Source of the DNA: Endomicrobium sp.
GTDB lineage: Bacteria > Elusimicrobiota > Endomicrobiia > Endomicrobiales > Endomicrobiaceae
Direction of reading: 5' to 3'
DNA length: 37,673 nt
Assembly: GCA_031286985.1 (NCBI GenBank)
Contig: JAITTL010000029.1
Location: 1 to 37,673 of the forward strand
A model generated the notes under the pieces. The model did not search any database. It worked only from the letters and a program-made list of their open reading frames with translations, and had not been told where the DNA came from. Shown one piece after another: positions 1 through 37,673 of the stretch. Within the stretch, counting starts at the first letter, position 1; every line of letters starts with the position of its first letter. A program made the position numbers and the translations under genes.

Positions 1-82
1 GACATCAGGTATGGTGAAATATGCAAAAGCCAAACGCTTCCAAGACATAGGAGCGAACTTAGGATTTAGTTATAAGTTTTAG
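1..82 (+). CDS. C-terminal end of an outer-membrane beta-barrel protein (partial)
   Basis: Reading codons from position 2 gives 26 residues before a TAG at 80-82, ending in DIGANLGFSYKF. An alternating polar/aromatic final strand with a terminal phenylalanine is the classic signal recognised by the outer-membrane barrel assembly machinery. The start lies outside the window, so neither the family nor the size can be judged. A second protein ending in Phe (2019-3446) lies just downstream on the same strand, so the two may be related porin-like proteins. Barrel-end identity is inferred from this short tail only. Confidence 0.6.
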   Translation, partial: TSGMVKYAKAKRFQDIGANLGFSYKF

Positions 83-204
83 GGGAGAAAGGTTGGAGAG
101 TAGTAGATAAGAAGCATGTATGTGAAGCAGAATGATGTGTAGGTTCCGTTTTCGTGAAAGCAAAGAAGAGCTATTAAGAATTTTGTAGTATGAATAATTA
201 AGAT

Positions 205-1842
205 ATGTTTATTTATAATAACAAATTGTTGTCAAAACATGTAAAAACAATACAAGCTTTCAATAGCCATGAGTTTATTAATGCATTCGATGAAATTAAT
301 AAATACAAGAAAAATTATTTACTATTTGGGTATATAAGGTATGAAGCAAAAGATATATTTTGTGGAAAGAATATATCGAACAATCTCCCGTTTTTGTATT
401 TTAAAGTTTTCAAAGATATCAAGAATTTTTCTCTAGGATCCAACATAAAATATGAACTTGACATATCTTCTTCGATAAGTTTTGACGATTACATAGAGGA
501 TATAAAAAAAATTAAAACTGAAATTTTTAATGGGAATACATATGAGGTTAATTATACTTTTGATTTTAATGTAAAATTTAAAGGTTCCGCATTTGGGCTG
601 TATAATTATCTGTTACAAAAACAAAATACATTGTATACTTCCTTTATAAAAAATCAATATGATACTTTACTGTCTTTTTCCCCAGAGTTGTTTTTTTCTA
701 TTGAAGGCAATCACATAATAACAAAACCTATGAAAGGAACTATTAAGCGTGGGAAAAATAAAAAAGAAGATGAAAAAAATATTGAATTTTTAAGAACTGA
801 TATCAAAAACCGTTCTGAAAATATTATGATAGTAGACCTTCTGCGAAACGATTTAGGAAAAATAGCAAAAGCAGGAACTGTAAAGGTGACAAATTTATTT
901 AATGTTGAAACTCACAAGACACTGCATCAAATGACATCGCAGATTGAAGCTGATTTAAAAGAAAACATTTATCTTTTTGATGTTCTTAAAGCTTTGTTTC
1001 CATGCGGATCTGTAACAGGTGCCCCAAAAATAAGTACGATGAATATCATAGATAAGCTAGAAGAGGGGAAAAGAAATATTTACTGTGGAGCAATAGGATT
1101 TATAACTTCTAAAAAGTGCATATTTAGTGTGCCTATAAGAATTTTGCAAAAATCTATCTACAACAAAAATTTTATATACAGAGTAGGAAGTGCAATAGTG
1201 TGGGATTCTAACATTCAAGATGAATGGATGGAAGCAAAAACAAAAACTAAATTTTTAAACGATGAGTTTCAAATTGTAGAAACTATGAGGATAGAAAACA
1301 AAAAAATTTTGTTTATGGATCGTCATATTTCAAGAATGTCTGACTCTGCTAAACACTATCGATTCTCATTTGACAAAAAATCCATAAAAATTAAAACGGA
1401 TACGGACAAAATTGTGAGAATTCTTCTTCGCAAAACGGGTGAAATAACTATAGAATATAGAAATTTTACTGAGTCTAAAACTAACAAAGTAAGAATTTCT
1501 CCTGTTGTTACAAATAGCAATAGTGAGTTTTTATATCACAAAACAACTTATAGGCCATATTACGATACAGATTACAATAAGTACTACGATGAATTGTTTT
1601 TTAATCAAAAAGGTGAGCTAGCAGAAGGAAGTAGGACGAATATTTTACTTGAAATCAACAATAAACTTTATACACCTGCATTGAAATCAGGACTTTTAAA
1701 CGGTATTTTACGCCAAAAGTTGCTTGAAGAAGGGAAATGTATTGAAAAAACCCTCAAAAAAAAGGATCTATGTGAAGCTGAGAGCATATATTGTATAAAT
1801 TCTGTACGTGGAATAAAAAAAGTGGACATGGCATGGTTTTGA
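205..1842 (+). CDS. pabBC: Aminodeoxychorismate synthase component I fused to aminodeoxychorismate lyase (PabB-PabC)
   Basis: Bifunctional 545-residue enzyme for 4-aminobenzoate, the folate precursor. Residues ~85-350 are a chorismate-binding domain with PELFF (160-164), KPMKGT with the PabB-type lysine K177 (anthranilate synthases have Ala there), a DLLRNDLGKI helix (211-220) and CGSVTGAPK (267-275). Residues ~355-545 are a class IV PLP aminotransferase fold: K446 in a YHKT context is the likely Schiff-base lysine, followed by GELAEGSRTN and a SGLLNGILR loop. The first domain should make aminodeoxychorismate from chorismate and ammonia; the second should release pyruvate to give 4-aminobenzoate. 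The glutaminase partner PabA is not in the window. There is no clear ribosome site before ATG 205, so the start is less certain than the function. Confidence 0.9.
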   Translation: MFIYNNKLLSKHVKTIQAFNSHEFINAFDEINKYKKNYLLFGYIRYEAKDIFCGKNISNNLPFLYFKVFKDIKNFSLGSNIKYELDISSSISFDDYIEDIKKIKTEIFNGNTYEVNYTFDFNVKFKGSAFGLYNYLLQKQNTLYTSFIKNQYDTLLSFSPELFFSIEGNHIITKPMKGTIKRGKNKKEDEKNIEFLRTDIKNRSENIMIVDLLRNDLGKIAKAGTVKVTNLFNVETHKTLHQMTSQIEADLKENIYLFDVLKALFPCGSVTGAPKISTMNIIDKLEEGKRNIYCGAIGFITSKKCIFSVPIRILQKSIYNKNFIYRVGSAIVWDSNIQDEWMEAKTKTKFLNDEFQIVETMRIENKKILFMDRHISRMSDSAKHYRFSFDKKSIKIKTDTDKIVRILLRKTGEITIEYRNFTESKTNKVRISPVVTNSNSEFLYHKTTYRPYYDTDYNKYYDELFFNQKGELAEGSRTNILLEINNKLYTPALKSGLLNGILRQKLLEEGKCIEKTLKKKDLCEAESIYCINSVRGIKKVDMAWF

Positions 1843-1926
1843 TAAATAATATGATTCGTTTATTTACAATATTTTTCGAATTCATACTGAAGTAACACTG
1901 TAAAGATAAGAATTTTTTATATAAGC

Positions 1927-1955
1927 TTGATTTTTTTAATTGTTTTGTTTATACT
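1927..1955 (+). promoter_or_regulatory. Sigma-70-type promoter for the outer-membrane protein gene
   Basis: TTGATT (1927-1932), a 17-base spacer and TATACT (1950-1955) make a good housekeeping promoter. It gives a leader of about 55-60 bases before the gene at 2019, which has a strong AAGGAG ribosome site at 2005-2010. Confidence 0.6.
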
Positions 1956-2018
1956 CATGCCTACCGAATTATGTGTATGGTAATATACGACGATGAAAGA
2001 CGAAAAGGAGAGTAAGTG

Positions 2019-3446
2019 ATGAATAGGAAGAATGGTATAGTTGTTTTAATAATGTGTATAACGATTATGGGTACGATTATAGAAGCTATTGCAGCAGAAA
2101 ATGTGGCTAATTCTACAAATGCATCAACAAAGATAACCCCAGCCTTACGACAAGGTGAGTCTGATCTTAAAAAGATACACAAAGAAAGAAATGAAAGATT
2201 TAAATCTAACACTGTAAATGCAGATAAAGTAGAACTTTGTGGAGTTACTGATGCAGGTACTACATCATTTACTCCGCAAGAGGTATCTGACCTTAAAGAG
2301 ATACTCAAAAAAAGAAACGATGGTACAAAACCTGATGTTACGCAAGCAAGTAAGATAGGACTTTGCGGAGTTTCTGTTACAGGAACAGCTTCATTTACTC
2401 CGTATTGGACACCCAAAATTATACAAGAAGTTGGTAAAAAAGAAAGTTCTAAGACTGGTGGTGTGTTTTCATTTGCTATAAAATTTACGAAAGAATTTGA
2501 AAATAGCGCCAATAGTAAAATCGAAGCTTGTTTAAAGGGTGGAAAAGGTTCTGGTGTAAGTACCAATTTAACATATGCAAAGATAAACAGTGATGAAGAT
2601 CAGGTAGTAGATGGCAAGGGGAATGCGCTTGTAAAGCTGAAAGAATTATACTATCAACAGTCCCTGTTTAACAATAAGGTTATTGTAGATTTTGGAATGT
2701 TAAGCTTTTTTTCATTCTTTGCTAAGAACGAGTGTTCTCGATTTATCACAGGCACATTTTCTGAAGATAAAACAATCTATAGTGTTTCAAAGTCCATCGC
2801 CTTGAGATTGAGTTATGCACTGCTTGATGAAGTAGATGTTTCTTATGGATATTTTGCAAATGATATCGATAACATAAATGTGAAATGTGTCAACGTTGTT
2901 CAGGTCGCGTACAAACCTTTCAAAAATGGTACCATTAGAGCGTATGGATGGGTCAATAATGGAGATTTTTACTCTTTTAAAGATAAATCAAAATCAGGGA
3001 CATACGGTTTTGGAATAAGTGCTGATCAGAAAATGACTAAGGCTGTTGGTGGGTTTTTAAGATTTGGATATACAGATCCTTCTGTGGGTGTATACAGAAA
3101 AGGAGCAAATAATGATTCAAAGGTAAACAACAAGTTTGAATATCCTATGACAATGATGTGGAGCGTGGGAATTCAAGTTAATGGTATAGCGTGGTCAAGG
3201 GATAAAGATTTAGTTGGACTTGCTGTTGGCCAAGCATATGGTTCTTCAGATGCAAAAAAATGTAAGGCAATTGATAAATATAAAGATGGTGCGGAAACAG
3301 AAGTAGAGCTATATTATCGAGTAGCTTTAAATAAGTATGTCACTCTTTCCCCTGTTATACAATATATAGCAAATCCTAAAGGTGGAAATGGTCCATGCGA
3401 TAATGATATTTGGATTTTTGGAATAAGAACGCAGTTAGCATTTTAG
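2019..3446 (+). CDS. Porin-like outer-membrane protein with N-terminal tandem repeat
   Basis: 475 residues. The N-terminus is a typical secretion signal (basic MNRK, hydrophobic core 7-22, likely cleavage near AIAAEN). Residues 48-86 and 90-128 are two diverged copies of a charged module starting SDLK and ending LCGV...GT.SFTP. From about residue 140 the sequence becomes alternating, aromatic and glycine-rich like a beta-barrel, and the protein ends ...IRTQLAF with the C-terminal Phe used for outer-membrane insertion. ATG 2019 is chosen because AAGGAG lies 8 bases upstream; GTG 2016 is an alternative. Likely role: outer-membrane channel or surface protein. The charged N-terminal module could be periplasmic or exposed. 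The exact family and substrate are not recognised. Confidence 0.7.
   Translation: MNRKNGIVVLIMCITIMGTIIEAIAAENVANSTNASTKITPALRQGESDLKKIHKERNERFKSNTVNADKVELCGVTDAGTTSFTPQEVSDLKEILKKRNDGTKPDVTQASKIGLCGVSVTGTASFTPYWTPKIIQEVGKKESSKTGGVFSFAIKFTKEFENSANSKIEACLKGGKGSGVSTNLTYAKINSDEDQVVDGKGNALVKLKELYYQQSLFNNKVIVDFGMLSFFSFFAKNECSRFITGTFSEDKTIYSVSKSIALRLSYALLDEVDVSYGYFANDIDNINVKCVNVVQVAYKPFKNGTIRAYGWVNNGDFYSFKDKSKSGTYGFGISADQKMTKAVGGFLRFGYTDPSVGVYRKGANNDSKVNNKFEYPMTMMWSVGIQVNGIAWSRDKDLVGLAVGQAYGSSDAKKCKAIDKYKDGAETEVELYYRVALNKYVTLSPVIQYIANPKGGNGPCDNDIWIFGIRTQLAF
2160..2402 (+). repeat. Two-copy tandem coding repeat in the outer-membrane protein
   Basis: Two 39-residue modules with a 42-residue (126-base) period: 2160-2276 and 2286-2402. 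Each has a charged helix beginning SDLK, a K-x-x-L-C-G-V turn with a single Cys, and a G-T-x-S-F-T-P end. The nucleotide sequences have diverged, so the duplication is not recent. Confidence 0.75.
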
Positions 3447-3484
3447 TTAATAATTAAATAGGTTTTTGTTGGAAGCAGATTTGG

Positions 3485-5065
3485 CTATTTGTTTCTTAGA
3501 GCGGCGCTGATAAAACCTTTAAAAAGCGGATGGGCTTTTGTAGGTCTTGAGGCAAATTCTGGGTGGAACTGTACGCCTATGAAAAATGGGTGATTCCCTA
3601 TTTCGACTATTTCAGGTAGGATCCCTTTGTGATATGCAGTTACGGAAAGCCCGGATTTTTCTAATATATCTACGAATTCAGGATTCATTTCATATCTGTG
3701 CCTATGCCTTTCTTCGATCTCAGAGGATCCGTATAGGTTGTAGGCTAGAGAATTTTTTTTAACTTCAGATTTGTAATTGCCAAGCCTCATCGTTCCACCT
3801 CTGTAGTTAACGTTTTTTTGTTCGTCAAGAATTTTTATCACAGGATATTTTGTAGTTTTGTCAAATTCTGTAGAGTTTGCATTTTTAAGTCCTGCTAAAT
3901 TTCTTGATACCTCTATAACGCTACATTGCATGCCTAAGCATATACCAAAGAACGGAACTTTGTTTTCTCTTGCATACATTATCGCTTCTATTTTTCCTTC
4001 AATGCCTCTGTTTCCAAAACCTCCAGGAATCAAAACAGCATCATAATTTTTCAATTTTTCAACTAAATCTTTATCTTCAGATTCAAGGTAATATATTTCC
4101 GCTTTTGCTTTTAATTCTGCTGCGGCAATATTTAAAGATTCATCAATGGATTTGTAAGCATCTTTAAAATCTGCATACTTACCTACAACCACAACTTTAA
4201 CTATTTTGTCAAACTTATTAAGACATTTTACTTTTGTAAACCATGTTTTATCAAATTTCTTTTTCGGTTTTAGACTAAGCTTTTGCATGATTAGAGAATC
4301 TATATTTTGCTTGTAAAACGTTTCTGGGATACAATAAATGGAGGAGGCATTTAATGCCTCGACAACACATTCCTTTCTTACATTGCAAAAAAGAGAGATT
4401 TTTTGTTTTAACGATTCGTCAACATGATATTCTGTTCTGCATATTATCATGTCAGGCAAGATACCTATTTCTCTTAATTTATTAACTGAATGTTGTGTTG
4501 GTTTTGTTTTTAATTCGTTCGCACCAGCAATATATGGGACAAGGGTAACATGTATACTAAAAATGTCATTTTTTTTATTTTCAAGTTGAAACTGTCTAAC
4601 AGCTTCCATAAACGGAAGTCCTTCAATATCTCCGACTGTTCCACCTATTTCAATTATCGAGATATCACACTTATTTTTTAAAGCCGTAAAACGTTTCTTT
4701 ATTTCGTCTGTGATGTGGGGTATTACCTGAACAGTTGCACCGTCATAATCACCCCTTCTTTCTTTGGTTATTACGGTCTTGTAAATATCTCCAGCTGTAT
4801 TAGTATTTGCTTTGCTTGTATAAATGTCTAAAAATCTCTCATATGTTCCCAAGTCCAAATCTGATTCAGTCCCATCATTTGTAACAAAAACCTCGCCATG
4901 TTGGTAAGGATTCATTGTTCCAGGATCCACGTTTATATAAGGATCAAATTTTATCATATCAACTTTAAAACCATGTAATTGAAGAAGTTTGCCTATACTT
5001 GCACCAGAGATCCCCTTCCCTAATGAGCTTACAACGCCACCCGTGATGAAAATATATTTTGCCAC
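3485..5065 (-). CDS. pyrG: CTP synthase
   Basis: Converts UTP to CTP using ATP and glutamine-derived ammonia. 526 residues, close to the usual ~535-545. The N-terminal synthetase domain starts MAKYIFITGGVVSSLGKG, with a P-loop-like nucleotide site and the conserved DPYINVDPGTMNP segment. The C-terminal class I glutaminase domain has PFFGICLGMQ with the nucleophilic Cys (around residue 370) and a VQFHPEF His/Glu pair near the end. The start is GTG at 5065, preceded by AAGGAT that lies within the last codons of purF; only one base separates the purF stop from this start. The two glutamine-dependent nucleotide genes are therefore almost certainly co-transcribed and translationally coupled, downstream of rho. 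Confidence 0.97.
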   Translation of the reverse strand: MAKYIFITGGVVSSLGKGISGASIGKLLQLHGFKVDMIKFDPYINVDPGTMNPYQHGEVFVTNDGTESDLDLGTYERFLDIYTSKANTNTAGDIYKTVITKERRGDYDGATVQVIPHITDEIKKRFTALKNKCDISIIEIGGTVGDIEGLPFMEAVRQFQLENKKNDIFSIHVTLVPYIAGANELKTKPTQHSVNKLREIGILPDMIICRTEYHVDESLKQKISLFCNVRKECVVEALNASSIYCIPETFYKQNIDSLIMQKLSLKPKKKFDKTWFTKVKCLNKFDKIVKVVVVGKYADFKDAYKSIDESLNIAAAELKAKAEIYYLESEDKDLVEKLKNYDAVLIPGGFGNRGIEGKIEAIMYARENKVPFFGICLGMQCSVIEVSRNLAGLKNANSTEFDKTTKYPVIKILDEQKNVNYRGGTMRLGNYKSEVKKNSLAYNLYGSSEIEERHRHRYEMNPEFVDILEKSGLSVTAYHKGILPEIVEIGNHPFFIGVQFHPEFASRPTKAHPLFKGFISAALRNK

Positions 5066-5066
5066 T

Positions 5067-6449
5067 TTATAATCCTTCTTTACACGTATTTATTGAAATC
5101 TTTGTAGGGTATTTCCTTGTAAAGCACGATGTGCAAAAAACCTTTTCATTTTTATTACCAAAAGAGCATGACTTAACAAGATTTTCTAAACTTAAAAATG
5201 TTAAACTATCTACGTTTAAATGTTTCTTCATTTCTTCTAAGGAATTATTAGCAGCTATTAAATGCTCAATATTTGGCGTATCAATTCCGTAATAACATGG
5301 TCCGATTATAGGTGGACAAGACAAAGCAAAATGTATTTTTTTTGCACCAACATCTCTTAAAAGATTTATTAATTTCTTTGATGTTGTTCCCCTTACCATC
5401 GAATCATCTACTAATATTATTTCCTTGTTATCTACAACTTCTTTTATTGGGCGGAGCTTAAGTCTTGCTGTTAAATCTCTTAAATTTTGTGCCGGTTTTA
5501 TAAAAGACCTTCCAACATAGTGATTTCTTACAAATCCATTTTCGAAAAGTATTTTCGAAGTTCTGGAAAATCCAAGAGCTGCAAAATATCCTGTATCCGG
5601 AACAGGCATAACAATATCAGCTTTAATATCTTTCATTTGGCAAGCAAGATACTCTCCCATTTTTATTCTTGCTTCCTTTATAGTTTGTCCAAACATTATG
5701 CTGTCAGGTCTAGAAAAATAAACTTGTTCAAAAACACAAGTATTTTGTTTTTTTCGTTTTTTATATAAAAATGATTTCTTAATTTGTCCGTTTTCAATAA
5801 CAACAATTTCACCAGGTTTTATATCTCTAATATACGTACCACCAATAACTTCGATGGCAGCACTTTCCGAAGATATTATATATGAATTGTTTATTTTTCC
5901 TAAAACCAAAGGTCTAAACCCATTGTCATCTCTAGCACCTATAAGGGTTTTATCTTTAAGAATTACAAATGAAGAAGCTCCTTCTAGTTTACGCATAGAG
6001 CTTGCAACAACATCTGCAAGATCTCCTTTAGACATTGCAATAAGATGAAGTAGTATTTCAGTATCAGAAGTATGATTAAAAATCGCTCCTTTCTTTAAAA
6101 GGAGTTTTTTTATCTTAAGGAAGTTCGTGATATTGCCGTTATGAGCTACAGATATGTTGCCATGAATGCAATTTATCTGAAAAGGTTGGGCATTGGTTAA
6201 AGAACTTTTTGCCGATGTTGTATAACGAACATGCCCTATGGCTGCGGTTCCAGACAGCTTATTTATTAACATGTCATCACTGTTAAAAAACTTTGAAACA
6301 AGCCCCATAGCTTTAAAAGTTTTCATTCTTACTTCACCACTTATCGTAATGCCAACAGATTCTTCACCACGATGCTGCAAAGTAAGAAGTCCTGCTAAAG
6401 TTAACACAGAAGCATTGTCACTATTTTCGACTCCAATTATTCCACACAT
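5067..6449 (-). CDS. purF: Amidophosphoribosyltransferase (PurF)
   Basis: First committed step of purine synthesis: PRPP plus glutamine to phosphoribosylamine. 460 residues. ATG 6449 is chosen over an upstream in-frame codon at 6479 because it places Cys at position 2 (MCGIIGVE), where the N-terminal-nucleophile glutaminase needs it, and AAAAGG precedes it. The PRPP loop is IILVDDSMVRGTTS. Cysteines occur in the positions of the Bacillus-type Fe-S enzyme: one before the YFSRPDS segment, one in SCPPI, and a C-x-x-C pair in VFCTSCF near the C-terminus. This suggests an oxygen-sensitive 4Fe-4S form, which would fit an anaerobe. It follows rho and precedes pyrG on the same strand. Confidence 0.96.
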   Translation of the reverse strand: MCGIIGVENSDNASVLTLAGLLTLQHRGEESVGITISGEVRMKTFKAMGLVSKFFNSDDMLINKLSGTAAIGHVRYTTSAKSSLTNAQPFQINCIHGNISVAHNGNITNFLKIKKLLLKKGAIFNHTSDTEILLHLIAMSKGDLADVVASSMRKLEGASSFVILKDKTLIGARDDNGFRPLVLGKINNSYIISSESAAIEVIGGTYIRDIKPGEIVVIENGQIKKSFLYKKRKKQNTCVFEQVYFSRPDSIMFGQTIKEARIKMGEYLACQMKDIKADIVMPVPDTGYFAALGFSRTSKILFENGFVRNHYVGRSFIKPAQNLRDLTARLKLRPIKEVVDNKEIILVDDSMVRGTTSKKLINLLRDVGAKKIHFALSCPPIIGPCYYGIDTPNIEHLIAANNSLEEMKKHLNVDSLTFLSLENLVKSCSFGNKNEKVFCTSCFTRKYPTKISINTCKEGL

Positions 6450-6559
6450 AGATATTACCTTTTCTTTGTTGAAAAGCAAAAGAGATCAAACACATCTTCA
6501 ACAGACACACTTTGTTCATTAAATTATCAAGTATTCCCACAGCGTTTACTAGTAGCAAC

Positions 6560-7849
6560 TTATCGTCCTTCAATACTGGAAAGCTCCATTTGTTTCAAAA
6601 AGTCTTTATTAGATTTTGAATTAAGCAATCTCTTTCTCAATTCTTCCATAACTTCTATGGAATTCATTGAGTTCATCCATTTTCGTAGTATCCACATCTT
6701 GTTTTTTTCATCTTCATTCAAGAGAAGCTCTTCTTTTCTGGTACCTGAACGCAAAATGTCCACGGCAGGGAATATTCTTCTATCTGCAAATTTTCTATCA
6801 AGATAGATTTCACAATTACCAGTTCCTTTAAATTCTTCAAATATAACATCGTCCATTCTACTTCCTGTTTCAATAAGGGTAGTACCTATAATCGTAAGAC
6901 TACCGCCTTCTTCTATATTTCTTGCAGCACCAAAAAATCTTTTAGGTCTTTGTAAAGCATTTGAATCAAGTCCTCCTGAAAGAACTCTTCCACTTGAGGG
7001 TATTGCAGTATTATACGCTCTTGCAAGTCTCGTTATAGAGTCTAAAAGCACAACAACATGCTTACCATTTTCAACCATTCTCTTGGCTTTTTCTATAACC
7101 ATTTCGGCAACCTGTATATGCCTATCTGACGGCTCATCAAATGTTGAACATACAACTTCTCCACTGATAGAACGTTGCATGTCGGTAACTTCTTCAGGTC
7201 TTTCATCTATCAACAGAACCATAAGTATAATGTCTGGGTTATTTTCTGTTATTGCATTGGCTATTTTTTGTAAAAGGACAGTTTTTCCTGTTCTGGGAGC
7301 AGCATTGATTAATACTCTTTGTCCTCTTCCGATTGGTACAAGCATATCTATAATTCTTGTTGATACTTCTTCTTTTTTTGTTTCAAGAATTATTTTTTCG
7401 TTTGGATAGAGAGGTGTTAAATTATCAAAAAGCGCCCTATCTCTTATATTTTCAAGATCACATTGACCATTGATTGACTTGACTTGTAAAAGTGCAAAAT
7501 ATCGCTCTTGTTGAGCTTGAGGAGGACGAACATATCCAGCAACCGTATCACCCTTCCTTAAAGCAAATTTCTTTATCTGCGACGGAGATATGTATATATC
7601 GTCTGGACCTGGCAAATAATTATAATTTTGACTACGTAAAAAACCAAAACCATCAGGTAAAATTTCTAGGACACCTTCATCGTAAACCAATTTATTTTCC
7701 TTTGATTGTGCTTCAAAGATTTTTGCTATAAGTTCCTGTTTCCTTAAACCAGCAACCCCTTCAAGTTTGAGACTTTTTGCTATTTCTATCAACTCCAATA
7801 TCGTACGTTTAGACAAAACTGACACATTCATAGGCCTATCTTTTTCCAT
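6560..7849 (-). CDS. rho: Transcription termination factor Rho
   Basis: Hexameric RNA-dependent ATPase that terminates transcription. 429 residues from ATG 7849, chosen because AAAGGAG sits five bases upstream; the frame stays open to a GTG at 7948 with no ribosome site. Domains: N-terminal Rho_N helices ([19 protein letters not shown]), a cold-shock-like RNA-binding domain ([12 protein letters not shown]...), then the ATPase core with Walker [21 protein letters not shown], and Walker [18 protein letters not shown] near-consensus promoter at 7977-8005 gives a leader of roughly 120 bases, a length compatible with autoregulation (known for other rho genes, not shown here). Confidence 0.97.
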
Positions 7850-8346
7850 TAATTCTCCTTTAGGATTTTTTAGCACTCCCATTGCGCTACTTGATTTCAC
7901 AAAAAGATTCCCGCACTTTGTTTGATTTGTTTTAATTATGATTTCCACTTTGATTTGTCAAACCACGGCATGGGGAATTCTATATTATTATAGGTACGAT
8001 GTCAACAGCCTGTAAGGTTCCATAATATGATATTTGGCTTTTGAATGTATAAGGTTTCAGCTAGTAAGGTATGTATAGGGTAGCGATTCAGCGGTGGATT
8101 GGTTAGGCTTTATAAAGAAGGAATATGGTAGTAATGTCGATCTAATGATAAGAAACCAGCTTCATGGCAGACAAGAAAGTTTGAACCTACACTCGCATAG
8201 ACAATTAAGCCAACATTTGCTAGACTCCGCTGGAGTTTATATTTCGCTAAACACTTAAGGGCTTGCCATATGTCATTCGTAGCAGAAATATAAAATAGCT
8301 ATTGCCGTAGTAGTTTGCCTTCTTCACCAAATTAGTTGGAGCGAGC
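7850..8346. other. Non-coding gap between divergent rho and proA
   Basis: About 500 bases. The left part is the rho leader and promoter. The right part (about 8030-8340) looks less AT-rich than the neighbouring genes and contains a 54-codon open frame (GTG 8094 to TAA 8258) without a ribosome site, encoding ...RNQLHGRQESLNLHSHRQ-type sequence that I do not recognise. It may be a remnant of a lost gene or a chance frame. A short GACTCC/GGAGTT-type hairpin lies near 8223-8237. I found no tRNA, transposon end or CRISPR repeat. Confidence 0.4.
7977..8005 (-). promoter_or_regulatory. Sigma-70-type promoter for rho (rho-purF-pyrG)
   Basis: On the minus strand, TTGACA (8005-8000) is followed by 17 bases and TAGAAT (7982-7977): a perfect -35 and a 5/6 -10 box. 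The start site would be near 7970, leaving about 120 bases of leader before rho. TATAATAATA also occurs inside the spacer but is too close to the -35 to serve with it. Confidence 0.7.
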
Positions 8347-9612
8347 GTGGAAATCAATAATTTAAAACGAAGTATATTATTAAAGGCTAAATTAGCAAAA
8401 GAGGCATCTAAAAAACTTGCTTCTGTGGGGACAGATCAGAAGAATGATATACTTTTTGCGATAGTCGACGCTTTAGAGCGAAACATAAAGAAGATACTCT
8501 CCTGTAATGAGTTGGATGTTTTGACAGCAAAAGAAACAGGTATACCTTCGATACTTATCGATAGGCTTACCCTGACAGAAGAGCGAGTTGCTGGTATAAT
8601 AAATGGTATAAAGAATGTCATTCATTTACAAGATCCTGTAGGAGCTGTAATTGAAGGACCAAATCCACCAGTTGGTCTGGATATCAAAAAGATAAGAGTG
8701 CCATTAGGTGTGATTGCGATGATTTATGAAGCGCGTCCAAGTGTTACAGTGGATGCTACAGTTTTGTGCTTAAAGGCAGGTAATGCAGTCATTTTAAAAG
8801 GAGGTTCTGAGGCCATAAATTCTAACAAAATTCTTGCGGAAATAATATACAATGCAGGAATTGGAGCAGGTATGCCAGAAGGATCTTTACAATTCATTGA
8901 CACGATGGACAGAGGAGCAGTATATGAACTTTTACAATTAGATAATCTTATAGATTTGCTGATACCAAGGGGTAGCGAAGAATTAGTAAGGTTTATAAAA
9001 ACAAATTCTTTGATCCCTGTTTTGTCCCATGGGAAAGGATTATGTCACACGTATGTTGATAAAGATGCCGATATTGAAATGGCAATTAATATAGCAATAA
9101 ATGCAAAATGTCAAAGACCGTCAGTATGCAATGCAATGGAGACTTTGCTTGTTCATAGAGAGATAGCTGACAAAATTTTGCCTAAATTATGCAAACTGTA
9201 TTACGATGCCAAGGTTGAAATCAGAGGGTGCGAAATGACAGGTAGTATAGTAAGTTCAATATCCACTGCAACTGAAAAGGATTGGCAAACAGAATACCTT
9301 GACCTAAAAATATCAATCAAAGTAGTAAATTCTTTAGAGGAAGCTATATCACACATAAACAAATATGGATCTATGCATTCCGAGGCAATTGTAACAAATA
9401 ACAAAGAGGTGGCAGACAAATTTATTTCAAAAGTTGATGCAGCTGCTGTTTTTGTGAATGCTTCGACAAGGCTTCACGATGGCAGTGTTTTTGGACTTGG
9501 GTGTGAAATTGGTATTTCAACTCAAAAACTACACGCACGTGGAACTATGGGAATCAAAGAACTTACCAGTACAAAATATGTAGTAAGAGGTAAAGGAACA
9601 ATAAGAACATAA
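8347..9612 (+). CDS. proA: Gamma-glutamyl phosphate reductase
   Basis: NADPH-dependent reduction of glutamyl 5-phosphate to glutamate semialdehyde in proline synthesis. 421 residues, the normal length. Family hallmarks: PLGVIAMIYEARPSVTVDA (119-137), AVILKGGSEA (147-156), HGKGLCHTYVD (228-238) and the catalytic Cys261 in QRPSVCNAMETLL. The start is GTG 8347 with TTGGAG five bases upstream. The partner kinase proB is not in the window. ychF follows after 16 bases, so the two are probably co-transcribed. Confidence 0.97.
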   Translation: MEINNLKRSILLKAKLAKEASKKLASVGTDQKNDILFAIVDALERNIKKILSCNELDVLTAKETGIPSILIDRLTLTEERVAGIINGIKNVIHLQDPVGAVIEGPNPPVGLDIKKIRVPLGVIAMIYEARPSVTVDATVLCLKAGNAVILKGGSEAINSNKILAEIIYNAGIGAGMPEGSLQFIDTMDRGAVYELLQLDNLIDLLIPRGSEELVRFIKTNSLIPVLSHGKGLCHTYVDKDADIEMAINIAINAKCQRPSVCNAMETLLVHREIADKILPKLCKLYYDAKVEIRGCEMTGSIVSSISTATEKDWQTEYLDLKISIKVVNSLEEAISHINKYGSMHSEAIVTNNKEVADKFISKVDAAAVFVNASTRLHDGSVFGLGCEIGISTQKLHARGTMGIKELTSTKYVVRGKGTIRT

Positions 9613-9628
9613 CAGTAAAAGAGGTTTT

Positions 9629-10720
9629 ATGAAACTTGGTATTGTTGGACTTCCAAACGTGGGAAAATCGACGTTGTTTAACGCTATAACAAAAGCGCGT
9701 GCAGAAGTAGCAAATTACCCTTTCTGTACTATCGATCCAAACATCGGGGTGGTTTCGGTTCCAGATAAACGGTTGGATTATCTGGAAAAACTTTATACCC
9801 CCCCAAAAAAAGTGCCTGCTGTTGTAAATTTTGTAGATATAGCTGGGCTTGTTAAAGGAGCATCAAAAGGGGAAGGTTTAGGGAATCAGTTTTTATCCCA
9901 CATAAGGGAAACTACGGCCATTGTCCATCTGGTAAGATGTTTTGAAAGCAAAGATATAACGCATGTTGAAGGGGCTGTAGATCCTTTAAGAGATATAGAA
10001 ATTATAAATATGGAACTTATTTTGTCCGATATGGAATCAATTTCTAAAAAACTTGAAAAACTCGAAAAAGATGTCAGACTCAATGATAAAAAAACACTGG
10101 AACAACGAGATCTTGCGATAAAAATAAAAAAACACCTTGATTCTGCAAAATCTGTAAGAACCCTTGAACTTAGCGATGCTGAGAAAATAATAGCAAAAGG
10201 TTTTTTTTTAATAACTGATAAACCAGTTCTATATGTCTGTAATGTAGCAGAAAACGATTTACCATCAATGGAGAATAGGTATACTAAAATTGTAAAAGAA
10301 AAATTCGAAACAAAAGAAGCGCAAGTAGTACCCATATGCGCAAAAATTGAAGCAGAATTATCAGAACTGTCAGAGGATGATCAAAAAAGCTTTTTGAAAG
10401 ATCTGGGGTTAGAAGAACTTGGACTTAACAGACTGATAAGAGCTGGGTACAATTTGCTTGGGTTTACCACATTCTTTACTGCAGGGAAAGATGAAGTAAG
10501 AGCTTGGACAATAAAAAATGGTTTTTTGGCGCCACAAGCTGCTGGTGTAATCCATTCTGATTTTGAAAGAGGATTCATACGCGCTGAAGTTATGAATTAC
10601 AATGATTTGTGGAGACTTGGCAACGAGAAAGCGGTAAAAGACGCAGGATTTCTAAAAAGTGAAGGCAAGGAATACTTAGTCAAAGATGGAGACATCATAG
10701 AATTTCGTTTTAATGTGTAA
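9629..10720 (+). CDS. ychF: Ribosome-binding ATPase/GTPase YchF (Obg family)
   Basis: Conserved Obg-family P-loop protein of 363 residues. N-terminal G1 loop GLPNVGKSTLFNAI (6-19), DIAGLVKGASKGEGLGNQFL switch region, and a base-recognition motif of the relaxed NVAE type (YVCNVAEND) rather than the GTPase NKxD, as known for YchF proteins that prefer ATP. The middle coiled-coil insertion (~130-175) is charged. The C-terminal TGS domain ends with FFTAGKDEVRAWTI and the ERGFIRAEV segment. The ribosome site is AGAGG before ATG. Role: ribosome- and stress-associated nucleotide hydrolase. It follows proA closely. Confidence 0.96.
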   Translation: MKLGIVGLPNVGKSTLFNAITKARAEVANYPFCTIDPNIGVVSVPDKRLDYLEKLYTPPKKVPAVVNFVDIAGLVKGASKGEGLGNQFLSHIRETTAIVHLVRCFESKDITHVEGAVDPLRDIEIINMELILSDMESISKKLEKLEKDVRLNDKKTLEQRDLAIKIKKHLDSAKSVRTLELSDAEKIIAKGFFLITDKPVLYVCNVAENDLPSMENRYTKIVKEKFETKEAQVVPICAKIEAELSELSEDDQKSFLKDLGLEELGLNRLIRAGYNLLGFTTFFTAGKDEVRAWTIKNGFLAPQAAGVIHSDFERGFIRAEVMNYNDLWRLGNEKAVKDAGFLKSEGKEYLVKDGDIIEFRFNV

Positions 10721-10800
10721 ACAGTATTATTATAGCATGTTGCCACACTTGAGGTTAAGTCTAAAACCCCATTTGCAGTGGGTGAAATAAAATGACAAAA

Positions 10801-10829
10801 ATGACAAAGATGTCCCAAATTTATATAAT
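10801..10829 (+). promoter_or_regulatory. Sigma-70-type promoter for the epimerase/dehydrogenase/recA stretch
   Basis: ATGACA (10801-10806), 17 bases, then TATAAT (10824-10829): 5/6 and 6/6 consensus. The predicted start site is near 10836, about 30 bases before the GTG start of the epimerase. The -35 lies in a short direct repeat of ATGACAAA. Confidence 0.65.
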
Positions 10830-10867
10830 CCCTGCTCAAATTATAACTTTTGAAAGGGATAAAAAGC

Positions 10868-11833
10868 GTGTCCATTTTGGTTACAGGAGCAGCAGGGTTT
10901 GTTGGTAGTAAAGTTTGTGAGTTGCTTGCCAAATCAGGAAAAGATGTGGTAGGAATTGACAGTATGAATGATTACTACGATGTAACAGTTAAAGAATATA
11001 GGCTAAATAACCTTAAAAATCTTAAAAATTTTCAATTTTATAAAGCTGATATCGAGGTAAAAAAAGATATTGAAAATATAATAAAAAAAAACAAACCTAA
11101 AGCAATAATAAATCTTGCTGCAAGAGCTGGCGTTAGGGCCAGCATGGAGGATCCTTTTATTTATGTTTTCACAAATATTGTTGGGACCTTAAATCTTCTT
11201 GAAATTGCTAAAAGAAGAGAGATAAAAAAATTTGTTTTAGCTTCCACATCATCCCTTTATGCAGGGCAAAAAATTCCGTTTGTTGAAACTCTTGCTGTCA
11301 ATAACCCAATATCTCCATATGCAGCTTCTAAAAAAGGCGCTGAATCAATGTGCTATTCGTATCACTACCTCTACGGAATAGATGTCAGTATTGTAAGATA
11401 TTTTACTGTTTATGGTCCTGCGGGAAGACCTGATATGAGTATAATAAGATTTATTAAGTGGATTGATGAAGAAAAACCAGTTGAACTTTTTGGAGATGGT
11501 TCGCAAAGTAGAGATTTTACATATATCGATGATATAGCAATAGGAACGATAAAAGCTTTGAAGAAGGTTGGATTTGAAGTTATTAATCTTGGTGGGAATA
11601 AGCCATATAAACTTAGTTATATGTTAAGTTTAATTGAAAAAAATTTAAATAAAACGGCAAAGTATGACTATAAACCTTTTCATAAAGCGGATATAGTTGC
11701 AACATGTGCTAATATAGACAAAGCCAGTAAACTTTTAAGGTGGACTCCAAAAATATCTTTAGAACATGGCATAAAAAAGACAGTTAAGTGGTACTTTGAA
11801 AATAAACATTGGTTTAAAGATATCAAGCTATGA
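10868..11833 (+). CDS. NAD-dependent nucleotide-sugar epimerase (UDP-glucuronate 4-epimerase-like)
   Basis: Short-chain dehydrogenase-type sugar epimerase of 321 residues. Rossmann motif TGAAGFVGS (6-14), the catalytic dyad YAASK (Y151, K155) with STSS (127-130), and a GIDSMNDYYDVTVKEYRL stretch (29-46) that is the hallmark of UDP-hexuronate 4-epimerases. GTG 10868 is chosen because it begins immediately before the first beta strand and has GAAAGGG upstream; a TTG at 10850 is the longer alternative. The next gene is a UDP-sugar 6-dehydrogenase, so the pair would oxidise and then epimerise a UDP-sugar to a uronic acid such as UDP-galacturonate or its N-acetyl form for surface polysaccharide. 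The exact substrate cannot be told from sequence alone. Confidence 0.85.
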   Translation: MSILVTGAAGFVGSKVCELLAKSGKDVVGIDSMNDYYDVTVKEYRLNNLKNLKNFQFYKADIEVKKDIENIIKKNKPKAIINLAARAGVRASMEDPFIYVFTNIVGTLNLLEIAKRREIKKFVLASTSSLYAGQKIPFVETLAVNNPISPYAASKKGAESMCYSYHYLYGIDVSIVRYFTVYGPAGRPDMSIIRFIKWIDEEKPVELFGDGSQSRDFTYIDDIAIGTIKALKKVGFEVINLGGNKPYKLSYMLSLIEKNLNKTAKYDYKPFHKADIVATCANIDKASKLLRWTPKISLEHGIKKTVKWYFENKHWFKDIKL

Positions 11834-11846
11834 CAAGGAAAGAATC

Positions 11847-13148
11847 TTGTACGAATATTTATTAAAGAAAATTAATACAAAAACCTCCAAAATAGGTGTC
11901 ATAGGACAGGGTTATGTTGGACTACCATTAGCTGTTGAGTTTGCAACCCAAGGATTTATCGTTACAGGTTTTGAAATTGATAAATTCAAAGTAGATATGA
12001 TAAATAATGGAAGGTCTTATATAGGGGATGTTGATGCAAAAGATGTAGAAAAACTTGTGTATAGTAAAAATTTTAATGCTACGGCAGATTTTAAGAATCT
12101 TGCAAAAATGGATGTTATAGTTGTTTGCGTCCCAACGCCGCTTCGCAAGTCTAGAGATCCGGATGTTTCATGTATTATAGAAGCTGTAGGAAATATTGAA
12201 AAATTTTTAAAAAAGGGTCAACTTATAATTCTTGAGTCCACAACTTATCCCGGAACAACAAATGATCTTGTTCTTCCAATGCTTAAAAGAACAGGTTTAA
12301 AAATAGGAGAGGATTTTTTTTTAGCTTTCAGTCCAGAGAGAGTTGATCCAGCAAATAAAACATTTAACATAAAAAATACGCCAAAAATCGTAGGTGGGAT
12401 ATGTAAAAAGAGCGTAGCTCTTGCAGTTGCTGTTTATGGCTCTTTTACTAACGTTCATAAAGTTTCTTCAACGCAAGCAGCCGAGATGGTAAAACTATTA
12501 GAAAATACCTTTAGGGCTGTAAATATTGCACTTGTAAATGAAGTTTCATTGATGTGCGATAAATTGGGTATAAATGTTTGGGAAATTATAGAGGCTGCAG
12601 CAACAAAACCATTTGGATTTATGCCATTTTATCCAGGTCCAGGAATAGGTGGACACTGTATACCTTTAGATCCGCATTATTTGTCTTGGAAGCTTAAAAC
12701 TTTAAATTTTTATTCAAAATTTATAGAGCTTGCCAGTGAACTTAATTCAAAAATGCCACAGTACGTCGTTTCCAAAGTTTCAAATGCATTGAATTCGAAA
12801 GCCAAAGCTTTAAAAAATTCACAAATTTTAATTCTAGGTGTAGCTTATAAAAAAGATGTTGCTGACATACGTGAATCACCCGCTGTTGATATTATAAACA
12901 TTTTGACTGAAAAAAATGCAAAAATATCTTATTATGACCCGTATGTCCCAGTTATACAAAGTTGTAATTGTGTGCAAACTTTGTCATCGATTAAAATTTT
13001 AACGGGATTAAATAAATATGATCTTGTTATTATTGTTACCGACCATACAAATGTTGATTATAAAATGGTATTGAAGGGATCTAAAATTATTGTGGACACG
13101 AGAAATGTTTTAAAAAACGTAAAATCAAATAAGATTGTAAGAATATAA
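11847..13148 (+). CDS. UDP-sugar 6-dehydrogenase (UDP-GlcNAc/ManNAc dehydrogenase type)
   Basis: Four-electron NAD-dependent oxidation of the UDP-sugar C6 to a carboxylate. 433 residues. GQGYVGLPLAVEF (20-32) is the NAD fold; ESTTYPGTT and FSPERVDP are substrate-binding segments; PGPGIGGHCIPLDP carries the catalytic Cys (C271); and GVAYKKDVADIRESPA opens the C-terminal domain. The PGTTNDLVLPML and GRSYIGDV patterns resemble the WbpA/WecC (N-acetylhexosamine) branch more than UDP-glucose dehydrogenase. TTG 11847 is chosen because AAGGAA lies seven bases before it; the frame extends upstream to 11796, overlapping the epimerase, without a better signal. Confidence 0.88.
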   Translation: MYEYLLKKINTKTSKIGVIGQGYVGLPLAVEFATQGFIVTGFEIDKFKVDMINNGRSYIGDVDAKDVEKLVYSKNFNATADFKNLAKMDVIVVCVPTPLRKSRDPDVSCIIEAVGNIEKFLKKGQLIILESTTYPGTTNDLVLPMLKRTGLKIGEDFFLAFSPERVDPANKTFNIKNTPKIVGGICKKSVALAVAVYGSFTNVHKVSSTQAAEMVKLLENTFRAVNIALVNEVSLMCDKLGINVWEIIEAAATKPFGFMPFYPGPGIGGHCIPLDPHYLSWKLKTLNFYSKFIELASELNSKMPQYVVSKVSNALNSKAKALKNSQILILGVAYKKDVADIRESPAVDIINILTEKNAKISYYDPYVPVIQSCNCVQTLSSIKILTGLNKYDLVIIVTDHTNVDYKMVLKGSKIIVDTRNVLKNVKSNKIVRI

Positions 13149-13193
13149 CATTGAATGGATTGTCACTAACATGGATGTACTTGGAGGAAGTTT

Positions 13194-14264
13194 ATGTCAA
13201 AAGACGAAAGACTTAAAGCGTTAGATTTAGCTCTTTCTAAGATTGAAAAGGATTTTGGTAAAGAGGCAATTATGAGGTTAGGTGAAAAGCATTCAAGAGA
13301 ACAAGTTGATTCCATTCCAACTGGGGCTCTTCCTCTAGATATAGCTATAGGTATAGGTGGAATTCCTCGAGGGAGAATAATTGAAATTTACGGTCCAGAA
13401 TCTTCTGGTAAAACTACTTTGGCTTTGTGTATGGTGGCTGAAACACAAAAACTTGGAGGAATTGCAGCCTATATTGATGCAGAACATGCAATGGACCCTG
13501 AATATGCAAAAAAAATAGGTGTTGATATAGATAATCTTTTAATTTCGCAACCTGATTCCGGTGAACAGGGACTTGAAATTGCAGATCAACTCGTACGTTC
13601 TGGAGCGGTTGATATTATCGTTGTTGATTCAGTAGCAGCACTTGTTCCTAGAGCTGAAATTGAAGGGGAGATGGGAGATTCCTTTGTAGGGCTTCAAGCA
13701 AGGCTTATGAGTCAGGCACTTAGAAAACTTACATCAAATATTTCTAAATCTAAAACTTCTATAGTATTTATAAATCAGTTAAGACAAAAAATAGGAGTGA
13801 TGTGGGGAAGCCCTGAGACAACACCAGGAGGGCTTGCTCTTAAGTTTTATGCTTCTGTGAGATTGGATATTAGAAGAATTGAGTCGGTCAAAAAGGGTGA
13901 TGAGGTTTTAGGTAACCGAGTAAGAGTAAAAGTTGTGAAAAATAAGGTGGCTGCACCTTTTAAACAAGCTGAGTTTGAAATAATATTTGGGCAAGGTGTT
14001 GATAGATTGGGATACTTAATAGATATGGGTGTAAACGACGGAATTATCGAAAAATCAGGAGCTTTTTTTAGCTACAATGGAGATAGATTGGGCCAAGGAA
14101 GAGATAATGTAAAGATACACCTATCTGCAAATCTTTCTATTGCGGAAGATATAGAAGCTAAAATAAAGAAGAAGTATTTTTGTGACAATGATAAAAATCA
14201 TGAAAAACAAAATGAAGAAACCACAAGAGAAAAGGCTTCTAAATCTGCTAAAAGACAAGGTTAA
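13194..14264 (+). CDS. recA: Recombinase RecA
   Basis: ATP-dependent strand-exchange protein for recombinational repair and SOS control, 356 residues. Walker [10 protein letters not shown] (~66-74), Walker B-type [12 protein letters not shown], the [22 protein letters not shown] loop region that binds DNA, and a long charged C-terminal tail are all intact. The strong ribosome site GGAGGA precedes ATG 13194. It lies between envelope-sugar genes, and the stop is three bases from the next start. Nothing suggests inactivation. Confidence 0.98.
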
Positions 14265-14267
14265 TTA

Positions 14268-15461
14268 ATGATTTTGTTTGCCAATAAAAATGATCAATCA
14301 ACATTAGAAAAAGTTGATATGGAGTTGGTTGCGTTAAGTGTCAAAACAGTTTCAGAAAAAAATAGAACAAAAATTAAAAACATAGTTAAGGATTCTTTAA
14401 AGAGCTTTTTTGTATGTTTTCTGTTGTTATTAACAAAAAAGGAACATCAAACAGTTTATATTGCTATCGTTCCTTGCGGTGGAATAGGAGATGTTGTACG
14501 GCAAAAAGCTGCTGTGGAAGAGCTTTTTTTATTATTTAGACACGTTGTGATCGATATCTATGGTAGACGTTATAAGTTTCTTTTTGGCGATTTTAAAAAT
14601 ATAAGATTTTTTGCTGATAAAAACGCCATAAAATTGACGCGCAAGAAGTACGATATTGTTTTGGATTACGCAACTTCGAATGTAACATCAGGCATAGCAA
14701 ATTTGACAATGAATAATTTAAGAAATGGTGATTTAAAAAGGTTCTTTAGTGATTTTAAAAAAATTAAGCAAGAATTTCAATATTGTTTCAATGTTAAAAA
14801 TCAATTCTTGTTTCAAAAAGAAGCTATTAGAAACAATTTAAGGTTTACTGATGTTGTTAAATTGACAACAGGAATTAAAAATTTCAAAAAAAGTAATTTA
14901 AAACTGGATTATACAGAACGTGATATAGTAAAATTTGGTTTGAGCAAAAGCTGTAAATACATAACGTTTCAACATGGTTACGGATTTGAAAAAAATGTCC
15001 GTTCTAAAATTGGGTGGAGAACTAAGATATGGGAAACAAAAAATTGGGAAAGATTGTTCAAAAATATAAAGGCAAGTTGCACAGACTACAAGATAGTTCA
15101 GGTTGGGATAAGTAGCGATCTTATAGGTGAAACGGAGATAAATTTAGTTGGAAAAACTTCTTTTGATGATCTTTGTTCAGTTATGAAATACTCTTCGCTT
15201 CATATTGATGCAGATTGTGGGTGCATGCATATTGCGAAAGCCCTAAACGTGAAATCAGTAATCCTTTTTGGGCCATCTAGTGCTAAATACATTGGGTACG
15301 ACACTAACATAAATATCGTGTCTGGTTTGTGTTCTGATTGTTATACAATACGCGGATGGGAACTGCGTTGTTTAAGAAATTTAGAAAAACCTTTGTGTAT
15401 GAGTTCTATCTCCCCGGATTTTGTAGCAGAAGTGATTTTGAAATATTTAAAAAATCTATAA
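14268..15461 (+). CDS. Glycosyltransferase family 9 (heptosyltransferase-like)
   Basis: 397 residues. After a charged N-terminal extension of about 60 residues comes the GT9 entry motif YIAIVPCGGIGDVVRQKAAV. The C-terminal half has the ADP/NDP-sugar-binding pattern DADCGCMHIAKALNVKSV, ILFGPSSAKYIG, and the Cys-rich tail (CSDCYTIRGWELRC, PLCMSSISPDFV) typical of LPS core heptosyltransferases. The likely role is transfer of a heptose or other sugar to a lipid-linked glycan at the inner face of the inner membrane. Its ribosome site AAGG lies in the end of recA and only three bases separate the two genes. The donor and acceptor are unknown. Confidence 0.8.
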   Translation: MILFANKNDQSTLEKVDMELVALSVKTVSEKNRTKIKNIVKDSLKSFFVCFLLLLTKKEHQTVYIAIVPCGGIGDVVRQKAAVEELFLLFRHVVIDIYGRRYKFLFGDFKNIRFFADKNAIKLTRKKYDIVLDYATSNVTSGIANLTMNNLRNGDLKRFFSDFKKIKQEFQYCFNVKNQFLFQKEAIRNNLRFTDVVKLTTGIKNFKKSNLKLDYTERDIVKFGLSKSCKYITFQHGYGFEKNVRSKIGWRTKIWETKNWERLFKNIKASCTDYKIVQVGISSDLIGETEINLVGKTSFDDLCSVMKYSSLHIDADCGCMHIAKALNVKSVILFGPSSAKYIGYDTNINIVSGLCSDCYTIRGWELRCLRNLEKPLCMSSISPDFVAEVILKYLKNL

Positions 15462-15631
15462 TTTTTTCGCAGTTATGTATGTGCTATTGGAAACATTATG
15501 TTTTATTTGTCCGCTGCATAGTTTATCCTCTTTTAAAAATGTAGTTAAAGCAAAGAGATCATAAAATTAAACTTAAGAGTTATAAAAAGCTATATGAAAA
15601 TTAATAATTAGTATCTAAAAGAGAAAATTAA

Positions 15632-16657
15632 ATGAAAGCGTTTGTTTTAGCTGCAGGAATAGGTACGAGACTTAGCCCATTGACAACATCTATACCAAAA
15701 CCTATGATTCCAATTCTTGGTAAGCCCGTATTGTATTATACGTTTTCCAATCTATATAAAAATGGTATTGATGATGTTTTTGTAAATGTACATTATCAAC
15801 ATAGTTCCATAATGAATTTTTTTAAAGAAAACAAAACTGATGTTAAACTAAAATTTTCTCGTGAAAAAAAACTATTGGGAACCGCTGGAGCCATAAAAAA
15901 CAAAGAAAATTTTTTTGATGATACTTTTGTAGTTATGTCTGGAGATGGGTTAACTGATATCAATCTAAAAAAAGTTATAAATTTTCATAAAGAAAGAATG
16001 GCGCTTGTTACGATAGTTTTAAAAAAAATAAATCTAAGATTTGATTATGGCATTGCAGTAGCAGATAAGAATGGTAAAATAAAGTCCTTCGTAGAAAAAC
16101 CGTTTTGGGGGGATATTTTTAATAATAACGTAAACACAGGGATTTATATATTTGAACCTGAAGTTTTTAAATTTATTCCAAAAAACAAATTTTTTGATTT
16201 TAGTACAAATTTGTTTCCTCTTTTAATGAACAGAAAACAAAAAATTTATGGTTATGAAATGGAAGAATATTGGATTGATATAGGCAATATTTTTGAATAT
16301 AAGAAGGGTGTCTTTGATGTTTTAGATGAAAAAGTTAAAATTCGTGATGATATCAAGAGCAAAACAAATAAGTATATAAGTGTTACCGCACAAATTGACA
16401 AAAGTGTTAAAATACACGGGCCTTGTTATATAGGGAGTAATGTTGTAATAGAAAAAAATACGATAATTGGCGCGTATTCAGTTATATCTGATGACGTAAA
16501 AATAGGCAATAACGTATTTATTGAGAAATCAATAATATGGAAGAATGTAAGAATTGGTGGCAATGTAAAAATAACAAACAGCATATTGGGCAATAATGCA
16601 GTGATATCTAATAATATTACATTGTTTGACTCAGTAGTGATGGAATATTTCAAATAA
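15632..16657 (+). CDS. Sugar-phosphate nucleotidyltransferase with left-handed beta-helix tail
   Basis: 341 residues. The N-terminal nucleotidyltransferase domain has the signature LAAGIGTRLSPLTTSIPKPM (7-26), a metal-binding GDG (at ~110), EKPFWG, and EEYWIDIGN. From about residue 245 there are hexapeptide-type repeats (I-x-x-x-V pattern: NVVIEKNTIIGAYSVI, KIGNNVFIEKSIIW) forming a short beta-helix. This architecture is that of bacterial GDP-mannose pyrophosphorylase-like or glucose-1-phosphate nucleotidyltransferase-like enzymes that make NDP-sugars. The ribosome site is AAGAG. A 170-base gap precedes it in which I see no gene. The nucleotide and sugar are uncertain. Confidence 0.8.
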   Translation: MKAFVLAAGIGTRLSPLTTSIPKPMIPILGKPVLYYTFSNLYKNGIDDVFVNVHYQHSSIMNFFKENKTDVKLKFSREKKLLGTAGAIKNKENFFDDTFVVMSGDGLTDINLKKVINFHKERMALVTIVLKKINLRFDYGIAVADKNGKIKSFVEKPFWGDIFNNNVNTGIYIFEPEVFKFIPKNKFFDFSTNLFPLLMNRKQKIYGYEMEEYWIDIGNIFEYKKGVFDVLDEKVKIRDDIKSKTNKYISVTAQIDKSVKIHGPCYIGSNVVIEKNTIIGAYSVISDDVKIGNNVFIEKSIIWKNVRIGGNVKITNSILGNNAVISNNITLFDSVVMEYFK

Positions 16658-16721
16658 ATCTATTTATTTAAAAAATACTGAACAATGGTCTATCTAGGTG
16701 ATAGGAAAGGAATTTTGTGTT

Positions 16722-17900
16722 GTGAACGAGCAAGGTTATTTTTTTACATCTGAATCTGTTACAGAAGGACATCCAGATAAAGTATGCGATATAATTTCAG
16801 ATAGTATTTTGGATGCCATTTTGGCACAAGATTCAAAAGCTAGAGTTGCGTGTGAGGCTTTTATTTCTAAAAATATGATTGTTGTTGGTGGTGAAATTAC
16901 TACAACCGCAAAAATCGATGTTGAAAAAATTGTAAAAGAAGTTATGTATGAAATAGGATATGATAAGCCGTCATTTGGTTTTGACTATAAGGCAAGCACA
17001 ATTATAAATACGGTAAATACACAGTCTCCTGACATCGCTTCAGGTGTCAATTTGGGCGGAGCTGGTGATCAGGGGTTAATGATAGGTTTTGCATGTATGG
17101 AAACACCTGAACTCATGCCGTTACCGATAACTTTGGCACATAAACTTGCTATGAAACTTACAGAAACAAGGAAAAAAAATGTTTTGCCGTATTTAGGCCC
17201 AGATGGTAAAACTCAAGTAACTGTCGAATATGTTGATAAAAAACCAAAAAGAGTAGATGCTGTTGTCTTGTCCACGCAACATACTAAAGCAGTTTTAGAC
17301 AAAACGGGTAACCATATAACAAAAGAATCAAAGGAAGAAATTTTCAACACCATTATTAAACCTGTTCTTGGAGAATTGATAGATAAAAACACAAAATTGT
17401 ATATAAATCCAACTGGAAAATTTTTGTTCGGTGGTCCTGCAGCAGACACTGGTCTTACAGGAAGAAAAATAATAGTTGATACCTATGGAGGTAGGGCAGC
17501 GCATGGTGGCGGAGCGTTTTCCGGTAAAGATTCTACAAAGGTTGATAGAAGTGCTTGCTATATGGCAAGACATATTGCAAAAAATATAGTTGCAGCAGGT
17601 CTTGCAGATAGATGTACAGTTCAACTTGCATATGCAATTGGTATGGCAAATCCAGTTTCGGTAATGGTGGATACGCATAATTTCAACAATACTTCAGATT
17701 TGTTATTAGAATTTGTTGTAAAAAAAATATTTCCGCTCACACCGGAAGGTATTAGCAATTATTTGAAATTGCGTAGGCCAATTTTCACTAAGACAGCAGC
17801 TTATGGACATTTTGGTAGAAGAGAAAGTGATTTTACTTGGGAAAAAATTAATAAAGTTAGTGAATTGAATCAAGCAATGAAAAAATTGGTATCGAAATAA
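16722..17900 (+). CDS. metK: S-adenosylmethionine synthetase
   Basis: Forms SAM from methionine and ATP. 392 residues. Motifs: FTSESVTEGHPDKVCD (7-22), GGAGDQGLMIGFA, and GGGAFSGKDSTKVDRSA, which is the phosphate-binding P-loop-like segment. GTG 16722 is chosen because it gives the family's usual short lead (MNEQGYFFTSESVTEGHPDK) and AAAGGA lies about 10 bases upstream; a longer GTG at 16698 is possible. It is followed 61 bases later by ahcY, so making SAM and clearing its by-product are encoded together. Confidence 0.97.
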   Translation: MNEQGYFFTSESVTEGHPDKVCDIISDSILDAILAQDSKARVACEAFISKNMIVVGGEITTTAKIDVEKIVKEVMYEIGYDKPSFGFDYKASTIINTVNTQSPDIASGVNLGGAGDQGLMIGFACMETPELMPLPITLAHKLAMKLTETRKKNVLPYLGPDGKTQVTVEYVDKKPKRVDAVVLSTQHTKAVLDKTGNHITKESKEEIFNTIIKPVLGELIDKNTKLYINPTGKFLFGGPAADTGLTGRKIIVDTYGGRAAHGGGAFSGKDSTKVDRSACYMARHIAKNIVAAGLADRCTVQLAYAIGMANPVSVMVDTHNFNNTSDLLLEFVVKKIFPLTPEGISNYLKLRRPIFTKTAAYGHFGRRESDFTWEKINKVSELNQAMKKLVSK

Positions 17901-17910
17901 CAAAAAATAG

Positions 17911-19224
<1,314 letters not shown>

Positions 19225-19249
19225 TTCTATATTCATTAAATTGATAATC

Positions 19250-20326
19250 ATGCATAATATCAAATACCTATTGAAATTATTTGAAAGATATCTGACAAAA
19301 AAAATTTTAGATAAAAAAAGATCAAAAAACATTTTAGATATAAACAAAGTTAAATCAATTTTATTCTTTAGAGACGATGATAAAATTGGTGATATGACGG
19401 TTTCGACTTTACTTTTTAGAGAAATCAAAAAAAAGTACCCAAATATTGATATTGTAGTTGTTTGCGGTACAAATAGTAAGGAAATAATAAAATACAATAA
19501 GAATGTTGATCAGATATATGAGATAGGAAACAATTTTTTTACAGATATTTTGATTTTTATAAAATTGAGAAGGCAAAAAATAACCCTTGGTATAGATTTT
19601 TATACATTTAACCTACGCTTTAGGCATTTGTTGATGCTTCGCCTTATTTCTTCTGAGATTCTTATAGGTTTTCATAAAAATTCGTATAATATTTATGATT
19701 TATCAATAGATGTGGATTTTTTCAGTACCCATATTTCAAAAAAATATGAATATTTATTAAAGGTCTTGAAAATTGAAACCCCAGATTTAAAATATGACAT
19801 AGTTCTTAGTCCTAAAGAAAAAAATCAAGCTGTTGAGTTTGTGAATAAATGTAACGCTAAATATAGAATAATTTTAAACCCTTTTGCTGCAAGTAAACAT
19901 AGAAGCTTTGATTTTACAAAACTTAAAAGATTGGTTAAGATTTTGGAAGATAAAGCCGATTGTTGTTTGTTTGTGTTATGTCCTGTAAGAAGTAAAAAGA
20001 AGATGAAGTTTTTGGAAACTGAAAAAACTGTTCTAGTTTCATTTAAATCAGTGCTTGAGGTTGCCGCTTTAATAAAGTATTCAAGTGCTGTAATTACGCC
20101 AGATACATCCATAGTTCACATTGCATCTGCTTTCCAAAAAAAAACAGTGGCTTTATATCTAGATTACTCCTACAGTGATGAAAAAATCAATGTAATATGG
20201 GGTGCTAACAATCCCAATGCTATCCAACTTTCCGTTGATACAAAAAAAATGAATTGTGAAAACGACGTAAACCGTATACCAACCACAGATATCATTGTAG
20301 CATTACGAAAACTGTTATCAATATAA
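19250..20326 (+). CDS. Glycosyltransferase family 9 (heptosyltransferase-like), second copy
   Basis: 358 residues. The N-terminal FFRDDDKIGDMTVSTLLFREI is a GT9-type opening in which the Gly-rich loop contains KIGD; NPFAASKHRSF lies mid-protein; and SAVITPDTSIVHIASAFQKKTVALY matches the sugar-nucleotide-binding half (PDTS-x-x-HIA). It lacks the Cys-rich tail of the GT9 protein at 14268-15461, so it is a different subfamily. Probably adds a sugar to LPS core or another glycolipid. The start is uncertain: ATG 19250 has no ribosome site, and a TTG at 19241 is in frame. It follows ahcY by 25 bases. Confidence 0.75.
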   Translation: MHNIKYLLKLFERYLTKKILDKKRSKNILDINKVKSILFFRDDDKIGDMTVSTLLFREIKKKYPNIDIVVVCGTNSKEIIKYNKNVDQIYEIGNNFFTDILIFIKLRRQKITLGIDFYTFNLRFRHLLMLRLISSEILIGFHKNSYNIYDLSIDVDFFSTHISKKYEYLLKVLKIETPDLKYDIVLSPKEKNQAVEFVNKCNAKYRIILNPFAASKHRSFDFTKLKRLVKILEDKADCCLFVLCPVRSKKKMKFLETEKTVLVSFKSVLEVAALIKYSSAVITPDTSIVHIASAFQKKTVALYLDYSYSDEKINVIWGANNPNAIQLSVDTKKMNCENDVNRIPTTDIIVALRKLLSI

Positions 20327-20349
20327 ACTGTGATTTATATTTATTAGGC

Positions 20350-20407
20350 TTACAAAATTATATGCACAAAAATATCATTCCACATTGCAAAACAAATAAG
20401 ATATAAT
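20350..20407 (+). promoter_or_regulatory. Possible promoter region for the LtaS/sulfatase-family gene
   Basis: Two weak candidates: TTACAA (20350-20355) with 17 bases to TATCAT (20373-20378), and a perfect TATAAT (20402-20407) with no good -35 at the right distance. The gene starts at 20460. Confidence 0.3.
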
Positions 20408-20459
20408 CGTCAGAGATATGTATACAATTTATTGAAGAACTAAATACAAGGATTATAAA

Positions 20460-22394
20460 TTGCACTTACAGAAAGGAAGTTTTTTTAGGTTAAAACTAGC
20501 AGGTGTGTATTTTTTGATTTTGCTTGCACCTTTTGTTATAGCAAGAATTGTGTTATTTTTTGAAGCACATTCATTTTTTAAAGATTTGACAGCAACGTCA
20601 ATTTTTTACTCTTTTTTTCAAGGATTGCGCTTTGATATATTTTCTATTTGTAAGTTTTGTGGAATATTTTTATTTTTAATTAATATTCCTGTTAACTCAA
20701 AAATTTATATTAAAATCAATTGTTTTGTTATGAATATATTTGTTCTATTTTCTGGCTTCTTTCTTACTGCAGATATAATTTATTTTAAACTTTTCGAAAA
20801 GCACTTCACAACAGAACCTTTATTGATAAAAAATCATTTTAGTTATTTTTTGAATCTAGCATTAAATGATTATATTTTTATAACAGTTACAATTGTTCTT
20901 TTTGTAACAATACTTTTAATTTTCTCATTAAGAACTGTTAATAGATATTATATGCCTCCAAACAGAAAAATTGGATTTAATGTAGCAATTACTTTATTGC
21001 TTAGTTTGGTGCTAGTTGTTGCGGTAAGAGGAGGTGTACAAACACGGATCTTATCGATAGTTGACGCATATTCTCAAAATCGTACTTCTGGTGAGTTGAA
21101 GTTAAATGGCATTTTCACTTCTTTAGTGAGCATTTGCTCAAGAACATTACCTAATAAAATCAATATTTCAGATTCCAAAGCCCTTCAATTTATCTGTGAA
21201 AATCTTTTAGATACGCATGAAGAAGTGTTACCTGATAAACAATGTCCGTTAATGCGGCGAAGAATTAAATTTAACATTGACGGTAAAAGTTATAACGTGG
21301 TTTTTATTTTACTTGAAAGTTGGCAAAAAGACTATACAGATTCATTAGCTGGAACAAATTATGGTGTAACACCAAACTTTGATGCTCTAGTCAGCGATTC
21401 AATAGTATTTGATAATTTTTATGCAAATGGACAGCGCAGTATAATGGCGTTAATGTCTGTATTTTTTAGTTTTCCTTATGTTAAAGGTATGCCGTATATA
21501 GGATTTGGCCTTGAAAATTGCGGCCAAACAAGACTTCCTGCGATACTTGCACAAAATGGATACGATAACGTATTCGTTCAGGGAGACAAGAGGGAATCTG
21601 ACAATGCTGTCGTCTTAGCCAATTATCTGGGATTTAAAGAATCTTATGGTAAACAAGATATCCCAATATATCATAAATATTTACCAATAGAGAAAGGTTA
21701 CGATATAGAAGGACTTGAGTTCTTCTTTAAAAAAGTAAAATTTTTAAAAGAACCTTTTTTTGCTTTTTATTTTACTACAACTGTACATATTCCATATGTT
21801 AAAACAATTTTAAAATCACTTGAAAAGTATCCAGAAGACGGAACAGAAAAAACAGGTTATTTGAATAGACTTTTTTATTGTGATTATGCTTTAGGGGAAT
21901 TTTTTAAAAAGGCAAAGCGTGAAAAATGGTTTGATAGGACAATATTTATATTGTGTAGTGATCATCAGGCTTACGGTGTTGGTGGTGCAAATGGTACTTT
22001 TGAAAAAACGAAAATTGATAAAACTTTTAAAATCCCTGCGATAATTTATTGCCCTGCATTGTTTAAACATAAAATAGATCATAAACTCGCCTCACATGTT
22101 GATATTGTTCCTACTATAATAGATATTCTTCATATAAAAACTCCTTATTCTTCGTTAGGGAAAAGTTTGGTTTCAGCAGGTTTAAAAAGATTTGTTTTTC
22201 TCTCATACGAAGGTGAGCAAGTTTATCTTATAAATAACAACGGTAATGTTTCCCAAGATTGGAATAATAATTCAAATACAGATACCGATTATATCGAAGA
22301 ATACAGTCCAATGTTTTTATTGCTTTCAATAGAAAAAACAATTTATAATCTCACGATGAGAAACAAATGGTACGATGAAGGGAGATCATATTAA
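20460..22394 (+). CDS. Membrane-anchored LtaS/sulfatase-family phosphotransferase
   Basis: 644 residues. About five hydrophobic segments lie in residues 10-190 (near 13-33, 65-80, 88-108, 135-157, 172-190), then an extracytoplasmic alkaline-phosphatase-fold domain (~275-570). Metal-site residues can be assigned: E286 in FILLESW, S327 in NGQRSIMAL where LtaS-like enzymes have the nucleophilic Thr, H443 in TTTVHIPY, and D501-H502 in CSDHQAYG. Related enzymes transfer phosphoglycerol or phosphoethanolamine to envelope glycans or lipids. In a Gram-negative setting among glycosyltransferases this points to decoration of a surface or periplasmic glycan. The start is TTG with AAGGA seven bases upstream. 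The substrate is unknown. Confidence 0.8.
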   Translation: MHLQKGSFFRLKLAGVYFLILLAPFVIARIVLFFEAHSFFKDLTATSIFYSFFQGLRFDIFSICKFCGIFLFLINIPVNSKIYIKINCFVMNIFVLFSGFFLTADIIYFKLFEKHFTTEPLLIKNHFSYFLNLALNDYIFITVTIVLFVTILLIFSLRTVNRYYMPPNRKIGFNVAITLLLSLVLVVAVRGGVQTRILSIVDAYSQNRTSGELKLNGIFTSLVSICSRTLPNKINISDSKALQFICENLLDTHEEVLPDKQCPLMRRRIKFNIDGKSYNVVFILLESWQKDYTDSLAGTNYGVTPNFDALVSDSIVFDNFYANGQRSIMALMSVFFSFPYVKGMPYIGFGLENCGQTRLPAILAQNGYDNVFVQGDKRESDNAVVLANYLGFKESYGKQDIPIYHKYLPIEKGYDIEGLEFFFKKVKFLKEPFFAFYFTTTVHIPYVKTILKSLEKYPEDGTEKTGYLNRLFYCDYALGEFFKKAKREKWFDRTIFILCSDHQAYGVGGANGTFEKTKIDKTFKIPAIIYCPALFKHKIDHKLASHVDIVPTIIDILHIKTPYSSLGKSLVSAGLKRFVFLSYEGEQVYLINNNGNVSQDWNNNSNTDTDYIEEYSPMFLLLSIEKTIYNLTMRNKWYDEGRSY

Positions 22395-22458
22395 TTTTTG
22401 GGTTTTTAGAAATATTTTCCACATAAAACATAAACAATACATTTGAGTAAAATAAAAA

Positions 22459-23400
22459 ATGTATATAGGTGTTTTCCGTAACACGGTAACTGTTATTTTG
22501 TTGTTAGTTGCGTTTGCTCAAAATTTATACGGAGTTTTGAGCAACGAGGAGCATTTTTCTTCAGATGGTCAAAAAAAAGAAATTACAGTTTCGCATAAAA
22601 AAGCAGTAGTGTTGCAAAAAGCTCAAGAGAAATTCAAAGAAGCAAAATATTTGTATAGCAACGAAGAGTATTTGAAAGCCACAGATGCACTTTTAGATTT
22701 GATTGCGTCGTATCCAAATTACGAGCTTCCAAAACGTTTATACAAAAAAATTGCCAATACAATAAATAAAATAATTAGCGAATCCGGTGAGCTTGATTTT
22801 GAGAAAATAACTTATGCAAAAGCTTATGTTGCTTATTACAATGCGAATTACAAAGAGGCATTAAACCAGTGGAGTAAATATACTAGTTTTACCGGTGGAA
22901 CAAAAGAAGTAAAAGAATACAGTGAAAAGGTAGATGGTTTGCTTAAGGTTGAACAATTTGGAAGAAACAGAAAAATAGATTTAAATGAACAAGCTAAAAA
23001 AATGTTGGAAGGTGGTATTAAGAAATATAATTCTAAAGAATGGATACAATGCATAAAAGAAATGGAAAAATTGGTAAATTTTATGATGAAAAATGGGTTA
23101 TCGAAAACATTAAACTGTTATGTTAAAGCAAAAGAATATATATCAAAATCTTTGACTGAACTTTCAAAAACCCTGGCAGTCAAAGACAAAATGATTGTTG
23201 ATTCCGATGTGTATCGTGAAGGAAAATCTCAGTGCAATGAGGTTATAGCTGATGAAAAATATAAAGATGGGCTGGCTTTGTACGCAGGGGGAAAATATTA
23301 TGAAGCTGAACGTTTGTGGGAGCTTACCTTGAGGCTTAACCCTAATCATCAAAAAGCAAAGATAGCTCTCAGTAAACTTAAAAACTCTACAACAGAATAA
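22459..23400 (+). CDS. Secreted TPR-like repeat protein
   Basis: 313 residues. The N-terminus MYIGVFRNTVTVILLLVAFA is a signal peptide or anchor with likely cleavage after NLYG. The rest is helical, lysine-rich and contains TPR-like units: AKYLYSNEEYLKATDALLDL (~52-71), a less regular one near 180-205 (KKYNSKEWIQCIKEMEKL), and a clear one near the C-terminus (LYAGGKYYEAERLWELTLRL followed by NPNH). It is probably a periplasmic scaffold. No enzyme motif is visible. It follows the membrane phosphotransferase by 64 bases and may be co-transcribed. There is no strong ribosome site. Confidence 0.65.
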   Translation: MYIGVFRNTVTVILLLVAFAQNLYGVLSNEEHFSSDGQKKEITVSHKKAVVLQKAQEKFKEAKYLYSNEEYLKATDALLDLIASYPNYELPKRLYKKIANTINKIISESGELDFEKITYAKAYVAYYNANYKEALNQWSKYTSFTGGTKEVKEYSEKVDGLLKVEQFGRNRKIDLNEQAKKMLEGGIKKYNSKEWIQCIKEMEKLVNFMMKNGLSKTLNCYVKAKEYISKSLTELSKTLAVKDKMIVDSDVYREGKSQCNEVIADEKYKDGLALYAGGKYYEAERLWELTLRLNPNHQKAKIALSKLKNSTTE

Positions 23401-23565
23401 ATCTGCTTGGTAATAATATATATATTTTAATCTTACCTGTATGGTTTTACATGACTTAAGAGTTGATCTTTAATTATGAATAAGTACACGGTCTCAAATT
23501 GTATAGATGTGGCCTGTTAGTGTAGAGTTCATAGTCCGATATATGTTATAGAATCTTACGGTTTA

Positions 23566-23594
23566 TTGTCAATGCTTTTGTTATTTTGTAGAAT
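23566..23594 (+). promoter_or_regulatory. Sigma-70-type promoter of the purD-to-pyrE operon
   Basis: TTGTCA (23566-23571), exactly 17 bases, TAGAAT (23589-23594): 5/6 in both boxes. The start site is near 23601, leaving about 120 bases before purD. Confidence 0.7.
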
Positions 23595-23694
23595 CAGGTG
23601 GCGGTTTGGTTTAAATGATGAAATTCCAATTTTAAAATAGCAATTTTTATCCAGTCTCTTTATTTGTTGGCGTTACTGATCTTAACGAAAGTGG

Positions 23695-23709
23695 ACAAGT
23701 GTAACTTGT
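23695..23709 (+). promoter_or_regulatory. Perfect palindrome just upstream of the purD ribosome site
   Basis: ACAAGT-GTA-ACTTGT, six-base perfect arms with a three-base centre, ending three bases before AGAGGG of the purD ribosome site (23712-23717). It could be an operator or a small RNA hairpin affecting translation start. No known regulator is assigned. Confidence 0.4.
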
Positions 23710-23721
23710 ATAGAGGGTTAA

Positions 23722-24996
23722 ATGAAAATCTTGGTTGTGGGGTCTGGAGGGAGGGAACATGCTATATGTTGGCGATTTGCAGAAAGTTCTAAAGTAAAAA
23801 AAATATATTGTTCACCTGGGAATGATGGAATGTCTCAAATTGCAAAGACCTTAGATATAGCGGTGAATGATTTTGAAAAACTTGCAAATTTTGTTAAAGC
23901 TAACAATGTAGATTTTACGTTCGTTGGTCCAGAAATTCCTCTATCTTTAGGAATAGTTGATTATTTTCAACAACAAAATTTAAAAATACTCGGCCCATCA
24001 AAAAGTGCATCAAAACTAGAATCTAGTAAGATTTATTCAAAAAAATTCATGCAGAAATACAATATACCTACGGCACAATATGAAAATTTTTCAAATATTA
24101 ACGATGCTTTGCAATTTTTGAAAAATCGTGGCAAAAACGAAAAAATTGTAGTTAAAGCTGATGGTCTTGCTTCTGGAAAGGGAGTCTACGTCTGCAACGG
24201 AAAAGAAGATGCCAAAAATGCTGTTAAACACTTGATGGTAGATAAAATCTTAGGGGATGCAGGAAATAATGTAATTATAGAAGAATATATAGATGGGCCT
24301 GAATTTTCATACTTAGCATTTACTGATGGAATGTCTTACTCCATGATGCCTGTTTTGCAAGATCATAAGAGAGTGGATGACAACGATCAAGGCCTTAACA
24401 CCGGAGGGATGGGAGCTTACGCACCTGCTCTTTTAGCAACAACGGAAGTAAATAAAAAAGTTGAAGATATCGTTATCAAAACGATTAGTGGAATAAAAGC
24501 TGAAAAACTCGATTATACTGGTGTTTTGTATGTTGGTGTGGTTTTAAACAAGTTTTCTCCATATGTTTTGGAATTTAACTGTCGTTTTGGCGATCCTGAA
24601 ACACAGGCTGTTTTGCCTTTGCTTGATACAGATTTAACTGATATTTGTACAGCAATTTTAAATAAAAAACTTTTTAACATGAAAATTAATTGGAAAAATG
24701 ATTTCTCAGTCTGTGTTGTACTTACATCTGGTGGATATCCTGGAAACTTCAAAAAGGGGTTGGAAATAAAGGGGCTTGAAAAGATTTGTGATAAAAATAC
24801 TATATTGTTCCATTCCGGAACAAAATTTCGTGATGGAAAATTCATTACTGCAGGTGGTAGAGTGTTGGGTATTACTTCAACGGCAGATAGTATGCAAAGT
24901 GCGATTGCCAAAGTTTATGCAAACGTTGGTTTGGTGCGTTTTGAAAACATGCATTACAGAACCGATATAGCGTGGAGAGCAATAAATGGAAAATAG
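23722..24996 (+). CDS. purD: Phosphoribosylamine-glycine ligase
   Basis: ATP-grasp ligase joining phosphoribosylamine and glycine in purine synthesis; it uses the product of PurF. 424 residues, normal length. N-terminal MKILVVGSGGREHAICWRF, then FVGPEIPL, the ATP-grasp segment KADGLASGKGV (~149-159), QDHKRVDDNDQGLNTGGMGA, and EFNCRFGDPETQ for metal/ATP binding. The ribosome site is AGAGGG. It is the first gene of the operon, and its last 11 bases overlap purE. Confidence 0.98.
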   Translation: MKILVVGSGGREHAICWRFAESSKVKKIYCSPGNDGMSQIAKTLDIAVNDFEKLANFVKANNVDFTFVGPEIPLSLGIVDYFQQQNLKILGPSKSASKLESSKIYSKKFMQKYNIPTAQYENFSNINDALQFLKNRGKNEKIVVKADGLASGKGVYVCNGKEDAKNAVKHLMVDKILGDAGNNVIIEEYIDGPEFSYLAFTDGMSYSMMPVLQDHKRVDDNDQGLNTGGMGAYAPALLATTEVNKKVEDIVIKTISGIKAEKLDYTGVLYVGVVLNKFSPYVLEFNCRFGDPETQAVLPLLDTDLTDICTAILNKKLFNMKINWKNDFSVCVVLTSGGYPGNFKKGLEIKGLEKICDKNTILFHSGTKFRDGKFITAGGRVLGITSTADSMQSAIAKVYANVGLVRFENMHYRTDIAWRAINGK

Positions 24997-25519
24997 TACT
25001 GATGTGGCGATTATTGTTGGTTCAAAATCGGACATGATGCTGATTGTTGATACTGTAAAAACATTGGAAGAATTTGGTTTAACCTATAGTTTAAACATTG
25101 CTTCTGCACACAGAAGTACTCAGTACCTAAAGCAGTGTATCGAAAACGCAGAGAAATCTAACGTGAAAATTTTTATAGCTGCTGCAGGAATGTCAGCAGC
25201 CTTGCCTGGAGTTATTGCTTCTGAGACCATTCTTCCTGTGATAGGTATTCCAATCGATGGTAAAAATTTCTTGAGTTTAGATTCTTTGTTTTCGATAGTT
25301 CAAATGCCTAAGGGAGTACCTGTAGCAACGGTTGCAGTAGGTAAAGCCGGAGCTGTAAATGCTGCACTCTTAGCAGTCCAAATAATGGCAATTGGTGACG
25401 TTAGTTTAAAGGAAAAGCTGAAAGTCTACAAAATAAAAATGGCAGATGCAGTTGTCAAAGAGAATCTTAAATTACAAAAAGATGGTATGGCTAAATATGT
25501 TGACGGTTTAAAGGAATAA
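24986..25519 (+). CDS. purE: 5-(carboxyamino)imidazole ribonucleotide mutase / AIR carboxylase (PurE)
   Basis: 177 residues. GSKSDM (12-17) and SAHR with the catalytic His42 are conserved, as is DSLFSIVQMPKGVPVAT. The segment equivalent to AGGAAHLPG of the E. coli enzyme reads AAGMSAALPG here, with Ala72 in place of the His. In class I enzymes PurE rearranges N5-carboxy-AIR made by PurK; class II enzymes use CO2 directly. The overall sequence looks class I-like, but no purK is in the window. The start overlaps the end of purD by 11 bases, so it is translationally coupled. The call as PurE is firm; the mechanistic class is open. Confidence 0.93.
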   Translation: MENSTDVAIIVGSKSDMMLIVDTVKTLEEFGLTYSLNIASAHRSTQYLKQCIENAEKSNVKIFIAAAGMSAALPGVIASETILPVIGIPIDGKNFLSLDSLFSIVQMPKGVPVATVAVGKAGAVNAALLAVQIMAIGDVSLKEKLKVYKIKMADAVVKENLKLQKDGMAKYVDGLKE

Positions 25520-25520
25520 G

Positions 25521-26054
25521 ATGCCAGAAATTATACTTGATGCAGATGCATTTCAAAATGCTATAGATAAAATCTCAAGAGAAATTTTTAATGATAATCA
25601 AAATATAAAAAATCTTGCGATTGTGGGGATACAAAACAAAGGCGTATTTTTAGCAAAAAGAGTTCTTAGGAAAATCATAAAACTTGCCCCAGGTAACGAA
25701 ATTTCATTTGGAACTTTAGATATAACTATGCACAGAGATGATCTTAATAATTTTCACTCGAACATACATGACATAAAAGATACCGTTATCCCATTTGACA
25801 TGAGTTGTAAAAATATAATTTTGATTGACGATGTTCTTTACACTGGAAGGACTGTGAGAGCTGCATTGGATGTTTTGATGGATTTTGGCAGACCAAAATC
25901 TATTCAGCTTGCAGTTTTAATTGATAGAGGCTTCCGAGAACTTCCAATAGAAGCAAAATATATAGGTGTAAAATATCAAAGCAAAGGGTTTATAAAAGTT
26001 GAATGCAAAGAAGTTGACGGCATGGATAAAGTTACAGTTGTCGACTTGGAGTAA
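25521..26054 (+). CDS. pyrR: PyrR, pyrimidine operon regulator / uracil phosphoribosyltransferase
   Basis: 177 residues, normal for PyrR. The PRPP-binding loop IILIDDVLYTGRTVRAALD (~94-112) and the LAVLIDRGFRELPI segment identify the family; the TLDITMHRDDL stretch is also PyrR-typical. PyrR binds pyr mRNA when UMP or UTP is high and can also salvage uracil. Here it is the third gene, just before pyrB. AAGGAA in the purE stop region serves as ribosome site. A regulatory role is expected from the family, but no classical PyrR attenuator is visible in the operon leader. Confidence 0.95.
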   Translation: MPEIILDADAFQNAIDKISREIFNDNQNIKNLAIVGIQNKGVFLAKRVLRKIIKLAPGNEISFGTLDITMHRDDLNNFHSNIHDIKDTVIPFDMSCKNIILIDDVLYTGRTVRAALDVLMDFGRPKSIQLAVLIDRGFRELPIEAKYIGVKYQSKGFIKVECKEVDGMDKVTVVDLE

Positions 26055-26075
26055 TAATACCATAGAGGACAAGGA

Positions 26076-27014
26076 ATGTCTCTTAATCGTAAAGATTTGC
26101 TTGGGATTGAGCATTTAGATGAAAAAGATTTGCAAATAGTTTTGGATTCTGTGAAGCCTTTTAAAAGCCTTTTTACAAGATCTGTTAAAAAAGCACCTAC
26201 ATTGATTGGTAAAACGGTAGTAACTCTTTTTTATGAACCTTCAACCCGGACAAGGACTTCTTTTGAAATTGCCGCTAAAAGGCTTTCTGCTGATATTGTA
26301 AATGTTGCTATAAATACTTCAAGTGTTGTCAAAGGTGAAAATCTTATAGATACCGGAAAAACTCTCGAAGCGATGAAAGCGGATTATATAATAATCAGAC
26401 ACTATTTAGCAGGGGCGCCTGATATTCTTGCAAGAAATCTTAACGCATCTGTAATAAATGCTGGTGATGGTTTCCATGAGCATCCTACTCAGGGACTTCT
26501 AGATTTATACACCATATATGAGAAAAAGAAAAAAATTAAGGGTTTAAAGATACTGCTTGTGGGTGATATTTTACATTCAAGAGTAGCAAAATCAAATATA
26601 TGGGCATTGACAAAAATGGGTGCAGAAGTTTCTGTGGCAGGGCCTCCAACTTTGATTCCTGCAGGCATTGAAAATTTGGGTGTAAAAGTATACTATGAAC
26701 TAGACGAGGCTGTTAAGGAAGCTGATATTATAAATATTTTAAGAATACAACTTGAGCGTCAGCAAGAAAATTTGTTTCCGTCAGTTCGGGAGTATGTGGA
26801 ACTTTATCAATTAACAAAAGAAAGGCTTGCGATGGCAAAATCAGGAGTTTTGATTATGCATCCGGGTCCTATGAATAGAGGTATCGAAATATCTTCAGAT
26901 GTTGCTGATAGTTCAAATGCACTAATTAATGAACAGGTTACAAATGGAATAGCGGTAAGAATGGCAATCCTTTATCTTTTAAGGCCAAAGAGGAAAAATG
27001 CGGGTTCAAATTAA
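26076..27014 (+). CDS. pyrB: Aspartate carbamoyltransferase catalytic subunit
   Basis: Joins carbamoyl phosphate and aspartate. 312 residues. EPSTRTRTSFEIAAKRL carries the carbamoyl-phosphate loop; HPTQGLLDLYTI and LRIQLERQ are further active-site segments; HPGPMNRGIEI lies near the end. There is no regulatory subunit gene pyrI, as in Bacillus-type operons. Its end overlaps the start of pyrC by 17 bases. Carbamoyl-phosphate synthase (carAB) is not in the window. Confidence 0.98.
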   Translation: MSLNRKDLLGIEHLDEKDLQIVLDSVKPFKSLFTRSVKKAPTLIGKTVVTLFYEPSTRTRTSFEIAAKRLSADIVNVAINTSSVVKGENLIDTGKTLEAMKADYIIIRHYLAGAPDILARNLNASVINAGDGFHEHPTQGLLDLYTIYEKKKKIKGLKILLVGDILHSRVAKSNIWALTKMGAEVSVAGPPTLIPAGIENLGVKVYYELDEAVKEADIINILRIQLERQQENLFPSVREYVELYQLTKERLAMAKSGVLIMHPGPMNRGIEISSDVADSSNALINEQVTNGIAVRMAILYLLRPKRKNAGSN

Positions 27015-28266
27015 AAATATTAGAATAATTGATCCATCACAAGCAAAAGATCTAATTGGTGATATTTTCATCGAAGATGGTAAAATTGTTTCAAAACCCT
27101 TAGGTAGTCCTGATAAAATTATTGATGGAAAATTGAAAATTGCTGTCCCGGGGCTCATTGATGTTCATGCTCATTTAAGAGTACCTGGAAATGAAGGGAA
27201 AGAAACTATTTACACAGGAACACATTCAGCTGCAAAAGGTGGAATAACAACCGTTTTTTGTATGCCAAATACCAATCCTGTTGTTGATAATGCTCCGACT
27301 GTTGAATTTATTCTTTTGAAAGCGCAAAAAGAAGGACTTATTAATGTTTTTCCAATAGGTTGTGCGACAAAAGGATCTCAAGGTGTAGAGCTTTCTGAGA
27401 TAGGGGTTCTCAAAAAAGCAGGCATTATAGCTGTAAGCGATGATGGTAAACCCATATCTAATGCTCAGATTATGCGTCGTACTTTAGAATATACAAAAAT
27501 GTTCAAACTTCCTGTTATTTCACACAGTGAAGACAAAGAATTGAGTAAAAATGGAGTCATGAATGAAGGGGAAAATTCAACTATCTTAGGGTTAAAAGGT
27601 ATTCCTAAACAGGCTGAAGAAGTTATGGTAAGCCGTGATATAATGCTTGCAGAACTTACAGGAGGACATCTTCATATTGCCCATGTCTCAACAGCTGGAT
27701 CTGTTGATTTGATAAGGCAAGCAAAAAACAAAGGAATAAAAGTTACCGCCGAAACTTGTCCGCACTATTTTACATTAACAGACGATATTGTAAAAATTTA
27801 TGATGCGAATACAAAAATGAATCCACCTTTGAGAGAACAAAAAGATATAGATGCAATAAAACAGGGACTTGCAGATGGGATAATAGATTGTATCGCAACA
27901 GATCATGCTCCACATACTGATGAAGAAAAGAATGTAGAATTTGATTTAGCTCCATTTGGGATTATAGGATTTGAAACAATGTTAAGCCTTGTTTTGAATG
28001 AACTCGTAGATAAAGGGGTCTTAAGTCTTAGTGATGCAATAGCAAAAATGACTTTTAATCCTGCAAGAATTTTTGGACTAAAAGGGAGGGGGGCCCTCAA
28101 AGATGAAAGTATAGCGGATATTACTATAATCGATCCAAAATATTTTTATGAATTTAAAAAAGAAAATATTGTTTCCAAAAGCAAAAATTCACCTTTTATT
28201 GGAAGAAAATTCAAAGGTGGTGCAGTTATGACAATAGTAGCTGGGGCTGTTGTTTGGCAAGCGTGA
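26998..28266 (+). CDS. pyrC: Dihydroorotase (type I)
   Basis: Zinc amidohydrolase closing carbamoyl aspartate to dihydroorotate. 422 residues. DVHAHLRVPGNEGKE holds the metal-binding H-x-H; CMPNTNPVVD, ISHSEDKEL and HIAHVSTAGS hold further ligands; ATDHAPHT has the metal-binding Asp. The length and the HAHLRVPG pattern place it in the class I group normally paired with a separate PyrB. The start overlaps pyrB by 17 bases. Confidence 0.97.
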   Translation: MRVQIKNIRIIDPSQAKDLIGDIFIEDGKIVSKPLGSPDKIIDGKLKIAVPGLIDVHAHLRVPGNEGKETIYTGTHSAAKGGITTVFCMPNTNPVVDNAPTVEFILLKAQKEGLINVFPIGCATKGSQGVELSEIGVLKKAGIIAVSDDGKPISNAQIMRRTLEYTKMFKLPVISHSEDKELSKNGVMNEGENSTILGLKGIPKQAEEVMVSRDIMLAELTGGHLHIAHVSTAGSVDLIRQAKNKGIKVTAETCPHYFTLTDDIVKIYDANTKMNPPLREQKDIDAIKQGLADGIIDCIATDHAPHTDEEKNVEFDLAPFGIIGFETMLSLVLNELVDKGVLSLSDAIAKMTFNPARIFGLKGRGALKDESIADITIIDPKYFYEFKKENIVSKSKNSPFIGRKFKGGAVMTIVAGAVVWQA

Positions 28267-28375
28267 TTTTTCCTGCGGAAATATTTTAAGCATTTCTTAT
28301 TTCGTTGTAAGAGCTATAAATAGCTTAAGCCTAAATACAAGGTTTTCTAAATTCGTTTTTTTGGTAAATGAAAAG

Positions 28376-29140
28376 GTGGCATACATATATATCTCTAAAA
28401 GATTTGATGGAAATTATAAAATAATTTCTAACAGAGAAGTTCGTGCTGGTTATTTTGAACTAATAGTTAAAATTGATAATATTACTAGGTATTGTTCTCC
28501 TGGACAGTTTTTTATGATCAGTGTGCCAGAGGTTTTTTTACGTAGACCTATAAGTATTCATTACGTCAAAAAAGATTCTTTAAGTTTTTTGTATAAGGTT
28601 GTCGGTAAAGGAACAAAAATATTATCGAAAATTCAGTCTGGTACATTACAACTTTTAGGCCCTCTTGGTAACGGTTACGATTTTAAAAATTGGGAACAAT
28701 CAAGCTACACTGTTGTTGCAGGCGGTACAGGAATAGCATCTATTTATTACCTTGCAACTAAATTAACACAAAACGGTATTTTATATTATGGTGCTCGATC
28801 AGAAAGAGATTTAGTGTGTCTGGATAAGTTTAAAAAAATGAATTGGAAAGTAATAATTTCTACTGAAGATGGATCTAAAGGATATAAAGGATATATCACT
28901 GACATGCTGTTAAAAGGACTAAATGATACTACCTTATTAATTGCATGCGGGCCTACTCCTATGCTCAAAAAGGTTATACAAATTGCAAAAGTAAAATGTA
29001 TAAAAGGATTTGTTTCTCTTGAAGAGAAAATGGCATGTGGTATAGGGAATTGTCAAAGTTGTGCCGTAAAAATAAATGGTCAAATTAGGATGATTTGCAA
29101 AGATGGTCCAGTCTTTAGAATCGAAGAAGTTGAATTGTAA
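28376..29140 (+). CDS. pyrK: Dihydroorotate dehydrogenase electron-transfer subunit (PyrK)
   Basis: Iron-sulphur flavoprotein that lets PyrD pass electrons to NAD. 254 residues from GTG 28376, matching the ~256 of Bacillus PyrK. GQFFMISV and RRPISIHYV bind FAD; VVAGGTGIASIYYLA is the NAD loop; ACGIGNCQSCAVKI and a later Cys (MICKDGP) bind the 2Fe-2S cluster. The frame is open back to a TTG at 28250 inside pyrC, but the extra ~42 residues do not look like the family. GTG 28376 lacks a strong ribosome site, so the start is tentative. Immediately followed by pyrD. Confidence 0.92.
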   Translation: MAYIYISKRFDGNYKIISNREVRAGYFELIVKIDNITRYCSPGQFFMISVPEVFLRRPISIHYVKKDSLSFLYKVVGKGTKILSKIQSGTLQLLGPLGNGYDFKNWEQSSYTVVAGGTGIASIYYLATKLTQNGILYYGARSERDLVCLDKFKKMNWKVIISTEDGSKGYKGYITDMLLKGLNDTTLLIACGPTPMLKKVIQIAKVKCIKGFVSLEEKMACGIGNCQSCAVKINGQIRMICKDGPVFRIEEVEL

Positions 29141-29172
29141 CTGATGGTCAATATGTATATCTTAAGGATAAA

Positions 29173-30105
29173 ATGAAACCTGATTTGAGTATAGTTTTTG
29201 CAAATGTTAAATTCAAAAACCCAGTGCTTACAGCATCTGGAACTTTTGGCTATGGCTATGAATTAGCAGATTTGATTCCTTTGGAAAAACTTGGTGGCAT
29301 TATAACAAAAACTATTACTTTAAAACCGTGTGATGGAAACTTACAACCCAGAGTTGCCGAAGTTACATCTGGAATATTGAACAGCATAGGGTTACAAAAT
29401 ATCGGAATTAAATCTTTTATTGAAGAACCTCTTGAAAAATTAAAAAAACTTGGTGTTCCCGTAATAGTCAGTATTGCTGGGGCATCAGTTAGCGAATATG
29501 TTGAAACGGCAAAAATATTAAGCTGCCAAAATGGCATATCCGCTATAGAACTTAATTTATCTTGTCCTAACTTGGAAAAAAAAATAGTATGTCACGATTT
29601 ATCTTTAGTGCAAAATATAATAAAAGAAGTTAAAAAAATATCAAAAATTCCAGTTATTGCAAAACTTTCACCGCTTGTAACTGATATCTCTGAACTTGCA
29701 TTAGCGGCAGAAAATCAAGGAGCTGATGGTATAACACTTACAAATACTTATCCTGCAATGGCAATAGATATCAAGACCTTTAAATCTAAACTTTCTACAT
29801 TGAAAGGTGGAATGTCCGGTGCTTGTGTAAAACCTATGTCAATACGTTGCGTATACGATGCTTGGCAGAGCATTAGTATCCCTATCATAGGTTGTGGTGG
29901 GATAATGACAGGTGAAGATGCGGTTGAATTTATGCTTGCAGGTGCAACTGCTGTGAGTGTTGGGAGTTCGAGTTTGGTTTCACCTATTAATTTAATAAAA
30001 ATTATTAATGAAATTGAAGATATTATGATTAAAAAAAACATATTATCCATAAAAAATATAATAGGTATGGTAAACAAGAATGAAAAAAATAATACTTGCT
30101 CTTGA
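29173..30105 (+). CDS. pyrD: Dihydroorotate dehydrogenase, class 1B catalytic subunit
   Basis: Oxidises dihydroorotate to orotate with FMN. 310 residues. NPVLTASGTFGYG (17-29), GLQNIG, ELNLSCPNLEKK with the catalytic Cys typical of class 1 enzymes, AKLSPLVTDI, and GCGGIMTGEDAVEFMLAGATAV for FMN phosphate. Class 1B enzymes work with PyrK, which is the preceding gene; this NAD-linked form does not need respiratory quinones. AAGGAT precedes ATG 29173. Its final 26 bases overlap pyrF. Confidence 0.97.
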   Translation: MKPDLSIVFANVKFKNPVLTASGTFGYGYELADLIPLEKLGGIITKTITLKPCDGNLQPRVAEVTSGILNSIGLQNIGIKSFIEEPLEKLKKLGVPVIVSIAGASVSEYVETAKILSCQNGISAIELNLSCPNLEKKIVCHDLSLVQNIIKEVKKISKIPVIAKLSPLVTDISELALAAENQGADGITLTNTYPAMAIDIKTFKSKLSTLKGGMSGACVKPMSIRCVYDAWQSISIPIIGCGGIMTGEDAVEFMLAGATAVSVGSSSLVSPINLIKIINEIEDIMIKKNILSIKNIIGMVNKNEKNNTCS

Positions 30106-30724
30106 CATATACGATTCTCAAAAAGCTGAGAAACTTGTTAAAGATACAAACCCTTATATCGATATTTACAAAGTTGGGCCTATATTATTTTTACAAGCTG
30201 GTAAAGAAATAATAAAGATGATAAAAGATAATAAGAAAGAAGTGTTTTTGGATCTAAAATTTCACGATATACCTGCTACTGTAAAACGTTCTGTTGAATC
30301 CGCAAGAGATTTAGGAGTTTTTAGTTTAACAGTTCACTTTATTGGTGGCGAAGAAATGCTTAGATCAGCTGCATCTGTTGAAAACAGACCAAAGATTTGG
30401 GCAGTAACGGTTTTAACAAGTCAAATAGCAACTCCTGAGGAAGTAATAAGAAGAGCAATACTTTCGAAAATTTGTGAAATTGATGGTGTGGTATCATCAC
30501 CCCTTGAGGCAGCCCTCATAAAAAAGGAATGTGGTAAAGATTTTGATGTTGTTACACCTGGTATCAGACCTGTGAAGGTTAATGATGATCAAAAAAGAGT
30601 TACAACCCCAGAAATTGCTGTCGAAAATGGTGCAGATTTTATAGTTGTTGGAAGGCCAATACTAGAAGCTGAAAATCCAGCTGAAGCAGCAAAAAATATT
30701 TATGAAAGAATTGCAATAAAATGA
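30080..30724 (+). CDS. pyrF: Orotidine 5'-phosphate decarboxylase
   Basis: Final step to UMP. 214 residues. ALDIYDSQKAEKLV near the N-terminus, the catalytic FLDLKFHDIPATVKRS (Lys-x-x-Asp array), VTPGIRP, and DFIVVGRPILEAENP for phosphate binding are intact; this is the compact type. It starts 26 bases before the pyrD stop and its own stop overlaps a small open frame by four bases (ATGA). Confidence 0.97.
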   Translation: MKKIILALDIYDSQKAEKLVKDTNPYIDIYKVGPILFLQAGKEIIKMIKDNKKEVFLDLKFHDIPATVKRSVESARDLGVFSLTVHFIGGEEMLRSAASVENRPKIWAVTVLTSQIATPEEVIRRAILSKICEIDGVVSSPLEAALIKKECGKDFDVVTPGIRPVKVNDDQKRVTTPEIAVENGADFIVVGRPILEAENPAEAAKNIYERIAIK

Positions 30725-30837
30725 ATTTTTCAGTAAAAAATTCAAACAAATTGCTTAGCAGTGTATTAAAGTCAGGTCTTTTACTTCCAATAAGAAGTAT
30801 GGGGCTTGTTCGTGTGTTGATTTTTCGCCAAAAATAA
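30721..30837 (+). CDS. Possible 38-residue small protein between pyrF and pyrE
   Basis: ATG 30721 overlaps the pyrF stop as ATGA and runs 38 codons to TAA 30837, starting MNFSVKNSNKLLSSVLKSG, with a basic, hydrophobic second half. The arrangement would allow translational coupling. An AT-only-type hairpin (eight-base arms GAATTTTT/AAAAATTC, 30723-30743) overlaps its first codons. It may be a leader peptide, a small protein or a chance frame; no family is recognised. Confidence 0.25.
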   Translation: MNFSVKNSNKLLSSVLKSGLLLPIRSMGLVRVLIFRQK

Positions 30838-30856
30838 ATTTTGCTAAGGGGATTAA

Positions 30857-31435
30857 ATGGAAGAAAAGGAATTAAAAAATTTATTTGAAAAAAATATGGC
30901 ACTTTTAAGTGGACATTTCAAGCTTTCTAGTGGGTTTCATTCGGATACATATTTTCAATCTGCTTTGATTTTGCAACATCCAAAAGAAGCTGCGCGTCTT
31001 GCTTGGGCTCTTGCAAAAAAAATAAAAGAACATAATATAATAGTTGATGTTGTAGCGTCTCCTGCATTAGGTGGCGTTGTTATAGGGCATGAAGTAGCAA
31101 GAGCGTTTGACGTACGTGCAATTTTTTTAGAAAGAATTGATGAAAAAATGTCTTTGAGAAGAGGTTTTTCAGTTAACAAAGGAGAAAAAATTTTAGTTGT
31201 TGAAGACGTTATAACAACAGGGCTTTCTACAAGAGAAGTTATAAATTCACTTAAACTATTTGATGTTGAAATTGTTGCTATAGCGTCACTTGTTGATAGG
31301 AGTGCAGAAAAAATTGATTTTGGAATACCAAAATTTTCTCTTCTAAGTCTTAATATAAAAAATTATAAAGCACAAGAGTGTCCTATGTGTAAGAAGGGTA
31401 ATAATATAGTGGTAAAGCCAGGTAGTAGAAAGTAG
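30857..31435 (+). CDS. pyrE: Orotate phosphoribosyltransferase
   Basis: Joins orotate and PRPP to give OMP. 192 residues. The SSGFHSDTYFQSA orotate-binding region, ASPALGGVVIGHEVARAF, and the PRPP loop ILVVEDVITTGLSTREVI are all present. The C-terminal ECPMCKKG C-x-x-C is an unusual touch for a short PyrE and could bind a metal. A good ribosome site (AAGGGG) precedes ATG. It is the last gene of the operon and a new promoter follows. No clear terminator is seen after it. Confidence 0.95.
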   Translation: MEEKELKNLFEKNMALLSGHFKLSSGFHSDTYFQSALILQHPKEAARLAWALAKKIKEHNIIVDVVASPALGGVVIGHEVARAFDVRAIFLERIDEKMSLRRGFSVNKGEKILVVEDVITTGLSTREVINSLKLFDVEIVAIASLVDRSAEKIDFGIPKFSLLSLNIKNYKAQECPMCKKGNNIVVKPGSRK

Positions 31436-31448
31436 CGCTTATAATTGG

Positions 31449-31477
31449 TTGTTTTATGGAATAAACAAATTTATACA
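31449..31477 (+). promoter_or_regulatory. Possible promoter for gltS
   Basis: TTGTTT (31449-31454), 17 bases, TATACA (31472-31477), about 58 bases before the gltS start. Moderate matches to the -35 and -10 consensus. Confidence 0.45.
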
Positions 31478-31535
31478 GCGTTTATTAAGTTAACAACCCG
31501 TAAAATATAAAGTGGAAATCTAGTGGAGAATTAAA

Positions 31536-32822
31536 ATGGATGGTTTATGGACTTTAAATTTTAATATGGTGCAAACGATCGCTTTAGGGGTAGTCATGTA
31601 TTATTTTGGAATTTTTGTTAGAAATAAGATCCGGTTTTTGGTAAAGTTATCGATTCCTGCATCTGTAATTGGAGGTTTTGCTATTGTATTTTTGACAACA
31701 TTTTTACAATCACAAAACATTGCAATTTTTCATTTTGATATGACTTTGCAAAAACTGTTAATGATTACATTTTTTTGCACGGTTGGAATGAATGCTAGCT
31801 ATAAACTTCTAAAAAACGATAGTTTATTGGTAGCCGCTTTTTGGGGTATTTGCATCGTAGCAGCTATTTTTCAAAATGTTGTAGGAATATTTTTCTCTAA
31901 GCTTTTTGGAATAAATCCTCTTATGGGGATTATTTGCGGTTCTGTTTCTATGATGGGAGGATTGGGGACTGCTACAGGTTTTGGGACAGTTTTTGAAAAA
32001 ACATTGGGCGTCGATGGAGCAATGACCATGGGTATGGCATGTGCTACGTTAGGTCTGATTATAGGATCAGCACTTGGTGGACCATTGGCAGAGTGGATTA
32101 TTAAAAAACGTAAAATAGCTACCCCTCACTCAGAATTTCTTAACCAATTTAAAAGTAACACAAACGATCAATCTTCTGAATACGAAGAACTTGGAGCACT
32201 CGTTCAGAAAGAAGGAAAATTCATTTTGTCTCACAAAGAAACAGAAGATTTTGTCAGTGGCCCTCATTTGATGAAAAGTTTATCCTTGGTTTTGGTTACT
32301 ATGGGTTTAGGCATGGCAATTAGTTATTATCTTGATACGATCGGAATTATATTGCCTAATTATCTAGTTGTGCTGAGCGTGGCGGTGTTATTTCGCAATA
32401 TTAGCGATGTTTCTAGACTGTTTAAGATAGACACCAAAGCGATAGGAATGATTTCTGATATATCTCTTGCCATTTTTGTTACTGTGGCTATAAGTACCCT
32501 AAATTTAAAACAATTAACATACTTGGGAATGCCAGTTTTGTTCATAGTTGTAACTCAAATAATTCTAACGCTTGCAATGGCATATTCTTTTGTCTTTTTA
32601 TTGTTTGGTAAAAATTATGAATCTGCTGTTATGGCTGCCGGATTTGTAGGGTTTGGGTTAGGAGCAACTCCAAATGCTTTAACAAATATGCAAACTGTAT
32701 CGGCAAAACATGGAATTGCTGTTAAAGCTTTTTTTGTGGTTCCCATAGTAAGTGCATTTTTAATCGATTTCGTAAATGCAGCGCTTATTATGTTTTTTGC
32801 AGGTATATTTAAAAATAGTTGA
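31536..32822 (+). CDS. gltS: Sodium/glutamate symporter (GltS family)
   Basis: Inner-membrane Na+-driven glutamate importer, 428 residues with about ten hydrophobic segments. GltS-typical features: LSIPASVIGGF in the first half, the pore loop SMMGGLGTATGFGTVFE (~138-154), an acidic cytoplasmic linker (~205-245), and the second inverted-repeat loop GFGLGATPNALTNMQTVS near the C-terminus. GGAG lies seven bases before ATG. Its position between pyrimidine and purine genes fits a role supplying the glutamate/glutamine pool used by PurF and PyrG. That functional link is inference. Confidence 0.93.
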   Translation: MDGLWTLNFNMVQTIALGVVMYYFGIFVRNKIRFLVKLSIPASVIGGFAIVFLTTFLQSQNIAIFHFDMTLQKLLMITFFCTVGMNASYKLLKNDSLLVAAFWGICIVAAIFQNVVGIFFSKLFGINPLMGIICGSVSMMGGLGTATGFGTVFEKTLGVDGAMTMGMACATLGLIIGSALGGPLAEWIIKKRKIATPHSEFLNQFKSNTNDQSSEYEELGALVQKEGKFILSHKETEDFVSGPHLMKSLSLVLVTMGLGMAISYYLDTIGIILPNYLVVLSVAVLFRNISDVSRLFKIDTKAIGMISDISLAIFVTVAISTLNLKQLTYLGMPVLFIVVTQIILTLAMAYSFVFLLFGKNYESAVMAAGFVGFGLGATPNALTNMQTVSAKHGIAVKAFFVVPIVSAFLIDFVNAALIMFFAGIFKNS

Positions 32823-32895
32823 GTTTTGCAGATTTATACAGGTAGCGCATAGGTTTGAAAATCTTTATTTGATTTTAAGTATAGGAGATGATTAA

Positions 32896-33858
32896 GTGTC
32901 TATTTCGTATAAAAAGGCTGGGGTAAATATCAAAGCTGGTAACAAACTTGTGCAACAACTGAAGAAGCAATTTTCAAAAATAGGTGGTTTTGGTGGACTG
33001 TTTCCGATTGATGGCACAAAATACAATCTTGTCAGTTCTGCTGATGGAGTTGGGACAAAGCTCAAGATAGCTTTCCTTGTAAATAAACATAATACCGTTG
33101 GTATAGATCTTGTCGCTATGAATGTAAATGATTTGGTATGTGTTGGTGCAAAACCTTTGTTTTTTTTAGATTATTTTGCCTGTGGTAAACTAAATATAAG
33201 CCAAGCAAAACAAGTTATTAAAGGTATAGCTAAAGGATGTGCCATGTCTAGTTCTCAGCTTATCGGAGGAGAAACAGCTGAAATGCCTGGATTTTATAAA
33301 AATGGTGAATATGATTTGGCTGGATTTTCAGTTGGTATAATTGAAAAAGGGAAAGAAATTGATGGTGTAAAAATAAAGCCGAGGGATATGATAATAGGGT
33401 TGCCATCAAGTGGTCCACATTCAAATGGTTATTCTCTTATAAGGAAAGTTTTTTCAAATATTGAATTAAAAAAATATTCTAAACAGTTACTTGCTCCAAC
33501 AAAGATCTACGTTAAAGAAGTACTTGCAGCAATTGCAAAATTCAATTTTAAAAAACAAAACATAGTTGGAATTGCACATATCACTGGAGGCAGCTTTTAC
33601 GATAAAATAACAAGAATTTTGCCAAGTGGTACAAGCGTTGTAATTGAAAAAAATTCATGGAAAGTGCCTGAGATTTTTGAATTGATTCAAAAAAAAGGGA
33701 ATATTTCTCAAGGGGATATGTATAGAACACTTAATATGGGAATAGGAATGGTCTTAATTGTTCGTTGTGAGGTTGCTTTACATATAAAAAATTTTTTTAA
33801 GAGTGCTAAGATAATAGGATATGTCAAAAAGGGAGAAAGGGATGTTACATTTGTATAA
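32896..33858 (+). CDS. purM: Phosphoribosylformylglycinamidine cyclo-ligase
   Basis: Makes AIR from FGAM with ATP. 320 residues. GGFGGLFPIDG, SADGVGTKLKIAF (ATP/phosphate), GIDLVAMNVNDLVCVGAKPLFFLDYFA, GGETAEMPGFY, and LPSSGPHSNGYSLIRK are diagnostic. GTG 32896 has GGAG eight bases upstream. The family is commonly ~340 residues, so this is slightly short, mainly at the C-terminus. Its product is used by PurE. Confidence 0.96.
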   Translation: MSISYKKAGVNIKAGNKLVQQLKKQFSKIGGFGGLFPIDGTKYNLVSSADGVGTKLKIAFLVNKHNTVGIDLVAMNVNDLVCVGAKPLFFLDYFACGKLNISQAKQVIKGIAKGCAMSSSQLIGGETAEMPGFYKNGEYDLAGFSVGIIEKGKEIDGVKIKPRDMIIGLPSSGPHSNGYSLIRKVFSNIELKKYSKQLLAPTKIYVKEVLAAIAKFNFKKQNIVGIAHITGGSFYDKITRILPSGTSVVIEKNSWKVPEIFELIQKKGNISQGDMYRTLNMGIGMVLIVRCEVALHIKNFFKSAKIIGYVKKGERDVTFV

Positions 33859-34050
33859 AATTTACGAGTTAAAGATATTGTTAAGTTTTACAATCAATCA
33901 AAGTTCAAATTTTGTTGATGCGTGTATGTAGAACAATTCAAAAAACAAAAAGAAGATTTAATGTCAGCTTTTGTTCTCAAAAAAATGTTTCAAGGAAATT
34001 TCATAATTGAAGGTTTGGCGACATAATAAAATATGCATGATATGGTTTTT

Positions 34051-34644
34051 ATGAAAAAACTTGCAATATTAGTATCAGGAAGTGGCTCTAACATGCAATC
34101 CATAATAGATTCTACAAAACATGGAATCTTAGAAGGTTTTGCGCAAGTTGTTTTAGTTATTTCTAGTAATTCAAATGCCTATGCTATTGAACGTGCAAAA
34201 CGTGAAAACATAAGAACTCTCTGCGTGGAAAGGAAAAATTTTAAAGATGAAAAATCTTTCAACGATGCAATGCTTAAAAATTTACAAAACGAAGGGGCTG
34301 ATATCATTTGCCTTGCTGGTTATACGAGAATGATTGGGTATGGGATAATAAAAGCTTACCCAGATAGAATTCTAAATATGCATCCTGCTCTTTTGCCAAA
34401 ATTCGGTGGAAAAGGAATGTATGGATATCACGTGCATGAAGCTGTTGTAAAAGCTAAAGAACAAGAATCAGGAGCAACTGTGCATTTTGTAGAAAAAGAA
34501 TATGATACAGGTGAGATAATTATGCAGCAAGCGATTGTGATCCTTGATAAGGATACACCTCAAGATGTTGCACAAAAAGTTTTAGCTGTAGAACATCAAA
34601 TATATCCAAAAGCAATAAAAAAAGTTATTAAAAATTTAAAATAG
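34051..34644 (+). CDS. purN: Phosphoribosylglycinamide formyltransferase (folate-dependent)
   Basis: Formylates GAR using 10-formyltetrahydrofolate. 197 residues from ATG 34051, which gives the family start MKKLAILVSGSGSNMQSII; ATG 34033 and 34042 are in frame and none has a good ribosome site. ICLAGYTRMIG, ILNMHPALLP with catalytic Asn and His, GATVHFVEKEYDTGEII with the catalytic Asp. It depends on folate, consistent with the pabBC fusion in the same window. purB starts nine bases after it. In the 192 bases upstream I see only very short frames. Confidence 0.95.
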   Translation: MKKLAILVSGSGSNMQSIIDSTKHGILEGFAQVVLVISSNSNAYAIERAKRENIRTLCVERKNFKDEKSFNDAMLKNLQNEGADIICLAGYTRMIGYGIIKAYPDRILNMHPALLPKFGGKGMYGYHVHEAVVKAKEQESGATVHFVEKEYDTGEIIMQQAIVILDKDTPQDVAQKVLAVEHQIYPKAIKKVIKNLK

Positions 34645-34652
34645 GGGTTAAG

Positions 34653-35960
34653 ATGATACCGCGTTATACAAATCCTGAAATGGCTGTAATTTGGTCAGAC
34701 GAAAACAGGTTTAAAAAAATGCTCGAAGTAGAAATTTTTGCTGCTGAAGCCATGTCAAAACTTGGAACTGTTCCTAAAAAGGCAATAGAAACGATAAAGA
34801 AAAAAGCAAAAATTAATGTTGAAAAAATTTACAAAATTGAACATACCGTAAAGCACGATGTAATAGCTTTTTTAACTGCGGTTGTGGAAACTATCGGGCC
34901 TGATGGGAGATTTCTGCATTTAGGCATGACTTCTTCTGATGTTTTAGATACTGCCACAGGATCTCAATTGAGACAGTCAACAAAATTGCTTATCGAGGAA
35001 ACAAAAAAATTATCTGTCATAGTGATCAAATTAGCAAAAAAACATAAAATGACGCCTATGATGGGTAGAACCCACGGCATTCATGCGGAACCAATAACCT
35101 TTGGTTTAAAGGCAGCTTCTTGGTATTGCGAAATTATAAGATCTTTAGATAGACTTAAATTTGCTTTAAAAACTGTAAGCTATGGTAAAATTTCTGGAGC
35201 TGTAGGTACTATGGCACATTTGGATCCAAGTGTTGAAAAATATGTATGCAAAAAAATGGAGCTGATCCCAGAACCTGTATCAACCCAAATTATTCCTCGT
35301 GATAGACACTCAATTTATTGTTCTACGCTTGCCCACGTTGGCACAAGCTTGGAGAGAATTGCTACTGAAATAAGACATTTACAGAAAACTGAAGTTGCAG
35401 AAGTGGAAGAATCTTTTACAAAAGGGCAAAAAGGGTCATCTGCAATGCCTCACAAAAAAAATCCTATAGTTTCTGAAAACATATGCGGACTTGCAAGACT
35501 TCTTAGAGGGTATGCAACAACTGCAATGGAAAACATTGCTCTGTGGCATGAACGTGATATAAGCCACTCATCTACAGAAAGAATCATCCTTCCTGACGCA
35601 TCCATAATTTTGCATTATATGCTTGTGCGAATGCAAAATTTGTTGGCAGATCTTAATATTTATCCCAAGAATATGCAGATAAATATCGATAAAACAAAAG
35701 ATATTATTTTTTCCGGCACGATACTACTTTCTCTAATTGACAAAGGACTATCCAGAGAAAGTGCATATGCAGTGGTGCAAGCTATTGCTTTTGATGCAAA
35801 AGCCAATCAAATATCTCTTGAAGCTGCTTGTTTAAAAAATTTAGATGTAACGAAATATTTAACTGTAGCAAAAATAAGAAAAGATTGTGACATAAAGTCC
35901 CAATTTAAAAACGTAGATTATATATTTAACCGTGCGTTCAAAAAAAGTAAGATTTTGTAG
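34653..35960 (+). CDS. purB: Adenylosuccinate lyase
   Basis: Acts twice in purine synthesis: release of fumarate from SAICAR and from adenylosuccinate. 435 residues. HLGMTSSDVLDTATG, GRTHGIHAEPITFGLK with a catalytic His, and the fumarase-superfamily signature KGSSAMPHKKNPI are intact. A strong AGGGG ribosome site precedes ATG. It ends a purM-purN-purB run. The last codons overlap a TTTTGTAGAATC stretch that resembles the -10 regions of other promoters in the window, without a good -35. Confidence 0.98.
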   Translation: MIPRYTNPEMAVIWSDENRFKKMLEVEIFAAEAMSKLGTVPKKAIETIKKKAKINVEKIYKIEHTVKHDVIAFLTAVVETIGPDGRFLHLGMTSSDVLDTATGSQLRQSTKLLIEETKKLSVIVIKLAKKHKMTPMMGRTHGIHAEPITFGLKAASWYCEIIRSLDRLKFALKTVSYGKISGAVGTMAHLDPSVEKYVCKKMELIPEPVSTQIIPRDRHSIYCSTLAHVGTSLERIATEIRHLQKTEVAEVEESFTKGQKGSSAMPHKKNPIVSENICGLARLLRGYATTAMENIALWHERDISHSSTERIILPDASIILHYMLVRMQNLLADLNIYPKNMQINIDKTKDIIFSGTILLSLIDKGLSRESAYAVVQAIAFDAKANQISLEAACLKNLDVTKYLTVAKIRKDCDIKSQFKNVDYIFNRAFKKSKIL

Positions 35961-36390
35961 AATCCCAAAATTCAAATTGTAAATATTCTAGTATTGCACT
36001 AACATCTTGAAAGGACTTTGGCGTAACATATATTTATGATATGTGTTGTTTTGGAAGTGTGATATATGCAGTGTCCTGATCTGATAAACAGTGACAACAA
36101 AGCATCATCAATTCCTGGTTGCTTACCATATTTATTTCGTGAAGCTGTATGTTTTACCACTTTATTCCATTAAGCTCTAAACTTCTTTACTACTTGAAAT
36201 GTACAAATCGTAGATGAAAAAATAAAAAGAATCACGAAATAAATACATTTGAGATCTTTTTTTACTTTACGAGAATGGGAACGTCTGTAACTGACCCTAA
36301 CGATCTATTTTGCCTTTAACAGCATTTTTGCTAGAATCAGTGCGCTTTGAAATCAGAGAGCTCATCGGTTTTGTAAACTAGGGAGGAAGT
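35961..36390. other. Non-coding gap before the CDPS-kinase fusion gene
   Basis: About 430 bases. On the minus strand there is an open frame of 56 codons (36169 down to 35999) containing KHTASRNKYGKQPGIDDALL, with GTG 36160 as the only start and no recognisable family; it may be a remnant. The right end holds the promoter at 36310-36337 and the gene's ribosome site. No tRNA, transposon end or terminator hairpin was found. Confidence 0.4.
36310..36337 (+). promoter_or_regulatory. Promoter of the CDPS-PAS-kinase gene (extended -10)
   Basis: TTGCCT (36310-36315), 16 bases, TAGAAT (36332-36337) preceded by TGC, an extended -10 element. It lies about 55 bases before ATG 36391. Confidence 0.6.
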
Positions 36391-37673
36391 ATGTCAACTG
36401 ATAGACTTGTCAAGTGGAGCAAAGAATCTGCTGAATTTTTTGAAAAAGCAGAAGATAGCAGTGTGGTTTTGGATTTAGTTATATCCTATGCCTGCGCCAG
36501 CCAAACAGGTGAAGGATTTGAAGAATTAGTTAATACAATAAATAGTGAGAAAATAAAAAGGAAAGTAAAGAAAGTTATCATAACAGATGCTTCATATTTG
36601 TATAGACATGTCAACCTTGAGTTTTCTAGATATGCAGATCCTTCCCTACCAACAGATTGGTATTTGAAGAATAAGGGTGCAATTGAAAAGCTGAAATGTC
36701 CTTATGAAATTAAATCATGGGTTACAGGACTTGTGGGAAATGGTTTTGGAGACAGGTATAGACAAGTAAAGCAAGATTTTTTCACTGATTCAAATTTTAA
36801 GGATGCGGTTATATCGCTGGCGATGGAATTTACAGCAAAAAAGTTTTATGACAGCGACGTTGGTAGGAACATAGATTTTATATTAGAAGAGACAGCGTAC
36901 ACAGCTGAAAATCTCAGAGGAGCTAACATTGTTTATCCTACAGGAGTTTCCCCACATCTAGGCATTGCTATCAAAAAATATAACTTTGGCGCAGGATTTT
37001 TATCTTATAAGGCGTCTAATTGTGCTCGAAAACGTATGTTTGTCGAGAAACAAATGCAGATAAAGGAAGAAGAGAACCATAAGCTTGATATTGAAGCCAT
37101 TGATAAAGAAGTGTTGTTTTTTATAAAAGAAAAAGTTTCAAATGTCAATTTTTTTGTTGTGGATAAGTATGATAACCACATATATAGGAATTATAGTTTA
37201 AATAGAATTATTGGTATTAAAGCAACCGCAAAAGAGGCAGGGCCCGAAGTTTGGAAGAATAACAGGCGTGTGATTGAAGAAGGGAAGCCAATGATGGTTG
37301 AAGAAAATTCACCGGAAGGATATACCTTTCTATCTGTAAAATATCCACTGGTTATAAATGGAAAAGTAGAGGGAGTAATAGGATTAGCTGTAGACATAAC
37401 GGACAAAAAAAAGAGAGAAGAACTACAAAAGAAATTAGAGATCCAAGAAGAGCTTTATAGGATAGCCAAGAAGGTGGCGCATGACATCAATTCACCCATC
37501 TCGGCTTTGAAGATAGTTGCATATATGTCTGCAAATAAGTTAACAGAGAAAGAGAAGAGGATGTTGGAGATGAGTATAACAAGCATTGAAAGTATAGCTG
37601 AAACATTACTAGGAGAGTACAAAACAATAAAGAGAGCAGAACAAGGTGAGATTGTTGAAGTTGTTGATCGGAG
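36391..37673 (+). CDS. Cyclodipeptide-synthase-like domain fused to PAS-like and histidine-kinase domains (partial, runs off the window)
   Basis: 427 residues visible, no stop before the edge. GGGAGGA gives a strong ribosome site. Residues ~25-215 follow the tRNA-dependent cyclodipeptide synthase pattern: VIS with Ser32 in the nucleophile position, GEGF, TDASYLYRHVN (65-75), a DWYLKN segment (89-94), RYRQVKQDFFTDSNF, FILEE (163-167) and VYP (Tyr182-Pro183), the last being the XYP-subfamily signature. Glu167 matches AlbC Glu182, but Phe163 replaces the usual Tyr178. Residues ~235-340 look like a PAS sensor domain (FFVVDKYDNHIYRN ... VIGLAVDITDKKKREE), followed by a coiled linker and a HisKA helix with phospho-acceptor His364 in VAHDINSPISALK. 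There are no membrane segments, so it is a cytosolic kinase. The ATPase domain must lie beyond the edge. Kinase assignment is strong; the CDPS assignment rests on motif recognition alone. Confidence 0.75.
   Translation, partial: MSTDRLVKWSKESAEFFEKAEDSSVVLDLVISYACASQTGEGFEELVNTINSEKIKRKVKKVIITDASYLYRHVNLEFSRYADPSLPTDWYLKNKGAIEKLKCPYEIKSWVTGLVGNGFGDRYRQVKQDFFTDSNFKDAVISLAMEFTAKKFYDSDVGRNIDFILEETAYTAENLRGANIVYPTGVSPHLGIAIKKYNFGAGFLSYKASNCARKRMFVEKQMQIKEEENHKLDIEAIDKEVLFFIKEKVSNVNFFVVDKYDNHIYRNYSLNRIIGIKATAKEAGPEVWKNNRRVIEEGKPMMVEENSPEGYTFLSVKYPLVINGKVEGVIGLAVDITDKKKREELQKKLEIQEELYRIAKKVAHDINSPISALKIVAYMSANKLTEKEKRMLEMSITSIESIAETLLGEYKTIKRAEQGEIVEVVDR

Follow-up and report, generated by a model that had tools for sequence, protein, structure and literature searches.

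A cyclodipeptide synthase-like fold as the first domain of a soluble PAS histidine kinase in Endomicrobiellum

Introduction

What is a domain resembling the cyclodipeptide synthases (CDPSs) doing at the front of a soluble histidine kinase? The question is raised by P0001, a gene cut off by the end of a contig from Endomicrobiellum (Elusimicrobiota), a genus of endosymbionts in termite-gut flagellates (PMC11257099). The window, i.e. the whole stretch of 37,673 nucleotides that was analysed, represents all of contig C32 of a 984-kb genome, which is divided into 34 contigs and is 95% complete. A first-pass annotation of this DNA had proposed, from a series of short motifs, a CDPS-like domain lying in the same frame as a PAS domain and a HisKA motif.

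Results

P0001 is an open frame of 427 amino acids covering positions 36391..37671 of the forward strand (to which all the features given below belong), with the ATG at 36391 and the contig end truncating it; the frame reads as a CDPS-fold domain followed by PAS and HisKA. A Shine-Dalgarno-like AGGGAGG (36380..36386), read directly, is located four bases 5' of the start codon. Judged by hydropathy, the protein has no transmembrane segment. The motifs named in the first-pass annotation were found in place, i.e. Ser32, TD..YLYRH at residues 65–73, DWYLKN at 89–94, FFTDSNF at 130–136, FILEE at 163–167, Tyr182-Pro183 and His364. Concerning the surroundings of the gene, its copy on contig C11 has about 50 bases of upstream sequence in common with the window copy; the idea of a shared mobile promoter was discarded, the upstream regions of the copies being generally dissimilar. 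A plasmid origin of P0001 was also discarded, since tblastn against plasmids gave one PAS match only, as was its continuation in another contig, because the final 200 bases have no matches apart from the window itself and two diverged paralogues.

Both the sequence comparison and the predicted structure indicate that residues 1–220 (36391..37050) share the fold of the CDPSs. A single-sequence search of the PDB with the P0001 domain already places CDPSs first (E=3e-4). The profile built from 14 aligned domains of this kind, designated A-type, retrieves five CDPS chains from the PDB with E-values from 1.2e-7 to 2.6e-5 (Rgry-CDPS at 1.2e-7, Fdum-CDPS at 3.4e-6 and the Nbra-CDPS entries at 1e-5 to 2.6e-5), the first non-CDPS match being unrelated, with an E-value of 0.026. 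The AlphaFold (AF2) model of the domain (pLDDT 87, pTM 0.84) gives Foldseek matches whose ranks 1–31 are all CDPSs, with E-values from 1.8e-9 and the best TM-scores of 0.70–0.72; a tyrosyl-tRNA synthetase appears after them. The resemblance seen from the motifs thus stands above chance on the PDB profile as well as on the predicted fold, and the outcome that the first-pass annotation had named as refuting it did not occur. The Pfam model PF16715, the search originally proposed for residues 1–220, matches neither P0001 nor any of the 14 aligned domains, so that P0001 as a true stand-alone CDPS in the sense of that model was discarded; used on its own, this test would have failed because the model misses the domain.

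The remainder of P0001 belongs to a histidine kinase. Residues ~240–340 (37108..37410) correspond to a PAS domain, matched weakly by PAS_4 in the window copy (E=0.003) and also matched in 7 of 9 relatives (best E-value 3.2e-8), although a profile of the PAS region found no convincing relative in the PDB. The dimerisation and phosphoacceptor domain HisKA covers residues 358–404 (37462..37602) with a Pfam score of 17.9 bits, which is below the gathering cut-off, and the alignment with relatives indicates His364 in VAHDINSP (37480..37482) as the predicted phosphoacceptor. The HATPase_c domain would fall past the contig end; it is present in the relatives L073, L078 and L079 (E-values 6e-14 to 6e-19). 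The frame of L079/L053 runs for 580 amino acids from the start codon to a contig end and has no receiver, L078 (699 amino acids) possesses the HATPase and one receiver-like region, and L073 (827 amino acids) the HATPase and two receiver regions; one of the latter two is detected by Pfam, whereas the second one and that of L078 were recognised by sequence only. The kinase half of L078 matches solved histidine kinases (E=8.5e-12). An error of sequencing or assembly as the origin of the fusion was discarded because the identical in-frame architecture occurs at different loci in several species, where the relatives read through from CDPS to PAS, HisKA and HATPase; the single frame proposed from the window therefore holds. 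On the fold, the in-frame fusion and the residue pattern described below, P0001 is best explained as the sensory half of a soluble histidine kinase, with a first domain derived from an XYP-type CDPS.

With regard to the active site, the residue equivalences were taken from the alignment to Rgry-CDPS and conservation was counted over the 14 aligned A-type domains. Ser32 (36484..36486), equivalent to the catalytic Ser (AlbC S37, Rgry-CDPS S29), is kept in 13/14, with Cys in one. Glu166 is kept in 14/14, and Glu167 (36889..36891), at the place of the catalytic Glu182, in 12/14, with Lys in two; Tyr182-Pro183 (36934..36939), the XYP signature corresponding to Tyr202-Pro203, is present throughout (14/14). 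The place of the catalytic Tyr178 (Rgry Y181) is occupied by Phe163 (36877..36879), Phe being found in all 14 domains and Tyr in one further copy beyond them (L075). Among active CDPSs, the quartet of Ser, Tyr, Glu and Tyr is conserved almost without exception (PMC7566563), and the substitution Y178F substantially impairs both the activity of AlbC and its acyl-enzyme formation (PMC5935735). The active-site residues are conserved above the average across the 14 domains, and P0001 retains 30 of the 31 positions that are invariant in the other 13. Near-invariant is also the basic stretch IKRKVKKV (residues 55–62; 36553..36576), with K56, K58 and K61 invariant. In XYP CDPSs the tRNA acceptor stem is held by the basic strands beta2 and beta7, to one of which the stretch might correspond; any mapping of the contact residues onto the A-type domain is of low confidence. 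The pocket is thus maintained, with the normal turnover of the A-type domain probably reduced, and the pattern weighs against cyclodipeptide production by the P0001 copy; the conservation of Ser and Tyr would equally fit an active enzyme. The A-type domain should not be classed as a CDPS enzyme.

Of 38 Endomicrobiellum genomes, 18 carry the A-type domain, and a search of 303 other Elusimicrobiota gave no copy; all relatives with named records are Candidatus Endomicrobiellum or Endomicrobium sp. The copies are dispersed, a single genome having as many as nine matched places, and many are broken or at contig ends. In the source genome, the ends of contigs C2, C11, C14, C17, C20, C24, C25, C29 and C32 lie in or near genes of these repeat families; short-read assembly therefore breaks at them and the copy number is probably underestimated. 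The whole domain is under purifying selection (dN/dS well below 1), with two parts evolving at different rates. Residues 1–72 (36391..36606) are highly conserved, dN being ~0.05–0.2 and dN/dS ~0.05–0.1 or less in most comparisons, with dS between species mostly ~1 to saturated; residues 73–215 (36607..37035) evolve faster (dN ~0.3–1.1), with ~0.3–0.8 in comparisons across species and values as high as 1.1 among paralogues. The lower dS at the gene start within a genome suggests some gene conversion there.

It should also be mentioned that PAS domains are abundant genus-wide in Endomicrobiellum. On contig C29 of the source genome (L009:572-1847), adjacent frames share a near-identical signal-like start (MNKIFKIILTCSYVLLHIGAAVG), one frame of this tandem family having TPR-like repeats.

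Kinases with PAS_4 in the same genome carry, on contigs C24 and C26, another N-terminal family, designated B-type, found in 16 Endomicrobiellum genomes but in no other sampled Elusimicrobiota; its members include L006 (C24:9802-11382), L007 (C26), L102 and L103. Sequence profiles link it weakly to the A-type, and the B-type profile found no CDPS in the PDB. The B-type model (pLDDT 92.6) is assigned by Foldseek to the CDPS fold (E=4.4e-9, TM up to 0.76), and Ser31, Tyr170 and Glu173/174 are kept in 10/10 sequences, with Tyr191 in 9/10. Judged from the model, the B-type is a second, divergent CDPS-fold family on the same kinase chassis and, given its residues, could be catalytically active.

True CDPSs recognised by PF16715 are present in 12 genomes of the genus, the six that were aligned keeping the full catalytic set. 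In 7/7 loci read with downstream sequence (L001, L080–L084 and L086), the gene directly downstream of the CDPS, in most cases overlapping it, encodes a soluble protein with one to three PAS domains; all of these genes that are of sufficient length to show it code for a kinase. The same kind of pair occurs on a plasmid of Legionella lytica (L120:5965-8719), where the two genes overlap by 14 bases and the kinase has the architecture PAS_4-HisKA-HATPase-REC-Hpt. According to a 2018 survey, PAS domains rank with the most frequent neighbours of CDPS genes outside biosynthesis, for which quorum sensing was proposed (PMC5767969). Since the pair is found in both Endomicrobiellum and the Legionella lytica plasmid, in addition to the neighbours from that survey, a functional link between CDPS and soluble PAS kinase seems to exist in at least two phyla. 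The fused forms may represent a later merging of the two genes; the tree of the kinase cores, built to see whether A-type, B-type and operon kinases interleave, leaves 8 of its 10 inner branches open and gives no proof of the order.

As for the state of the family in the source genome, the phosphoacceptor His is missing from four paralogues (one on C24, two on C26 and one on C33), all of which end before the HATPase, and broken remnants of HATPase or receiver were found 3' of the C24 copy, 3' of the second C26 copy and at C14. The signalling may thus be dying in this genome, and the window copy may be either live or in early decay, several paralogues here having lost their kinase half. In L004, L006, L007 and L008, the His is replaced by Glu or Ser and a helix of the dimerisation domain (SIANVKTIANTLLQ) is apparently repeated where the HATPase would be expected; these four are possibly pseudokinases or products of decay. 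No cognate response regulator, for which a search had been advised, was identified in the genome, the only two receivers found adjoining ordinary kinases.

Discussion

The reading preferred here, with a probability of roughly 0.45, is that a sensor domain derived from a CDPS and binding aminoacyl-tRNA drives the histidine kinase. The pocket would still bind aminoacyl-tRNA—or, more widely, an aminoacyl-tRNA or dipeptide-like ligand—or would slowly become aminoacylated on Ser32; the PAS linker would relay its occupancy to the dimerisation helices, altering the autophosphorylation of His364, the phosphate then passing to a receiver, which would often be within the same protein. The first third of the domain is nearly fixed and the remainder varies between paralogues, hence a shared part of the ligand (the acceptor end with the first amino acid) would be expected, with the rest being recognised in a paralogue-specific way. 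The reading is preferred because the pocket residues are kept and the catalytic Tyr is lost, because the basic stretch is near-invariant and because the amino-acid synthesis of these symbionts is patchy: Endomicrobiellum has lost amino-acid pathways here and there and has acquired new uptake systems (PMC11257099). That all 14 domains have Phe in the position of Tyr178 points to binding more than to turnover and, with Y178F crippling AlbC, favours a sensor over a proven producer of cyclodipeptides. In an endosymbiont relying on amino acids of its host, such kinases would report the supply of amino acids or charged tRNA.

An extended form of this reading, in which histidine kinases measure aminoacyl-tRNA directly by a captured CDPS domain, with the paralogues tuned to different amino acids, is rather doubtful; it would make them a bacterial counterpart of GCN2 based on a fold of the class Ic synthetase type. 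The eukaryotic GCN2 joins a HisRS (class II) fold to a Ser/Thr kinase and senses uncharged tRNA. Both thus have a synthetase-like domain and a kinase tied to amino-acid status, the likeness being a functional analogy and no homology.

Somewhat unlikely, although the best placed of the alternatives, is an autocrine switch, in which the fused CDPS domain would make a cyclodipeptide from two aminoacyl-tRNAs, the adjoining PAS domain bind the product and the kinase read it. The stand-alone CDPSs with S37, Y178, E182 and Y202 located just upstream of a soluble PAS kinase, in all seven loci and in Legionella lytica, speak for it, as do the residues Ser31, Tyr170, Glu174 and (in 9/10) Tyr191 of the B-type, for which above all this model of an enzyme plus its receptor remains open; in the A-type it is opposed by the replaced Tyr178 (14/14), the change known to impair AlbC, and by Lys in place of Glu182 in two domains. 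It is improbable that the degenerate pocket serves as the receptor for a ready-made cyclodipeptide, supplied by a stand-alone CDPS whose gene lies at another place in the genome. The fused family is present in 11 of the 12 Endomicrobiellum genomes that have a true CDPS (Fisher p=7e-5, 36 genomes), but with the comparison restricted to genomes of 0.95 Mb or more the association drops to p=0.05, genome size therefore explaining a part of it, and five genomes have the fusion with no detected CDPS. The window copy as a functionless fossil of an expanded and decaying kinase family is likewise given little credence. Frameshifts, stops or truncations affect many copies, the remnants at C24, C26 and C14 are broken, and genome erosion has been documented in Endomicrobiellum (PMC11257099); against this, the frame of P0001 stays open for 427 codons, with His364 and all but one of the otherwise invariant positions retained, and other species possess intact full-length forms.

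Compared with known systems, the A-type domain has its fold in common with the XYP-type CDPSs Rgry-CDPS (5MLP), Fdum-CDPS (5OCD) and Nbra-CDPS (5MLQ), at TM ~0.7, as well as the catalytic Ser and Glu, the Tyr-Pro signature and the TD..YL.RH region. It differs from them in having Phe for Tyr178, in being unseen by PF16715 and in its fusion to PAS and histidine kinase, the known XYP-type CDPSs being mostly stand-alone enzymes. The fusions known for true CDPSs, the only ones given in a 2018 overview, are those with P450, methyltransferase and ABC-transporter partners (PMC5816076); they also have the CDPS N-terminal to a second domain, but this is a tailoring enzyme or a transporter instead of a signalling kinase. 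The CDPSs with PAS neighbours (PMC5767969) and the Legionella lytica pair combine a CDPS with a soluble PAS kinase as the A-type does, yet as two genes acting in trans and with a true CDPS, while the A-type is one polypeptide with a degenerate one. Cytosolic PAS histidine kinases and hybrid kinases share the PAS-HisKA-HATPase(-REC) chassis with the A-type proteins, which differ from them in the CDPS-fold input. In the open-licence literature searched, no CDPS-kinase fusion has been described; the novelty initially claimed for the system is therefore upheld for the fusion itself, not for PAS neighbours of CDPSs or for other CDPS fusions, both of which are known.

P0001 can be described as a histidine kinase whose input domain is of a new type. 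The PAS domains found here contradict a 2023 survey that counts Endomicrobia among the groups without them (PMC10468136). If the proposed reading is true, the fold of a tRNA-dependent enzyme would join the input domains of two-component systems, and the phosphorelays of intracellular symbionts would be linked directly to the status of amino acids or charged tRNA. The CDPS and PAS kinase pair, together with the fused versions in the same genomes, gives a testable home to the idea that the products of CDPSs are signals. The symbionts of termite-gut protists carry many copies of the kinase, which may let them gauge their amino-acid supply.
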